64,000 bases of DNA, from NCBI GenBank assembly GCA_005881435.1, contig VBHP01000029.1, positions 1 to 64,000 of the forward strand. The letters run 5' to 3'. The position numbers and the translations under genes were made by a program. This document shows, piece after piece, positions 1 to 64,000 of this stretch. The notes below the pieces were generated by a model, which worked only from the letters and a program-made list of their open reading frames with translations, did not search any database and had not been told where the DNA came from. Positions within the stretch are counted from its first letter, which is position 1, and each line of letters begins with the position of its first letter. This DNA comes from Chloroflexota bacterium (GTDB taxonomy: Bacteria > Chloroflexota > Limnocylindria > P2-11E > CF-107).

Positions 1-2
1 CG

Positions 3-518
3 GACCCGGTGAAGACGGGCGGCGGCTACATCTTCATCGCCACGCAGATCTTCCGTTTCAACCGCGACGAAGGCAAAGCCATGGACTACATGAAGGCTTT
101 GCACAAGAACATCGCCGACTACATCGGCACGTCGCCGCAGGCGATCGCGCTCGTCTCGCAGGGGCAGTACGTCGGCGCACCGAACTGGAGCCACGACATC
201 CTTACCGAGAAGGGCAAGAACCCGGGGGTCGATCTGGCGGTGCCAAGCGACACCGGCTTCGAGGTCGGCGCGGTGAGCATCGTGAAGGGTGCGAAGAACC
301 TGCCGCTGGCGAAGGCGTTCGTGGACTGGGTCCTGACACCCGATGCCGGCGCGCTCAACGTGAAGCTCAGCAACCGTGGCTCGACGCTCCCCGAGGTCGC
401 GCCCGCGGCGGGCGCGCCAACGTTGACGACGGTCAAGCTGGTCAACTACGACCGGCAATGGGCCACCGACAACAAGACGCGGATCCTGCAGTCGTGGCAA
501 GCGGCGGTCGGCCGCTAG
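3..518 (+). CDS. ABC transporter extracellular substrate-binding protein, Fe3+/putrescine type (5' truncated by window edge)
   Basis: Reading frame open to the window edge; C-terminal SBP-like sequence (GAVSIVKGAKNLPLAKAFVDWVLTPDAG); directly upstream of a fused double permease. Confidence 0.8.
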   Translation, partial: DPVKTGGGYIFIATQIFRFNRDEGKAMDYMKALHKNIADYIGTSPQAIALVSQGQYVGAPNWSHDILTEKGKNPGVDLAVPSDTGFEVGAVSIVKGAKNLPLAKAFVDWVLTPDAGALNVKLSNRGSTLPEVAPAAGAPTLTTVKLVNYDRQWATDNKTRILQSWQAAVGR

Positions 519-550
519 GACCTCACCTCGTAGAAGCACGGACGTAACCG

Positions 551-2170
551 ATGCGCAGCCTGCAGCGCGAGCCGGGTCTCCTGCTCGCGCTGCTTGCTGC
601 CGTCGCGCTCGTCGTTCTCTTCGTCGTCGTGCCGCAGGTGGTCGTGATCCTGGTCCCCGGCATCGACGGTTACGTGTCGTTCCTCGCCGGCGGGACCTGG
701 ACGCGCCCGCTGGTGAATTCGCTGCAGGTGACGCTGCTGTCGACGACGACCGCCGTGACGCTCGGCTTCGTGTTCGCGTACTCGATGGTCTACACGCCGA
801 TGCCGTGGAAGCCGTTCTTCCGCGTCATCGGGATCCTTCCGCTGCTCTCGCCGCCATTCGTCGTCGCCACCGTCTATGCCCTGCTGTTCGGACCGCGCGG
901 CATCATCTCTTACGGCGTCTTCGGTCAGTCGCCCAGCGTGTTCGGGCTGGGCGGGATCTGGGGCGTGCAGACCATCGCCTATTTCCCATTCGCCTATCAG
1001 CTCATCGCCGACGTCCTGTCGCGCAGCGACGCGCGTCTGGAGCAGGCCGCGCGAAATCTCGGTGCCGGGCCGTGGACGGTCTTCCGCACCGTGACGCTGC
1101 CCCTGTCACGCCCGGGCCTCGGCGCCGCGATCCTCACCACCGCGATCTACGTGCTGGAGGACTTCGGCAATCCGGCGCTCATCGGCGGCGGTTTCAACGT
1201 GCTGCCGACGCAGGCCTACACGCTGATCGAGACCTCGGGCGATTTCGCCGGTGCCGCCGCGGTGAGCACGATCCTCCTGCTGTTGGCCCTGGTCCTGTAT
1301 CTGACCAAGACCCGGCTCGATCGTGGCCGCTCGTACGTCACCGTTTCGGGCAAGACGTCGTCGATGCCGCACCCGCCCGTACCGGTCGCGCTGACTCGCG
1401 CCTGCTTCGTGGCTTGCCTCGGGCTATCCGGTCTCATCCTGCTGGTCTATGGCACGCTCGTCGCCAGCGCGCTGACGCTGCGATTCCCGACCAACCTCGC
1501 CTTCACCACGGAGCACTTCGAGTACCTCGGTGCTCATGCGACCTCGCTGCAGAACACCCTGATCTACGGCGGCATCGCGGCGGTCGGCTGCGCCGCGTTC
1601 GCGCTGCTCGCCGGATTTCTGGTGCAGCGCGGCACCTGGCCCGGGCGCCAGGTGTTCGAGTTCGTGCTGATCATGCCCGCCGCGATCCCGGGCATCTTCT
1701 TCGGGATCGGCTACCTGATTACGTTCAACCAGCCCTGGCTGAACTGGGTCGACGCCGGCGCGCTGATCACCATCGCGCTGCTGTTCTGGAACGTGCCCGT
1801 CGCGTACCAGGCCATCGTGGCCGGACTGCGGCAGATCGATCGCTCCATCGACGAAGCCGCCACGAGTCTCGGGGCGTCCAAGCTGCGCGGCTTCCGCGAC
1901 GTGCTCGTGCCGATGCTCGGCGGCTCGGTGCAGGTCGGGCTGGTCACGTGCTTCGTCCGTGCCGTGACGACGCTGTCGCTGATCATCTTCCTGTTCACGC
2001 CGCGCTCGGCGACGGCGACGATCACCATCTTCCAGCTGGTGAACGACTTCGACTGGGGCGGCGCATCGGCGTTCACCGTCGGCGACATCGCGCTGGCGAT
2101 CGCGGCGGTCACGCTCATCGGCTTCGTCGGTGGCCGGCGCCGGCTCATCGTCGGCGCCGCGCACGGCTAG
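551..2170 (+). CDS. ABC transporter permease, fused two-copy FbpB/AfuB-like (iron(III) type)
   Basis: 539 aa, many TM segments, two EAA-type loops (EQAARNLGAGPWTVFRTVTLPLSRPG and DEAATSLGASKLRGFRDVLVPML). Confidence 0.93.
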   Translation: MRSLQREPGLLLALLAAVALVVLFVVVPQVVVILVPGIDGYVSFLAGGTWTRPLVNSLQVTLLSTTTAVTLGFVFAYSMVYTPMPWKPFFRVIGILPLLSPPFVVATVYALLFGPRGIISYGVFGQSPSVFGLGGIWGVQTIAYFPFAYQLIADVLSRSDARLEQAARNLGAGPWTVFRTVTLPLSRPGLGAAILTTAIYVLEDFGNPALIGGGFNVLPTQAYTLIETSGDFAGAAAVSTILLLLALVLYLTKTRLDRGRSYVTVSGKTSSMPHPPVPVALTRACFVACLGLSGLILLVYGTLVASALTLRFPTNLAFTTEHFEYLGAHATSLQNTLIYGGIAAVGCAAFALLAGFLVQRGTWPGRQVFEFVLIMPAAIPGIFFGIGYLITFNQPWLNWVDAGALITIALLFWNVPVAYQAIVAGLRQIDRSIDEAATSLGASKLRGFRDVLVPMLGGSVQVGLVTCFVRAVTTLSLIIFLFTPRSATATITIFQLVNDFDWGGASAFTVGDIALAIAAVTLIGFVGGRRRLIVGAAHG

Positions 2171-2197
2171 TCCGGCTAGGGTACGCCTGACGCGCCG

Positions 2198-3046
2198 CTA
2201 CTTTTCGCGCACGACTCCGAACGTGAGACCGGCGATCACGTAGCGGCGGGCGAGCACCATCAAGACCAGCGGCAGCACCAGCGCGATCGCGCCGGCGGCG
2301 GCCATGTCGTTCCAGATGATCTCGAACTGCGTGACCAGACCCTGCACGCCGACCGGGAACGTCTGTGCGTTGGGCGTGCTGGTGAGGATCAGTGCGAACA
2401 GGAACTCACTCCAGGAGAACGAGAAGACGATGACACCCGCCGCCAGGAGACCCGGCATGGCCAGCGGCAAGAGGATGAGTCGGAACGCGGTCCAGCGGCT
2501 GGCGCCGTCGGAGAAGGCGGCCTCTTCGATCTCGCGCGGTATCTCCGTGAGGAAGCCCTTGAGCATCCAGATCGTGAACGGCAGATTGAACAGCGAATAG
2601 ATCAGGATCAACGCCAGCGGCTGGTCATACAGACCGACCGTCCGGACCACCGCGAAGTACGGGACGACGACCGCGATGGGCGGCAGGAACCGCAGCGACA
2701 GCGCCCAGTTCAAGACGCCGGTGCGGACCCGCGGCGAGACCTCGAGTCGGGTGATCGGATACGTGATCAGCAGCCCCACGGTGAGCGCCAGGATTACGGT
2801 CGCGGCGCAGACGACGATGCTGTTGCGCAGCAGCACGAGGAAGCCGCGGTCGACGAGCACGTCGACGTACGGCTGCAGCGTCGGCGCCTCCGGGTACAGG
2901 CTGAGCGTCGCCTGGAACAGCTCGGATCGGCCCTTCAGCGAGGTCGCGAGCAACCAGTACAGCGGGAACGCGTACAGGACCGCCAGCACGGCGAAGACCG
3001 GCAAGAGCACGAGGCCGCGCCAGCCCGCGCGCCGTCGTCGCCGCAA
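2198..3046 (-). CDS. Carbohydrate ABC transporter permease (MalG/UgpE-like)
   Basis: EAA loop EEAAFSDGASRWTAFRLILLPLAMPG; TM pattern; adjacent second permease and SBP. Confidence 0.93.
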   Translation of the reverse strand: MRRRRRAGWRGLVLLPVFAVLAVLYAFPLYWLLATSLKGRSELFQATLSLYPEAPTLQPYVDVLVDRGFLVLLRNSIVVCAATVILALTVGLLITYPITRLEVSPRVRTGVLNWALSLRFLPPIAVVVPYFAVVRTVGLYDQPLALILIYSLFNLPFTIWMLKGFLTEIPREIEEAAFSDGASRWTAFRLILLPLAMPGLLAAGVIVFSFSWSEFLFALILTSTPNAQTFPVGVQGLVTQFEIIWNDMAAAGAIALVLPLVLMVLARRYVIAGLTFGVVREK

Positions 3047-3047
3047 T

Positions 3048-3884
3048 CTACCTGCGCTCCAGCGGTAGTACGCGGGTGACGAGCGAGTACAGCACGCTCA
3101 CGGCAACGAGCACCACGACGGCTAATGCCGCAGCCTGTCCAGTATCGGAGAACTTGAATTCGACGCGGTACAGATAGAGCGACAGCAGCTGTGTGGTATT
3201 TCCGGGACCACCTCCGGTGAGGATGAAGACGTGATCGAAGACGCGGAGCACGTCGGCCAGGCGGAAGAAGATGATCAGCACGAGCAGCGGGCGCAGATAG
3301 ATCAGCTCGATGTGCCAGAACTGCGACCAGCCGGACGCCCCGTCGACCTGCGCGGCCTCGATCTCCTCATGCGGCACCGTGAGAAAACCGGAGAACAGCA
3401 CGAGGTACACGAAGGGGGTCCACTGCCAGACGTCGACGCTCGCGACCGCGGGCATGGCCGTGATCGGCTGGCCCAGCCAGTTGATCTCGTCGTGGATGAC
3501 GCCGGTGAGCATGAGGATGTGGTTGAGCGCGCCGTATCCCGGCGCATAGATCAGCCGCGCGATCACGCCCACGGCGATGGGCGGGATGACGAGCGGGACG
3601 ATGGCCATCGCGAAGAACACCGCACGCAGTGCCGGACTCTTGACCGTGCGATGGACCAGCAACGCCAGGCCGAGCCCGAGGAGGATCTCGGTCGGCATGA
3701 CCAGGGCCGCGTAAATGCCGGTCGCCGCCAGTGCCTCGTACAGCAGCGGATTCTCGAGCCCGATGACGTAGTTCTGCAGGCCGACGAAGGCGCCGCCGTT
3801 GGTGGCCTGCAATGACTGGATGATCGCGAGCACGAACGGGTAGGTGACGATCAGGAAGATCGTGCCGAGGACCGGCACGAGCAT
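3048..3884 (-). CDS. Carbohydrate ABC transporter permease (MalF/UgpA-like)
   Basis: EAA loop EAAQVDGASGWSQFWHIELIYLRP; frame stays open upstream (…RFTKQERLAYLM), so the true start is probably upstream of 3884. Confidence 0.9.
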   Translation of the reverse strand: MLVPVLGTIFLIVTYPFVLAIIQSLQATNGGAFVGLQNYVIGLENPLLYEALAATGIYAALVMPTEILLGLGLALLVHRTVKSPALRAVFFAMAIVPLVIPPIAVGVIARLIYAPGYGALNHILMLTGVIHDEINWLGQPITAMPAVASVDVWQWTPFVYLVLFSGFLTVPHEEIEAAQVDGASGWSQFWHIELIYLRPLLVLIIFFRLADVLRVFDHVFILTGGGPGNTTQLLSLYLYRVEFKFSDTGQAAALAVVVLVAVSVLYSLVTRVLPLERR

Positions 3885-3917
3885 CAGGTACGCGAGGCGC
3901 TCTTGCTTCGTGAAACG

Positions 3918-3948
3918 ACCGGCCCCCGCTGTCTTGGCGGGGGCCGGT
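3918..3948 (-). terminator. Perfect 12-bp stem-loop between SBP and permease genes (intercistronic hairpin)
   Basis: accggcccccgc-tgtcttg-gcgggggccggt; downstream of the SBP stop on the minus strand, no strong U-tract. Confidence 0.6.
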
Positions 3949-3971
3949 CCAACCGTCGAGGTCAGATTCGC

Positions 3972-5264
3972 CTAGTACCCCGCGTTCTTCATTTGTGTCT
4001 TGATCTGATCCGCGGCCTTCGTCACCGCGGCTTCAGGCGTGACCGTGCCGGCCAGAGCCGCGTTGAGGTTCGTGCCAAGGATCGTCTCGACGGCGTTCCA
4101 TTGATCAGTCCGCGGTCGCCAGTTCGGGACCGCGTCGAGGGACTTCGCGAGCGCGGCGAAATACGGATTCTTCTGGTTCAGGGTCGCGTCGTTGAGGATG
4201 CTCTTGCGCGCCGGGATGCCGCCCTTGTCCACGTAGGTCTTCTGTGTCTCCGACGACGTGAGCCAGGTGATGAAGTCGGCGGCGGCCTGACCGTTCGGCG
4301 ATGCCTTGGGGATGCCGAGAAGCCAATTGCCCATCATGCCGATGCCCTTGCCGCTCGGTCCGGCGGGCATCGGGATGTAGCTCACCTTGCCCTTGACCTG
4401 CGACACCTGCGCGTTCTCGATGACGTCGGTGATCTCGCCAGGCCACACCGTGGTCTGGTACGCCTGACCGGTGGCCATGAGGCGATCTCGATCCGCTGCG
4501 TCGATGCTTTCGGAGCCGGTGGGCGCAGCGGCCTTGAGGTCTTGGACCAGGAACTTGACCGCGCGCAGCGAGGCGGCGTTGTCGATGGTGACGTTCCAAT
4601 TCTGATCGAAGACATCTCCGCCGAACGACCACAGGATCGGCAGGAAGTCCGCGACGATCGGGTTGGTGGCCTTGCCGCGGATGACGTACCCGTAGAAGTT
4701 CGACTTCTTGTTCTTGTCCGCGTTGGCCTTGACCTCGTCCCAGGTCTTCGGCGCCGGACCCATGTCCGACCGGTACATGAACATCTCGACGTTGCCGACG
4801 ATGGTGATGCCGATGAGGTGCTGCGGCTTGCCCTTCGCCGCCGGCGGGACGGCGCCACGCGGTGGCGGCCATGTGCCGACGTCGTAGACCACATCTGGGA
4901 TGTCGGAGTCGCGCTTGAAACCGTAACTGGAGTCAAGCGGCTGAAGCGACTCGTCGGTGCCGAACTTCGGCATCCAGGGGTCGTCCATCATCACCAGGTC
5001 GTAGGTCGCGGCGTTCGCCTTGAACGTCGTGACGAGCTTCTCGTAGAGCTGGTCGTACGGGAACTCGACGACCTGGATCTTGATCCCGGTCTTCTGCTCG
5101 TACAGCGGTGCGACCGCTTTCAGCGCCGCGTCCTCGTTGCCCTGGACCGCGGCGATGGTGAGCTGGGCGGGCTTGTTGCCGCCGCCCGGCGCCGCCGCCT
5201 GACACGAAGCGATGACGACGAGTCCGAGCATCGCGAGCGCGAGTGTCTTAGTCCACGTTGTCAT
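3972..5264 (-). CDS. Sugar ABC transporter substrate-binding lipoprotein (family 1)
   Basis: N-terminal signal with lipobox (LGLVVIASCQAA); solute-binding family 1 features; operonic with permeases. Confidence 0.93.
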   Translation of the reverse strand: MTTWTKTLALAMLGLVVIASCQAAAPGGGNKPAQLTIAAVQGNEDAALKAVAPLYEQKTGIKIQVVEFPYDQLYEKLVTTFKANAATYDLVMMDDPWMPKFGTDESLQPLDSSYGFKRDSDIPDVVYDVGTWPPPRGAVPPAAKGKPQHLIGITIVGNVEMFMYRSDMGPAPKTWDEVKANADKNKKSNFYGYVIRGKATNPIVADFLPILWSFGGDVFDQNWNVTIDNAASLRAVKFLVQDLKAAAPTGSESIDAADRDRLMATGQAYQTTVWPGEITDVIENAQVSQVKGKVSYIPMPAGPSGKGIGMMGNWLLGIPKASPNGQAAADFITWLTSSETQKTYVDKGGIPARKSILNDATLNQKNPYFAALAKSLDAVPNWRPRTDQWNAVETILGTNLNAALAGTVTPEAAVTKAADQIKTQMKNAGY

Positions 5265-5335
5265 GTGCTCCTCCCCCGCGAGCCCGGCGATCGGACTTGG
5301 ACTCGCAGGCGGTTCATCCTACGCTCGCGGCCGTG

Positions 5336-6409
5336 ATGGCCGCGTCGAACGTCCACCTCGAGCTGTCGCATGTCAGCAAGCGCTTCGGCGATGCCCTCGC
5401 GGTCGACGACGTTTCGTTCGCCATCCCGCGCGGCGCCTTCGCGACGCTGCTCGGTCCTTCCGGTTGCGGCAAGACGACGACGCTGCGGATGATCGCGGGC
5501 TTCTACGACCCGGATGCCGGCGAGATCAACCTCGGTGGCCGGCGGATCAACGACCTGCCGGCGCACCGTCGCGGCACTGCGATGGTGTTCCAGGACTACG
5601 CGCTGTTCCCGCACATGACCGTGCGCGACAACGTTGCCTACGGCCTGCGGCTGGCCAAACGATCGCGGACCGACATCGCCAAGAAGGTCGCCGACACGCT
5701 CGCATTCGTCGGGCTCGCGGGGATGGAGGATCGTTCCCCGAGCCAACTGTCCGGCGGCCAGCAGCAGCGCGTCGCGGTCGCTCGTGCGCTCGCGATCGAG
5801 CCGCAGGTGCTGCTGTTGGACGAGCCCCTCTCGAACCTCGACGCGAAGCTCCGCGAGCAGCTCCGCGTGGAGCTGCGCACGCTGCAGCAGCGGCTGGGGA
5901 TGACGTTCGTCTACGTCACGCACGATCAGGCCGAGGCGCTGTCGCTCTCGGATTGGATCGCGGTCATGCGCGAAGGTCGCGTCGAGCAAGCCGGCACGCC
6001 CTGGGACATCTACTACCGGCCGCGCACGGCATTCCTCGCCGATTTCGTCGGGGCCGTGAATCTCGTACCGGCCGTGATCCGCGCGGCACAGGATGGCCAG
6101 GCTCGCGTCGCGGTGGGCACGCGCGAGCTGTCGATACCCGTGCCGCGAGAGGTAGCGCTGTCAGCGGGGCAGGAGGTGCGTCTGTGCATCCGTCCGGAGA
6201 CGGTCGAGTTCGCGCGAGACCGCGGCGGTCCCGCGCTCGTCGAAGGCTCGGTCCTCCGCCGCGCGTTCCTCGGCGATCGCATGCGCTACTGGGTCAGCGT
6301 CGACGGCCGCGAGTGGATCGTCGATCAGGCCGATCCGGGCGCCGGGCCCGCACTCGACGGACGCGTGTCGCTGTCGCTGCGGCCCGAACGCGTGCACCTG
6401 ATCGTCTGA
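5336..6409 (+). CDS. ABC transporter ATP-binding protein (FbpC/PotA-like)
   Basis: Walker A GPSGCGKTT, signature LSGGQQQRVAVARAL, Walker B LLLDEP, TOBE-like C-terminus; ATG at 5336 preferred over the longer ORF start. Confidence 0.93.
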   Translation: MAASNVHLELSHVSKRFGDALAVDDVSFAIPRGAFATLLGPSGCGKTTTLRMIAGFYDPDAGEINLGGRRINDLPAHRRGTAMVFQDYALFPHMTVRDNVAYGLRLAKRSRTDIAKKVADTLAFVGLAGMEDRSPSQLSGGQQQRVAVARALAIEPQVLLLDEPLSNLDAKLREQLRVELRTLQQRLGMTFVYVTHDQAEALSLSDWIAVMREGRVEQAGTPWDIYYRPRTAFLADFVGAVNLVPAVIRAAQDGQARVAVGTRELSIPVPREVALSAGQEVRLCIRPETVEFARDRGGPALVEGSVLRRAFLGDRMRYWVSVDGREWIVDQADPGAGPALDGRVSLSLRPERVHLIV

Positions 6410-6470
6410 TCGTCGCGGGCGTATCCTCCGCCCACGTGCCGGCGTCGTGTCGCCGGAGGGAAGGGACGTC

Positions 6471-6995
6471 ATGACTGCTCAACGCGTTGGGAGCGCCGCG
6501 CTGACACCCGCGGAGATCAGCACACGACTCATCGCCTACATCATCGACGCGGTCGTCCTGTCGATCGTATATCTCGTTCTGATCACGGCGATCGTGCTCG
6601 GCGCCTTCATCCAGGGCGACGCCGGCGTCACGCAGGCGCTCTCGCGTTCGATCCTGTTCGCACTGGCGAGCTTCTTGTACTTCGGCTGGGGCTGGACGCA
6701 CTGGCGCGCCACACCGGGTCAGCGCGCGATGGGCGTCATGACGGTCAACGCCACGGACGGATCCACGATGACGTGGAACCAATCGGCGCTGCGATGGGCG
6801 TATCTGTTCGGGCCCTCCGCGTTCGAGTCGCTGTTCACGAACTCGCAGCAGGTCGGCGGCCTGATCTCTTTCGTAGCCGGAGTCGCGGTGCTCGCGTACT
6901 ACGTCTACCTCTATCGCACCAGCGCGAGCGATCCGAAACGCCAGGGATTCCACGACAAGCAGAGCGGCACCATCGTGGTCAAAGCGGCGGCGTAG
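6471..6995 (+). CDS. RDD family membrane protein
   Basis: TRLIAYIIDAVVLSIVY … TPGQRAMGVMTVN pattern; ATG at 6471 follows a ggaggg RBS. Confidence 0.85.
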   Translation: MTAQRVGSAALTPAEISTRLIAYIIDAVVLSIVYLVLITAIVLGAFIQGDAGVTQALSRSILFALASFLYFGWGWTHWRATPGQRAMGVMTVNATDGSTMTWNQSALRWAYLFGPSAFESLFTNSQQVGGLISFVAGVAVLAYYVYLYRTSASDPKRQGFHDKQSGTIVVKAAA

Positions 6996-7076
6996 CGCCG
7001 AGCGAGGCGACCGACGGATTCATTCAGACGTCGAGCCGCGGACGATTGGCGACGTCGAGCGGCCGGCCGTGAAGCG

Positions 7077-8738
7077 ATGTCTCCGATGAGAGCGATGCTG
7101 CTCTTGGCGAGCGTCTTCGTGCTGTACGTCGTCGCCGGGAAGGCCGGTCTGGCCCTGGCTTTTGTCAACGCCAGTGCCAGCGCGGTGTGGCCTCCGACCG
7201 GGATCGCCATTGCCGCGCTCCTGGTGCTCGGCACGCGACTGTGGCCTGCGATCTTCCTGGGCGCATTCGTCGTCAACGTCACGACCGCCGGATCGTTCGC
7301 GTCGTCGCTCGCCATCGCCGGCGGCAACACGCTCGAGGCGATCGCAGCGGCGACGCTGGTCACGCGGTTCGCGAACGGCGCGCACGCGTTCGAGCGTCCG
7401 CAGGACGTCCTGAAGTTCACCTTCCTGGCCGCGATCCTGAGCACCGCGATCAGCGCGACGGTCGGCGTGACCGCGCTGGTCCTGACGGGCAATGCGGCAG
7501 TGACCGACTACGCTCCGATCTGGCTGACCTGGTGTCTCGGCGACGCATCCGGCGCACTCATCGTCGCGCCGCCGCTGGTGCTGTGGGCCACCACGCCGCC
7601 TCGGCGCCAGGCGCTGCCACGTGTCGTCGAGCTGCTCGCGCTCGCCGCCGCCGTCGTAGCGATCGCCATCGTCACGTTCGCAGGGGTCGGCCCGCTCTCG
7701 CAGCAGCAGTACCCGATCAGCTTCCTGCCGTTCCCGGTGCTGGTGTGGGCCGCGTTCCGCTTTGGCCCACGTGAGGCGGCGACGATGATCGCGATCCTGT
7801 CGACGGTCGCGATCGTTGGAACGCTCAATCGGACGGGTCCGTTCGGCTCCCTGGCCCCGAACGATGCGCTGCTGCTACTGCAGTCCTTCTTAGCGGTGGC
7901 GGCGTTGACGACCCTCTCGCTGGCGGCCGCCGTGTTCGATCGCGATCGCGCCCATGAATTGGTGCGGGCGACAGAGGAGCGTTTGCGGGTCGCCGAGGAG
8001 CGCAAGGTCGTGGCGCGTGAGGAATTCCTCTCGGTCGCCGCACACGAGCTCAAGACGCCGATGACGACGCTGCAGATCTCGGTGCAAGCTCTGCTGCGGC
8101 TGCTCGATCGCGACGGTGCGGTCGAGACGGGCGTCCTGCGCCGTTCGCTGACGGCGGTGCGTGAGAACACCGACAAGCTCGCGCGCCTCGTCACCGAGCT
8201 GCTCGAGACGGTCCGTGCGCAGGCCGGGCGGCTCGAGCTCGAGATCGCCGACGCCGAGATCGCCACGCTGGTGGCGGCGGCCGTCGAGCGCGCGCAGGCT
8301 CGCACGCATCGGAGCGCGCTGACGCTCTCGGTCCCCGCATCAGAGCTACGCGCGAAGGTGGATACGCTTCGGATCGAACAGGTACTCGACAACGTGCTGG
8401 ACAACGCGATCAAGTTCAGCACCGACGGCGGCGACATCGAGGTGGTCTTGAGCGACACCCGCGGAGGCCTCCGCATCGCGATACGCGACCACGGTGTCGG
8501 CATACCGCCGGAGCGGCGCGATCGGATCTTCGAGCGGTTCTATCAGGCCCACCGGGAAACGGAGCGGTCGGGGTTGGGCCTCGGCCTCTATGTCGCGCGC
8601 GAGATCGTGCAGCTCCACGGCGGCCGGATCTGGGCCGAGTTCCCAGACGATGGCGGGACTCGCATCGTCATCGATCTGCCTTCGCTGTCCGCCGACTCCG
8701 GTCGCGGCGCTCCGGTCGGATCCGGCGCCGGCCCCTAG
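7077..8738 (+). CDS. MASE1-domain sensor histidine kinase
   Basis: N-terminal multi-TM MASE1-like (SAVWPPTGIAIAALLVLG), HisKA (SVAAHELKTPMTTLQ), HATPase (GLGLGLYVAREIVQLHGG). Confidence 0.9.
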   Translation: MSPMRAMLLLASVFVLYVVAGKAGLALAFVNASASAVWPPTGIAIAALLVLGTRLWPAIFLGAFVVNVTTAGSFASSLAIAGGNTLEAIAAATLVTRFANGAHAFERPQDVLKFTFLAAILSTAISATVGVTALVLTGNAAVTDYAPIWLTWCLGDASGALIVAPPLVLWATTPPRRQALPRVVELLALAAAVVAIAIVTFAGVGPLSQQQYPISFLPFPVLVWAAFRFGPREAATMIAILSTVAIVGTLNRTGPFGSLAPNDALLLLQSFLAVAALTTLSLAAAVFDRDRAHELVRATEERLRVAEERKVVAREEFLSVAAHELKTPMTTLQISVQALLRLLDRDGAVETGVLRRSLTAVRENTDKLARLVTELLETVRAQAGRLELEIADAEIATLVAAAVERAQARTHRSALTLSVPASELRAKVDTLRIEQVLDNVLDNAIKFSTDGGDIEVVLSDTRGGLRIAIRDHGVGIPPERRDRIFERFYQAHRETERSGLGLGLYVAREIVQLHGGRIWAEFPDDGGTRIVIDLPSLSADSGRGAPVGSGAGP

Positions 8739-9466
8739 AGCTCCAACTCGAGTCCATCCTCGGCGCGCTCGAGCTCGACCTCATCGAGATGCGCGAGGGT
8801 CTCGTCGCCGAAATGAGTGAGGATGATGCGCTTGCAGTCGAGCTCGCGTCGATGCGCCATCAACGTGCGATAGCAGAGATGCGCGGGGTCGTCGGTCGAG
8901 AAATTCGTGGCCTCGCAGATGAACAGGTCCGCGCCATGGGCGAGCTCGGGCAGCGCTGAGCTCCACGTCGCGTCGCCGGAGTAGGCGATGAGCTTGCCGC
9001 CGACCTCCACGCGAACCCCGTGCGGATCGGACTCGGGCACGTGCGTCACCGGTACGGGCCTGAGCGAGACATTGCCGACGGAGATGTCGCCGTCGCCGAA
9101 GCGGCGGTGCTCGACCGCGAACGAGAGTGGCGTCGTGGCGAAGAAGTCCTGATACAGGCCGATGCTGGTCTGCTGCAGTCGTGCCTCGAGCTCTCGCGGT
9201 CCGGCGATCACCAGCGGGCGGGAGCGTTTGGCGAAATGTTGGTCCATCAGCAGATAGGGCAATCCGCCGAAGTGGTCGCCGTGCAGATGCGACACCACCA
9301 CCGTGTCGATGGCGGCGAGATCTGAAAACCGCTTCAGCATCGGCATCGCCGACCCGCCGCAGTCGAGCAGGATGGAGGAACGTCCGGCGGTCAGCTGGAT
9401 ACATGCGTTGGAGCGACCCCCGGCGGAGAACGCGTTCGCCGTGCCAAGGAAGCGGACCCGAATCAC
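8735..9466 (-). CDS. MBL-fold metallo-hydrolase
   Basis: HLHGDHFGG motif; GTG start at 9466 overlaps the iolG stop (GTGA). Confidence 0.88.
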   Translation of the reverse strand: MIRVRFLGTANAFSAGGRSNACIQLTAGRSSILLDCGGSAMPMLKRFSDLAAIDTVVVSHLHGDHFGGLPYLLMDQHFAKRSRPLVIAGPRELEARLQQTSIGLYQDFFATTPLSFAVEHRRFGDGDISVGNVSLRPVPVTHVPESDPHGVRVEVGGKLIAYSGDATWSSALPELAHGADLFICEATNFSTDDPAHLCYRTLMAHRRELDCKRIILTHFGDETLAHLDEVELERAEDGLELEL

Positions 9467-10458
9467 GCGATCTCGCTGAGCTTGACCGGGCGGTGCTCGC
9501 GCCAGGAACGCCCCGCGGCTTCGGCGATGCGGAGCGCCTCGAGCGCGTCTGCCGCCGTGCACGGATTGTCCGCCTGGCCGCGCGCGAAACGGAGGAAGTG
9601 CGCGAGCTCGGCGTGATAGGCGTCACCGAACCGGACGAAAAAGGACGGATATGCCGGACCGCCGAGCGGCAGCGCGTCGGTTTCCACCGAGCGGATCGGC
9701 GTTCGTGGATCCAGTCCGATGGCGATCGTGTCCTTGGCGCCGTTGATCTCGACACGGATGTCGTATCCGGCCTCGTTATGACGGCCGGCGACGATCGCGC
9801 CGATCGCACCGCCGCGCAATTTCAGCAGCACCGCCGAAGTCGCGACGTCCTGCATGGCCTCATACGTCGGATGCCCCAACGTGGAACCATCCGCGCTCAC
9901 CTCCGCGACCTCGTCGTCGAAGAGCCATCGCGTGATGTCGAAGTCGTGGATCACCTGGTCTTTGAATTGCCCGCCGGAAGTCTTGATGTAAGCGTCGGGC
10001 GGCGGCAACCGATCGCGGCTGGTCATATAGAAGGAGTACACCGTCCCAAGCCTGCCTTCGCGAAGCTCCCGTTTCGCGGCTTGGTAGCCGGCGTCGAAAC
10101 GGCGCTGAAAGCCGATCTGCAGCCGCCCGTTCGCACGCTTCACCTGCGCCACGACGTCTTTTGTTTCCGGTAGGCCCATGGCGATCGGTTTCTCGCAGAA
10201 CGTCGGAAGGCCCGCGGCGATTGCCTTGTTGATCAACGTCGCGTGCGTGTCGGTCGGCGTCACCAGGACCACCGCATCCGCGCCGTGATAGGCGGCGTCG
10301 ACGCTGTCGACGGCCGTGGCGCCGACCTTCGCCGCGATCTCGCGCGCACGCGCGATGTCGGCGTCATAGATCCGCAGTTCGCGCACGTCGGGAAGCGAGC
10401 GGAGCGTTTCGGCGTGACTCGCACCCAGGCGTCCGACGCCGAGGAGACCGATCCGCAT
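9463..10458 (-). CDS. iolG: Gfo/Idh/MocA family oxidoreductase, probable inositol 2-dehydrogenase
   Basis: GVGRLGASHAETL Rossmann start, CEKPIAMGL; divergent from iolC. Confidence 0.8.
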   Translation of the reverse strand: MRIGLLGVGRLGASHAETLRSLPDVRELRIYDADIARAREIAAKVGATAVDSVDAAYHGADAVVLVTPTDTHATLINKAIAAGLPTFCEKPIAMGLPETKDVVAQVKRANGRLQIGFQRRFDAGYQAAKRELREGRLGTVYSFYMTSRDRLPPPDAYIKTSGGQFKDQVIHDFDITRWLFDDEVAEVSADGSTLGHPTYEAMQDVATSAVLLKLRGGAIGAIVAGRHNEAGYDIRVEINGAKDTIAIGLDPRTPIRSVETDALPLGGPAYPSFFVRFGDAYHAELAHFLRFARGQADNPCTAADALEALRIAEAAGRSWREHRPVKLSEIA

Positions 10459-10481
10459 CGCGCGTACCCTACAACGCGCGC

Positions 10482-11426
10482 ATGAGTGACGCGTTCGATG
10501 TCGTGACGATCGGCAGGGTCGGCGTCGACTTCTATCCCGAGCAGATCGGCGTTCCGCTCGCGCGGGTGCGCACCTTCGCGAAATCGCTGGGTGGCAGTCC
10601 GACCAATGTCGCTGTCGGCGCGGCGCGCCTCGGCCTTCGCGCGGCGGTCATCACGAAAGTCGGCGACGACGGCTTCGGCAGCTACGTCCGCGAAGCGCTA
10701 TCCGGCTTCGGCGTCGACACGCGGTGGGTCGGGACGGATCCGACGCTGCGCACGCCGGTGGTCTTCGCCGAGGTCTATCCGCCGGATCGCTTTCCGATCC
10801 TGTTCTACCGCGAGCCGCGAGCGCCGGACATGAACCTTCGCGCCGAGGAGCTCGACCGCGCCGAGCTCGGGCGGGCGAGACTGGTGTGGACGACCGGGAC
10901 CGGGCTCGCCGACGACCCCAGCCGTTCCGCGACGCTCGCGACGCTCGAGGCCGCGCGTGGGATCCGCGTCCACGACCTCGATCATCGGCCGGCGTTGTGG
11001 CGCTCGGACGATGAAGCGCGGCGCTGGGCGCGCGAAGCGTCGCGGCGCGCGACCGTCATCGTCGGCAACGAGGACGAGGTTGAGATGGCCACAGCCACGC
11101 GGGATCCGGATCGCGCCATGGAATTGCTGCTGGCGATGGGCCCCGAGCTCGTGATCGTGAAGCGCGGCGGTGAGGGCGCCGTGGCGCGGCGGGGGAGCGA
11201 GCGCGTCGAGGTGCCCGGCGTGCGCGTCGAAGTCCTGTGCGGTCTGGGCGCGGGCGACGCGTTCGGCGGCGCCCTCTGCTACGGGTTGCTCAATGCCTGG
11301 CCGCTCAAACGGATGCTCGCATTCGCGAATGCCGCCGGCGCGATCGTGGCTTCGCGTCTCGCGTGCGCCGACGCGATGCCGACCATCGCGGAGGTCGAGG
11401 GGCTCATCGCTCGCCCGACTGCCTGA
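10482..11426 (+). CDS. iolC: PfkB-family kinase, probable 5-dehydro-2-deoxygluconokinase
   Basis: TIGRVGVDFYPEQIGVPLARVRTFAKSLGGSPTNVAVGAARLG; GAGDAFGGALCYGLL. Confidence 0.88.
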   Translation: MSDAFDVVTIGRVGVDFYPEQIGVPLARVRTFAKSLGGSPTNVAVGAARLGLRAAVITKVGDDGFGSYVREALSGFGVDTRWVGTDPTLRTPVVFAEVYPPDRFPILFYREPRAPDMNLRAEELDRAELGRARLVWTTGTGLADDPSRSATLATLEAARGIRVHDLDHRPALWRSDDEARRWAREASRRATVIVGNEDEVEMATATRDPDRAMELLLAMGPELVIVKRGGEGAVARRGSERVEVPGVRVEVLCGLGAGDAFGGALCYGLLNAWPLKRMLAFANAAGAIVASRLACADAMPTIAEVEGLIARPTA

Positions 11427-11463
11427 GCCGTGACCTCGAGGCGTTTCATCTACGCGGCATGCG

Positions 11464-11925
11464 ATGACAAGGATATCGACCGCACGACTGATGTCCGCGC
11501 TCATGCTTGTCGCCGCGGCCTGCACGGCTGCGCCCCAGCCGCAGCGCGAGGCGCCATGTCCCTTCACGGTGCCAAACGGGGGACCTCCACCCGGCAACAC
11601 CGGCCCGGCCAACTTCGGCGACGGAAAGCTTTGGGTCTGGGTGCCCGGCGGGAAGCTGTATCTCGCCCCGGACTCCGACGGCCGGCTCTCGGAAAAGTTC
11701 GGCTGGTGGCGTGAGGTGCCGGGCACGTTGACCATCGACGGCCACCGGCTCGATGCTCCGGCGCCTTGGCTTAACGCGTCGGTCCCCGACGGGTATGGGC
11801 CGACGGGATTCCAGGCGACCGGCATCACGTTTCCAACTCCGGGCTGTTGGGAGATCACCGGCCACGTCGGAAGTGAAAGCCTGACCTTCGTCGTCGAGAT
11901 CGCTCGCGACTTCTCGCCGCCCTAA
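11464..11925 (+). CDS. Hypothetical secreted lipoprotein
   Basis: Signal with lipobox (LMLVAAACTA); compact beta-rich body; lies inside the iol gene run. Confidence 0.7.
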   Translation: MTRISTARLMSALMLVAAACTAAPQPQREAPCPFTVPNGGPPPGNTGPANFGDGKLWVWVPGGKLYLAPDSDGRLSEKFGWWREVPGTLTIDGHRLDAPAPWLNASVPDGYGPTGFQATGITFPTPGCWEITGHVGSESLTFVVEIARDFSPP

Positions 11926-11951
11926 GCGCCGCGCCGCCACGGCGCGCTACT

Positions 11952-12851
11952 GTGCGTCAGGGCGTGAACGACATCGTCCGGCAGCTGACCGAGATCCGCG
12001 CCACGCGCCCGATCGCGATCCAGGAGGCGTGGAACCACCGCGCCCGCCGTCCGCTGCTGAGCCGCGGGCGACTGTTCCTCGTCGCCGCGGACCATCCCGC
12101 ACGCGGGGTCCTCAAGGTCGGTGCGGATCCGCAGGCGATGGGCGATCGCGGCGAACTGCTGCGGCGCCTCGTCGCCGCGCTCGAGCGGCCCGGCGTCGAC
12201 GGCGTCCTCGGAACGCCGGATGTCCTCGAGGATCTGGTGCTGCTCCGCGCACTGGAAGGAAAGTTGGCCTTCGGTTCGATGAACCGTGGCGGGCTGGCCG
12301 GATCGGCTTTCGAGCTGGACGACCGCTTCACCGCTTACGACGCCGACGGCATCGAGCGCGACGGGCTCGACGGCGGAAAGATGATGGTCCGGATCGCCGA
12401 TCGCGATCGCGGCTCGCTCGAGACGTTGGTCGCCTGCGCCCGCGCCATCGATTCTCTGGCCGAGCGTGGCCTGCCGGCGCTGGTCGAGGTCTTCGCCAGC
12501 CGAATCGAACCGGACGGCAACGCCGTCAACGACATGGACCCGTCGGCGCTGGCCAGAGCGATCGCGATCGCGTCGGGTCTCGGCAGCACCTCGGCCTACA
12601 CCTGGCTCAAGATCCCGGTGCTCGAGGACATGCGTCCGATCGCCGCGGCGACGACGCTGCCGCTGGTCCTGCTGGGTGGCGATCCCGGCCGGGACGCGGC
12701 GGCGACGTTCGCGCGCTGGGAACGGGCGATGTCGCTGCCGCAAGTGCGCGGGCTCGTCGCCGGACGCGCGCTGCTGTATCCGGAGGACGGCGACGTCGCC
12801 AACGCGGTCGACCGCGCCGCGGCGGTCGTGCGCAAAGCGGTCGCGGCGTGA
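11952..12851 (+). CDS. Cgl0159-family TIM-barrel protein (possible deoxyphosphogluconate aldolase role)
   Basis: FLVAADHPARGVLKVG … FGSMNRGGLAGSAFELDDRFTAYDADGI; embedded between iolC and iolD. Confidence 0.75.
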   Translation: MRQGVNDIVRQLTEIRATRPIAIQEAWNHRARRPLLSRGRLFLVAADHPARGVLKVGADPQAMGDRGELLRRLVAALERPGVDGVLGTPDVLEDLVLLRALEGKLAFGSMNRGGLAGSAFELDDRFTAYDADGIERDGLDGGKMMVRIADRDRGSLETLVACARAIDSLAERGLPALVEVFASRIEPDGNAVNDMDPSALARAIAIASGLGSTSAYTWLKIPVLEDMRPIAAATTLPLVLLGGDPGRDAAATFARWERAMSLPQVRGLVAGRALLYPEDGDVANAVDRAAAVVRKAVAA

Positions 12852-14725
12852 AGACCACGCGCCTGACCACGGCGCAGGCGCTGATCCGTTTCCTGTCGCA
12901 GCAGTACGTCGAACGCGACGGCGTGGAGCAGCGCTTCTTCGCCGGCGTGTTCGGCATCTTCGGTCACGGCAACGTCGCCGGCATCGGGCAGGCCCTGTTC
13001 CAGTACCGCGACGAGATGCCGTACTTCCAGGCGAGGAACGAGCAGGCCATGGTGCACATCGCCTGCGGCTACGCGCGCATGAAGGATCGCCTCTCGACTT
13101 TCGCCTGCACCAGCTCGATCGGTCCCGGCGCGAGCAACATGCTCACCGGAGCGGCACTGGCCACGATCGATCGGCTCCCGGTGCTGCTGCTTCCGGGCGA
13201 CGTCTTCGCCTCGCGCCGTCCAGACCCGGTGCTGCAGCAGCTCGAGGTTCCTTGGCGCGGCGACGTCTCGGTCAACGACGCGTTCCAACCGTTGTCGCGC
13301 TACTGGGATCGCATCACGCGGCCCGAGCAGATCGTCCCCGCGGCGCTGGCGGCGGTGCGCGTCCTGACCTCGTCCGCGGACACCGGTGCGGTGACGCTGT
13401 CGCTGCCGCAGGACGTGCAGACCGAGGCCTTCGACGTGCCGGAGGAGTTCCTGGCCAAGCGCGTGTGGCACATCGAACGCCGGTTCCCCGATCCGGCGCT
13501 GCTCGCGCGCGCCGTGGCGCTGCTGAAGGATGCGCGGCGTCCATTGATCGTGGCCGGCGGCGGCGTGATCTATTCCGGCGCGACCGGCGCGCTGCGCGGC
13601 TTCGTCGAGAAGAGCGGTATCCCGGTCGCGGAGACGCAGGCCGGAAAGGGAAGCCTGCCGTACGACCATCCGTCCGCGCTCGGCGCGATCGGCGCCACGG
13701 GCACCTTCGCCGCCAACCGTGTCGCGCGTCAGGCCGACGTCGTCGTCGGCGTCGGCACGCGCTGGACCGACTTCACCACGGCCTCGAAGACCGCGTTCGC
13801 CAACGAGCGCGTCCGCTTCGTCAACGTCAACGTCGCAGAGGTCGATGCCGGGAAGCACGGTGCCATCGCGCTCGTCGCCGACGCTCGCGCCGCGCTCGAA
13901 GAGCTCGCGCTGGTGCCGATCTCCGTGTCGCAGGACTACCGCGAGGAGGTCGCGAGGCTGAATCGCGAGTGGGACACGGAGGTGACGCGCCTGTACGCAC
14001 TTGGAAACGCGCCGCTTCCCGCGCAGAGCGAGGTCATCGGCGCGGTGAACGAGGCGGCCGGCGAGCGCGGTGTGGTCGTGTGCGCGGCTGGCTCCATGCC
14101 CGGTGAGCTCCATAAGCTCTGGCGCGCGCGCGATCCGAAGCAGTATCACGTCGAGTACGGGTACTCCTGCATGGGCTATGAGATCCCGGGCGGCATCGGA
14201 GCGGCGATGGCCGCGCCGGATCGCACCGTCTTCGTCCTCGTCGGCGACGGCAGCTATCTGATGCTGCCGAGCGAGATCGTGACCGCCGTTGCCGAGCGCG
14301 TGAGGCTCGTGATCGTGCTCGTCGACAATCGTGGCTTCGCGTCCATCGGCAGCCTGTCGCGGTCGCTCGGACTCGATGGCTTCGGCACGCTGTCCCGCTA
14401 TCGCGAAGACGGCACGCTCGGTCTCGACAGCGAGAAGCATCCCGCTCCGGTCTTGCCGATCGACCTCGCGGCCAACGCGGAGAGCCTCGGCGCGATCGTG
14501 CATCGCGCCAGGACCGTGACCGAGGTGCGGCGCGCGCTGGCGGAAGCGACCACAGCCGATCGCACCAGCGTCATCTACGTCGAGGTCGATCGCTACGCCG
14601 GCGTCCCGAACTACGAATCGTGGTGGGAGGTCGCGACGGCGGAAGTCTCCGAGGATCGAGGGACGCAGCAGGCGCGCGCTGAATACGTCAAAGCGAAACA
14701 GCGCCAGCGCTGGCACGTGTCGTGA
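12848..14725 (+). CDS. iolD: 3D-(3,5/4)-trihydroxycyclohexane-1,2-dione acylhydrolase
   Basis: TPP-enzyme architecture (GDGSYLMLPSEIVTA), GTG start overlapping previous stop; strong IolD-like sequence throughout. Confidence 0.93.
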   Translation: MKTTRLTTAQALIRFLSQQYVERDGVEQRFFAGVFGIFGHGNVAGIGQALFQYRDEMPYFQARNEQAMVHIACGYARMKDRLSTFACTSSIGPGASNMLTGAALATIDRLPVLLLPGDVFASRRPDPVLQQLEVPWRGDVSVNDAFQPLSRYWDRITRPEQIVPAALAAVRVLTSSADTGAVTLSLPQDVQTEAFDVPEEFLAKRVWHIERRFPDPALLARAVALLKDARRPLIVAGGGVIYSGATGALRGFVEKSGIPVAETQAGKGSLPYDHPSALGAIGATGTFAANRVARQADVVVGVGTRWTDFTTASKTAFANERVRFVNVNVAEVDAGKHGAIALVADARAALEELALVPISVSQDYREEVARLNREWDTEVTRLYALGNAPLPAQSEVIGAVNEAAGERGVVVCAAGSMPGELHKLWRARDPKQYHVEYGYSCMGYEIPGGIGAAMAAPDRTVFVLVGDGSYLMLPSEIVTAVAERVRLVIVLVDNRGFASIGSLSRSLGLDGFGTLSRYREDGTLGLDSEKHPAPVLPIDLAANAESLGAIVHRARTVTEVRRALAEATTADRTSVIYVEVDRYAGVPNYESWWEVATAEVSEDRGTQQARAEYVKAKQRQRWHVS

Positions 14726-15513
14726 GCTCGTTGCTGGTGCGCGGCCCGGCCACCCCCGACGCGGAGAAGCGCGTGCTGGCCGTGACGCCAGAGCGTGCGA
14801 AGTGGCGGTACGTCGGCTTCGAGGTCCTTCGTTTGGAGCGCGGCGACGCCTGGCGGCGCGAGCTCGGCGATCGCGAGGCATGCCTGGTGTGGCTCTCGGG
14901 CACTTGCAACGCGGAGACCGAGGGCATGCGCTGGCGTGAGGTCGGTGGCCGCAAGGACGCGTTCGACGGACCGCCGCAGGCGCTGTACATCCCGCCGGGC
15001 TCGTGGGTGAAGCTCGTCGCGGGCGCGACGTCGGAGATCGCCATCGGCTACGCGCCGGCGAAGAAGGGCGCCAAAGCGCGCCGGCTGGCGCAGGCGCGCG
15101 TGGAGATACGCGGCGCGGGTCCGACCGAGCGCAAGATCCACCACATCTTGATGGAGGACGAGGAGGCCGAGTCGCTCCTCGTGACCGAGGTCTTGACGCC
15201 CGCCGCGCACTGGTCGAGCTACCCCCCGCACAAGCACGACGAGAACGATCCACCGACCGAGACCCAGCTGGAGGAGACGTACTACCACCGCCTGCGCGAC
15301 ACCAGAGGCTTTGGGCTGCAGCGCGTCTACACCGCGGATCGCTCGCTGGATGAATCCGTCGCGGTGCGCGACGGCGACCTGGTGCTGGTGCCGCGCGGCT
15401 ATCACACCGTCTCGGCGGCGCCGGGATACGAGCTGTACTACCTGAATGTCATGGCAGGTCCGGTCCGGCGGTGGTGTGTCACCTTCGATCCGGATCACGA
15501 GCGGCTGCGATAG
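14722..15513 (+). CDS. iolB: 5-deoxy-glucuronate isomerase
   Basis: SSYPPHKHDENDPPTETQLEETYYHR and GYHTVSAAPGYELYYLNVMAG motifs. Confidence 0.93.
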   Translation: MSSLLVRGPATPDAEKRVLAVTPERAKWRYVGFEVLRLERGDAWRRELGDREACLVWLSGTCNAETEGMRWREVGGRKDAFDGPPQALYIPPGSWVKLVAGATSEIAIGYAPAKKGAKARRLAQARVEIRGAGPTERKIHHILMEDEEAESLLVTEVLTPAAHWSSYPPHKHDENDPPTETQLEETYYHRLRDTRGFGLQRVYTADRSLDESVAVRDGDLVLVPRGYHTVSAAPGYELYYLNVMAGPVRRWCVTFDPDHERLR

Positions 15514-16184
15514 CACCGATCGAGGCCGTCCTCTTCGATTGGGGAGACACGCTTTTCCATCCGCCGGACGCGGGGCGGGTGATCCTCGACGCCGCCCGCA
15601 AGCGCGGCATCGCCATGGACGAGGCTGAAGCACGCGCGCTGTGGACGGAGCTGTGGGAGGCTGGGAAGACGCCCGAGGAGGTCGCCAGCGGCCGCGACCT
15701 CTCGCTCGAGCAGCACCGGGCGTCGTGGACGCGGCTCTTCGGCCGCGCCGATTCGCGCGTGCCCGGCATCTCGGCGCGTTTGTACGAGCTGATGGACCCG
15801 TACCGCTGGACGGTCTACCAGGACACGCGACCGACGCTCGAGACCTTGCGTGCGCGTGGCCTGCGCCTCGGCCTGGTGAGCAACCACGCCTACGATCTGC
15901 GCCGGGTCTTCGCCGCCCGCGGGCTCTCGCCGTTCATCGACACGTACGTGCTGTCGTTCGAGAAGGGCGTGGCCAAGCCGTCGCCACGGCTATTCGAGAT
16001 CGCCGCAGCCGACATCGGCGTCGCACCGGAGCGCACGCTCATGGTCGGCGATCATCCCGAGGCCGATGGCGCCGCGGCGCGCGCCGCGGGCATGCAGACA
16101 TACATCTTGCCGGCGTGGTCCGGTGCGGGTCCGCGCGGACTCGGGCATGTCGTGGAGCTCGTCGATCGTTCGCGCGACAAGTAG
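15471..16184 (+). CDS. HAD-family hydrolase (start probably near 15519)
   Basis: VLFDWGDTLF, VSNH, GVAKPSPRLFE, MVGDHPEADG motifs. Confidence 0.87.
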   Translation: MVCHLRSGSRAAAIAPIEAVLFDWGDTLFHPPDAGRVILDAARKRGIAMDEAEARALWTELWEAGKTPEEVASGRDLSLEQHRASWTRLFGRADSRVPGISARLYELMDPYRWTVYQDTRPTLETLRARGLRLGLVSNHAYDLRRVFAARGLSPFIDTYVLSFEKGVAKPSPRLFEIAAADIGVAPERTLMVGDHPEADGAAARAAGMQTYILPAWSGAGPRGLGHVVELVDRSRDK

Positions 16185-16238
16185 CGTTTGACCACGCGAG
16201 TAGGCTTGGCCGGAGCGAATTCGTGGGGGAGGGAACCC

Positions 16239-16589
16239 GTGGCGAAGCACGTGATGATCACGGCGACGATCGGCATCGGCCTACTTCTCGCCTTTGCCAG
16301 TGTCGCAAGCGCTGACCCGACCGCGCATTTTTCGACGTTCACCATTCACTGTGGCGGGAACGTCTACGAGATCGTGTCCAAGCCAGGATCGAGCAACGTG
16401 GTGACGGTGAACGGCTTGCCGAGCACGAGCGTCTCGGTCCTGATGGGTCTCACGATCACCGTGTCCGGTGAGACTGTCTTTGAATTCCATAAGCCGTTCA
16501 CCGAGCACCAGTCGTTCACCGTGTGCCGGGACGAGGAGCCGGGCGGCGTCGTCGTCGTCGCGGAGGTGCTGTTCACGCCACGGAACTAG
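16239..16589 (+). CDS. Hypothetical secreted protein
   Basis: Signal-like N-terminus (ITATIGIGLLLAFASVASAD); GTG 16239. Confidence 0.6.
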   Translation: MAKHVMITATIGIGLLLAFASVASADPTAHFSTFTIHCGGNVYEIVSKPGSSNVVTVNGLPSTSVSVLMGLTITVSGETVFEFHKPFTEHQSFTVCRDEEPGGVVVVAEVLFTPRN

Positions 16590-16593
16590 CGGT

Positions 16594-17868
16594 TCAGGCC
16601 CTTTCCGCGGCGATGAGATCGAGGACGAGGGTGGTCCAGGCGAAGTCCTCCGCCCCTTCGCCTTCGCCGGTGAGCGGGTCGTAGAACTCGCGTACGCCCG
16701 AGCGCGCGACCAGCTCGATCGAGCGCCGCGCCAGCTCGTGCGCGACGTCGTCGAAGCCGTGCTGCCGCAGGCCCCAATAGAGGTACCAGTTCACGTTCAT
16801 CCAGGTTGGGCCGCGCCACGTCGTGTTGGTCTTCCAGTCGGGATCGAAGGTCGGCTCGCTCGCCGCGATCGATGGCACCGGATACGGCAGCCAGAACTCT
16901 TTGTCGTTGAGGAGGTGCTCCTCCACCAGGCGCCGCGCGATCTTTGGCTCGAGCTCCGGGAGGATGAGCGGGAACAGGATCGAGAACGTCAGCACCCGGA
17001 CGCGCTCCTCGGCCTTGCCGGACAGATCCCAGAACGCGCCGGCTCTGTCGTCCCAGCACTTGGTCAACAAAGCTTTGACGCATTTGGCGCGGCGAGCCTC
17101 GAGATCCTCGGCGCCCGGCGCGCCGGTCGCGCGGCACATCGCCGCGAGCGCGCGCAGTGAGTCCGCGTAGATCGCATTCACCATCACGTCCTCGAACAGG
17201 AAGACGTCCTGGAGTGGCTGCTCGCGCATGGGCTTGCCGTCGTAGGCCTTGAACAGGCGCTGCATCGAGACACGCAGCGCGGGAAGCGTGTCCGACGGCG
17301 GATCGAATGGCAGGCGCATCGCCGCGTCGTATTTGGGACTGGCGTCGAGGCCCGATTCATCCGGCTGGATGATCGCGATGAGTCCGTCGCGATCCGGATC
17401 GCGGATGTCGTCCAGCCAATCGAAGATCTTCCGCACCGCCGGCAGCACCTCGCGCACGAACTCCGCGTCCCCGGTGGCCTCGTAGATGCGCTCGATGCTG
17501 CGACCGATCACCGGCGGCTGGATCGTCGCCGTATAGAAAGGATGCGCCAGCCGGATCGAGTATTCGGTGTAGGCGCGTTCGTGAGCGCTCTTCTCCCACA
17601 ACAGCATGTGCGGCATGAAGCCGTCCGGACGCGTGCCCTGCAGCAGGCACCGCAGCTCCTGCTTGCTGAGCTCGGGGTCTACGCGCAACAGCGCGATCGC
17701 GATGAAGGCAGAGTCCCACCACCACTGGAATGGATAGGTCGCCGGCGACGGGCAGACGAAGTCGTAGCGCTTCCCATCCCAGGCCGAAACGCCGCGCTGG
17801 CGATTGCCTTCGAGGACGCGCCGGCACTCTGCCACGACACGCTCGACCTGCGCGCCGGTGATGGTCAT
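16594..17868 (-). CDS. MGH1-like (alpha/alpha)6-barrel glycoside hydrolase, copy B
   Basis: YPFQWWWDSAFIAIALLRVDPE, TTWRGPTWMNVNWYLYWGL; close paralog of the neighbouring gene. Confidence 0.85.
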   Translation of the reverse strand: MTITGAQVERVVAECRRVLEGNRQRGVSAWDGKRYDFVCPSPATYPFQWWWDSAFIAIALLRVDPELSKQELRCLLQGTRPDGFMPHMLLWEKSAHERAYTEYSIRLAHPFYTATIQPPVIGRSIERIYEATGDAEFVREVLPAVRKIFDWLDDIRDPDRDGLIAIIQPDESGLDASPKYDAAMRLPFDPPSDTLPALRVSMQRLFKAYDGKPMREQPLQDVFLFEDVMVNAIYADSLRALAAMCRATGAPGAEDLEARRAKCVKALLTKCWDDRAGAFWDLSGKAEERVRVLTFSILFPLILPELEPKIARRLVEEHLLNDKEFWLPYPVPSIAASEPTFDPDWKTNTTWRGPTWMNVNWYLYWGLRQHGFDDVAHELARRSIELVARSGVREFYDPLTGEGEGAEDFAWTTLVLDLIAAERA

Positions 17869-19160
17869 GCGGCCGGCGGCTGCTCGCCGCGCTCAGCGGC
17901 GATGAGATCGAGCACCAGCGTCGTCCAAGCGAAGTCGCGTGCGCCCTCGCCCTCCCCGGTCCGCGGATCGAAGAACTCGCGCACGCCGGCGCGCGCGACC
18001 ATCTCGATCGAGCGGCGCGCGAGCTCGTGCGCGACGTCGTCGAAGCCGTGCTGCCGCAGCCCCCAGTACAGATACCAGTTCACGTTCAGCCACGTCGGAC
18101 CGCGCCAGGTGGTGTCGGTCTTCCATTCCGGATCGAAGGACGGTTCGCTCGCGGCAACCGACGGGACCGGATAGGGGAGCCAGAACTCCCGCTCGTTCAA
18201 CAGGTGGTCCTGCACCAGGCGGCGCGCAATGCTGGCATCGAGCTCGGGCAGGATGAGTGGGAAGAGGATCGAGAAGGTCAGCGTCCTCACCCGCTCCTCC
18301 TTCTTGCCGGAGAGATCCCAGAATGCACCGGCTTTCTCGTCCCAACACTTCGCGACGAGCGCACGCACACATTTCGCGCGACGCGCTTCGAGGATCTCCG
18401 CGCCGTCGACCCCGACGGCACGGCACACCGCCGCCAGTGCGCGGAGCGAGTCGGCGTAGATCGAGTTCACCATCACGTCCTCGAACAGGAACATGTCCTG
18501 GAGTGGCTCCTCGCGCATCGAATGACCCTCGTAGGCGTCGTACAGCCGGTACATCGAGCGCTCCAGCGCTGGAAGCGTCTCCGACGGCGGGTCGAACGGG
18601 ATATCCATGGCGGCATCGTATTTGGGGCTTGCGTCCAAGCCGGATTCGTCGGGCTGGATGATCGCGATGAGCCCATCGCGGTCCGGATCGCGGACCTCGT
18701 CGAGCCAGTCGAAGATCCGGCGCACCGCCGGCAGCACGTCGCGAACGAACGCGGCGTCGCGCGTGGCCTGGTAGACGCGCTCGATGGCGCGACCGATGAC
18801 CGGCGGCTGGATCGTCGCGGTGTAGAAGGGATGCGCCAGGCGGATGGGCTGTACCGACTCGAGCGCGCGAGCGTGAGCGCTCTTCTCCCACAAGATCATG
18901 TGCGGCATGAAGCCGTCGGACCGCGCGCCCTGCAGCACGCACCGCAACTCCTGCTTGGCGAGCTCCGGGTCGACATGCAGCAGCGCGATCGCGATGAACG
19001 CCGAGTCCCACCACCACTGGAACGGATAGGTCGTCGGCGAGGGGCACACGAAGTCGTACGGCTTGCCCTCCCATTCGGCGATCCCGCGCTGGCGGTTGCC
19101 GGCGAGGACCCGGCGGCACTCGGCGATGACGCGCTCGACCTGGCTGGTGGCGACGCTCAC
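17865..19160 (-). CDS. MGH1-like (alpha/alpha)6-barrel glycoside hydrolase, copy A
   Basis: YPFQWWWDSAFIAIALLHVDPE, TTWRGPTWLNVNWYLYWGL; overlaps copy B by 4 nt. Confidence 0.85.
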   Translation of the reverse strand: MSVATSQVERVIAECRRVLAGNRQRGIAEWEGKPYDFVCPSPTTYPFQWWWDSAFIAIALLHVDPELAKQELRCVLQGARSDGFMPHMILWEKSAHARALESVQPIRLAHPFYTATIQPPVIGRAIERVYQATRDAAFVRDVLPAVRRIFDWLDEVRDPDRDGLIAIIQPDESGLDASPKYDAAMDIPFDPPSETLPALERSMYRLYDAYEGHSMREEPLQDMFLFEDVMVNSIYADSLRALAAVCRAVGVDGAEILEARRAKCVRALVAKCWDEKAGAFWDLSGKKEERVRTLTFSILFPLILPELDASIARRLVQDHLLNEREFWLPYPVPSVAASEPSFDPEWKTDTTWRGPTWLNVNWYLYWGLRQHGFDDVAHELARRSIEMVARAGVREFFDPRTGEGEGARDFAWTTLVLDLIAAERGEQPPAA

Positions 19161-20737
19161 GCCGGGACGCGCAGCGCGCGGCGTCGCTGAACGCTGGCGG
19201 CCTCCGCGTATTCCACCGCGGCGTCGGCGCCGAAGCCACCGAACTCGGCGACCGCCCGGGCCAGCGGCACGGCACGGTCGCGCCCGAGGCCGAGGCAGGT
19301 GCGCCGAAGGAGCACGTCCTCGAGGGTCGCGGCGTCCTCGGTCTCGATGGCGTGGACGACCTCGACGCGCGTCGCCGCCGAGCCCGACACGATCCGGCCG
19401 GCGAGAGTTGGGTCGCGCTCGACGCGCGTGAGGAGCTCGCGGGTCATCGCGCCGTAGACGGAAATGAGCCGATCGAGCTGGTCCGGCGCGAGGCCAAGCC
19501 CGGCGGCGTCCTCCCGCACGCCGTCGACCGCGCCGCCGCCGGGTAGTGGCCGCGTCTTCGTGGCACAGCGCGCGCGGCTTCCGAGACGCTTGGCCACGAA
19601 GTCGACCGCCTCCTGGGCGATGCCGCGGTACGCCGTGAGCTTCCCGCCGACGACCGAGACGATGCCGGAGACGCCGTCGGCCGCGTCGTGATCGCGGATC
19701 TCGTGTTCGCGCGGGACTGCGCCGGCCTTCACGCCACGCACGTCGACGAGAGCGCGAACGCCGGCATAGGCGTACGCGACGTCGGCGAGGGGCGCGCCGG
19801 GGAAGACGCGCGCGGCCGCGTCCACGAGGTAGCGGATATCCGATTCGGTGACCGTCGCATCAGCGGGATCGCCGTCGAAATCGGTGTCGGTCGTGCCGAC
19901 GAGGGATGAGTCGAGCCAGGGGAGGACGAAGATCGGTCGGCCGTCGGTGTGGAAATGGAGGAACGCGTGGCGTGTCGCGGGTGGAGTCACCAGATGCACG
20001 CCTTTCGTCAGCCGCAGCAGCGGACGTTTCCCGCGCCGCGCGCCGCGGATGGTGATATCGACCCAGGCGCCCGTCGCGTTCACCGTCTCGCGCGCGCGCA
20101 ACCGGACGCGGCGGCCCGACAGCTCGTCCTGCACCTCGGCGCCGACGACGGCATCGCCCTCGCGCAGCCAGCCCGTCGCCTTGGCGTGATTGAGCACCTT
20201 CGCGCCGCCGCGCTTGGCGTCGACGACGTTCTCGACGACGAGCCGCTCGACGAGCGCGCATTGCGCGTCGTAGAAACGCCACGCCCCGCGAAGGCCATCT
20301 GGCGCGAGGCCCGGCTCGAGGGCCAGGAGCCGTTCGCGCGGGATCCAGCTGCGGCGGGGCAGTGACTTCCGCCGCGACAGCAGGTCGTACAGCAGCATGC
20401 CGGCGCGCATCCGAGCGCGCTCTCGCACCGACGGTCGATACAGCGGCACGTAGACCGGCAACGGCCGCACCAGATGCGGCGCGGTGCGAAGCAGGATCTC
20501 CCGCTCACGCAGGTTCTCGCGGACCAGGCCGAATTCCCGCTGCGCGAGATAGCGGAGCCCGCCATGGATGAGGCGTGTCGAGCGGGACGTCGTGCCTTCG
20601 GCGAAGTCGTGCTGCTCGACGAGTGCCACGGCGAGACCTCGAAGCGCGGCGTCGCGTGCGGCGCCCGCGCCCATCGCACCCCCGCCGACGACGAGCACGT
20701 CGAAGACGCGCGAGTCCAGGGCCCCCAGGTCTCTCAT
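19157..20737 (-). CDS. glpD: FAD-dependent glycerol-3-phosphate dehydrogenase/oxidase
   Basis: DVLVVGGGAMGAGAARDAALRGLAVALVEQHDFAEGTTSRSTRLIHGGLRYL. Confidence 0.92.
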   Translation of the reverse strand: MRDLGALDSRVFDVLVVGGGAMGAGAARDAALRGLAVALVEQHDFAEGTTSRSTRLIHGGLRYLAQREFGLVRENLREREILLRTAPHLVRPLPVYVPLYRPSVRERARMRAGMLLYDLLSRRKSLPRRSWIPRERLLALEPGLAPDGLRGAWRFYDAQCALVERLVVENVVDAKRGGAKVLNHAKATGWLREGDAVVGAEVQDELSGRRVRLRARETVNATGAWVDITIRGARRGKRPLLRLTKGVHLVTPPATRHAFLHFHTDGRPIFVLPWLDSSLVGTTDTDFDGDPADATVTESDIRYLVDAAARVFPGAPLADVAYAYAGVRALVDVRGVKAGAVPREHEIRDHDAADGVSGIVSVVGGKLTAYRGIAQEAVDFVAKRLGSRARCATKTRPLPGGGAVDGVREDAAGLGLAPDQLDRLISVYGAMTRELLTRVERDPTLAGRIVSGSAATRVEVVHAIETEDAATLEDVLLRRTCLGLGRDRAVPLARAVAEFGGFGADAAVEYAEAASVQRRRALRVPA

Positions 20738-20789
20738 GCGGTCACACTATCCAGACCTATACTCGCGCGCGGCAAGGAGGGGAGCACTG

Positions 20790-22148
20790 ATGTCCGCATA
20801 CTCGCGTCGAACATTCCTCAAGGTGGCGGCCGCGACCGGCATCGCTGTGGCGTGCTCTCCGGCGGCGCAGCCGTCGGCCACTCCGTCGAGTGGGGCGCCC
20901 AGCCAGGCCAAGGGCCTGACGGGCACGATCACGGTGTCCTATCCGGACGAGCTCGGTGTCAAGCCGAAATACGTCGATCAGGCCGCGAAGACGGTGCAGA
21001 GCAACAACTCGGGGGCCACGGTGAAGGTCGATCTGCAGAAGATCTCCGACGACCTCTACTACCCGAAGCTGCTGCTCGCGCTGCAGAGCGGCACCGATGT
21101 GCCGGACGTGTTCCATTTCGGCGGCGACAGCATCGGCGAGCTCGCCGACGCGGGTTACATCGAGCCCCTGGACAACTACGTCAACGCCTGGGCCGACTGG
21201 AAGCAGTATCCCGACTCGATCAAGAAGGGCGCGACCTATAAGGGCAAGGTCTGGGCGATCCCCTACGGCATGGACACGCGCTGGCTGTACTTCCGGCGCG
21301 ACGATCTGCAGAAGGCCGGACTCGCCGCCGACTGGACGCCGACCAAGCTCGACGACGTCGTCGCGGCAGCGACGGCGGTCAAGTCGAAGGTCACCAACGT
21401 GCTGCCATACGCGCTGTATGCGGGACAAGCCGCGTCTGACGGCGCTCGCGACCACGCCTTCGTGCCCCTGGTCTGGGCTTACGGCGGTGACGTCGTCACC
21501 AGCGATGGCAAATGGATCGGCAACAGCGCCGCCATCCGCAAGGCCCTCGCCTACTACCAGAAGGTCTACGGCCAGGGCCTCTCGCCGAAAGAGATCTTGA
21601 CCACGACCAAGCCCTGGACGGCGATGCGCGCGAAGCTTGGCGACGGCAGCCTGGCGCTGCTCTTCGAAGGCGGCTGGGTCTACGGCGGTTGGCAGTCGAA
21701 GGACAAGTCAGGCACCGAGAAGAACGTCGGCTACGTGCTCCATCCGACCGAGACCAGCGGACCGTCGTTCACCATCGGTGGCCTCGGGACGTGCTGGTAC
21801 ATCACCGCGAAATCCAAGAACAAGGATCTGGCGTGGGAGTTCATCAAGACCTGGAACAACAAGGACACCGTCGCGAAGATCAACATCGAAGATCCGCACC
21901 CGGTGGCGCGCAGTGACTCCGCGGACGTCGCCGAGTTCAAGGCGCAGCAGTACCTTGTCGATTCGACCAAGTCGCTGGAGAAGGCGCGGTTCCTCCCGCC
22001 GGACCCGAACCTGAGCAAGATCACGACCGCGATCCAGAAGGCCACGGGTCGGGTCGCGAACGGGGATTCCAGCGCGGACGACGCCGCGAAGCAGTACTCC
22101 GCGGACCTCAAGCAGGCCATCGGAGCGGACAAAGTCGTCGAACAGTAG
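20790..22148 (+). CDS. Sugar/glycerol-phosphate-type ABC substrate-binding lipoprotein (UgpB/MalE-like), Tat-like signal
   Basis: MSAYSRRTFLKVAAATGIAVACSPA; family 1 SBP body; no permease adjacent. Confidence 0.9.
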   Translation: MSAYSRRTFLKVAAATGIAVACSPAAQPSATPSSGAPSQAKGLTGTITVSYPDELGVKPKYVDQAAKTVQSNNSGATVKVDLQKISDDLYYPKLLLALQSGTDVPDVFHFGGDSIGELADAGYIEPLDNYVNAWADWKQYPDSIKKGATYKGKVWAIPYGMDTRWLYFRRDDLQKAGLAADWTPTKLDDVVAAATAVKSKVTNVLPYALYAGQAASDGARDHAFVPLVWAYGGDVVTSDGKWIGNSAAIRKALAYYQKVYGQGLSPKEILTTTKPWTAMRAKLGDGSLALLFEGGWVYGGWQSKDKSGTEKNVGYVLHPTETSGPSFTIGGLGTCWYITAKSKNKDLAWEFIKTWNNKDTVAKINIEDPHPVARSDSADVAEFKAQQYLVDSTKSLEKARFLPPDPNLSKITTAIQKATGRVANGDSSADDAAKQYSADLKQAIGADKVVEQ

Positions 22149-22163
22149 CCCGTCGTGCGCAGC

Positions 22164-22197
22164 GCGGAGCGGAGGCCTTTGCCTCCGCTCCGCTTTT
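22164..22197 (+). terminator. Rho-independent terminator
   Basis: Perfect 13-bp stem gcggagcggaggc-cttt-gcctccgctccgc followed by tttt. Confidence 0.88.
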
Positions 22198-22225
22198 CTG
22201 CCGCGCGGCGCGCCACAATCCAGGC

Positions 22226-23134
22226 GTGGACGCGCCGCACCCGGATTCGCTGATCCGCGCGCCGTCCGGCCGCGCGGTCGAGCTCAAGGTCCATCGCTGC
22301 AACTGGAGTGGTGTGCACCCCGAGAATTCCTTGTCCGCGCTGGAAGAGTGCTCGCGCGAGCGCGTGCTTCGCGTCGAGATCGACGTGCAGATGCTGCGCG
22401 ACGCGGCCTGGGCGGTGTTCCATGACGATCGCGTCGACCGCGCCACGACCGCGTCGGGACGAGTTCGCGACCTGACCGCGGTCGAGCTGTCGCGGGCGCG
22501 ATTCCGCGGGACGAGCCAGCGCGTGCCGCTGCTGTCCGAGGCTCTGGCCCTGATCGCGAACGCCGCGTACCCGCGCACGATCGAGCTCGACCTCAAGGCC
22601 GACGCGCCGATCCCGTGGCCGCGCGTCGAGGAACTCGCGCGCGCGGTCGAGCCGGCCAAAGCGCGCATCGTCTTCGGAGGCACCGCCGACTGGAATCTTC
22701 GCCGCTTGCTGAGCGTGGATCCGACGCTGCCCGTGAGCCTCAATCCGCACGCGTATCTCGACTACGGCGAGCGGAACGGGCGTCTCCCCGCCGGCGCCTA
22801 CGGCTATCTCGACGCGCACCCCCTCGCGCGGCGCCGCCTCGGCAGCGTCGGTGACTACCTGCGTGATCGATTCGGCGGCGTGATGCGGCTCGTGCCTGGG
22901 GCGCGCGAAGCGCATCTGCGGCTTCGGATGTTCGAGAAGATGTTGGACGACGGCGTCGGCGATGCGGCCGAGATCTTCCACGCCCTGAACGTGAAGGTCG
23001 ACGTCTGGACACTGGATGCCGGGATGGCGCGATGGCAGCACCGGCTTGCGCGCGCCCTCGGCGCCGCGGTCGACATCATCACCACCAACACCGCACACGC
23101 CCTGGCCGCGGCCGCCCGCGCGATCGAGCCATGA
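22226..23134 (+). CDS. Glycerophosphodiester phosphodiesterase-family protein
   Basis: HRCNWSGVHPENSLSALEEC … EIDVQMLRDAAWAVFHDDRVDRATTASG. Confidence 0.82.
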   Translation: MDAPHPDSLIRAPSGRAVELKVHRCNWSGVHPENSLSALEECSRERVLRVEIDVQMLRDAAWAVFHDDRVDRATTASGRVRDLTAVELSRARFRGTSQRVPLLSEALALIANAAYPRTIELDLKADAPIPWPRVEELARAVEPAKARIVFGGTADWNLRRLLSVDPTLPVSLNPHAYLDYGERNGRLPAGAYGYLDAHPLARRRLGSVGDYLRDRFGGVMRLVPGAREAHLRLRMFEKMLDDGVGDAAEIFHALNVKVDVWTLDAGMARWQHRLARALGAAVDIITTNTAHALAAAARAIEP

Positions 23135-23140
23135 ATGACT

Positions 23141-23170
23141 GAGGAGGCGCTCCACCAGGAACGCCTCCTC
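23141..23170. terminator. Hairpin between convergent genes (likely bidirectional terminator)
   Basis: 9-bp stem gaggaggcg / cgcctcctc, 12-nt loop. Confidence 0.6.
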
Positions 23171-23201
23171 TATCGCGGGCGTCGCGAATCGCTTCGGTCG
23201 G

Positions 23202-23423
23202 CTAACGCTTCGGCGGCTGTCCGCCGCCCTGTCCGGGTTTCTGCTGCTGGCCTCCGCCCTGTCCGGGCTTGCCCATGCCGCCGCCACCGGAACCCGGCAT
23301 CCCGCCGCCTCCGCCGCCACCCTGTCCAGGACGCTGTTGTCCGGGCATACCGCCGGGCGTGCCCTGGCCGCCTTTTCCGCCGCCCTGTCCGCCTTCGCCA
23401 GGCTGTTTCGGTTGTTCCTTCAA
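23202..23423 (-). CDS. Gly/Pro/Gln-rich low-complexity small protein, 73 aa
   Basis: TTG start preceded 8 nt upstream by ggaggt; MKEQPKQPGEGGQGGGKGGQGTPGGMPGQQRPGQGGGGGGGMPGSGGGGMGKPGQGGGQQQKPGQGGGQPPKR. Confidence 0.55.
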   Translation of the reverse strand: MKEQPKQPGEGGQGGGKGGQGTPGGMPGQQRPGQGGGGGGGMPGSGGGGMGKPGQGGGQQQKPGQGGGQPPKR

Positions 23424-23505
23424 AAGAGTGCACCTCCGTGCATTTCGCCCGCGCGCGAAATTCTTGGCGCTGCCGTGCGCGAGAGCAACTCCCCAGGCAG
23501 ACGAG

Positions 23506-24570
23506 TTAGTCCCGCATCTCCGCTTCAGGTTCGGCGAAAGCGCGAGCGCGAGTCAGTTTCACGTACACCGGTCGAGCGTCGAGTCGAAACGATTTCGGCA
23601 CGCGCGCCTCGATCGGCCCCAGCGTGGGATGACGTCCGGCCAGGCGCTGGTACGCGCCGAAATTCACCAGGCGTGGATCGTCGAGCGCGAACGCTCCGGG
23701 CTCCGGGGCCCGCACGACCTCGACGACTTCGGGCCGCGTCGAGACGGTGACGTGTGCACCGTCCGGCGCGCCGTCAACGGGCTCGACCGCGACGCGTTCG
23801 TCGCCGATGTGCGCCCACGTCACGCCGTTCGCGCGACGGAGCGTGCCGCGAAAGAAATTGCTCTGACCGATGAAATCGGCGACAAACGACGTGGCGGGGC
23901 GATCGTAGATGTCGTTGGCGTCGCCGAGCTGCTGGATCACGCCACGGTTCATGACCGCGATGCGGTCGGCCATCGTGAGGGCTTCCTCCTGATCGTGAGT
24001 CACGTACACGGTCGTGATCTGCAGCTCCTGCTGGATTCGGCGGATCTCGTCGCGCATGCGCACGCGAAGCTTGGCGTCGAGATTCGAGAGCGGCTCGTCG
24101 AGGAGCAGGATCTTCGGACCGAGGACCAGCGCGCGCGCCAGCGCCACGCGTTGCTGCTGCCCTCCCGAAAGCTGGGAGGGGAAGCGATGCTCGACACCGG
24201 GAAGGCGGACCACGTCGAGCATGGCCCGCGCGCGCTCGGCGATCTGCGCCGCCGGCACTTTGCGCAGCTTCAGACCGAACGAGATGTTCTCGCCGACGGT
24301 CATGTGCGGCCACAGCGCGTAGCTCTGGAACACCATCGCCGTCGGCCTCCGCTCCGGCGGCAGGTCGGTGACGTCCTTCCCATCGATGAGGATCTGACCG
24401 GTGTCGGGACGGATGAAGCCCGCCAGCATTCGCAGCGTCGTGGTCTTGCCGCAGCCGGACGGCCCGAGGAGCGCCACGAACTCGCGATCGGGGATGCGCA
24501 GCGAGACGTCGCTCACAGCGGCGACTTCCTTGTAGTACTTGGAGACACCGCGGAGCTCGACCTCGGCCAT
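23506..24570 (-). CDS. ABC transporter ATP-binding protein (PotA/FbpC-like)
   Basis: GPSGCGKTTTLRMLAG, LSGGQQQRVALARAL, LLLDEPLSNLDAKLR. Confidence 0.95.
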   Translation of the reverse strand: MAEVELRGVSKYYKEVAAVSDVSLRIPDREFVALLGPSGCGKTTTLRMLAGFIRPDTGQILIDGKDVTDLPPERRPTAMVFQSYALWPHMTVGENISFGLKLRKVPAAQIAERARAMLDVVRLPGVEHRFPSQLSGGQQQRVALARALVLGPKILLLDEPLSNLDAKLRVRMRDEIRRIQQELQITTVYVTHDQEEALTMADRIAVMNRGVIQQLGDANDIYDRPATSFVADFIGQSNFFRGTLRRANGVTWAHIGDERVAVEPVDGAPDGAHVTVSTRPEVVEVVRAPEPGAFALDDPRLVNFGAYQRLAGRHPTLGPIEARVPKSFRLDARPVYVKLTRARAFAEPEAEMRD

Positions 24571-24573
24571 GTG

Positions 24574-25434
24574 CTAGACCCTCCCCAGGCCGGCGGCGAC
24601 GTATTCGCTGCGGAGGTAGCGCTGCGCCGCGACCAGGAGCACCAAGGACGGCAGCGACAGCAGCACCGAGAACACCGCCGCGACCGGGCGTTCGAAGCTC
24701 GAGATCAGCGTGTACATCAGCACCGGCATGGTGATGAAATGCGGCGTACCGACGATCAGGGTGCCCTGCGCTTCATCCAGCGAGGCGAGGAACGAGAACA
24801 GTGAAGCCACGATGATCCCCGGCAACGCCAGCGGAAAGACCACGCTCCAGAAAGCGCGAAGCGGCGAGGCGCCCGCATCGCGAGCCGCCTCCTCGAGATG
24901 CGGATCGATGCTGCGGAACGTCGCCGTAGTGATCCAGGTCATGTACACCAGCGTGCCGATCATGTGCAGGAAGACGACGCCCCAGTACGTGTCGATGAGG
25001 TTGATCTGGTAGTACAGGACCGCCAGCGACACGTACAGGCCGATACGCGGGAAGGCATTCGGGATCAAGAACAGCAGCAGCAGCACCCGCCGGAACGGCA
25101 CGTTCAGGCGTGCGAAGGCGTAGCCGGCCGGAATCGCGATGAGCGCCGTGAGCACCGTCACGACCGGCGCGATGGTGAACGACAGGACCATCGCGTTCAC
25201 CACCCGCGGGTTCTCGAACACCTGCTCGTACCAGCGGATCGTCCACTGCGTCGGGATGACGTTCGGCCAGAACCATTCGCCGGCGAACGACCACAGCACC
25301 AGCGTGAGCAGCGGAATGCCGATGAACACCGCCAGACCCGCCACGAACAGCCGTAGGATCAATCGCCGCATGCGCGGGTCGTCGATCGCCCAGGTGAGCG
25401 ACACACCTGGCAGCGCCCGCGCACCCGCCGCCAT
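24574..25434 (-). CDS. ABC transporter permease (PotC-like)
   Basis: EEAARDAGASPLRAFWSVVFPLALPG EAA loop; operon context. Confidence 0.92.
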   Translation of the reverse strand: MAAGARALPGVSLTWAIDDPRMRRLILRLFVAGLAVFIGIPLLTLVLWSFAGEWFWPNVIPTQWTIRWYEQVFENPRVVNAMVLSFTIAPVVTVLTALIAIPAGYAFARLNVPFRRVLLLLFLIPNAFPRIGLYVSLAVLYYQINLIDTYWGVVFLHMIGTLVYMTWITTATFRSIDPHLEEAARDAGASPLRAFWSVVFPLALPGIIVASLFSFLASLDEAQGTLIVGTPHFITMPVLMYTLISSFERPVAAVFSVLLSLPSLVLLVAAQRYLRSEYVAAGLGRV

Positions 25435-26340
25435 CTAGCGCACCTCGCGCTTGAATTGCTGCCGCACGTAGTAGATCGCGGCTACCAGAGACAGCAAGAA
25501 GATGACGACCGCCTGCGTGCTCGCAACGTACGGCTCGAAGTAGTTGGTCATGTAGTAGACCATCGACACGCCCAGCATCTGTGGCGCGTTCGGTCCCAGC
25601 AGGTACGGCACGGTGAACCCGCCGACCACGCCGAGGAACATGAACGTTATCCCGATGAGCGCTCCCGGCGCCGACAACGGTAGGACGATGTGGCGGAAGA
25701 TCTGCCACGACGAGGCGCCGACGTCGCGCGCCGATTCGACGAGGGTGTCGCTGATCTCGAGCAGCACCGAGCTCAGCAGCACGGTCATGAACGGGAGCGA
25801 CAGCCACACCTGGGTGATGACGATCCCTTTCCAGTCGAACACGATCCGCGGGAAAGATTCGTCGGGGAAGCCGACACGCTGCAGCAGGCCGTCGACGAAA
25901 CCATGGTTCGCCAGGAAGGTGATCATCGCGTAGCTCGCGATGACCGAGGGGATGAACAGCGGGATCACGTAGATGCGCGATAGGAAGCGCACGGCCGGAC
26001 CTTTGCCAAAACGAAGCGCCAGCGCGATGGAGTAGGCCAGAGCGAACACGATCGCGACGGAGATCACCGCGATGAGAACGGTGAAGATCACGTTGTCGCG
26101 AAGCGTCTCCGTCTCGAAGATGGCGCGGTAATTGTCCGTGCCGACGCGGTAGCTGTAGTTGCCGGCGTTGTCACGGTCGCGCACGGTGAAGGACGTGGTG
26201 ATCGCTTTCACCACGGGAATGAACACGAAGACGGTCAGATACAGCAGCGAGGGGGCGACCAACGCCAGGCCGGCCAGCCGCGAGCGATCGAGACGGCGCG
26301 GTCGCGGCCGAGGCGGGGCGGCGAATGTCGTGCTTGCCAC
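25435..26340 (-). CDS. ABC transporter permease (PotB-like)
   Basis: ESARDVGASSWQIFRHIVLPLSAPG EAA loop; TM pattern. Confidence 0.92.
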   Translation of the reverse strand: MASTTFAAPPRPRPRRLDRSRLAGLALVAPSLLYLTVFVFIPVVKAITTSFTVRDRDNAGNYSYRVGTDNYRAIFETETLRDNVIFTVLIAVISVAIVFALAYSIALALRFGKGPAVRFLSRIYVIPLFIPSVIASYAMITFLANHGFVDGLLQRVGFPDESFPRIVFDWKGIVITQVWLSLPFMTVLLSSVLLEISDTLVESARDVGASSWQIFRHIVLPLSAPGALIGITFMFLGVVGGFTVPYLLGPNAPQMLGVSMVYYMTNYFEPYVASTQAVVIFLLSLVAAIYYVRQQFKREVR

Positions 26341-26369
26341 GCCGCCGCCCCTCCTCTAGTGCTCCGTTG

Positions 26370-27539
26370 CTACTTCGCGGCCGCGACCTTCTCGTGCCAG
26401 AGACGCTGCATGTCGCTGCCATAGGTCCCGCCCGGCCAGTAGCGGAACTCCTTGTCCGCGCCGGCGAAGCGGCTCCGCGCATCCGCCGGCATGTACTGCC
26501 AGTCGATGCCCGGATATCCGGCCATTGCGCCCTGGACGATGAGCTTCTGCTGATTCGGATCGAGCAGGTAGTTCAGGTACGCGAATGCGGCCTGCTTGTG
26601 CGTCGAACCCTTCGGAACGCCGATGTAAGCGGCGCCACCATTGAGCGCCGGATTGATCTGGGTCAGCTTGATCGTCTTCGGCAGCGTGCCACCGGCGAGC
26701 GCCTGCGTCGCCTGGTCGGACCACACCGTGCCCATGGAGATCTCGCCGCGGTTCAGCAGGTCCAGGGTGCCCGCGTTGCCCTTGGGGTACACGCCCTTCT
26801 GATAGAGCGAGGGCGCGAGATCGCGAAGGGCGGCGAAGGCTTGATCCCAATCCTTCTCGTTGTCCGCGCTGAACGGCTTGCCGTTGTATTTGCTGTAGTC
26901 GCTGTACTTGTAGATCATCGCGATCACGAACGCGTCACCGGATCCGCCGGTCGACGGCTCGTTGTAGGCGAACTTGCCGGGGTTCGCTTTGATCCAGCTG
27001 ATCAGCTCGTCGAACGTCTGTGGCGGGTTTGCGATCTTATCCGAGTTGTACGCCACCACGACGCTCGAACCGCGATACGGGACAGCTTTGTTGTTGACGA
27101 AGTCCAACTCCGCCTTCGGGACCTTCGCCAGGTTGGGAATGTCCTTGTCGCTGATGGTCAGGAAGAGGTCGTCGGGTCGGGTGTAGTAACCAGTGTCGGC
27201 CTCCCACAGGTCGATGTCCCACTGCTGCTTGCCGGCATCGCGTTGCGCCTTCAACCGGTCGTAGATGCCCTGCGCGCCGGTGCCGTGCTCCAGGAACGTG
27301 AAGGTGACCTTGACCCCGCTCGACGATTGGAAGCCGGGAATCACCTGCTTCTCGTGCAGGTCCTGCACGTTCGTGTCGCCGCCGCTGTAGAAGGTCAGCT
27401 CGGTGTCCTTCGCCGTCGCGCTCGAGCCGGCGGACGGACTGCTGCCGCCCGTCGGTGTTCCGCCGCCGCAGGCCGCGGCCACCACCAAGGCCACGACGAC
27501 CGGCACCGCGCGACGAAGCCAAAACGCGAGACCGTTCAT
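26370..27539 (-). CDS. Extracellular substrate-binding lipoprotein (PotD/spermidine-putrescine type)
   Basis: Lipobox VVAAACGGG; SBP body; operonic with PotABC-like genes. Confidence 0.9.
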   Translation of the reverse strand: MNGLAFWLRRAVPVVVALVVAAACGGGTPTGGSSPSAGSSATAKDTELTFYSGGDTNVQDLHEKQVIPGFQSSSGVKVTFTFLEHGTGAQGIYDRLKAQRDAGKQQWDIDLWEADTGYYTRPDDLFLTISDKDIPNLAKVPKAELDFVNNKAVPYRGSSVVVAYNSDKIANPPQTFDELISWIKANPGKFAYNEPSTGGSGDAFVIAMIYKYSDYSKYNGKPFSADNEKDWDQAFAALRDLAPSLYQKGVYPKGNAGTLDLLNRGEISMGTVWSDQATQALAGGTLPKTIKLTQINPALNGGAAYIGVPKGSTHKQAAFAYLNYLLDPNQQKLIVQGAMAGYPGIDWQYMPADARSRFAGADKEFRYWPGGTYGSDMQRLWHEKVAAAK

Positions 27540-27601
27540 ATCGCAAAACCCCCCTCAAAACGCGCGCGCTGAGGCGGCCTACGCTAGCACCGCCTTCATC
27601 G

Positions 27602-28339
27602 ATGCTTCGAGCTGCGTTCTTCGACCTCGGCGACACCCTTCTACGCGCGCGAGGCGATCAGAACGCGATCCTCGCGGCCCACCGCGACCGTCTGATCGAG
27701 CGGTTCGGGAGGCGCGACTGGTATGAGGCTCTGCTCGCCGCGGACCTGCTCTCGGAGCTGCTGGTCGACGACCCGGCCGAGCCCCTGCGGCAGCGGACGC
27801 TGGTCGTTCTCGACCGCTGGCTGGAGCGGCGGGGCGTCGATCGTGACGGTCTGGACCTCGACGAGCTCCGGCGTACCGCTGAGGTGCCGCGAAAGCTGAA
27901 CGCGACGCTGATGCCTGGAGCGCACCAGATGCTGTCGGTCCTGCGCGCCCGTCCCGGTCTGCGCATCGGCGTCATCAGCAACACGCTGTGGACCGGCGAC
28001 GACGATCTGCGCGCGGACCTGCCGCTCCTGGGCCTAGCCGACGTCGTCGACGTCGTCGTCACCTCGCATAGCGCCGGCTATCGCAAGCCGCATCGGGCGA
28101 TCTACGAGCGGGCACTCGCGCTGGCAGACGTCGCTCCCGAGGAGGCGTTCATGGTCGGCGACGAGCCCTATGCCGACGTCGTCGGAGCCCAGCGCATGGG
28201 CATGCGCGCGGTGTGGTTGCGCCATCCGCCGCCGCGTCCGCACCCGGTCGGCGCGCCACACGACCTTCGTGTGACCGCTGACGCAGAGATCACCGCTCTC
28301 TCAGAGCTTCCGGCGGTGGTCGAGCGCTGGAGTAGATGA
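27602..28339 (+). CDS. HAD-family hydrolase
   Basis: AAFFDLGDTLLR, VISNTLW, GYRKPHRAIYE, MVGDEPYADVVGA; ATG at 27602. Confidence 0.9.
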   Translation: MLRAAFFDLGDTLLRARGDQNAILAAHRDRLIERFGRRDWYEALLAADLLSELLVDDPAEPLRQRTLVVLDRWLERRGVDRDGLDLDELRRTAEVPRKLNATLMPGAHQMLSVLRARPGLRIGVISNTLWTGDDDLRADLPLLGLADVVDVVVTSHSAGYRKPHRAIYERALALADVAPEEAFMVGDEPYADVVGAQRMGMRAVWLRHPPPRPHPVGAPHDLRVTADAEITALSELPAVVERWSR

Positions 28340-28343
28340 CTGC

Positions 28344-28375
28344 GCGAAGACCCGTCTTCGGAGACGGGTCTTCGC
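28344..28375. terminator. Strong hairpin between convergent genes (bidirectional terminator)
   Basis: Perfect 14-bp stem gcgaagacccgtct-tcgg-agacgggtcttcgc. Confidence 0.75.
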
Positions 28376-28398
28376 ACCAGAGATCCCGCGACGCGTGG

Positions 28399-28908
28399 TC
28401 AATCGAAGTGATAGTTGACCGTGTAGGTCCCGCCGGTGCCGATCGCGCTGAATGTGCCCTGGCCATGAAGATCGGACAGGCCCGCGGTCCCGTTCTGGAG
28501 GACGAACTGCCCGTCGAGAGTGGCGGTGGCGCCCGTTCCGCTGCCCGTGCCCTCGAATCGGATCTGGATCGTCCCGCTGTTACCGCCGATCGTGCAGACG
28601 CACGTCACCAGGCCGCGGCTGTTCGTCTCGCCATTCGCGTGGGTCACCGTCCGCTGTCGCAGCGAGAACGCGCCACTCAGCGCGCCGCCAAGGACGCCCG
28701 GGGCAGTCGTCTCGGTGATGGTGTTTCCGTCCGCCGTGCGTGTCGACGTCACCGTCGGCGCGGCGGTGAACGCGAAGATGCCGCTGCCGTGCGTGGGTGT
28801 GCTCGCACCCGCGGATCCCGACAGCATGGCGAAGGACATCGCCGCCGTCGCAACGACCACGGCGAGCTGGCGGATGCGTTCGTGAATCGCGACCCTTCTC
28901 ATCGTCAT
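28399..28908 (-). CDS. Hypothetical secreted protein, possibly DUF3224-like beta-barrel
   Basis: Signal peptide (LAVVVATAAMSFAMLSGSAGAS); QFVLQNGTAGLSDLHGQGTFSAIGTGGTYTVNYHFD. Confidence 0.65.
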   Translation of the reverse strand: MTMRRVAIHERIRQLAVVVATAAMSFAMLSGSAGASTPTHGSGIFAFTAAPTVTSTRTADGNTITETTAPGVLGGALSGAFSLRQRTVTHANGETNSRGLVTCVCTIGGNSGTIQIRFEGTGSGTGATATLDGQFVLQNGTAGLSDLHGQGTFSAIGTGGTYTVNYHFD

Positions 28909-29022
28909 TCCCCCTCGGCGCGAAATTGACCGCCGGAGACTAGTCCTGCCGTCACGCCCGTCAACCGCTCGCGAGGTTCGACCGGCTTTGTCGCCGCGGA
29001 TACCCTCTCACTCGGACGATCG

Positions 29023-29934
29023 ATGACGGACAACACCTCCGATATGAAGCTCGGCACAGCGCCGATCAGCTGGGGCGTCTGCGAGCTGCCCGATTGGGGC
29101 GAGGTGCTGCCGTACGCCCGCGTGCTGGATGAGATGTCCGACCTCGGCTACACCGGGACGGAGCTCGGCCCGTGGGGCTATCTGCCGCAGGACCCGGCCA
29201 AGCTCGGACGCGAGCTTCACGCACACGAGCTCGCGCTCGCGGGGGCGTTCTGCCCGGTCACGCTGCACGATCCGTCGCGCTATCAAGATCAGCTGCGCTA
29301 TGCCATGGATACCGCCCGTCTGTTGTCGGACCTCGGCGCGCCAGTGCTCGTCCTGGCGGAGGCCGGCGACGCCGGGCGCGAGGGGATCGCCGGTCGGGTT
29401 CGGCTCGACGACGCGCACTTCTCGGAGTCGGAGTGGACGCGTTTCGCCGAAGGAGCGAACGAGATCGCGCGACGCGCGAAAGCGCTGGGTCTCGAAACCG
29501 CGTTCCATCCGCATGCGGGCACGTACGTCGAGACCCCGGGCGAGATCGACGAGCTCCTTCGCCGGACCGATCCGTCGCTGGTGGGACTCTGTCTGGATAC
29601 AGGCCATATCGCATACGGCGGCGGCGACCCGCTGGCCCTGGCGCGGCGCGATCCGAAGCGCGTCCGCCACGTCCATCTCAAGGACATCTATCGCGATCGG
29701 TACGAGCGCGCGCTGTCGCGGAAGCTCGACTTCACCGCCGCGGTCGGCGAGGACGTCTTCGCTCCGGTCGGCGATGGCTTCATCGACATGAAGGGTGTGC
29801 TGCGGTCGCTCCGCGACTCGGGCTATCAGGGCTGGCTCATCGTCGAGCAGGACATCCGCATCGCGCCGCGGAGCGGACGGGAGCCCAAGCTCGACGCGGC
29901 CAAGAGCTACGCGTTCATCACGCGTCAGCTGTGA
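29023..29934 (+). CDS. iolE: Inosose dehydratase
   Basis: KLGTAPISWGVCELPDWGEVLPYARVLDEMSDLGYTGTELGPWGYLP; DTGHIAYGGGDPL; HLKDI. Confidence 0.9.
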   Translation: MTDNTSDMKLGTAPISWGVCELPDWGEVLPYARVLDEMSDLGYTGTELGPWGYLPQDPAKLGRELHAHELALAGAFCPVTLHDPSRYQDQLRYAMDTARLLSDLGAPVLVLAEAGDAGREGIAGRVRLDDAHFSESEWTRFAEGANEIARRAKALGLETAFHPHAGTYVETPGEIDELLRRTDPSLVGLCLDTGHIAYGGGDPLALARRDPKRVRHVHLKDIYRDRYERALSRKLDFTAAVGEDVFAPVGDGFIDMKGVLRSLRDSGYQGWLIVEQDIRIAPRSGREPKLDAAKSYAFITRQL

Positions 29935-30938
29935 GCGCTCCGCGCATCGGCGTCGCCGTCATCGGCGTCGGCGCGATGGGCGAGCAGCACGCGACGAACG
30001 CGGCGCTACACGTGCCGGGCGCGACGCTCGTGGCGGTGTTCGATGCCGATCGCGCGGCGGCGACGCGCGTTGCGGCCGACCTCGGGGCCGAGCCGTGCGC
30101 CTCGCTCGAGGCGCTCGTGTCCCGAGACGACGTGCAGGTCGTCGTGATCGCCACGCCATCGCGCTTTCACGCCGATCACGCCGTGGTCTCGCTCGCCGCC
30201 GGCAAGGACACCTTGCTCGAAAAGCCGATGGCGCATTCGCTGGCGGATTGCGATCGCATCGTCGCGGCAGCTGAGCGCGCCAAGGCGCGTCTGCAGATCG
30301 GCTTCATGCGCCGGTACGATCCCGCGTACGCCGAAGCGAAGCGCCTCATCACTTCGGGCGCATTCGGCGAGCCGCTGCTCTTCCGCGCCGTCCACCGCGA
30401 CCGCGAAGCCACGCCGACATCGGTGGAAGCCGGCGTGCGCGCCTTGATGTTCGAGTCGGCGATCCACGACTTCGACCTGTCGCGGTTCTTGCTCGGCGAC
30501 GACATCGCCACGGTCTCGACCACGGTGGCGGTGCTGAGTCAGGGCCCCGATGCACAGGGCCGTGTGCCGACGGCGGCCTTGAACACCGTGATCTACCGCC
30601 GCGGCGCGCTGGCCGGCATCGAGACGTACTGGGGCGCCCAGTACGCCTACGACGTGCGCACCGAGGTCATCTGCGCGGCCGGAACGGTGATGATCGGACA
30701 GCAGCAGCGCACCCGGCTCGACGTCTACGTCGAGGGTCACGCACGCCACGACCTCTTCACCGATTGGCGTGAGCGTTTCCGCGATGCCTATCGCGCCGAG
30801 CTCACCGACTTCGTCGGCGGCGCCACCGATCGCCGGCCCCCGGCGGTGACCGGGGCCGACGGCCGCGCCGCGGTCGCTGCCGCTCTCGCCGGTATCGCCG
30901 CGCACGCCAGCGGTCGCGCCGAGCGCGTCCCGGCCTAG
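29931..30938 (+). CDS. Gfo/Idh/MocA family oxidoreductase, second IolG-like
   Basis: GTG 29931 overlaps iolE stop; GVGAMGEQHATNAAL, LLEKPMAHSLADC, QIGFMRRYDPAY. Confidence 0.85.
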   Translation: MSAPRIGVAVIGVGAMGEQHATNAALHVPGATLVAVFDADRAAATRVAADLGAEPCASLEALVSRDDVQVVVIATPSRFHADHAVVSLAAGKDTLLEKPMAHSLADCDRIVAAAERAKARLQIGFMRRYDPAYAEAKRLITSGAFGEPLLFRAVHRDREATPTSVEAGVRALMFESAIHDFDLSRFLLGDDIATVSTTVAVLSQGPDAQGRVPTAALNTVIYRRGALAGIETYWGAQYAYDVRTEVICAAGTVMIGQQQRTRLDVYVEGHARHDLFTDWRERFRDAYRAELTDFVGGATDRRPPAVTGADGRAAVAAALAGIAAHASGRAERVPA

Positions 30939-31639
30939 TGCTCAAGATCGGTCACCGCGGCGCTGCCGCGTATGCACCGGAGAACACCCTCACGTCGTTC
31001 CGCCGCGCGGTCGAGCTTGGCGCCGACGGCGTCGAGTTCGATCTGCATCGCGCGCGCGACGGCACCTTCGTGGTGCTGCACGACGACACCGTCGATCGCA
31101 CCACCGATGGCCATGGCAAGGTCGAGGCACTGACCGTCGCCGAGCTGCGCCGGTTTGACGCCGGATCGTGGAAGGGCCGGGAGTTCGCGGGCGAGCGGAT
31201 CCCGACCTTCGACGAGGTGATCGCCGCCGTTCCCCAGCGCATCCTGCTCTTCGCCGAACTCAAGGACGGTTCGGCCCGGTCCCCCGGGATCGAGGACGCG
31301 CTGGCTCGCTTCATCCGCGAGCGCGGGGTCGTCGAGCGCGTGCGGGTCTCGTCCTTCGACCACCGCGCGCTGGCGCGCCTGCGACCTCTCGTGCCCGACC
31401 TCGAGACGGGCGCGCTCTTTACCGGTCTTCCGGTGGACCTGGTCGCCCTGGCCCGGAACGCCGCCGCGCAGGCGGTCCATCCCAGCTTCCATTACCTGAC
31501 GCGCGAGGCGGTCGAGGAGGCGCACCGCGCCGGTCTGGCCGTCAACGCTTGGACGGTCAACGAGCCCGAAGACATCGAGGCGGTCCGCGGGATGGGCGTC
31601 GACGGCATCTTCTCCGACCACCCAGACAGGCTTAGGTAG
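30938..31639 (+). CDS. Glycerophosphodiester phosphodiesterase
   Basis: KIGHRGAAAYAPENTLTSFRRAVELGADGVEFDLHRARDGTFVVLHDDTVDRTTDGHG. Confidence 0.93.
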   Translation: MLKIGHRGAAAYAPENTLTSFRRAVELGADGVEFDLHRARDGTFVVLHDDTVDRTTDGHGKVEALTVAELRRFDAGSWKGREFAGERIPTFDEVIAAVPQRILLFAELKDGSARSPGIEDALARFIRERGVVERVRVSSFDHRALARLRPLVPDLETGALFTGLPVDLVALARNAAAQAVHPSFHYLTREAVEEAHRAGLAVNAWTVNEPEDIEAVRGMGVDGIFSDHPDRLR

Positions 31640-31718
31640 CACTGAAGCCCACCGTCGGGTGAGCCTTCTCACTCGGTCGAGCCAAGAATCAAAGGAGCGA
31701 TGCGTTCACCGTAGCGCG

Positions 31719-32132
31719 ATGATCCGCGTGCTCATCGTGGACGACCACGATGGCGTTCGAACCGCCACCCGCCTCATCCTCGGATTCGAGACGGACCTGC
31801 AGGTCGTCGGCGACGCCCCCAACGGTCTCGCCGGCCTGCGTCTGGCGCGAGAGCTGCGCCCCGACATCATGGTGCTCGACCTCAGCATGCCGGGTATGGA
31901 CGGGTTCGACGTCATGCGGCAGCTCGCGGCGATGAAGACTGATATCCGTGTGGTGATCCTGAGCGGCGACACGGCCATGCGCTCGGCCGCGCTGGCTTGC
32001 GGCGCCGCCCACTTCGTGGCCAAGGGCTGCGCCGGCGCCGAGCTCGCCGGGGCGGTCCGCCAGGCCTACGAGTCACGCAAGCGTCCCGTGTCCACGCTGG
32101 CGATCACCGCGCCGCTGCCGCACGCCGTCTAG
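31719..32132 (+). CDS. Stand-alone response regulator receiver domain protein
   Basis: IRVLIVDDHDG … DIMVLDLSMPGMDG … VVILSG … FVAKG; no output domain. Confidence 0.88.
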   Translation: MIRVLIVDDHDGVRTATRLILGFETDLQVVGDAPNGLAGLRLARELRPDIMVLDLSMPGMDGFDVMRQLAAMKTDIRVVILSGDTAMRSAALACGAAHFVAKGCAGAELAGAVRQAYESRKRPVSTLAITAPLPHAV

Positions 32133-32168
32133 CGACCGCAGCGCACTCCGACCCCTCGGTATCCTCGC

Positions 32169-33053
32169 GTGGTGGTCGCGCGGAACTCGGCGTATCTCAT
32201 CGGGCTCACACCGGCCGCGCTGCTGCTGTCGCTCTTCTTCGTCGGACCGGCGCTATGGGCGGCCTACTCCAGCCTGACCAACCTCGCTCTCGTCGGCATC
32301 GATGCCGCGAATCCGCGCTTCATCGGACTCGACAACTACGCCCGGCTGTTCAGCGACCCCGATTTCTGGCAGGTCATTCGCAACTCCGTGACCTTCGTCG
32401 TCGGATCGGCGGTGATCGGCCAGTTCGGCCTGGGCCTCGGGCTCGCGCTGCTCATCGACCACGCCGAGCGACGGCGCTGGTGGTTCGCTACGGTCGCGTA
32501 CGCCGCCGTCCTTCTGGCCTGGGTCAACCCGACGCTGATCGCGGGTTTTCTGTGGGTGGCGATGTACGACTTCTTCTTCGGCTCGCTCAACCACGTGTTC
32601 CTGAGCGCGCTGGGTCTGCCGCCTGTCGACTGGCTGGGATCGTTCCCGATGCCGGCGGTGATCGTCGCGAACGTCTGGCGCGGCACCGCCTTCACCATGA
32701 TCATCTTTCTCGGCGCGCTCAAGACGATCCCGCCCGACATCTATGAGGCCGCGCGTATCGACGGCGCCGGCACGTGGCGTCGCTTCTGGGACCACACCAT
32801 CCCCAGCCTTCGTCCGATCGTCGCGCTGACGCTCCTGTCGATCACGATGTCGACGTTCGGCACGTTCATCGTCATCCAGGCCCTGACGAACGGCGGACCC
32901 GGTATCGCCACCGAGGTCATCGCGCTGTACGCCTTCGACAGCGCGTTCAAGTCCTTCTCCATCGGCTACGGGTCGGCGATCGCCGCGGTGATGCTGGCGC
33001 TGAATCTGGTCTTCGCCGTCGTGTACCTGCGCTGGTCGAGGGCGCGAGCGTGA
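32169..33053 (+). CDS. Sugar/glycerol-3-phosphate ABC permease (UgpA-like)
   Basis: EAARIDGAGTWRRFWDHTIPSLRP EAA loop; TM pattern. Confidence 0.92.
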   Translation: MVVARNSAYLIGLTPAALLLSLFFVGPALWAAYSSLTNLALVGIDAANPRFIGLDNYARLFSDPDFWQVIRNSVTFVVGSAVIGQFGLGLGLALLIDHAERRRWWFATVAYAAVLLAWVNPTLIAGFLWVAMYDFFFGSLNHVFLSALGLPPVDWLGSFPMPAVIVANVWRGTAFTMIIFLGALKTIPPDIYEAARIDGAGTWRRFWDHTIPSLRPIVALTLLSITMSTFGTFIVIQALTNGGPGIATEVIALYAFDSAFKSFSIGYGSAIAAVMLALNLVFAVVYLRWSRARA

Positions 33054-33928
33054 CGCCGCGGGCCGAAACGACGGTGGCCAGGACGGTCGCCGCGCCGAGA
33101 GGCGCTTCGTGGCTCGAGACCATCGCCGTCCACGCGGTGTTCGCGCTGGTGGTCGTGTTCTTCCTGGCGCCGTTCGTCTGGCTCTTCACCGCGGCGTTCG
33201 ACGGGCGCGCGCAGGCCTACATCCGGCTTCCGGAGCAGCCGACGGTAGACAACTTCGCGCGCATCTTCACCGAGCACGACTTCGCACGCGCGCTCGGCAA
33301 CTCCGTGCTCGTCGCGGGCGCGACGATGCTGCTCGACGTGGTCGCGGTCTCGCTGGCGGGATATTCCCTGTCGCGCCTCGACCTGCGCTTCAAGTCCTGG
33401 ATCACCTACGCCGTGCTGCTGCTGCAGACCATGCCGCTGTCGGCGACGATGGTGCCGATTTACGGACTCGCGCAGGCGCTCGGACTGCGCAACTCATATC
33501 TCGGCCTCATCCTCATCCACGCCGCCATCGAGCTGCCCTTCCTGATCTGGCTGATGAAGGGGTTCTTCGACGGCGTGCCGCGGTACCTGGAGGAGGCGGC
33601 GTGGCTGGACGGGCGCTCCAAGCTTCGCGCGCTGATCGAGATCGTGCTGCCGGTGGCGCGGAACGGCATCGGCGTGGTCGCCGGCCTGTCGTTCCTCGCG
33701 GCCTGGTCCGAGGTCCTGATGATGATCATCCTCATCGACAAGCAAGATCTGAAGACCGTGCCACTCGCGTTCTATGAGGTGCTTCGGACTCGCGGCGGGT
33801 ACACCGAGGTGCAGTACGGTCTTATCGCCGCCATGGGTGTGCTGTACGCGGTGCCGGTCATGGCCATTTTCTTCGCTACTCGCCGGATGATGGTGCGCGG
33901 TCTGATCGCGACCTCGAGGGGTCTCTAA
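33050..33928 (+). CDS. Carbohydrate ABC permease (UgpE/MalG-like)
   Basis: EEAAWLDGRSKLRALIEIVLPVARNG; GTG start overlaps upstream stop. Confidence 0.92.
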   Translation: MTPRAETTVARTVAAPRGASWLETIAVHAVFALVVVFFLAPFVWLFTAAFDGRAQAYIRLPEQPTVDNFARIFTEHDFARALGNSVLVAGATMLLDVVAVSLAGYSLSRLDLRFKSWITYAVLLLQTMPLSATMVPIYGLAQALGLRNSYLGLILIHAAIELPFLIWLMKGFFDGVPRYLEEAAWLDGRSKLRALIEIVLPVARNGIGVVAGLSFLAAWSEVLMMIILIDKQDLKTVPLAFYEVLRTRGGYTEVQYGLIAAMGVLYAVPVMAIFFATRRMMVRGLIATSRGL

Positions 33929-33932
33929 GATC

Positions 33933-34994
33933 GTGGCGCGGGTCGAGTACGAGAACGTCTCCAAGCGCTTTCCGACGCAGGACCGCGCGGCGATCGACGA
34001 CTTCACACTCGACGTCGCCGACGGCGAGCTGCTCGTGCTGCTGGGACCGTCCGGCTGCGGTAAGACCACCGCGCTGCGCATGCTCGCGGGTCTGGAGCAC
34101 CCCGACTCCGGCGACATCCGCATCGACGGCAAGAGCGTCGTCGGCCTCGAGCCAAAGGACCGCGACGTCGCGCTGGTGTTCCAGAGCTACGCGCTCTATC
34201 CGCACATGAGCGCGAAAGACAACATTCGCTATCCGCTTCGGGTCAAGCACATGAACGAGGCCGAGCGCGAGCGCCGCGTCGGCCAGGTCGCGGAGATGCT
34301 GTCGCTCACGGCGCTGCTGGAGCGGCGTCCCGCCAGACTTTCCGGCGGCGAGCAGCAGCGAGTGGCGCTGGCGCGTGCGATCGTGCGTCAGCCGCGGGTG
34401 TTCCTGATGGACGAGCCGCTGTCGAATCTCGATGCCAAGCTGCGGACGCACACCCGGACCGAGCTGAAGGCGCTGCAGCGGCAGCTCGGCACCACGACGG
34501 TGTTCGTGACGCACGATCAAGCCGAGGCCATGACGCTCGCCGACCGCATCGCGGTGATGGACCGCGGGCGGCTGTTGCAGCTCGGCACGCCCGACGATCT
34601 GTACCTCCGGCCGGTGAACCTCTTCGTGGCGCAGTTCATCGGCAGCCCGCCGATGAACATCCTCGCCGCCGAGGTCCGTGACGGCGCTCTCCTCGCGGAG
34701 GGGACGTGGCGCTTGCCGCTGCCACGCGGAATCGCGGCGAAGTCGGTGAGTGTTGGCATCCGGCCCGAAGGCATCGAGCTCGACGAGAGCTCCACGGACG
34801 CCCAGGTCGGCGAGGTGCTTGTTTCCGAGCCCCTGGGTAGCGAGACCATCGTCGACGTCAAGGTCGGCGGGGCGCTGGTGAAGGTCCGCGCCGCGCCGCA
34901 GGTCCGTCCCGATCCCGGCACGCGCGTGCATCTGCGCGTCGATCCCAGCGCCATCCGTCTCTTCGATACGGCAAGCGGCTCCGCGATCGCGTGA
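33933..34994 (+). CDS. ABC transporter ATP-binding protein (UgpC/MsmK-like)
   Basis: GPSGCGKTTALRMLAGLE, LSGGEQQRVALARAI, FLMDEPLSNLDAKLR. Confidence 0.94.
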   Translation: MARVEYENVSKRFPTQDRAAIDDFTLDVADGELLVLLGPSGCGKTTALRMLAGLEHPDSGDIRIDGKSVVGLEPKDRDVALVFQSYALYPHMSAKDNIRYPLRVKHMNEAERERRVGQVAEMLSLTALLERRPARLSGGEQQRVALARAIVRQPRVFLMDEPLSNLDAKLRTHTRTELKALQRQLGTTTVFVTHDQAEAMTLADRIAVMDRGRLLQLGTPDDLYLRPVNLFVAQFIGSPPMNILAAEVRDGALLAEGTWRLPLPRGIAAKSVSVGIRPEGIELDESSTDAQVGEVLVSEPLGSETIVDVKVGGALVKVRAAPQVRPDPGTRVHLRVDPSAIRLFDTASGSAIA

Positions 34995-36343
34995 CGCGCG
35001 GCCACGACGTCGTCCTCACCGGACGGTTCGAAGAAACGGACGTCAAGCGCTACTTCCATCTGCCCTTCGCCGTGCCGGCGGGAGTCCGGCAGCTCCACGT
35101 GCGGTACTCGTACAACGACCAGATCGACAGCGACCCGCTCATCGGCGGCGGCAACACGCTCGACATCGGAATCTTCGACGAACGCGGTATCGCGCCATCG
35201 TCACCCGGTTATCGCGGCTGGAGCGGGAGCGAAAAGCTGGAGTTCACCATCGACGCCGAGTGGGCCACGCCGCCGTACCGCGCCGGGCCGATCGGCGCGG
35301 GCACGTGGCACGTGATGCTGGGGCCGTACAAGGTCGGCCCGCGTGGGTGCGACTACCGCGTCGAGATCCGCTTCGACGCCGGCCGGCCGCGTGAAGACCG
35401 CATCGTGCTGCGGCACGGACCCCCGCGCCGGCCGCGCCTCCCGGCCGCGGAGCCGGGCTGGATCCGCGGCGACCTGCACTGCCACACCCTGTACTCGGAC
35501 GGAGATTCATGGCCCTCGGAGATGCTCGTCGCCGCGGCCGATGCTGGCCTTGCGTTCCTCGGCGCCACGGACCACAACAGCGTCGCGCATCACCCCGAGT
35601 ACGGCGGCGGGGGCGGCGCGTTACCGATCGTCGTTCCGGGCGTCGAGATCACCACGTATCACGGCCACTGGAACGCCTGGGGCACCCAACGCTGGTACGA
35701 CTTTCGCGAGCCGACCGCGGCGGGTGTGTCCACCTCGATGCGGCAGGCGCTGGCCGATGGGGCCTTCGTCTCGGTCTGCCATCCGAAACCGTTCGGTCCT
35801 CCCTGGGAGTACGCCGAGACGCGCGGCTTTCCGGCGATCGAGGTGTGGAACGGTCCGTGGGAACGGCTGAACTCGGCATCGCTGGCGTTCTGGGAGGAGC
35901 ATCTGCGGCGCGGCGACAGAGTCGTCGCGCTCGGGGGGAGCGACACGCATCTGCTCCGATCGCCGCATCACGCCAAGCTGGGACAACCGACAACCTGGGT
36001 CAGGATCGAAGGCGACTGGACAAGCCACGAACCACGTCTCGCGCGCGAGGCCGTCCTCGCCGCGCTCCGCCGCGGCGACGCCTTTCTCTCGGCATCGCCC
36101 GCGGGGCCGCAGCTGTACCTGACGCCTGATCCGCGCGGCGCGCTGCTTCGGGTCCGGAGTGCTGTGGGCACGACGCTGGCCCTCGTCTCGGACGCCGGTT
36201 CGATCCACGCCGAGGCCATTGACTCCGACGAGTACGAGAGACGTTTCGAGCTCTCGCGAGGCATCCGTTACGTCCGCGCTCAGATCCTGGACGGGACCGG
36301 TTCGATCCTCGCACTCACCAACCCGCTGTGGCTGAGCGGCTAG
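34991..36343 (+). CDS. CehA/McbA-type metallohydrolase with PHP domain
   Basis: WIRGDLHCHTLYSDGDSWPSEMLVAAADAGLAFLGATDHNS; GSDTHLL. Confidence 0.85.
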   Translation: MTRGHDVVLTGRFEETDVKRYFHLPFAVPAGVRQLHVRYSYNDQIDSDPLIGGGNTLDIGIFDERGIAPSSPGYRGWSGSEKLEFTIDAEWATPPYRAGPIGAGTWHVMLGPYKVGPRGCDYRVEIRFDAGRPREDRIVLRHGPPRRPRLPAAEPGWIRGDLHCHTLYSDGDSWPSEMLVAAADAGLAFLGATDHNSVAHHPEYGGGGGALPIVVPGVEITTYHGHWNAWGTQRWYDFREPTAAGVSTSMRQALADGAFVSVCHPKPFGPPWEYAETRGFPAIEVWNGPWERLNSASLAFWEEHLRRGDRVVALGGSDTHLLRSPHHAKLGQPTTWVRIEGDWTSHEPRLAREAVLAALRRGDAFLSASPAGPQLYLTPDPRGALLRVRSAVGTTLALVSDAGSIHAEAIDSDEYERRFELSRGIRYVRAQILDGTGSILALTNPLWLSG

Positions 36344-37427
36344 CGCGGGACCGCGAAGCGGTATGGAGCGCGACGAGCGCCCCCGCGAGCAGCGTCGCGG
36401 CCGGACCGAGCACCGGTACGGCCAGCGACTGCATCGCCAGGCCGATCGCCGGCGGGAACGCGCCGCCGCCGATCGTCCCTGCGGCGAACTGCACGCCGAC
36501 CGCGCTGGCGGTCGTGGCCACGCCGACGCGCGCCGGCGTGAACGCGATCAGCACCGGGATGAACACCGACAGTCCGAGCCCCAAGAGCGGGAGCGCCACG
36601 AGCGCGGCGATCTCGGGCGGCAGCAACCAATAGCCGGCCGCTCCGGCGAGCGCCAGCGCGACACTGGCGTCGAGCTCGCGCTGCGGTGAGATGCGATGAC
36701 CGCCCACGCCGAGCAGCACGCGTCCGGCGGCGAGCGCGGCGAAGAACAGTGAGACCCCCCAGCCGGCGATGATCCCCGACAGTCCGCGCTCGATGGTGAG
36801 GTCGACGTACGCCCACTGTCCGGCTGCGGTCTCCAACCCGACGTAGAAGAAGAACATCGCCGCGCCGAGCAGGACGTTGACGCTCGCATCCGGGATCGCG
36901 CGGCCTTCACCCTGCGGTGTCGCGGTTGTCGCGATCCGCTCCGGCCGAAGCAGGTTGAGCAACAGCGCGATCGCGACAAAAGCCAGAGCAGCGCCGACGT
37001 ACGCCGCACGCCAGGACGCGAGCGCCTCGGCAAGACCGACGGTCGCGGGGCCGGTGGCCGCTCCGACGGCCCACGAGGCGTGAAGCACGCCCATCGACCG
37101 CACGCCGCCGGCGAGCGCGACGTGGGTGTTGATGCTGGCGTCAAGGCCAGCTGTGCCGAGTCCGATGAACAGGGCGGCAATGATCGCCTGCGGCCAACTC
37201 GCGACCGACGCCAGCAGGATCAGCCCGATCGCCGCGGTAAACGCGGCCAGCGACGCCAGACGCGACGTCCCGAGCAGGCCCGCCAGCGTCCCGGTGGCCG
37301 CGGTCGCGACGAAATGGGCCGCGGTCCATGCGGCGACGAGGATCCCGAGTCCCGCCAGCGGCGCGTCGAGGGCGACGCGCATCGCCGGCCACGCCACGCC
37401 GAGCATCCCGCTCGGCAGGCCGAGCAC
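36315..37427 (-). CDS. MFS transporter
   Basis: ~12 TM-like sequence; frame open upstream (LALRHAVPFLSFIVLGLPSG), so true start is probably further 5'. Confidence 0.8.
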   Translation of the reverse strand: MLGLPSGMLGVAWPAMRVALDAPLAGLGILVAAWTAAHFVATAATGTLAGLLGTSRLASLAAFTAAIGLILLASVASWPQAIIAALFIGLGTAGLDASINTHVALAGGVRSMGVLHASWAVGAATGPATVGLAEALASWRAAYVGAALAFVAIALLLNLLRPERIATTATPQGEGRAIPDASVNVLLGAAMFFFYVGLETAAGQWAYVDLTIERGLSGIIAGWGVSLFFAALAAGRVLLGVGGHRISPQRELDASVALALAGAAGYWLLPPEIAALVALPLLGLGLSVFIPVLIAFTPARVGVATTASAVGVQFAAGTIGGGAFPPAIGLAMQSLAVPVLGPAATLLAGALVALHTASRSRASRSATAGW

Positions 37428-37468
37428 GATGAAGGAGAGGAAGGGGACCGCGTGACGAAGCGCCAGCG

Positions 37469-38533
37469 CTAATCCGGCGGGACGAGGCCCTGCACCGCGA
37501 CGTCATCGCCGAGGCGGAACACGCGGCTCTGACGCAACGCGATCGCCTCGATCGTGCCGCCGAGCGCAGGTAGACCCGCGTCGCCGACGACCAGTGGCGC
37601 ATAGAGGAAGAGCGCCTCGTCGACCAACGCCGCGCGCAGCATCGCGGTCGCCACCGTCGGGCCGGCCTCGAGCAGCACGGAGAGGACGTCGTGCTTGTCC
37701 AGCCACCCCAGCGCGGCCCGGAGGTCCACGCCACGATCGGCGCGCGGGATCTCGACGACGCGCGCCCCGGCATCGCGCAGTCCGCGCACGCAACCGGCAT
37801 CGGCGCCTTCGCCGACGAACACGACGGCGCGGCCGTCATTTCCGATCACGCGCGCGGCCGGCGGCGTGCGCGCCCCGGCGTCGAGGACCACGCGAAGCGG
37901 GTCGCGGCCGCGGACGTCGCGAACGGTCAGCTGCGGATCGTCCGCCAGGACGGTCCCGATCCCGACGAGCACCGCGTCGCTTTGATCGCGCAGCCGGTGC
38001 ACCTGACGGCGCGCTTCCGGACCAGTGAGATAGCGGCGGCCGGGTGCGGTGACGCGACCGTCGAGCGACAGCGCGAGTTTCAGCAGCACCCAGGGCAGGC
38101 GCGTGCGGAGATGCTTGAAGAACGCCCGATTCAGCGCGCGAGCGTCCTCCTCGAGCACGCCCTCGGTCAGCTCGACCCCGGCCTGCTGCAGTCGGGCGAT
38201 GCCACGGCCGTCGACACGCGGATCCGGATCGCGCGTGGCGACCACGACCCGCGACACTCCCGCGGCGAGGATCGCGTCGACGCACGGCGGCGTGCGCCCG
38301 ACGTGAACGCAGGGCTCGAGAGTCGCGTACAGCGTGGCGCCGCGTGCCTTCGGGCCCGCGCGCTCGATCGCGATCACCTCGGCGTGCGGCTCGCCGGCGC
38401 GCTGGTGCCAGCCCTCGCCGACGACCTGCTCGCCGCTGACCACGACGCTGCCGACCGCAGGGTTCGGGCTGGTCCGTCCGAGCCCGCGGCGCGCCAGCGA
38501 CAGCGCCCGGCGCATGTAAATCTCGTCACGCAC
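37469..38533 (-). CDS. ribD: Bifunctional riboflavin deaminase-reductase
   Basis: MRRALSLARRGLGRTSPNPAVGSVVV, HAEVIAIERAG, ATLEPCVHVGRTPPCVDA. Confidence 0.92.
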   Translation of the reverse strand: MRDEIYMRRALSLARRGLGRTSPNPAVGSVVVSGEQVVGEGWHQRAGEPHAEVIAIERAGPKARGATLYATLEPCVHVGRTPPCVDAILAAGVSRVVVATRDPDPRVDGRGIARLQQAGVELTEGVLEEDARALNRAFFKHLRTRLPWVLLKLALSLDGRVTAPGRRYLTGPEARRQVHRLRDQSDAVLVGIGTVLADDPQLTVRDVRGRDPLRVVLDAGARTPPAARVIGNDGRAVVFVGEGADAGCVRGLRDAGARVVEIPRADRGVDLRAALGWLDKHDVLSVLLEAGPTVATAMLRAALVDEALFLYAPLVVGDAGLPALGGTIEAIALRQSRVFRLGDDVAVQGLVPPD

Positions 38534-38567
38534 AGATCGAGGATATGTGAGTACTCTGTCCGCTCCT

Positions 38568-39593
38568 ATGACCACCACGCTTCCGGATATCGACGCAGTC
38601 ACGCAGCGGCTCCCGCCGGGTTACCGCGCGCGACCCTTCCGCGACGAGGACCGCGAGCCGCTCACTGCGGCCCGCAACGCTGAGCTGCCCGAGGTCGAGC
38701 AGCAGAGCGCTGCGGAGTGGCGCGAGTGGGAGCGGCTGGTGCCCGACCCGGCGCAGGTCCGCGTCATCGTCGAGACCGGCGCCAGCGACGAGATCGCGGC
38801 GTTCCTCAACGTCGGCAACGGCGGCCCGTTCCGCGCCCCGGACGGCAGCGCCCGCGGCGGCATCGATGTCGCTCGCGCGCACCGGCGCAAAGGCCTGGGC
38901 GGCGCGCTGCTGCCGTTCCTGGAGGAAGAGGCACGACGGCTCAGCGCGCCAAAGCTGTACTCCGGTGTGAGCGCGCGCGAGCCGGAGAGCCTGTCGTGGG
39001 CCCAAGCGCGCGGCTTCAAAGAAATCGGCCGTCGCATCGAGGCGGCCATCGATCTCGACGCTTTCGAGCCCGCGAAGTGGGAGGAACGCGCGCGCAAGAC
39101 GATCGAGCAGGGGATCCGGCTCGTCTCGCTGGACAGCCTGAGGCAGGAGCTGGACGACGCGCGCTTCGAGGCGTTGACGCGCGAGATCTACGACGTCGAA
39201 GCCGAGGCCTGGGAGGACGTCCCCGTGGCGGGCCCGTTCCCGCACTGGCAGTACGACGTGTTCCGCCGCCTGATGCTCGAGTCACCCTCGAGCGCGCTGG
39301 ATCTGGACATCCTCGCGCTGGACGGCGACAAGCTCGTGGCCTTCACCTCGAGCTACCGCAATCAGGGCGGCAAGAAGGGCGGCACCGGCTTTACCGGAAC
39401 GCTCCGCTCGCATCGCGGTCGCGGCATCGCCTTCACGCTGAAGGTCGACGTCCTCGGACGCGCGAAGAACAGCGGTCTGCGCTGGATGCTCACCACCAAC
39501 GACGAGCCGAACAAGGCGATGCGCGGCATCAACTACACGCTCGGATACGAGCCGCTGCCCGCGCACATCCAGCTGGAGAAGCAGCTGTCGTAG
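38568..39593 (+). CDS. GNAT-family N-acetyltransferase (tandem GNAT domains)
   Basis: VARAHRRKGLGGALLPFLEEEA and LRSHRGRGIAFTLKVDVLGRAKNSGLRWMLTTNDEPNKAMRGINYTLGY. Confidence 0.85.
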   Translation: MTTTLPDIDAVTQRLPPGYRARPFRDEDREPLTAARNAELPEVEQQSAAEWREWERLVPDPAQVRVIVETGASDEIAAFLNVGNGGPFRAPDGSARGGIDVARAHRRKGLGGALLPFLEEEARRLSAPKLYSGVSAREPESLSWAQARGFKEIGRRIEAAIDLDAFEPAKWEERARKTIEQGIRLVSLDSLRQELDDARFEALTREIYDVEAEAWEDVPVAGPFPHWQYDVFRRLMLESPSSALDLDILALDGDKLVAFTSSYRNQGGKKGGTGFTGTLRSHRGRGIAFTLKVDVLGRAKNSGLRWMLTTNDEPNKAMRGINYTLGYEPLPAHIQLEKQLS

Positions 39594-39615
39594 GGGCGTC
39601 ACAAAAAAAGGCGTT

Positions 39616-39641
39616 TGCATAATTATGCACCACCGTGCATA
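39616..39641. promoter_or_regulatory. ARG-box-like operator of the arginine operon
   Basis: Perfect palindrome TGCATAATTATGCA (39616-39629) plus half-site GTGCATA (39635-39641), overlapping a CATAAT -10-like element; argR lies in the same operon. Confidence 0.65.
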
Positions 39642-39649
39642 CTGGGTCG

Positions 39650-40669
39650 GTGCGCGCGGTCGCCATCGTCGGCGCCACCGGCTACGCGGGCGGTGAGCTC
39701 GCTCGCCTCCTGCTGCGGCACCCGCACGTACGCATCGTGTCCGCGGTCGCACGCAGCCATCAGGGTCAGCCACTTCGCAGCGTGCAGCCGCAGCTGCACG
39801 ACGCCCCCGACGATCTGACGATCTCAGCCGATATCGGCGAGGCCGAGATCGTCTTCACCGCGCTTCCCGCCGGTGAGGCCGCTAAACGCGCACCGGCGTG
39901 GATCGCGGATGGTCGGACCGTCATCGACATCGGCAGCGATTTCCGGCTGCAGCGGCCGGAGCTCTATCGCGAGTGGTACGGCTACGAGCATCCCGCGCCG
40001 GAGCTGCTCCCGCTCGCGGTGTACGGGCTGACCGAGCGCAATCGCGCGGCGTTGCGCGGCGCTCGGCTGATCGCGAATCCCGGTTGTTATCCGACCGCCG
40101 CACTTCTGGCGCTGCTGCCGGCCCTCGCGGCGGGTCTGACCGGCGAGGATGTGATCGTTGACGCGAAGTCGGGAGTCTCCGGGGCGGGGCATACGCTCGA
40201 CGACGCGTTCCTTTTCGGCACCGTCGACGAGAGCGTGCGCGCGTACGGCCTTCCCAAACACCGCCACACCCCCGAGATCGAGCAGGAGATCGCGCGCGCG
40301 CTACACCGTGCGACACGCTTGACCTTCACGCCGCACCTGGTCCCGATGACGCGCGGCCTGATGGCGACGTGTTACGCCGACGTGCGTCCGGGCGTGACCG
40401 CGGCGCAGATGCACGACGCCTATGTCGCGGCGTACGGTGAGGAGCCCTTTGTTCGGATCGTCGACAGCCCGCCGGCGACGAAGGCCACACTCGGAAGCAA
40501 CGTCTGCCTGGTCTTCGCCACCATCGACGAGCGCACACGACGTCTGGTGGCGATCGCCGCGCTCGACAACCTGGTCAAGGGCGCGGCAGGTTCGGCGATC
40601 CAGAACATGAATGTCGCGCTCGGCTATCCCGAGGACGCCGGTCTCCCGACCGCGGCGCTGTGGCCCTAG
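39650..40669 (+). CDS. argC: N-acetyl-gamma-glutamyl-phosphate reductase
   Basis: VAIVGATGYAGGELARLLLRHP; ANPGCYPTAALLALLP; GTG 39650 (alternative GTG 39635). Confidence 0.93.
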   Translation: MRAVAIVGATGYAGGELARLLLRHPHVRIVSAVARSHQGQPLRSVQPQLHDAPDDLTISADIGEAEIVFTALPAGEAAKRAPAWIADGRTVIDIGSDFRLQRPELYREWYGYEHPAPELLPLAVYGLTERNRAALRGARLIANPGCYPTAALLALLPALAAGLTGEDVIVDAKSGVSGAGHTLDDAFLFGTVDESVRAYGLPKHRHTPEIEQEIARALHRATRLTFTPHLVPMTRGLMATCYADVRPGVTAAQMHDAYVAAYGEEPFVRIVDSPPATKATLGSNVCLVFATIDERTRRLVAIAALDNLVKGAAGSAIQNMNVALGYPEDAGLPTAALWP

Positions 40670-40671
40670 CG

Positions 40672-41850
40672 ATGTCGATCACGTTCGCTGCCGGATTCAC
40701 CGCCGGGGCCGTCGCGTGCGGCGTGAAGAGTGACGTACCCGAACGGCTCGATGTCGCGGTCGTCGCGTCGGATCGACCCTGCACCGTCGCGGCGCTCTAC
40801 ACCACGAACCGCGTGGTGGCGGCGCCGCTGGTGGTGACGCGCCGCCACCTCGCCGGCGCGCGACCGCGCGGGATCGTCGTGAATAGCGGAAACGCGAATG
40901 CCTGCACCGGCGAGCAGGGCGAGCGCGACGCCGAAGCGATGGCGACCGCGGCGGCGAACGCGATCGGCGCGCGGCCGGAGGAGCTGATCGTCGCGAGCAC
41001 CGGCGTGATCGGCGTGCCACTGCCGGCGGAGCGGATCGCGCGGGGGCTGATGGGCTTGCGGCTGTCGCGCGAGGGCGCGTCCGACGCGGCTCGCGCCATC
41101 ATGACCACGGACACGCGCCCGAAAACGTCGTCGCGTGAGGTCGCGTTGTCCGGTGGCACCGTGCGCATCGGCGGCATGGCCAAAGGCGCGGGCATGATCC
41201 ATCCGAATCTCGCGACCATGCTCGCGTTCGTCACCACCGACGCCGCGATCGAGGAGTCACTGCTCCGCGGATACACGTCCGAAGCGGCCGAGACGTCCTT
41301 CAACGCCGTCAGCGTCGACGGCGACACCTCGACGAACGACATGCTGGTCGTGCTCGCGAACGGCGCGTCGGGGACGCGCGTGTCCGGGCCCGATGGGACG
41401 GAGTTCCTGCACGCGCTGACCGAGGTGTGCGTCGAGCTCGCTGTCGCGATCGTCGCCGACGGCGAGGGCGCGACCAAGCTGGTGCAGGTAACGGTCTCCG
41501 GCGCGCGGAGCCGCGACGACGCGCGCTCCGCGGCCCGCACGATCGTCGCGAGCTCTCTGGTGAAGGCGGCGATACACGGGGCCGACCCGAACTGGGGCCG
41601 CATCCTGGCGGCGGCCGGACGCTCAGGCGCGGAAGTGAACGATCGTCTCGCCAGCGTGCGCATCGCCGGCCACTGCGCCTTCGAGCGTGGGCGGCCGATG
41701 CCGCTCGATGCGGCCGCGGTGCGACACGCTCTGGAGCAGCGCTTTGTCGAGATCGAGCTCGAGCTCGGCCTCGGCGCCGACGGCGCGACGGCTTGGGGCT
41801 GCGACCTGTCGGCGGAGTACGTCCGCATCAATGCGGAATACACGACGTGA
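40672..41850 (+). CDS. argJ: Bifunctional/monofunctional glutamate N-acetyltransferase
   Basis: GMAKGAGMIHPNLATMLAFVTTDA cleavage/nucleophile motif; NSGNANACTG. Confidence 0.93.
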   Translation: MSITFAAGFTAGAVACGVKSDVPERLDVAVVASDRPCTVAALYTTNRVVAAPLVVTRRHLAGARPRGIVVNSGNANACTGEQGERDAEAMATAAANAIGARPEELIVASTGVIGVPLPAERIARGLMGLRLSREGASDAARAIMTTDTRPKTSSREVALSGGTVRIGGMAKGAGMIHPNLATMLAFVTTDAAIEESLLRGYTSEAAETSFNAVSVDGDTSTNDMLVVLANGASGTRVSGPDGTEFLHALTEVCVELAVAIVADGEGATKLVQVTVSGARSRDDARSAARTIVASSLVKAAIHGADPNWGRILAAAGRSGAEVNDRLASVRIAGHCAFERGRPMPLDAAAVRHALEQRFVEIELELGLGADGATAWGCDLSAEYVRINAEYTT

Positions 41851-42635
41851 AAGACGCTCAGTCCAGTGGCCGGCCGATGGTCATCAAGCTCGGCGGCGCG
41901 GCGGTCGGTGACGAAGACGCGGCGCTGGACTTCGTCGCCGAGCGTGCCGAGGCCGCGGACGCCATCGTCGTCGTACACGGCGGCGGGCCGCTCGTCGACG
42001 AGTGGTCCAAGCGGCTCGGCATCGAGACGCGCTTCGAGGACGGTCTGCGCGTCACCGACGAGCGGACGCGTGATGTCGCGCTGGCGGTGCTCGCCGGCCT
42101 CGCGAACAAACGTGTGGTCGCGGCGCTGTCGCGACGACGCGTCGATGCGGTCGGGATCTCCGGCGTGGATGCCGGCCTGCTCATCGTCGATCGTGCCGCG
42201 CCGTCCCTCGGTTTCGTCGGTCGCGTGCGCGCGGTCCGTCCCAAGGTCATCGACGCGCTCCTCGAAGCGCGCCTCGTGCCGGTCGTGGCGCCGGCAGCGG
42301 TGGCCAGCAGCGGCGGAGAGCTGCTCAACGTGAATGCCGACGAAGCCGCCGGCGCGATCGCTGCCGGCATCGGCGCGCGGCTCCTCCTGTTCGTCACCGA
42401 CGTCAACGGCGTTCAGGACCGGAATGGCAGACGCATCGCACGACTCGATGCCGAGACGATCCGACGCCTCCGTGCCGAGCGGGTCGTGAGCGGCGGCATG
42501 CTGCCGAAGCTCGAGGCCGCGCTCGTCGCCGCGGCGGAGGGCTGCGTCGCCGCGATAGTCGGTGCCAGGGACCGCTCCGGCTTGCGCGCCCTGGCCGAGG
42601 GGCGCCAGGCCGGGACGATGGTGAGCGCGGGCTGA
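41847..42635 (+). CDS. argB: Acetylglutamate kinase
   Basis: VIKLGGAAV, VVHGGGPLVDEW, LFVTDVNGVQD. Confidence 0.93.
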   Translation: MKDAQSSGRPMVIKLGGAAVGDEDAALDFVAERAEAADAIVVVHGGGPLVDEWSKRLGIETRFEDGLRVTDERTRDVALAVLAGLANKRVVAALSRRRVDAVGISGVDAGLLIVDRAAPSLGFVGRVRAVRPKVIDALLEARLVPVVAPAAVASSGGELLNVNADEAAGAIAAGIGARLLLFVTDVNGVQDRNGRRIARLDAETIRRLRAERVVSGGMLPKLEAALVAAAEGCVAAIVGARDRSGLRALAEGRQAGTMVSAG

Positions 42636-43129
42636 TGGCGTCGGATAAGCGCGTGCGCCAGCAGGCGATCCTCCGCGTCATCGGGATGCGGCCGGTGCGC
42701 ACGCAGCAGGAGCTGGCCACCGCGCTTCGCCGGCAAGGCGTCGAGGCGACACAGGCGACGGTGTCGCGCGACATCGAGGAGCTCGGGCTGGTCAAGGTCC
42801 GCGGCGCGCGCGGCGAGCCGCACTACGAGGTCGCCTCGCGCAACACCATCGTCGACGCGCAGCAGGGCCCGAGCCGGTTGCGCCGGTTCTGCGAGGACTA
42901 CGCCGTCGAGGGCGCTGTCTCGGAATCGTTGGTGGTGCTGCGCAGCACGCCCGGTTCAGCGAATGCGCTGGCTGCGGCGATCGACGCGTGCGCGCTGCGG
43001 CACGTCGTCGGCACCCTTGCCGGCGACGACACCGTCTTCCTGGCCACCGAGGGGACACGCTGGTCGCGCAACGTGCTCGAGCTGCTGAAGGAGTTCGGCG
43101 TGTCGGAACGGGACAAGCAGCATGCCTGA
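42635..43129 (+). CDS. argR: Arginine repressor
   Basis: QQELATALRRQGVEATQATVSRDIEELGLVKVRGARG; C-terminal GTLAGDDTVFLA. Confidence 0.92.
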   Translation: MASDKRVRQQAILRVIGMRPVRTQQELATALRRQGVEATQATVSRDIEELGLVKVRGARGEPHYEVASRNTIVDAQQGPSRLRRFCEDYAVEGAVSESLVVLRSTPGSANALAAAIDACALRHVVGTLAGDDTVFLATEGTRWSRNVLELLKEFGVSERDKQHA

Positions 43130-44438
43130 GCGCTGCGTGCTGGCGTACTCGGGCGGGCTCGACACGTCCGTCGCCGTCGCCTGGATCCGCGAGACGTACG
43201 GCTATGACGTCGTGACCTGCACGGCCGATCTCGGCAACGTCGCCGATCTGAATGCGGTGCAGCAAAAGGCCATCGCCTCGGGTGCCGCCAAGGCCGTGGT
43301 CGTGGACGCGCGCGACGTCTTCGTGACGTTCTTCGTCTGGCCGGCGCTGCAAGCCGGCGCGCTGTATCAGGACAAGTACCCGCTCGCGACCGCGCTGGGG
43401 CGGCCGCTCATCGCCAAGCTGCTCGTCGACACCGCCCGCGACGAGGGCGCGAAGTATGTCGCGCACGGCAGCACCGGCAAGGGGAACGATCAGGTGCGCT
43501 TCGACCTGGCCGTCCACGCGCTTGCGCCGGATCTCGTCGTCGTCGCACCGATGCGCGGCGGCATGAACATGTCGCGGGAAGAGGAGATGGCGTACGCGAA
43601 GCAGCGCGCCATCCCCGTTCCGGTGACGAAGAAGAGTCCGTACAGCGTCGACGAGAACCTGTGGGGACGGTCGATCGAGGCGGGCGTGCTCGAGGACCCG
43701 TGGCAGGCGCCGCCGAGAGACGTGTACCAGTGGACCGTCGATCCGAATGAAGCCCCCGAGCGGCCGTCCGTCGCCGTCGTCGGCTTCGAGCAGGGCGTGC
43801 CGGTCAGCCTCGACGGCAAACCGCTCACCGGTCCGGCGCTGATCGAAGCGCTCAACGCCCTCGCCGGAAAGCACGGCGTCGGGAGGATCGACATGGTCGA
43901 AGACCGGCTGGTCGGGATCAAGTCCCGCGAGATCTACGAGGCGCCGGCGGCGGTGACCCTACACGCGGCACATATGGCGCTAGAGGAGATGGTGCTGTCG
44001 CGCGACGTGCAGCGCTTCAAACGACAGGTCGCGCAGGAATACGCACGCGTCGTGTACGAGGGGCTGTGGTTCAGCGCGCACCATCAGGACCTCGCGGCGT
44101 ACGTGCGCTCGACCCAGCGCTTCGTCAGCGGTGAGGTCAAGCTGCAGCTGCATCGCGGCGCCGTGACCGTCGTCGGCAGAAAGAGCCCGAATGCCCTGTA
44201 CCAGGAGGCGCTGGCGACGTACTCGAAGGCGGACCGCTTCGACCACAAGGCCGCGGAGGGATTCATCACCGTCTTCGGCCTGCCGCTGCGGACGCAGGCG
44301 CGCGCGCAGCGGCTGTGGGCCGCGGACGACACCGCGGCGCTCGATGTGCCGCGGCGAGCGATCGAGGCTCCGGCGTCGGCGCCGGCGGTCAAGCGGAAGC
44401 AGCGCGCCTCGCAGCCGCGCCCGAAGCTGGGGCGATGA
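43122..44438 (+). CDS. argG: Argininosuccinate synthase
   Basis: CVLAYSGGLDTSVAVAWIRETYGYDVVTCTADLG; GSTGKGNDQVRFDL. Confidence 0.95.
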   Translation: MPERCVLAYSGGLDTSVAVAWIRETYGYDVVTCTADLGNVADLNAVQQKAIASGAAKAVVVDARDVFVTFFVWPALQAGALYQDKYPLATALGRPLIAKLLVDTARDEGAKYVAHGSTGKGNDQVRFDLAVHALAPDLVVVAPMRGGMNMSREEEMAYAKQRAIPVPVTKKSPYSVDENLWGRSIEAGVLEDPWQAPPRDVYQWTVDPNEAPERPSVAVVGFEQGVPVSLDGKPLTGPALIEALNALAGKHGVGRIDMVEDRLVGIKSREIYEAPAAVTLHAAHMALEEMVLSRDVQRFKRQVAQEYARVVYEGLWFSAHHQDLAAYVRSTQRFVSGEVKLQLHRGAVTVVGRKSPNALYQEALATYSKADRFDHKAAEGFITVFGLPLRTQARAQRLWAADDTAALDVPRRAIEAPASAPAVKRKQRASQPRPKLGR

Positions 44439-45823
44439 CGTTGTGGGGCTCGCGGATGTCCGCGCCACTCGACCCGCGCGTACGCGAGTTCACCGCGTCG
44501 CTCGAGGCGGACAAGCGGCTCGCGCCGTATGACCTCAAAGGCTCGCTGGCGCACGCCCGCATGCTGAAGCGGCAACGCATCCTCGATGCCGCGACGGCCG
44601 ATCGCATCGTGGCCGGGCTCGAGGAGATCGCAAGGGAAATCGAGCAGGCCTCCTTCCCATGGCCGGATGACGCCGAGGACGTGCATTCCGCCGTGGAGGC
44701 GCGCCTGCGTGAGAAGATCGGCGACGCCGCCGGTGCGCTCCACACGGCGCGCAGCCGGAACGATCAGGTCGCCCTCGCGCTGCGGCTCTTCACGCTCGAC
44801 GCGATCGACGGCGTCGACGATGCGCTCGACGATCTGCAGACGGCACTCCTGGATGTCGCGCGCGAGCACGTGGACGCGGTGCTGCCGGGCTACACCCATC
44901 TGCAGCGCGCGCAACCGATCTCGCTGGCGCACCACCTGTTGGCCCACGTCGAGGCGTTCGATCGCGATCGAGCCCGTCTCGGCGAGGCCCGCGCGCGTGT
45001 CGGCGTCTCGCCGCTGGGCGCCGGGGCACTGGCGGGCACGTCGCATCCGATCGATCCGCGCTCGGTCGCCGACGACCTCGGCCTGCTCGGCACGTTCCGG
45101 AACAGCGTCGATGCCGTATCCGAGCGCGACTTCGTCGCGGAGTTCGTCTTCTGCTGCGCGCTCGCGGCCGTGCACGCCTCGCGGCTGGCCGAGGAGATCG
45201 TGCTGTGGACGTCGAGCGAGTTCGCCTTCGCGCAGCTCGACGATCGTCTGACGACCGGCTCGAGCATCATGCCGCAGAAAAAGAATGCCGACGCGGCCGA
45301 GCTGATCCGCGCCCGCAGCGCGCGCGGCATCGGCGCCGTCACCGCGATCCTGGCGCTGCTGAAGGGTCTGCCCCTGGCCTATGACCGCGACCTGCAAGAG
45401 GATCGCGCCGCCTTGTACGAAGCCTTCGACGTCGCGCGCGACGGTGCCCACATGCTCGCCACGCTAATGCGCGGGCTCCACTTCGATCACGCCGCAATGC
45501 GGCGCGCGTGCGAGCGCGGCTACCTCACGGCGACGGAGCTCGCCGACCATCTGGTGCGGGCCGGGGTGCCGTTCCGTGACGCGCACGCCGTCGTGGGCAG
45601 GATCGTGCGCGAGCTTTCGGAGCGTGACCGCTCGCTCGAATCGCTGACCCTGGAGGAGCTTCGTCGCTACCACCCGCGCTTCGGCGCGAGCGCGCTGGAG
45701 GAGGTCACGGTCGAGCATGCCCTCGCGTCGCGCTCGTCTCCCGGCGGCACCGCTCCGGTCCGCGTCCGCGAAGCGCTGGCCGCCGCCGACGCGCGCCGCC
45801 GGGCTCGGGCGGGCGAACGATGA
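44435..45823 (+). CDS. argH: Argininosuccinate lyase
   Basis: HTARSRNDQVALALRLF; GSSIMPQKKNADAAELIRA. Confidence 0.95.
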   Translation: MTLWGSRMSAPLDPRVREFTASLEADKRLAPYDLKGSLAHARMLKRQRILDAATADRIVAGLEEIAREIEQASFPWPDDAEDVHSAVEARLREKIGDAAGALHTARSRNDQVALALRLFTLDAIDGVDDALDDLQTALLDVAREHVDAVLPGYTHLQRAQPISLAHHLLAHVEAFDRDRARLGEARARVGVSPLGAGALAGTSHPIDPRSVADDLGLLGTFRNSVDAVSERDFVAEFVFCCALAAVHASRLAEEIVLWTSSEFAFAQLDDRLTTGSSIMPQKKNADAAELIRARSARGIGAVTAILALLKGLPLAYDRDLQEDRAALYEAFDVARDGAHMLATLMRGLHFDHAAMRRACERGYLTATELADHLVRAGVPFRDAHAVVGRIVRELSERDRSLESLTLEELRRYHPRFGASALEEVTVEHALASRSSPGGTAPVRVREALAAADARRRARAGER

Positions 45824-46362
45824 GCGCGGAGCCGATCCGGAAGGCCCGCGCCGGCGACGTCGCGGCGATGCGCGAAACCATCAACGCGTATGCCCGCGAG
45901 GATCGGATGCTCGAACGGAGCGACGAGTTTCTGTTCGAGAACCTGCGCGATTTCAGCGTCGCCGAGGTCGGCGGCGCGTTCGCCGGCTGCTGCGCGCTCC
46001 ATGTGCTGACACCGGATCTGGCCGAGATCCGTTCTCTCGCCGTGCCGCACGCGTTCGAAGGGCGCGGATTCGGTAGGCGTCTGCTGCAGGCTTGCATCGT
46101 CGAGGCTCGCGAGTTGGGGCTGCGCCGCGTCTTCGCCCTCACGCTCGTGCCCGACTTCTTCTCCAAATGCGGTTTCACGGTGACGAGCCTGGCCCACCTC
46201 TCGGAGAAGAGCGCAGCCGAGTGTCCGATCTGTCCCAAGCGCTTCGCCTGCGACGAGGTCGCGCTGGTGCTGCATCTCGACGGCTCAAAGCCGCTGCCGC
46301 TCGCAGCCAACGAGCCGGTCGGCTACACGAGGCTGTTCCTGCACATGGAGCCGCGCTCCTGA
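45820..46362 (+). CDS. ArgA-like GNAT N-acetyltransferase (short form)
   Basis: IRKARAGDVAAMRETINAYA; VPHAFEGRGFGRRLL; FFSKCGF; overlaps argH stop by 4 nt. Confidence 0.82.
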   Translation: MSAEPIRKARAGDVAAMRETINAYAREDRMLERSDEFLFENLRDFSVAEVGGAFAGCCALHVLTPDLAEIRSLAVPHAFEGRGFGRRLLQACIVEARELGLRRVFALTLVPDFFSKCGFTVTSLAHLSEKSAAECPICPKRFACDEVALVLHLDGSKPLPLAANEPVGYTRLFLHMEPRS

Positions 46363-46859
46363 GCCTCATCGTCGTCGACGAGCCACAGGATCGCCCGGCC
46401 TGGATCCGGGAGACCGTCGCGCTCGTCGCGGCACGAGTCCGCGCCGAGCGCGCGCGACTGATGGCCCGCGTCGCCGCGGCGTCCGAGGCGGAGATCGGCG
46501 CGGGCGGCGACGACGACTGGGGGCTCGGCCAGATCGCGGTCCATCTCCTCGTCGTCGAACGTGGCGTGTTCTCGATCGCCGGCCGCCTGGCGCGGGGCGA
46601 GGCGGTCGACCGCGGCACCGGACAGCCTCGTCCGCCGGTGAGCGGCGTCTCACGCGACGGCATCGCGACGCTGTCGCAAAAGGCCGAGCGCGATCTCACC
46701 ACGTTCGCGGCCGGCTTCCCCGCGGAGCCCGATGTAACCGCGACCGCTCGGCATCCCTTCTATGGCCGGCTGAATTGCTTCGGCTGGCTGCTCACGCAGC
46801 TGAGCCATTACGCGGCGCATCTCGAGGCGCTCGAGCGCGGGACGAAGAGCGCGCTGTAG
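46359..46859 (+). CDS. DinB-family protein (start uncertain, possible CTG)
   Basis: WGLGQIAVHLLVVERGVFSIAGRL … LLTQLSHYAAHLEALE; no ATG/GTG/TTG near the expected N-terminus. Confidence 0.7.
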   Translation: MSLIVVDEPQDRPAWIRETVALVAARVRAERARLMARVAAASEAEIGAGGDDDWGLGQIAVHLLVVERGVFSIAGRLARGEAVDRGTGQPRPPVSGVSRDGIATLSQKAERDLTTFAAGFPAEPDVTATARHPFYGRLNCFGWLLTQLSHYAAHLEALERGTKSAL

Positions 46860-47248
46860 TGCCGGCCTCGCGGTCGCTGCGCTTCTTCATCGGCGCGTTC
46901 AACACGGTCGCTGCCGCCGGCCTCGCCGCGTACACGTCGGCGTTTCCGCTCGCTTTCGTGCCCCGCCCGCAGCTCGCCTTCCACGTCACGACGTCGTGGC
47001 TCGCGGTGCTGGCCGCGCTCGTGGCGACGATCTCGATCGCGTTCGATCTCGCGGTCCTGGCGTGGGTCGCCGTCGGCTACCTGGTGTGGATCGCGCTGCT
47101 CGCGGGGCACGCGCTCTCACTCGTCTACCTCGCCCTGGCCGTGTCTCTGGCGCCGGTGGTGCCTCGTCCGCAGCGTTCGTTGGGGCAGGGGATGGCTGTC
47201 GCGGCGATCACGGTCGCTGCGATCGCTATCGCTCGAGGCTTCTTCTGA
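46859..47248 (+). CDS. Hypothetical integral membrane protein
   Basis: 129 aa, four hydrophobic segments; GTG overlaps previous stop. Confidence 0.7.
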   Translation: MPASRSLRFFIGAFNTVAAAGLAAYTSAFPLAFVPRPQLAFHVTTSWLAVLAALVATISIAFDLAVLAWVAVGYLVWIALLAGHALSLVYLALAVSLAPVVPRPQRSLGQGMAVAAITVAAIAIARGFF

Positions 47249-47250
47249 AT

Positions 47251-47264
47251 CGAACGTACGTTCT
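47251..47264. promoter_or_regulatory. LexA/DinR-type SOS box candidate
   Basis: CGAACGTACGTTCT matches Gram-positive consensus CGAACRNRYGTTYC at 13/14; contains a perfect 12-bp palindrome; next to TAAGAT. Confidence 0.55.
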
Positions 47265-47398
47265 AAGATTACACCAGAGCGATAACGCTGGCGCAGGCAA
47301 CGCAAGACCGCCGGAGATGCGGTCTTGACGGCGCACTATAGATGTAATCACCATCGGTGTAACAGCTTCCCGGAACGTGGAAGCAAGCAGGAGGGCAT
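47265..47398 (+). other. Candidate structured 5' leader with alternative pairings
   Basis: GATTACA(47267-47273) can pair with TGTAATC(47343-47349), or TTACACC(47269-47275) with GGTGTAA(47356-47362); independent 9-bp hairpin 47303-47327. Confidence 0.4.
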
Positions 47399-47914
47399 AT
47401 GAGCCTCAAGGAAGAAGCCCAGGGTTGGTTCGCCGGCCGGATCCCCGGCGGATGGTTCAGCGAAGCGCCGGAGGTACTCACCGATCGCGAGGAGATTCTG
47501 GTCATCGGTCGACTCGCGGACGTGCAGCTGGCCAAGGACAGCAGCGCCGATGCGCTCGCCGCGGCGCGAGCCGGCAGGATCAAGGAGTTCCGCGAGCGGA
47601 CGCGCGACGAGCGCATGGCCATCGCCAATGAGGCGCAACAGAAATTCGGTCGAGCTGTCTCCTGGGGCGCGAGAGCTGGAGACGTGACCGAGCTGTTCAC
47701 GACGCTCTCGGTGCCGGTGATGACGCGACTGCGGATCAAGGAGCGAGAGCTTCTCGACGCGCTCGTGGACTCGGGCGTTGCGCGGAGCCGCAGCCACGCG
47801 CTGGCGTGGTGCGTCAAGCTCGTCGCCGATCATCAGGGCGAATGGGTCACCGAGCTGAAGGACACCGTCCGCCGGCTCGAGGAGCTCCGCGCCGGCGCAC
47901 CACGGCCGAATTGA
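47399..47914 (+). CDS. Conserved hypothetical protein, C-terminal segment possibly ribbon-helix-helix-like
   Basis: ATG 47399 with aggaggg RBS; VPVMTRLRIKERELLDALVDSGVARSRSHALAWCVKLVADH. Confidence 0.8.
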   Translation: MSLKEEAQGWFAGRIPGGWFSEAPEVLTDREEILVIGRLADVQLAKDSSADALAAARAGRIKEFRERTRDERMAIANEAQQKFGRAVSWGARAGDVTELFTTLSVPVMTRLRIKERELLDALVDSGVARSRSHALAWCVKLVADHQGEWVTELKDTVRRLEELRAGAPRPN

Positions 47915-47919
47915 CCGCG

Positions 47920-48849
47920 ATGCGCGAACCGCTGGGCCAGCCGCTCTCGATCCTCGAAGCCCTCTCAGAGCAATTCGTTCGCGTCGTCGAACGGGTCTCG
48001 CCGGCGGTCGTGAACGTGCGCTCGGGCCGCGGCGGCGGGAGCGGCGTGGTGATCACACCCGACGGCTATGTGCTGACGAACGCGCACGTCGTCGCGGAGG
48101 CACAGCGGGTGCAACTGCGTCAGCGAGACGGGTCGGACATCACGGCCGACGTCGTCGGGACCGACGCGAGCACCGACCTGGCGGTGCTGCGCGCCTCCGC
48201 CTCCAGTCTCGAGGCTGCCGAGCTGGGCGACTCCGACGCGCTCCGTGTCGGTCAGATCGTCATTGCCATCGGCAATCCGCTCGGCCTGCAGTCGACGGTG
48301 ACGCACGGTGTCGTCAGCGCGCTCGGGCGCAGCCTGCGCGCGCAGAACGGACGAATGATCGAGAACGTCATCCAGACCGACGCGCCGCTCAACCCCGGCA
48401 ACTCGGGCGGCCCGCTGGTCGACGTCCACGGCGCCGTCATGGGCGTCAACAGCGCCATCATCGCGATGGCGCAGGGCATCTCGTTCGCGATCCCGTCGGC
48501 GACCGCGCGGTTCGTCGCGGCCGCGCTGATGCGTGACGGTCGCGTTCGGCGCGCGTACTTGGGCATTTCCGGCGCGCCGACCCCGATCGGCCGCGGTCTT
48601 GCGGCCGCGCTCGGCCTTGCGGTGCGCGAGGGCATCCGCGTCGTCGAAATCCTGTCGCGAGGTCCGGCCGAGCGCGGCGGACTCCGCGCCGGCGACATCC
48701 TCGTCAGCTTCGACGGGATCCAGATCCGAAGCCTCTCCGACCTCCAGCGTTGGTTGGACGCGAGCCGGGTCGGTCAAGCCGTGCTGGTGCGCGCGATCCG
48801 GCGTGGCGAGCTCGTGTCACTCACCGTGGTGCCCTCCGAAGCGCGCTGA
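47920..48849 (+). CDS. HtrA/DegP-like trypsin-family serine protease with PDZ domain
   Basis: LTNAHVV, DASTDLAVLRA, NPGNSGGPLV triad; C-terminal PDZ (GGLRAGDILVSFDGIQI). Confidence 0.92.
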   Translation: MREPLGQPLSILEALSEQFVRVVERVSPAVVNVRSGRGGGSGVVITPDGYVLTNAHVVAEAQRVQLRQRDGSDITADVVGTDASTDLAVLRASASSLEAAELGDSDALRVGQIVIAIGNPLGLQSTVTHGVVSALGRSLRAQNGRMIENVIQTDAPLNPGNSGGPLVDVHGAVMGVNSAIIAMAQGISFAIPSATARFVAAALMRDGRVRRAYLGISGAPTPIGRGLAAALGLAVREGIRVVEILSRGPAERGGLRAGDILVSFDGIQIRSLSDLQRWLDASRVGQAVLVRAIRRGELVSLTVVPSEAR

Positions 48850-48885
48850 TCGCGAGGGGCGCAGTCTGGTAGCGTCCGGCCGAGC

Positions 48886-50418
48886 ATGGCGACGCGCCCT
48901 ACGATTCGAGCGACCCACGGCCTCGTCGCGAGCGGACATCATCTTGCGACCACCGCCGGCGTCGAGGCACTGCGCGACGGTGGCAACGCGTTCGACGCCG
49001 CGGTGACGGCTGCAGCGGTGTGCGCCGTGGTGCTGCCGGCGCGGACGTCGATCGGAGGCGATCTCTTCGCCCTCGTGCACGACGCCCGCAGCCGCACGAC
49101 CACGGCGTTCAACGGCAGCGGCCGATCGCCGAAGCGATTGAGCGCCGACGGCTTTCCCGACGGGTTTCCCGAGCGCGGCCCGCAGCTGCTCACGGTCCCG
49201 GGGGTGCTCGCCGCCTGGTCCGAGCTCCTCTCGCGGCATGGCACGTTCGATCTCACGCGCGCGCTGGATCCGGCGATCCGCTACGCCGAGGAGGGCTTCC
49301 CGGTCAGCGACGTCCTGGCGGCCGGCATCGCGGCGCACCGCGACGTGCTTTCCGCCGATCCGGGCTGCGCCGCCACCTTCCTTCCGCGTGGACGCGCGCC
49401 GCGTCCGGGCGAAGTGCTGACACAGCCGGATCTGGCGCGTTCACTTCAGCTCGTCGCCGAGCACGGCGCCGAGGTCTTCTATCGCGGCGAGCTGGGCGAG
49501 CGCTTCATCGCGGCGATCCAGGAGGCCGGCGGCGTGCTCGGCCTCGACGACCTCGCCGCGCACGACACCGTCATCCGAGAGCCACTGGTGCTCGAGTACC
49601 GCGGCCTGCGCGTGCACGGCCAGCCGCCGATCTCTCAGGGTCACGTGCTGCTGGAGGAGCTCGCCATCGCCGCGCAGGATGACCTTCGCGAGATGGGCTG
49701 GGGGAGCGCGGATCTGGTGCACCTCATGGTCGAAGCCAAGAAGCTCGCCTTCGCCGATCGCGACGCGGTCTCAGGCGACGTCCCCGGCTTCGACCCGAAG
49801 CTCCTGATCACGGCCGATCGCGCCGCCGAACGACGGCTGCAGATCGGTGGCAAAGCCGCGGACCACACCACCTATCTCGGTGCCATCGACCGCGACGGCA
49901 ACGCGGTGTCGCTGATCGAAAGCATCTTCTCCGAATTCGGCGCTGGATTCCTGGCGCCGGGGACGGGCATCGTCGCGAACAACCGTCTCACCGGATTTTC
50001 CCTCGAGGCGCGATCGCCGAACGCGTTGGCGCCGGCGAAGCGTCCCGTGCACACCTTGAATACTGTGCTCGTGACCGATGGCGCGAGGCCTCGTTTCATT
50101 TTCGGAACGCCCGGACGCCACGCGCAGGTGCAAACCAATTTCCAGCTCGCGGTCGGGCTCATCGATTTCGAGATGGACGTGCAGGAGGCGATCGACGCGC
50201 CCCGCTGGTACCACGAGCGCGGCAGGCGGCTGCAGGTCGAAGGGCGCTGGCCGGAGGCCGTCCGCCGAGCGCTCGCGGCCCGCGGCCACCAACTCGAGAT
50301 CCTTGCCGATTGGGCGCCGGTGACGGGCGGCGCGCAGGCCATCGCCGTCGATCGCGAGACCGGCGTCTTCAGCGGCGGCGCCGATCCGCGCCGGGAAGGC
50401 TACGCCGCGGGCTACTGA
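48886..50418 (+). CDS. Gamma-glutamyltransferase-family protein
   Basis: HGLVASGHHLATTAGVEALRDGGNAFDAAVTAAAV; DHTTYLGAIDRDGNAVSLIESIFSEFGAG. Confidence 0.9.
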   Translation: MATRPTIRATHGLVASGHHLATTAGVEALRDGGNAFDAAVTAAAVCAVVLPARTSIGGDLFALVHDARSRTTTAFNGSGRSPKRLSADGFPDGFPERGPQLLTVPGVLAAWSELLSRHGTFDLTRALDPAIRYAEEGFPVSDVLAAGIAAHRDVLSADPGCAATFLPRGRAPRPGEVLTQPDLARSLQLVAEHGAEVFYRGELGERFIAAIQEAGGVLGLDDLAAHDTVIREPLVLEYRGLRVHGQPPISQGHVLLEELAIAAQDDLREMGWGSADLVHLMVEAKKLAFADRDAVSGDVPGFDPKLLITADRAAERRLQIGGKAADHTTYLGAIDRDGNAVSLIESIFSEFGAGFLAPGTGIVANNRLTGFSLEARSPNALAPAKRPVHTLNTVLVTDGARPRFIFGTPGRHAQVQTNFQLAVGLIDFEMDVQEAIDAPRWYHERGRRLQVEGRWPEAVRRALAARGHQLEILADWAPVTGGAQAIAVDRETGVFSGGADPRREGYAAGY

Positions 50419-50452
50419 AACCGATCTCGCTGGCGCACCATTAGATGGAGAA

Positions 50453-52549
50453 GTGATGCTGCGACGCTTCGCGCTCGCGTTCGGCGCGCTCCTCGTCGTG
50501 ACGATCGCGTGCGAGGCGCCGGCGCCGAAGCCCGAAGATGCCGCACGCATCTACGCCGACGCGTGGCAGGGCGCGAGCTACACCGCGATGTACGACCTGC
50601 TGACTCCTGCCGCGCAGAAGCGCGTCGCGCGCGACGCGTTCGTGACGCGCTACGGAAATATCGCTGACGAGATGTCGCTGACGGGCGTCGCGGTGACGCC
50701 CGGCCTGGCGACGCCGGAACAGGATGCATCGCAGAAGCCTATCGACGGTCGCGTCGATGTGCCGCTCACGGTGCAGTACCGCACCACAAAGGTCGATCCC
50801 TTCACGCGAACGGTGCCACTCATCCTGGTGCGGCAGCCAGACAAGACCTGGAGGGTCGATTGGACGCCCGAGGCCATCGTCCCGGGCCTCTCCGGCGACC
50901 GGCTGGTCCGGATGACACGGCAAGTGCCGACGCGCGGGCGCATCATCGCCCGCGACGGGTCCGAGCTTGCGACGTTCGGCGACGCCTTCGAGGTCGGCGT
51001 CGTGCCCGGTCAGATCAAGGACGAGGCGGCGATGCTGCAGAGCCTCGCGCCGCTGGTCGGCCTGCCGGAAGCGGAGATCAAGAAGCGCTACGCCAACGGA
51101 CAGCCGGACTGGTTCATGCCGGTTCGGGTCATGCCGCCCGCGACGCCGGCCGACGTGCGTCAGAAGCTCGGCCTCATCGAGGGCGTGCAGCTGCGGCCGG
51201 CGCGGGTGCGGCAATACCCGCAAGGCACGCTCGCTGCGCACGTCATCGGGTACGTCGGCGTGATCACTGTCGAGGAGTTGCAGAAGCTCGGGCCGAAGGG
51301 CTACCAGGACGGCGACCTGGTGGGCAAGACCGGCTTGGAGCAGACGCTCGAAGACGTTCTCGCCGGCACCTTCGGCTGGCGGCTCGGAATCGTCGCGCCG
51401 GATGGCACGCAGACGGCGATCCTCGGTGAGCGCGTGGCGGAACAGGGCCAGGACGTGCAGCTCTCGCTCGACATCACCTTGCAGCGGGCGGCGGAAGCCG
51501 CGCTCGCCCCGGAGCCGAAAGCGGCGGTGGTGGTCGAGGATCTGAATACCGGCGAGATACTCGCCATTGCCTCGCGACCCAGCTTCGATCCGAACGCGTT
51601 CGCCGGCGGCGACGTGGCCACGACCTCGCGGTACCTCACCGACGCGACGCGCCCACTGTTCGATCGCGCCACCTTCGGGCAATACCCGACCGGCTCGTCG
51701 TTCAAGATGATCACGTCGTTCGCCGCGCTCCGAGAGGGCGTGCTGCAACTTGGCGAAAAGGTGCCGTGTCCGGCCGTCTGGACCGGGTACGGCGACAAGT
51801 ACAAGCAGCTCAACCACGAGACCGGCGACCTCGGCCCGATCGATCTTCACACCGCGCTGTCGCGCTCGTGCAACACCTTCTATTACGAGCTCGGAAAGCG
51901 ACTGAACGACAAAGACCAGCACCTGCTGCCGAGCACCGCCAAGTCGTTCGGGCTGGGCAAGGCGACCGACATCGACTACGTCCTCGAGGCCGAGGGCTTC
52001 GTGCCGACGCCGGAGCAGCCGGTGCCCGGCACAGCGGCGGATCGCGTCTGGCTTCCCGGCGACGCGACGAACCTGGCGATCGGGCAGGGGCAGCTGCTTG
52101 CGACACCGCTACAAATGGCGAATTACGTCTCCGCCGTGCTCAACGACGGCACCCTACTCAAACCTCGTCTGGTGCTGAAAATTCAGAAGCGCGACGGGAC
52201 CGTGGTGAAGATGTTCGAGCGCGCCGAGCTGGGCAAGGCGAACACGCGACCTCAGGACTTCGCCGCGGTACGCGACGGCATGCGCGGCGTCGTCGCCGAC
52301 CGCGACGGCACCGCATATTTCCCGTTCCTGGGCTTTTCCGTGCCGGTGCTCGGGAAATCCGGTACCGCCGAGACCGCCGTCGGCAAGCCGGATGGCTGGT
52401 TCATCGCTGGCGCGCCCTACGGCACTCCCACAGTGGCGGTCGCAGCCCTCGCGGAGGAAGTGATCGAACGGCCGGGAACGTTCGCCTCGGTGAACTCCGC
52501 CGCGATCGCCCGCAAGACGCTCGCTGCGGCGCTGCACGTGTCGCCCTGA
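50453..52549 (+). CDS. Penicillin-binding protein, MecA_N/PBP2-like transpeptidase
   Basis: Lipobox-like signal, NTF2/MecA_N-like domain, SxxK (GSSFKMI), SCN, KSGT motifs. Confidence 0.9.
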   Translation: MMLRRFALAFGALLVVTIACEAPAPKPEDAARIYADAWQGASYTAMYDLLTPAAQKRVARDAFVTRYGNIADEMSLTGVAVTPGLATPEQDASQKPIDGRVDVPLTVQYRTTKVDPFTRTVPLILVRQPDKTWRVDWTPEAIVPGLSGDRLVRMTRQVPTRGRIIARDGSELATFGDAFEVGVVPGQIKDEAAMLQSLAPLVGLPEAEIKKRYANGQPDWFMPVRVMPPATPADVRQKLGLIEGVQLRPARVRQYPQGTLAAHVIGYVGVITVEELQKLGPKGYQDGDLVGKTGLEQTLEDVLAGTFGWRLGIVAPDGTQTAILGERVAEQGQDVQLSLDITLQRAAEAALAPEPKAAVVVEDLNTGEILAIASRPSFDPNAFAGGDVATTSRYLTDATRPLFDRATFGQYPTGSSFKMITSFAALREGVLQLGEKVPCPAVWTGYGDKYKQLNHETGDLGPIDLHTALSRSCNTFYYELGKRLNDKDQHLLPSTAKSFGLGKATDIDYVLEAEGFVPTPEQPVPGTAADRVWLPGDATNLAIGQGQLLATPLQMANYVSAVLNDGTLLKPRLVLKIQKRDGTVVKMFERAELGKANTRPQDFAAVRDGMRGVVADRDGTAYFPFLGFSVPVLGKSGTAETAVGKPDGWFIAGAPYGTPTVAVAALAEEVIERPGTFASVNSAAIARKTLAAALHVSP

Positions 52550-52563
52550 TCCTCGAGCGAGCG

Positions 52564-52593
52564 TTGACTGACGCCGGAGCGGGCCGTTAGAGT
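52564..52593 (+). promoter_or_regulatory. Candidate sigma70-type promoter for greA leader
   Basis: TTGACT (52564-52569), 18-nt spacer, TAGAGT (52588-52593). Confidence 0.5.
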
Positions 52594-52620
52594 ACCTGGG
52601 ACAGAACGGCTTCATGAGTG

Positions 52621-52652
52621 CTGAGGGCGCCAGCCTTCAGTGCTTTTATTTT
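52621..52652 (+). terminator. Intrinsic terminator/attenuator in greA leader
   Basis: CTGAGGGC-gcca-GCCTTCAG stem followed by TGCTTTTATTTT. Confidence 0.65.
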
Positions 52653-52678
52653 CTGAAAGCAGCGTTCTAGAGGTACAA

Positions 52679-52704
52679 GGCACGGCCCGCTTTTTGGGCG
52701 TGCC
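52679..52704 (+). other. Leader hairpin immediately upstream of greA RBS
   Basis: GGCACGGCCC-gcttttt-GGGCGTGCC (one bulge), adjacent to gggagg. Confidence 0.5.
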
Positions 52705-52718
52705 GGGAGGTTCTCGAG

Positions 52719-53186
52719 ATGGCGACAGACAAGCCCGTCTACGTGTCCGCCGAAGGGCTCGCGAAGCTCGAGGAAGAGCTCGAGCACCTGCGCACCGAGC
52801 GCCGCAAGGAAGTCGCCGAGCGTATCCACTCGGCCATGGAATTCGGCGACTACTCCGAAAACTCGGAGCTCGAGGACGCCAAGAACGAGCAGGCGTTCAT
52901 GGAAGGTCGCATCTTGACCCTCGAGCAGATGCTCAAGAACGCTGTCGTCATCGATCAGAACGGTCATCACGACAAGGTCGAGCTGGGAAGTCACATCGTC
53001 GTCGAGGTCGACGGCGAGCGTGAGAACTACACCGTTGTCGGATCGGCCGAAGCCAATCCGGCTGAGGGTCGTATCAGCAACGAGTCGCCGGTCGGTCGCG
53101 CCTTGCTCGGGCATCGCGCCGGCGACAAGGTCCGAGCGGTCGTCCCGGCAGGAGAGATAGATATGAAGATCGTGGCGGTGCGATAG
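52719..53186 (+). CDS. greA: Transcription elongation factor GreA
   Basis: SAEGLAKLEEELEHLRTERRKEVAERIHSAMEFGDYSENSELEDAKNEQAFMEGRI. Confidence 0.96.
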   Translation: MATDKPVYVSAEGLAKLEEELEHLRTERRKEVAERIHSAMEFGDYSENSELEDAKNEQAFMEGRILTLEQMLKNAVVIDQNGHHDKVELGSHIVVEVDGERENYTVVGSAEANPAEGRISNESPVGRALLGHRAGDKVRAVVPAGEIDMKIVAVR

Positions 53187-53189
53187 ACG

Positions 53190-54758
53190 GTGTTCTGGGC
53201 GGACGAGCTCGCGCGGCATGTGCCGCCGGGCCAGCCGCAGGTGGTGAACGATTCGAAGACGCCATCCGGAAGCATTCCGATCAGCAGCCTGCGCGGCCCG
53301 ATCATTCACGACGCCATCACCCGTGCCTTACGCGCGGCCGGGGTCACCGCGACGTTCCTCTATGGCAGCGACGACGTGGATCCGATGGACAGTCAGTCGA
53401 TGAAGACGGATGCGGCCATCGCGCCGCATATGGGGAAGCCGCTGTACGCGATCCCGGCGCCGGAAGCTGGCGGCACCGACTTTGCCGATCTGTACACGAA
53501 CCGTTTCCTGTCGTCGTTCCCGGAGTTGGGGCTGCATCCCGACCAGCTGTATCGCATGCGCGATCTGTATCGCGACGGCAAGCTCGACGCGTCGATCGAC
53601 CTGGCGCTGCGCAACGCCGACGTGGCCCGCGAAGTGCTTGCGCGCGTCGCGAAGGTGAACAAGGACGCGGGCTACTTTCCGCTGCATGTCATCTGTGAGA
53701 ACTGCGGGCGTATCGGCACGACGAGGGTCACGTCGTACGACGGTCGAGAAGTCACCTACGAATGCCGCAAGGATCTGGTGTCCTGGGCCGAGGGCTGCGG
53801 TCACTCCGGGAAGACATCGCCGTTCGGCGGCCGCGCGAAGCTCCCGTGGAACTTCGAATGGTGCGCGCAGTGGGATGTGTTCGGCGTGACCATCGAGGGC
53901 TGCGGCAAGGACCTGGCGACCGCCGGCGGCTCGCGCGACCGTTCCGACGAGTTGTTCCGCGCGATCTGGAAGAAGGAGCCGCCGATCCGGGTGACATATG
54001 AGTTCGTCACCGTCGCCGGAAAGAAGATGTCGACCTCACACGCGGAGGCCTGGCGTCACCTCGGCGCCGCCGCGCATGAGATCGTGGAGCTGCTGACCGG
54101 CGAGATCGTTCGCTTTCTGATGCTCCGCACGCGGCCGTCGTCGACGATCGAGTTCGATCCCAGTGGGGACCGCATCCCAAAGCTGTTCGACGAGTACGAC
54201 CGCGCGCAAGATGCGTATCTGAACGATCCCGCCAGTGATCTCGGCCGCATCTACGCCATGTCGCAGCTGTCCACGAAGGTGCAGACGGGGTTTCGGGTGC
54301 CATTCGGCCTGCTGGCGAATTGGCTGCAGATGCCGCATCTGGATCCGAAGGCGCAGGCCGAGCAGCTCGTGGGCCGCAAGCTGACCGACTGGGAGACGAA
54401 TGAGCTGGCCCGTCGCATCGCCGTCGCGCGCGTGTGGCTGGAACGGTGGGCGCCGGAGCAGGCTCGCTTCAGCGTCGCCACCGCTCTCCCGGAGGCGGCG
54501 CACGAGCTCAACGAGCGCCAACGCGAGCTGCTGCGGCGGCTGATGCCGTTCGTCGGGGACTCCCTCGGTGCGGAGGAGCTTCAGGCGAAGATCTACGAGC
54601 TGAGCCGCGAGCTCGGCATCGAGTCGAACGCGGTCGCATTCGCCGCCGTGTACCTCGCGTTCATCGGAAAGCCGCATGGTCCGCACGCCGGCCGACTCCT
54701 GGCGTCGCAGAATCGCGAGTTCGTCCGCCGGCGCCTGGAGGAGGCGGCGCGCGCATGA
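53190..54758 (+). CDS. lysK: Class I lysyl-tRNA synthetase
   Basis: PSGSIPISSLRGPIIHDAI; zinc-like CENCGRIG…C…C; KKMSTSHAEAW (KMSKS-like). Confidence 0.92.
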   Translation: MFWADELARHVPPGQPQVVNDSKTPSGSIPISSLRGPIIHDAITRALRAAGVTATFLYGSDDVDPMDSQSMKTDAAIAPHMGKPLYAIPAPEAGGTDFADLYTNRFLSSFPELGLHPDQLYRMRDLYRDGKLDASIDLALRNADVAREVLARVAKVNKDAGYFPLHVICENCGRIGTTRVTSYDGREVTYECRKDLVSWAEGCGHSGKTSPFGGRAKLPWNFEWCAQWDVFGVTIEGCGKDLATAGGSRDRSDELFRAIWKKEPPIRVTYEFVTVAGKKMSTSHAEAWRHLGAAAHEIVELLTGEIVRFLMLRTRPSSTIEFDPSGDRIPKLFDEYDRAQDAYLNDPASDLGRIYAMSQLSTKVQTGFRVPFGLLANWLQMPHLDPKAQAEQLVGRKLTDWETNELARRIAVARVWLERWAPEQARFSVATALPEAAHELNERQRELLRRLMPFVGDSLGAEELQAKIYELSRELGIESNAVAFAAVYLAFIGKPHGPHAGRLLASQNREFVRRRLEEAARA

Positions 54759-56413
54759 ACGGACAACTGGCGGTCGCGATCGTCTGGCACATGCACCAGC
54801 CGTACTACCGCCATCCCCAGACCAGCGAGGTCGTCCTGCCGTGGGTGCGCCTGCACGCGGCGAAGGACTACCTGCACATGGCGCGGCTGCTTCACGAGTT
54901 CCCCAATGTGAAGGTGAACTTCACTCTCGTCCCCGCGCTGCACGATCAGCTCGAGGAGGTCGCGCGCGGCGAGGACGATGCCGACGCCCGCCTGACGTTG
55001 CGGTCGGGCGACGGCGGCCTTTCGGTCGACGATCGCTTGCACCTGCTGCGGCGCTTCTTCTCCATCTCGCATCAGCGGGTCGTGCACCGCATCCCGGACT
55101 ACGCGCGACTGCACAACCTGCGCATGGCGGCCGGCGACCGCCCCGACCTGCTCTCGAGCTCCTACTTCCGCGACCTCGCGGCCTGGTTCAACCTGGCCTG
55201 GATCGATCCGGAGCTCCTTACCATCGACGACCGTCTGGTGCGCCTGCGCGATCGCGGGCGGAACTTCTCGCGCGACGACCTCCAGTACATCCTGTCGCGA
55301 CACCGCAACATGGCGTCCGGTGTGGTGCGGCTATACCACCGTCTGCAGAAAGCGGGTCAGATCGAGGTCGTCACGGTACCGGCGTATCACCCGATCCTGC
55401 CGTTGATCATCGATTCCGACGTGGCGCGGCACTCGGACCCGAACGCGGTCCTGCCACAGCCGCCGTTCCGCTGGCCCGAGGATGCCGCGGCACACGTCGA
55501 CGACGCCGTGCGGCAGTACGAGCAGGTCTTCGATCACAAGCCGACGGGGCTCTGGCCGGCCGAGGGCGCGGTCAGTCCCGAGGCCGCGGACATCATCGCC
55601 AAGCGCGGCATCCGGTGGTTCGCGACGGACGAGGGCATCCTCGCGAATTCGATCGGCGCTCAGATCTGGCGCGACGACGTCGGTGCGCTGACCGACCCGG
55701 CGCTGCTCTATCGCCCCTACCGCCTGGCGAATGGGATGAGCGTGATCTTCCGCGACCGCGAGCTCTCGGATCGCATCGGGTTCGCCTACGGCCACATGAA
55801 TCCCGCCGATGCCGTCGGCGAAATGATCGCGCGGCTCGCGCGGGCTCGCGATCGATTGTCCGACGGTGGCGGACCGTACCTGGCCTCGATCATCCTCGAC
55901 GGCGAGAACGCCTGGGAGGGCTACTCCAACAACGGCAACGAGTTTTTGCGCGCGCTGTACGGCGCGCTGAACGCGGATCAGCGGTTCGTCACCGTGCGCG
56001 TCTCGGAGTTCCTGGAGCAGAATCCGGCGCAGGTCGAGCTGCCACGGCTCCACTCGGGCTCGTGGATCGACGCTAACTACCGCGTGTGGATCGGCGAGGA
56101 GGGACATCTGCGCGCCTGGAATCTGCTCGGGCGTACCCGCGCTTTCGCCGCCGAGCAGTGGGGCGCGTTGGGCGAGATGCCCGCGAACGTCGCGCGGGCG
56201 TTGATGGTCGCGCAAGGCAGCGACTGGTTCTGGTGGTACAGCTCGCGAAATTCCAGCCCCGAGGATCTCGTCTTCGACGAGCTGTTCCGCGCCAACCTCG
56301 AGGTGGTGTGGTGGTGGGGCGGCACCGAGCCTCCCGCGGAGCTCCGCCAGCCGCTGACCGCGCCACAGGTCGCTCCGGTCGGCGGCGCGATGCTGCCCGG
56401 CCGCACCGAATAG
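54755..56413 (+). CDS. Glycoside hydrolase family 57 protein
   Basis: VAIVWHMHQPYYR; GLWPAEGAVSPEAADIIAKRGIRWFATDEGIL; ILDGENAWEGY. Confidence 0.92.
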   Translation: MNGQLAVAIVWHMHQPYYRHPQTSEVVLPWVRLHAAKDYLHMARLLHEFPNVKVNFTLVPALHDQLEEVARGEDDADARLTLRSGDGGLSVDDRLHLLRRFFSISHQRVVHRIPDYARLHNLRMAAGDRPDLLSSSYFRDLAAWFNLAWIDPELLTIDDRLVRLRDRGRNFSRDDLQYILSRHRNMASGVVRLYHRLQKAGQIEVVTVPAYHPILPLIIDSDVARHSDPNAVLPQPPFRWPEDAAAHVDDAVRQYEQVFDHKPTGLWPAEGAVSPEAADIIAKRGIRWFATDEGILANSIGAQIWRDDVGALTDPALLYRPYRLANGMSVIFRDRELSDRIGFAYGHMNPADAVGEMIARLARARDRLSDGGGPYLASIILDGENAWEGYSNNGNEFLRALYGALNADQRFVTVRVSEFLEQNPAQVELPRLHSGSWIDANYRVWIGEEGHLRAWNLLGRTRAFAAEQWGALGEMPANVARALMVAQGSDWFWWYSSRNSSPEDLVFDELFRANLEVVWWWGGTEPPAELRQPLTAPQVAPVGGAMLPGRTE

Positions 56414-56442
56414 CACCGTACCCGGCCCGCGTCTCTGTTCCT

Positions 56443-56928
56443 GTGCGGGCTCGAGCCCTCGTGGCATTGCTCCTCGGCGCGTGCACTTCGGTGGTGCCGC
56501 CATCGGAGCCGCCGCACGACGTCTCCAGACTCGACGCGAGTGAGGCGGTGCTGTTCCGATTCGTCGACGCCTACAACGCCGGTCGACTCGACGACGCCAT
56601 GGCGCTCGTGGACGACACGATCGTCGGCAGCGATTGCGACTACCGCACCATCAGCGCCTTCAGCGAACGAGGCGCGGCTGAATTCCGCGGCTGGCTCGCG
56701 GCGCGAATCGCCGATCGCGATCGCCTTCTCGGAGCGACGATCGAGTCGTCGGCTGACGCGCTCGCGGTGAGCTTCCGCGAACGCTGGAGCGACACGCTCC
56801 GCGGGCTCGGATACCCGAACGGGATCGCGCCGAAGCTCGGTGCCAAAGTCGCCGTCTTCGACGGCCGGATCCGCGCCTTCGCCCTCGGCCCGCTCGGCGG
56901 CGACCAGGATCTCTGCCGCCCGTCATAG
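56443..56928 (+). CDS. Hypothetical lipoprotein, possible SnoaL/NTF2-like
   Basis: LVALLLGACTS lipobox; VLFRFVDAYNAGRLDDAMALVDD. Confidence 0.6.
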   Translation: MRARALVALLLGACTSVVPPSEPPHDVSRLDASEAVLFRFVDAYNAGRLDDAMALVDDTIVGSDCDYRTISAFSERGAAEFRGWLAARIADRDRLLGATIESSADALAVSFRERWSDTLRGLGYPNGIAPKLGAKVAVFDGRIRAFALGPLGGDQDLCRPS

Positions 56929-56940
56929 CGACCCCAAGGC

Positions 56941-57285
56941 GTGATCGTCATCGTAGTCCGTTCCGCGCTATATCGCGCCGCGTACTATTGTCGAGTGGCG
57001 CTCTCCGAGGAGGCACGCCTCATACTCGTTAGCCTCGCCGATGGAGCGAAGCACGGTTACGCGATCGCGCAGGACGTGGAGCGTTTCGCCTCACGACGTC
57101 TCGGTCCGGGAACCCTTTACGGGGCGATCGCGCGCTTGGAATCATGGGGTTACATCGAGCCGCTCGCCGGGGATGCGCGGCGGCGCCCGTATCGATTGAC
57201 GAGCGCAGGCCTGCGGGCGCTCAAGAGTGAGATACACGTGCTTCGCCGCCTGACTTCCGCGGCGGCGCGGCGCCTCGCGCGATGA
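56941..57285 (+). CDS. PadR-family transcriptional regulator
   Basis: RLILVSLADGAKHGYAIAQDVERFASRRLGPGTLYGAIARLESWGYIEPL; real start may be 56995 region. Confidence 0.88.
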   Translation: MIVIVVRSALYRAAYYCRVALSEEARLILVSLADGAKHGYAIAQDVERFASRRLGPGTLYGAIARLESWGYIEPLAGDARRRPYRLTSAGLRALKSEIHVLRRLTSAAARRLAR

Positions 57286-58571
57286 AGCGATTGATCTCCT
57301 TGTATCCAGAGCGGTGGCGCGAGCGGTATCGGGCCGAGATCGAGGCGTTGATCGCAGATCGGACCTTCGATCTGCGTGTCGCGCTAGATCTGCTCAAGGG
57401 TGCGCTCGATGCGCATGTCCATCCCGAGCTCGTGCGCTCCGGCCTCCTTCTGTCTGCCGCAGGAGCTGATCGCGTCTTTGTGCCGGGTATGGGTTTCCGG
57501 GCCGCCGAAGGTGGGCTGACGCTGAAGCAGCCGGTCGAGGTAAGGCGCGGCGAAGTTTCGTTATGGCTGGGACGAATCGTTTCGGCCGAGCGTACAGATG
57601 TCGACTTCGCATTCAGCCCTATCGACGCGCTACTCGCACCTCAACCGAGCCCGACACCGTGGATCGGCTGGACGGTTGAGCTCCGCGATTCGACGGGTCG
57701 TGTCTACCGCGCGGGCGGGCGTGGCGCAGGCGGGACGCTGGGCCGGGTAAGCATCCGCGCTACGTTCGAGCCGATCGCTCCAGAGATACGGCACGCAGAG
57801 CTACGGGTGGACGGTCCGTTTGGAAGGTGGGAGATACCGTTCGATCTCGTTCCGCTTGCGGAATCCGAGGCGCCGCACGCGATTACTCCCGATGCGTCGG
57901 CCCACGATCAGGGCATCACTCTCACGGCGACGGCGTTCGCGCGCGCGGCGGACTACACCGCCTTGCGCCTGGCGGCCATAGCAGGACCGCCCGTCCGCTT
58001 CGTCCGTGCCATAGCCGTCGGGACGCGATTGCCGGGCGCGTTCGCCATCCGCGCCGAGCCAATCGAACTCTCCGACGACAGGGGAAACCGTTATGGGCTG
58101 CGGTCGCAGGTCTCGACCGCCTGGCCCGAGCCCGGCGCGTACCAAGAGACGCTCCTCTTCGGCCCCCTAGCTGCGGATGCGCAGCTCGTAACCGTCACCG
58201 TCGAATACATCCTCGTCGAGCTGAGCGCGGAGCCGTGCCGCATCACATATCCGCCCGGTACCGGCGACTACCTGTTCGGTGGATTCCCAATGCGGATCCG
58301 CAGCGCGACGCCGGACCGAATGCCGGACCAGTACCTGTCACTGGAAGTCGAAACCAGTGAAGCCGCGGACGGACGCCGGCTGTCCCATCCCGGACGGGTA
58401 GACGTCGATGAGGCGGACGGCGGCTTCCGGATACAACAGGTGCGGACGACGCCCAACCTTCGCGTCATCCAGCTTGGCGTACGGCATCCTGGCGACGAGC
58501 CGTTCACGATCACCTTCCGCAATCCTGTCGTCGATGTGCCGGGGCGCTGGGCCGTGAGCTTCGCCGTCTAG
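57282..58571 (+). CDS. Hypothetical protein: permease-prefix-like N-terminus plus repeated beta-sandwich-like segments
   Basis: MKRLISLYPERWRERYRAEIEALIADR…ALDLLKGALDAHVHPEL then no clear TM segments; overlaps PadR stop by 4 nt. Confidence 0.75.
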   Translation: MKRLISLYPERWRERYRAEIEALIADRTFDLRVALDLLKGALDAHVHPELVRSGLLLSAAGADRVFVPGMGFRAAEGGLTLKQPVEVRRGEVSLWLGRIVSAERTDVDFAFSPIDALLAPQPSPTPWIGWTVELRDSTGRVYRAGGRGAGGTLGRVSIRATFEPIAPEIRHAELRVDGPFGRWEIPFDLVPLAESEAPHAITPDASAHDQGITLTATAFARAADYTALRLAAIAGPPVRFVRAIAVGTRLPGAFAIRAEPIELSDDRGNRYGLRSQVSTAWPEPGAYQETLLFGPLAADAQLVTVTVEYILVELSAEPCRITYPPGTGDYLFGGFPMRIRSATPDRMPDQYLSLEVETSEAADGRRLSHPGRVDVDEADGGFRIQQVRTTPNLRVIQLGVRHPGDEPFTITFRNPVVDVPGRWAVSFAV

Positions 58572-58936
58572 CGTCCGGGATCGAGGCGCTGATCCAAGTA
58601 GACCCACAGCACGCGTGAGTAGCGGAACACCAGTGGCGACAGGACGACGAACAGGATCGTCGCCGCGACCGCGGCCAAGATGATCTCGAGATGCAGCACG
58701 GCCATGAAGAACACCGTCCCCCCAAGGAGGATCGGGATGGTGAAGATGTACGAGAGCTCGATCGCGACCGTGGTGTAGCCGGGCTCTCGCAGAAAGCGAA
58801 GCTCGCAGACCGGGCAGAACCAGTACATCGTGAGACGGCGTCGGAAGATCCGGCCTTCGCGGCAGCGCGGGCAGCGTTGCCGGAGGATCGCCTGTAGCAG
58901 GCCGAGACGCTGCACCGTGGCCATCGCCGCCGGCAC
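58568..58936 (-). CDS. DUF983-family membrane protein (start possibly 58924)
   Basis: RQRCPRCREGRIFRR…FCPVCELRF then two TM segments. Confidence 0.82.
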   Translation of the reverse strand: MPAAMATVQRLGLLQAILRQRCPRCREGRIFRRRLTMYWFCPVCELRFLREPGYTTVAIELSYIFTIPILLGGTVFFMAVLHLEIILAAVAATILFVVLSPLVFRYSRVLWVYLDQRLDPGR

Positions 58937-59059
58937 CAGTTTCCACCTAACGGTGCCCGACCTGGTCCGGCTTGCCCGACGGGGCTACGATTCCGCCCCG
59001 GCGAACGCTCTAGCGCTCGCCTGCATCATGATCACGCGGGCATCAAGGGGGAGGTGCAC

Positions 59060-60706
59060 ATGGCGGTCTCGGTCGTCGTCACGCCGGAAGGCAAACACGA
59101 GCTCTCCGGCGAGCTCAAACGATCCGGGCTCTACAACAAGGACCTGGCGCCGACGCCAGCGCGGCTCCGGAACTGGGGCCTCTATTCGTTCCTCGCGTTC
59201 TGGGTCGGGTGTTGTGTCGTCATCCCATCCTGGAGCCTCGCCAATGTCGGGCTCGTGTTCGGCTTCACTCCGCTCACTTCGATCTTGGTCGTCGTTCTGG
59301 GGAACGCGATCGTCACTGTGCCGCTGCTGCTGAATTCGCACGTCGGCGCGAAGTACGGCATCCCGTTCCCGGTGTTCGTCCGCGCCTCGTTCGGTACCTG
59401 GGGCGCGAATATCGCCGCAATGCTTCGCGCGATCGTCGCGTGCGGCTGGTTCGGCATCGAGTCGTGGCTCGGTGGCTACGCCATGTACGTTCTCGTCGGC
59501 ATCATCTTCCCGGGGTTCAAGGACCCGCCGGTGAAGATCGACTGGTTCGTGCTTCCCGGGCCGTTCCAGATGTCGATGTTCCTGCTGTTCCTGATCCTCC
59601 AGGTCTGGCTGGCCGTCGTCGCGCCCCCGTGGAAGGGCTCACGCGCGATCAAGGCCATGTTCGACTGGTCCGCGCCGTTCCTGCTGGCCTTCACGCTGTT
59701 CTTGTTCCTGTATTTCGGATTGAAGGTCGGCTTCGACAAGATGTTCACCTTCCAATTGACTCCGGACAAGCCACTCGGCGGCGGTCTGTACTTCCTGTTC
59801 CTGTTGCTCAACATCAACGTCGGCTTCTGGGCGACGATGGCGCTGAACATCTCCGACGTGACGCGCTTCGCCAAGAATCAGACCCGCCAGATGATCGGTC
59901 AGGCCATCGGCCTGGTCGGAACGATGGCGTTCTTCAGCGGGATGGGCGTTCTGGTGACGGCCGGAGGCGTCGGCGCATATCCGGATGCGCTGAAGGACAC
60001 CGCCAATCAGGCGGGCACCGCGAACGACCTATGGAACCCGATCAACCTGTTCGCCAAGCTCAATGCCGACCTCGGTGGCGCGCTCGGCATCATCGTGGTG
60101 GTACTGGCGTTGCTGTTCGTGATCCTCGCGCAGCTCTCGACCAACATCGGAGCGAACGTCATCGCGCCGGCCAACGACTTCCAGAACCTCGCGCCGAAGC
60201 GGCTGAACTGGGCCGCGGGGGTGATCATCACCGCGATCATCGGCACGCTGCTGCAGCCATGGGTCCTGTTCTTCAACGCGTTCTCGTACGCGATCACCTG
60301 GCTGTCCGGCTACGGCGGCTTCCTCGGCGCCATCGGCGGCATCATGATCGTCGACTACTGGCTGCTCCGGCGCCGGCGGCTCAACCTGCTCGAGCTCTAT
60401 CGAGAGAACGGCGTCTACAGCTACCGAAACTCGTGGGGCGTCAACCCGTACGCGATCATCGCCCTGCTGATCGGAATCGTTCCGCCGTTTGTCGGTTGGC
60501 TCAACGTCATCGGCTGGGGCATCAGCATTCCCGGCTACCAGGGATCCTGGCTCGACTGGCTCCAAACCGGGTCGTGGTTCTGGAGCTTCTTCACCGCGGG
60601 AGTCTCGTACTTCATCCTCATGGCGCTGTTCGGCCGCCAGTACATCGCCGAGCAGACCGGTGAAGCAGTCCGTCGGGACGAGGCGCGCGCACCAGCGCGG
60701 GCCTAG
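59060..60706 (+). CDS. NCS1-family nucleobase:cation symporter
   Basis: NKDLAPTPARLRNWGLYSFLAFWVG; CGWFGIESWLGGYAMY; 12 TM pattern. Confidence 0.93.
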   Translation: MAVSVVVTPEGKHELSGELKRSGLYNKDLAPTPARLRNWGLYSFLAFWVGCCVVIPSWSLANVGLVFGFTPLTSILVVVLGNAIVTVPLLLNSHVGAKYGIPFPVFVRASFGTWGANIAAMLRAIVACGWFGIESWLGGYAMYVLVGIIFPGFKDPPVKIDWFVLPGPFQMSMFLLFLILQVWLAVVAPPWKGSRAIKAMFDWSAPFLLAFTLFLFLYFGLKVGFDKMFTFQLTPDKPLGGGLYFLFLLLNINVGFWATMALNISDVTRFAKNQTRQMIGQAIGLVGTMAFFSGMGVLVTAGGVGAYPDALKDTANQAGTANDLWNPINLFAKLNADLGGALGIIVVVLALLFVILAQLSTNIGANVIAPANDFQNLAPKRLNWAAGVIITAIIGTLLQPWVLFFNAFSYAITWLSGYGGFLGAIGGIMIVDYWLLRRRRLNLLELYRENGVYSYRNSWGVNPYAIIALLIGIVPPFVGWLNVIGWGISIPGYQGSWLDWLQTGSWFWSFFTAGVSYFILMALFGRQYIAEQTGEAVRRDEARAPARA

Positions 60707-60723
60707 CGTTTCACGGCGCCTAC

Positions 60724-60758
60724 GTACGGCGCGGGTTCGTCCCGCGCCGTACTCTTTT
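60724..60758 (+). terminator. Rho-independent terminator
   Basis: 12-bp stem gtacggcgcggg-ttcgt-cccgcgccgtac followed by tctttt. Confidence 0.85.
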
Positions 60759-60780
60759 CGTCTCAGGGGGGAGAGGACGG

Positions 60781-61617
60781 ATGAAAGTGAAAGCGGGACT
60801 GCTGCAGGCATCCTGGAGCGGCGACAAGGACTCCATGGTCCAGAAGGCCGCGCGGTACATCGGCGACGCGGCGAAGCAAGGCGTACAGGTGCTGTGCCTG
60901 CAGGAGCTGTTCTACGGACCGTATTTCTGCCAGGTACAGGACACCAAGCACTACTCCTACACCGAGCGCATTCCCGAGGGACCGACGACGAAGCTGATGC
61001 AGGAGCTGGCCAAGAAGCACGGCATGGTCCTCATCGCGCCGATGTACGAGGAGGATCGGACCGGCGTGTACTACAACACCGCGGCCGTCATCGACGCCGA
61101 CGGCAAGTACCTCGGGAAGTACCGCAAGACGCACATCCCGCACGTCAACGGCTTCTGGGAGAAGTTCTACTTCCGACCGGGGAACATGGGTTATCCGGTG
61201 TTCGACACCGCCGTTGGAAAGGTCGGCGTGTACATCTGCTACGACCGTCACTTTCCGGAAGGCGCTCGCGCGCTCGGCCTGAATGGGGCGGAGCTCGTGT
61301 TCATCCCCTCGGCGACGTCGCGGGGATTGTCGATGCACCTGTGGTTCATCGAGCAGACCGCACACGCGATCGCCAACGGCTACTGGGTCGGGACCATCAA
61401 TCGCGTCGGCAAAGAGGAGGAGTTCGGGCCGAACGACTACTACGGCTCCAGCTACTTCGCCGACCCGCGGGGCAAGATCGTCGCACAGGCGTCGGACAAG
61501 GAGGAGCAGCTGGTGTGCGCCGAGCTCGACATGGACCTGGTGCGCGAGGTTCGCAATACCTGGCAGTTCTACCGGGATCGCCGCCCGGACATGTACGAGG
61601 AGCTCGTCAAGCCGTAA
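60781..61617 (+). CDS. Nitrilase-superfamily amidohydrolase, probable beta-ureidopropionase
   Basis: CLQELFYGPYF (E), YRKTHIPHVNGFWEKFYFRPGN (K), VGVYICYDRHFPEGAR (C). Confidence 0.9.
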   Translation: MKVKAGLLQASWSGDKDSMVQKAARYIGDAAKQGVQVLCLQELFYGPYFCQVQDTKHYSYTERIPEGPTTKLMQELAKKHGMVLIAPMYEEDRTGVYYNTAAVIDADGKYLGKYRKTHIPHVNGFWEKFYFRPGNMGYPVFDTAVGKVGVYICYDRHFPEGARALGLNGAELVFIPSATSRGLSMHLWFIEQTAHAIANGYWVGTINRVGKEEEFGPNDYYGSSYFADPRGKIVAQASDKEEQLVCAELDMDLVREVRNTWQFYRDRRPDMYEELVKP

Positions 61618-61623
61618 CGTCCG

Positions 61624-61833
61624 ATGCCTAGAATCACCGCCATGAAGACGCGCGTGGGCTTGCTGATCGCGTTTCTCGTGCTCGCGTACGGGACGGCGCT
61701 CGTGTTCCTCGCGTTCGATCGTGATTCGCATTCGGCGAGCGACACGATCCGCCCGTTTATCATCACCATGCTGCCCGTGTGGATCGTCGCGATCGCGGCC
61801 GCGCGCGTGCTCGTTCGCTCGCGCCCGCAGTAG
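61624..61833 (+). CDS. Small hypothetical two-TM membrane protein
   Basis: MKTRVGLLIAFLVLAYGTALVFLAF … FIITMLPVWIVAIAAARVLV; located inside the pyrimidine operon. Confidence 0.55.
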   Translation: MPRITAMKTRVGLLIAFLVLAYGTALVFLAFDRDSHSASDTIRPFIITMLPVWIVAIAAARVLVRSRPQ

Positions 61834-61856
61834 CAGGCGAGTTGGGGGGTCGGCCT

Positions 61857-62405
61857 GTGGAAGGGGATCTGCAGCGCTTCATGCGGCGCGCTCGTGAAGC
61901 CGTCGCTGCTCAGGACGGCGAGGCCGCGCGGCGGGAGATCGGGCGTCTTCTGGGCGAGCTGTCGCGGTCTGGTGCGATCGCGCTCGACGGCGTCGAAGTC
62001 GGTCTCCACGGCAGCACCGCGACCGCGTCGACGGTTCTGGCCCGGGACCCGGGCGGGCTGACGCTGATGCTGCTGCGACTGTCCGCGGACGAATCGACGC
62101 CGGTGCACGATCACAAGTCGTGGGGCGTGGCGTACACGCTGCGCGGCACGGACCGGCATAAGCACTGGCGCCGCCTCGACGACGGCAGCGAGCCCGGCCG
62201 AGGCCGGGTCGCCGTCGACGACGAACGCGAGGTCGGTGAGGGCGAGTTCGTCGACTGGCCTGACCCACCGCACGACATCCACAGCCAGCAGGGCGTCGGC
62301 GGACCGGCGTACGAGCTGGTCTGCTTCGGACGCGACCCGATGGCCGCGTTGCGCGATTACTACGATCCCGAACGTGGCACCGTCCGACAGGAACTGGCGC
62401 GATGA
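61857..62405 (+). CDS. Cupin / cysteine-dioxygenase-like protein
   Basis: LSADESTPVHDHKSWGVAYTLRGTDRHKHWRRL … PHDIHSQQ; GTG 61857. Confidence 0.75.
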   Translation: MEGDLQRFMRRAREAVAAQDGEAARREIGRLLGELSRSGAIALDGVEVGLHGSTATASTVLARDPGGLTLMLLRLSADESTPVHDHKSWGVAYTLRGTDRHKHWRRLDDGSEPGRGRVAVDDEREVGEGEFVDWPDPPHDIHSQQGVGGPAYELVCFGRDPMAALRDYYDPERGTVRQELAR

Positions 62406-63811
62406 AGACGTTGCTGCAAGGCGGCACGATCGTGACCGCAGCCGATATATACCAGGCCGACGTGCTGGTCGACGGCGAGAAGGTCGCGCTGATCGGCAAG
62501 GGCCTTCCCGTGTCGGGGGCGAAGGAGATCGACGCGACCGGCAAATACGTGATCCCCGGCGGGATCGACGTGCATACCCACATGGAGCTGCCGTTCGGCG
62601 GCACGTTCGCGTCCGATGACTTCGAGACCGGCACGATCGCGGCCGCGTTCGGCGGGACGACGTCGATCATCGATTTCGCGGTGCAATCGTTCGGGGCGAC
62701 GCTGACGTCGGCGATCGAGGCCTGGCAGAAGAAGGCCCGCGGCAAAGCGGCGATCGACTACGGGCTGCACTGCATCGTGCGCGAGCTCGACGACGAGCGC
62801 CTGAAAGAAATGGACGAGCTCGTCGACGCCGGAGTGTCGTCGTTCAAGCTGTTCATGGCGTATCCCGGCGTGTTCATGGTCGACGACGCCACGATCTTCA
62901 AGGCCATCACCCGCACCGGCGAGAACGGCGGCCTGATCTGCATGCATGCCGAGAACGGCGGCGTCATCGACGTCCTGATCAAGAAAGCGCTGAAGGAAAA
63001 GCACACCGAGCCGAAGTGGCACGCGCTCACCAGGCCGCCGGAAGCCGAGGGCGAGGCCACCAACCGGGCCTTCCGCCTGGCCGAGATGGCCGGCCGGCTG
63101 CCGCTGTACATCGTCCATCTCTCCGCCGCGCAGGCGCTCGAGCAGGTGCGACTCTTCCGCGACCGCGGTCTCCCGGCGTACGCCGAGACGTGTCCCCAGT
63201 ACCTGTTCCTGTCGTACGACAACTACGAGGAGCCGGGCTTCGACGGCGCGAAGTACGTGATGTCGCCGCCGCTCCGTCCGAAGTGGCATCAGGATGAGCT
63301 CTGGAAGGGCCTCGCGCGCAACGATCTGCAGGTCGTGTCGACGGACCACTGCCCGTTCTGCATGACCGAGGGCTACCAGGGCCTGCCCAAGCAGAAGCAG
63401 CTCGGCGTGGGGGACTTCTCCAAGATCCCAAACGGGGCGCCGGGCGTGGAGACACGGATGGTCTTGCTATACGACGGAGGGGTGTTGGGCGAGCGGATCA
63501 CGCTGAACCGCTGGATCGAGCTGACGTCGACGACGCCGGCCAAGCTCTTCGGCATGTTCCCGCGCAAAGGCACGATCGCCGTCGGCAGTGACGCCGATAT
63601 CGTGGTGTGGAATCCGAAGACGACGTCGACGATCTCGGCGAAGACGCATCACATGCGCGTCGACTACAACCCATATGAGGGCAAGCAGGTCAAGGGCAAG
63701 GCCGATGTTGTGCTCTCACGCGGCGAGGTCATCGTGGACGAGGACAAGTTCGTCGGAAAGAAGGGCAGGGGGCGGTTCCTCAAGCGCGGGAGCCCGATCC
63801 TTCAGACATGA
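62402..63811 (+). CDS. hydA: Dihydropyrimidinase / D-hydantoinase
   Basis: PGGIDVHTHMELPFGGTFASDDFETGT; SFKLFMAYPGVFMVDD (carbamylated Lys region); STDHCPF. Confidence 0.95.
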   Translation: MKTLLQGGTIVTAADIYQADVLVDGEKVALIGKGLPVSGAKEIDATGKYVIPGGIDVHTHMELPFGGTFASDDFETGTIAAAFGGTTSIIDFAVQSFGATLTSAIEAWQKKARGKAAIDYGLHCIVRELDDERLKEMDELVDAGVSSFKLFMAYPGVFMVDDATIFKAITRTGENGGLICMHAENGGVIDVLIKKALKEKHTEPKWHALTRPPEAEGEATNRAFRLAEMAGRLPLYIVHLSAAQALEQVRLFRDRGLPAYAETCPQYLFLSYDNYEEPGFDGAKYVMSPPLRPKWHQDELWKGLARNDLQVVSTDHCPFCMTEGYQGLPKQKQLGVGDFSKIPNGAPGVETRMVLLYDGGVLGERITLNRWIELTSTTPAKLFGMFPRKGTIAVGSDADIVVWNPKTTSTISAKTHHMRVDYNPYEGKQVKGKADVVLSRGEVIVDEDKFVGKKGRGRFLKRGSPILQT

Positions 63812-63833
63812 GCGCGCGAGCGGAGGTGAGCTG

Positions 63834-64000
63834 ATGGCTGTCACGACCAAGGCGCAGACGGACATTTCGCGGATCGCCAAGGACACACGCGACCACGTCC
63901 TGATCTCGTGGTCCGCGCAAGGGCAGGTCCAGCCACTCGTCGTCACCGGCGCGGAAGGCGTCTGGTTCTACTCCGGCGAGCGCAGGATCTTGGACTTCTC
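63834..64000 (+). CDS. Class III aminotransferase, 3' truncated by window edge
   Basis: Translated start MAVTTKAQTDISRIAKDTRDHVLISWSAQGQVQPLVVTGAEGVWFYSGERRILDF resembles omega-aminotransferase N-termini. Confidence 0.7.
   Translation, partial: MAVTTKAQTDISRIAKDTRDHVLISWSAQGQVQPLVVTGAEGVWFYSGERRILDF

Follow-up and report, generated by a model that had tools for sequence, protein, structure and literature searches.

The gene for the RNA-polymerase rescue factor GreA in the window (the whole 64,000-nucleotide stretch of Chloroflexota DNA analyzed here, from contig VBHP01000029.1) is preceded by a leader hairpin that very probably works as a built-in switch, related to E. coli GraL in kind and not in sequence. 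We consider it reasonably probable that this leader serves as a promoter-proximal transcription attenuator of the greA-lysK operon, with Gre-factor activity as its likeliest input. This reading starts from what the comparison establishes, namely a promoter match, a hairpin, its conservation and covariation, its specificity for greA and the need for readthrough in many relatives.

All features described here lie on the forward strand. The greA gene (52719-53186) encodes a protein of 155 amino acids that was identified by Pfam PF03449/PF01272, NCBIfam GreA and alignment, and that retains the catalytic residues D44/E47, corresponding to D41/E44 of E. coli GreA. It is followed just past its stop codon by lysK (53190-54758; PF01921, TIGR00467), the second gene of the operon, which encodes a class I lysyl-tRNA synthetase (LysRS), and the gene order greA-lysK/lysS is conserved. 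The LysRS following greA is of class I (lysK) in the order to which the window belongs and of class II (lysS) in most other families bearing the motif, with the same layout. Upstream of greA on the same strand, the window carries a gene for a MecA_N-type penicillin-binding protein (PBP; 50453-52549, stop codon 52547-52549), where the relatives that were checked have a divergent mutY-like gene.

Between the two genes, direct reading and a consensus scan identified a sigma-70-like promoter, TTGACT-N18-TAGAGT (52564-52593), composed of TTGACT at 52564-52569, a spacer of 18 nt and TAGAGT at 52588-52593. It was the sole promoter-like site in the scan of positions 50000-55000, for which 0.6 matches are expected by chance, so that on sequence alone the promoter is not beyond chance. 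Comparison with relatives nevertheless supports the putative promoter, since its -10 box aligns with the TACAAT/TATGAT boxes that relatives in the order carry at a comparable distance from the hairpin, which begins 22 nt after the -10 box in the window. The first-pass annotation had given greA a promoter of its own at this site and had predicted a terminated RNA of about 50 nt; the former is borne out by the matching -10 boxes of the relatives, and the latter agrees with the positions of promoter and terminator, which place the predicted transcription start at about 52600 and the predicted leader RNA at 52600-52652.

The terminator hairpin, the putative attenuator, occupies 52616-52645 and comprises a stem of 13 bp with the arms GAGTGCTGAGGGC and GCCTTCAGTGCTT, a GCCA loop and the core CTGAGGG...CCTTCAG. 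Its folding energy of -20.8 kcal/mol (z -3.91) was equaled by none of 200 shuffled sequences, and by direct reading it runs into the U-tract TTTTATTTT (52644-52652), whose tail TTATTTT extends to 52652. The early terminator annotated before greA in the first pass is thus present, but its stem is longer than had been stated there. Two covariance models also recovered this hairpin: R1 matched 52590-52653 (E 9.8e-11), its sole match in that genome, and R2, which represents the hairpin shared across the phylum, matched 52605-52651 (E 9.3e-7).

A second hairpin, likewise predicted in the first pass, is indeed present at 52679-52704 (z -2.33) with the sequence GGCACG(G)CCC...GGGCGTGCC, directly 5' of the Shine-Dalgarno sequence GGGAGG, which it abuts and which is followed by the greA ATG at 52719. 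Compensatory change was found in only one of its 10 consensus pairs in the best-represented genus, and two members of the order (L014 and L020) have no room for it. Given this poor conservation it was rejected as a conserved part of the device and is regarded as lineage-specific.

Within the order, greA was found in 27 genomes, the window included, in a search of 61 relatives. When R1 was run over 177 genomes of the class, each of the order's 27 genomes with greA had a match immediately upstream of that gene. Most of these genomes had also been used to build the model, and the match was mostly the sole strong one per genome; two members of the order without an R1 match also lacked a greA match. 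Chance is no explanation for a hairpin that recurs in this way. These same-order leaders show a TACAAT, TATGAT or TACACT box followed about 20-40 nt later by GTGCTGAGGGCC...GGCCTTCAGYGCTTTT or a variant of it. In flat 200-nt leaders, a terminator of -12 kcal/mol or below was present in 26 of the 27 same-order greA leaders compared to 25% of shuffled sequences and 15.5% of control genes. At the same threshold and irrespective of the motif, strong terminators were found in 13 of 17 leaders from other families of the class and in 31 of 68 from the rest of the phylum, relative to 15.5% in the controls. R1 matches in the other families of the class were weak. A different conserved hairpin occupies the greA leader in several of these families (L029, L030, L107, L115, L114, L116, L117, L120, L130), with the sequence CTTCAGG...CCTGGAG and, immediately after it, either TTCTTTCC or a T-tract, for example TTTTTTGTTA.

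Outside the order, the hairpin core CUGAG...CUCAG with its U-tract is found again at greA across Chloroflexota, where GreA identity is about 50%, and further leaders of the phylum, whose GreA proteins are about 50-60% identical to that of the window, carry AACTGAGAGC...GCTCTCAGTTCTTTT and variants at the same place. A loose form of the motif followed by a T-tract occurred 19 times in 87 greA leaders, five of them from the same order, versus three times elsewhere, with 0.04 occurrences expected in the leaders (1.9 Mb surrounding the loci, both strands). When R2 was run over 400 genomes of the phylum, the best match reached E<=1e-3 in 69 genomes, and by our own tally 66 of these 69 matches lay upstream of greA on the greA strand; outside the training set, 47 of 50 genomes with a match had it beside greA. 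The exceptions were G315, G390 and G505, the last with a match inside coding sequence before an elongation-factor-like gene, and weaker matches added greA leaders in G434, G510 and G313. As R2 was built from motif-selected leaders, the Chloroflexota-wide share of the motif has to come from an unselected sample, in which about a fifth of the leaders outside the order carried it; many Chloroflexota families are without it. In a second phylum (that of L035, a Terrabacteria group ANGP1 record; 43 genomes), all three matches at E<=0.02 were greA leaders. Among 200 Bacillota genomes, 21 had an R2 match at E<=1e-3 and greA adjoined none of the loci checked (L285-L304). They therefore provide a negative control, in which the family is absent and the model picks up ordinary terminators. 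Some Clostridia greA leaders (L046, L048, L051, L054, L063, L069) carry early terminator-like hairpins after the -10 box that are unrelated in sequence. A wider regulon was considered and rejected, since the additional R2 matches (G317, G390, G505 and others) resembled ordinary terminators, repeats or coding sequence and shared no common gene set, with a single exception at lysS in G407.

The stem is also supported by covariation. In the unfitted alignment A2, 97.9% of cells were paired and six of the 10 stem pairs showed compensatory change; the covariation score was reached by none of 500 shuffles. Within the CUGAG/CUCAG core, two pairs are invariant and the others vary little, partly because the sequences had been chosen by that core. 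Terminator sequences usually drift, whereas here both arms are conserved, which points to recognition beyond base pairing.

The position of the hairpin relative to promoter and start codon bears on how greA is transcribed. Among 88 distinct motif leaders, an exact TATAAT was found within 75 nt upstream of the hairpin in 48 and one with at most one mismatch in 75, compared to 13% for shuffled sequences, and the median distance from TATAAT to the hairpin was 31 nt. In 13 of the 88 the start codon lies 40 nt or less from the hairpin, with scarcely any space, if any, for a downstream promoter, so that transcription of greA must traverse the terminator in these relatives. That greA depends on readthrough, as proposed in the first pass, is supported by a hairpin downstream of the promoter and by these 13 leaders. 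It is accordingly scarcely credible that the hairpin is simply the terminator of the PBP gene, with the greA promoter located downstream of it. In the window the PBP gene shares the strand of greA and its end lies 66 nt upstream of the stem, as such an arrangement would have it, but relatives carry the hairpin next to a divergent upstream gene and often have too little space for a promoter beyond it. In the three relatives checked, this neighbor is mutY-like (HhH-GPD) and runs on the opposite strand (L186 and L014 by Pfam, L009 by sequence), and the hairpin cannot be the terminator of an upstream transcript there. A stem belonging only to the PBP transcript, which the first-pass annotation had named as the case against its reading, is effectively excluded by the divergent upstream genes together with the short distance to the start codon in relatives.

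For the attenuator that we propose, RNA polymerase would start at about 52600 and transcribe about 15-20 nt before reaching the hairpin at 52616-52645. Upon formation of the hairpin the complex would stop in the U-tract near 52646-52653 and release a leader RNA about 50 nt long; alternatively, it would read through to produce the greA-lysK mRNA. We infer that termination takes place at this hairpin in vivo and that readthrough is regulated. The most likely target of the input is the elongation complex at the terminator, be it through a Gre factor, NusA or the pause or backtrack state of the polymerase. This is suggested by an RNA preceding the hairpin that is short and not conserved between families, in combination with a conserved hairpin. 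No strong antiterminator was found in the leaders, as pre-terminator folds reached about -6 to -13 kcal/mol versus about -17 to -38 kcal/mol for the longer stretch including the terminator, and alternative pairings such as CUUCA/UGAGG in the window and GCCC/GGGC in relatives are weak. A short, unconserved RNA before the hairpin without a strong alternative fold argues against an aptamer, a T-box or a leader peptide. If E. coli GraL is taken as a guide, Gre-factor activity would be the likeliest input, providing feedback on the Gre level; that Gre activity itself sets the extent of readthrough is a suggestion we make tentatively.

The motif leader is also found before greA genes whose products have lost the catalytic residues. 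The GreA next to the leader is devoid of both catalytic acids in about ten genomes (with tips such as EMGGTENNAE, ELRSTVNTPE, ESRSAVNSPE) and of the aspartate in a further three, and all of these genomes except G515 possess a second GreA with both acids intact and without a motif leader. Loci of altered greA1 genes with a motif leader and without the acidic pair are L310, L315, L309, L314, L306, L312, L321, L307, L326 and L318; those of intact greA2 genes without such a leader are L323, L322, L325, L330, L328, L313, L320, L317 and L329. In G407 (L269:1501-3067), a greA-type leader stands directly before lysS and no GreA was found other than one of the second type (L305), an arrangement that looks as if greA1 had been lost from a greA-lysS operon. 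The altered GreA1 tips and the lysS leader of G407 indicate that the leader tracks the greA1-lysRS operon and not the cleavage activity of its product. Since the leader is kept before a tip-less GreA, it is doubtful that those lineages simply reproduce the E. coli loop, and these cases, including the one genome with the leader on lysS alone, speak against strict cleavage-dependent feedback by the operon's own product. This leaves two options, namely control in trans by the intact paralog or an input from some other property of the elongation complex. A more far-reaching proposal, which we regard as doubtful, would make the CUGAG-core terminator an ancient sequence-specific reporter of Gre action on RNA polymerase, common to Chloroflexota and the second phylum; in the tip-less GreA1 lineages, the intact second GreA would act on the leader in trans, a cleavage factor thereby controlling its own non-catalytic competitor for the secondary channel. 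The altered-GreA lineages represent natural mutants in which control by a protein's own cleavage activity could be separated from control by another property of the polymerase.

The same observations have to be weighed against other readings. A constitutive, leaky terminator would permit a fixed low level of readthrough and control the dosage of greA and lysRS without any regulated input, and the lack of a detected antiterminator or aptamer in the leaders as well as the survival of the leader after loss of greA1 or of its tip would fit such a device. For dosage control, however, a stem alone would suffice, yet the CTGAG/CTCAG bases persist between families whose GreA proteins are about 50% identical, and also in the second phylum; moreover, greA expression in E. 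coli responds to GreA via the GraL terminator (PMC6829880), so that we consider a merely leaky terminator rather unlikely. Conservation of the hairpin sequence beyond its structure might instead reflect an RNA-binding protein that recognizes the CUGAG hairpin and controls termination. Since the motif occurs per genome essentially only at greA and defines no regulon, such a regulator would serve a single operon, which renders this explanation quite improbable. It is more improbable still that the released RNA of about 50 nt acts mainly in trans, with a secondary role in cis, because conservation between families does not extend beyond the hairpin; the precedent is E. coli GraL, which is reported to act on the nudE mRNA (PMC6829880). 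Attenuation with an input on the elongation complex therefore remains our preferred reading.

Leaders of operons containing LysRS are also known from T-box and lysine riboswitch systems, which resemble the present one in ending in a terminator, but the Chloroflexota leader is far too short for either, and no match to the T-box, the lysine riboswitch or other known Rfam families was obtained in the leaders tested. Terminator-bearing greA leaders as such are an already known kind (RF01769; PMC2965389). Naville and Gautheret (2010), who describe them for Proteobacteria, bacilli and Clostridia, place greA/rnk seventh in their ranking of families by how often a terminator precedes them, and their attenuators likewise consist of an intrinsic terminator within the greA 5' leader and in the orientation of the gene, which here lies downstream of a promoter. 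They report a clear antiterminator in each case, in contrast to the weak alternatives of the Chloroflexota leaders, and the accessible text neither names Chloroflexota among the lineages nor describes a hairpin sequence family spanning phyla (PMC2965389). No report of a Chloroflexota greA attenuator was found in the literature searched; relative to that literature, what is new is a family of Chloroflexota leaders that has a conserved hairpin of its own, extends into a second phylum and persists where the GreA protein is altered.

The closest known counterpart is the greA leader of E. coli, where GreA represses its own expression via GraL in cis, an effect seen only in vivo and requiring catalytic GreA, as the D41A variant fails (PMC6829880). 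As far as the literature searched shows, control of the GreA level has been worked out in detail for E. coli alone, where one factor is still missing (PMC6829880). The Chloroflexota leaders, which have the same layout with an unrelated sequence over much of one phylum and in another, offer an independent system in which to ask whether promoter-proximal termination generally controls Gre factors. The E. coli hairpin CTGACCTGGG...CCCGGGTCGG is unlike that of Chloroflexota, and RF01769, the Enterobacteria greA leader, scored 127.5 bits in the E. coli control but had no match in the window or in six further leaders, in agreement with the earlier judgment that the sequences are unrelated. The operon differs as well, being greA-lysK/lysS in Chloroflexota. 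The likeness thus lies in the arrangement, which in both cases comprises a promoter of its own, a hairpin about 23 nt after the -10 box (22 nt in the window), a U-tract and, as predicted for Chloroflexota, termination before greA (PMC6829880).
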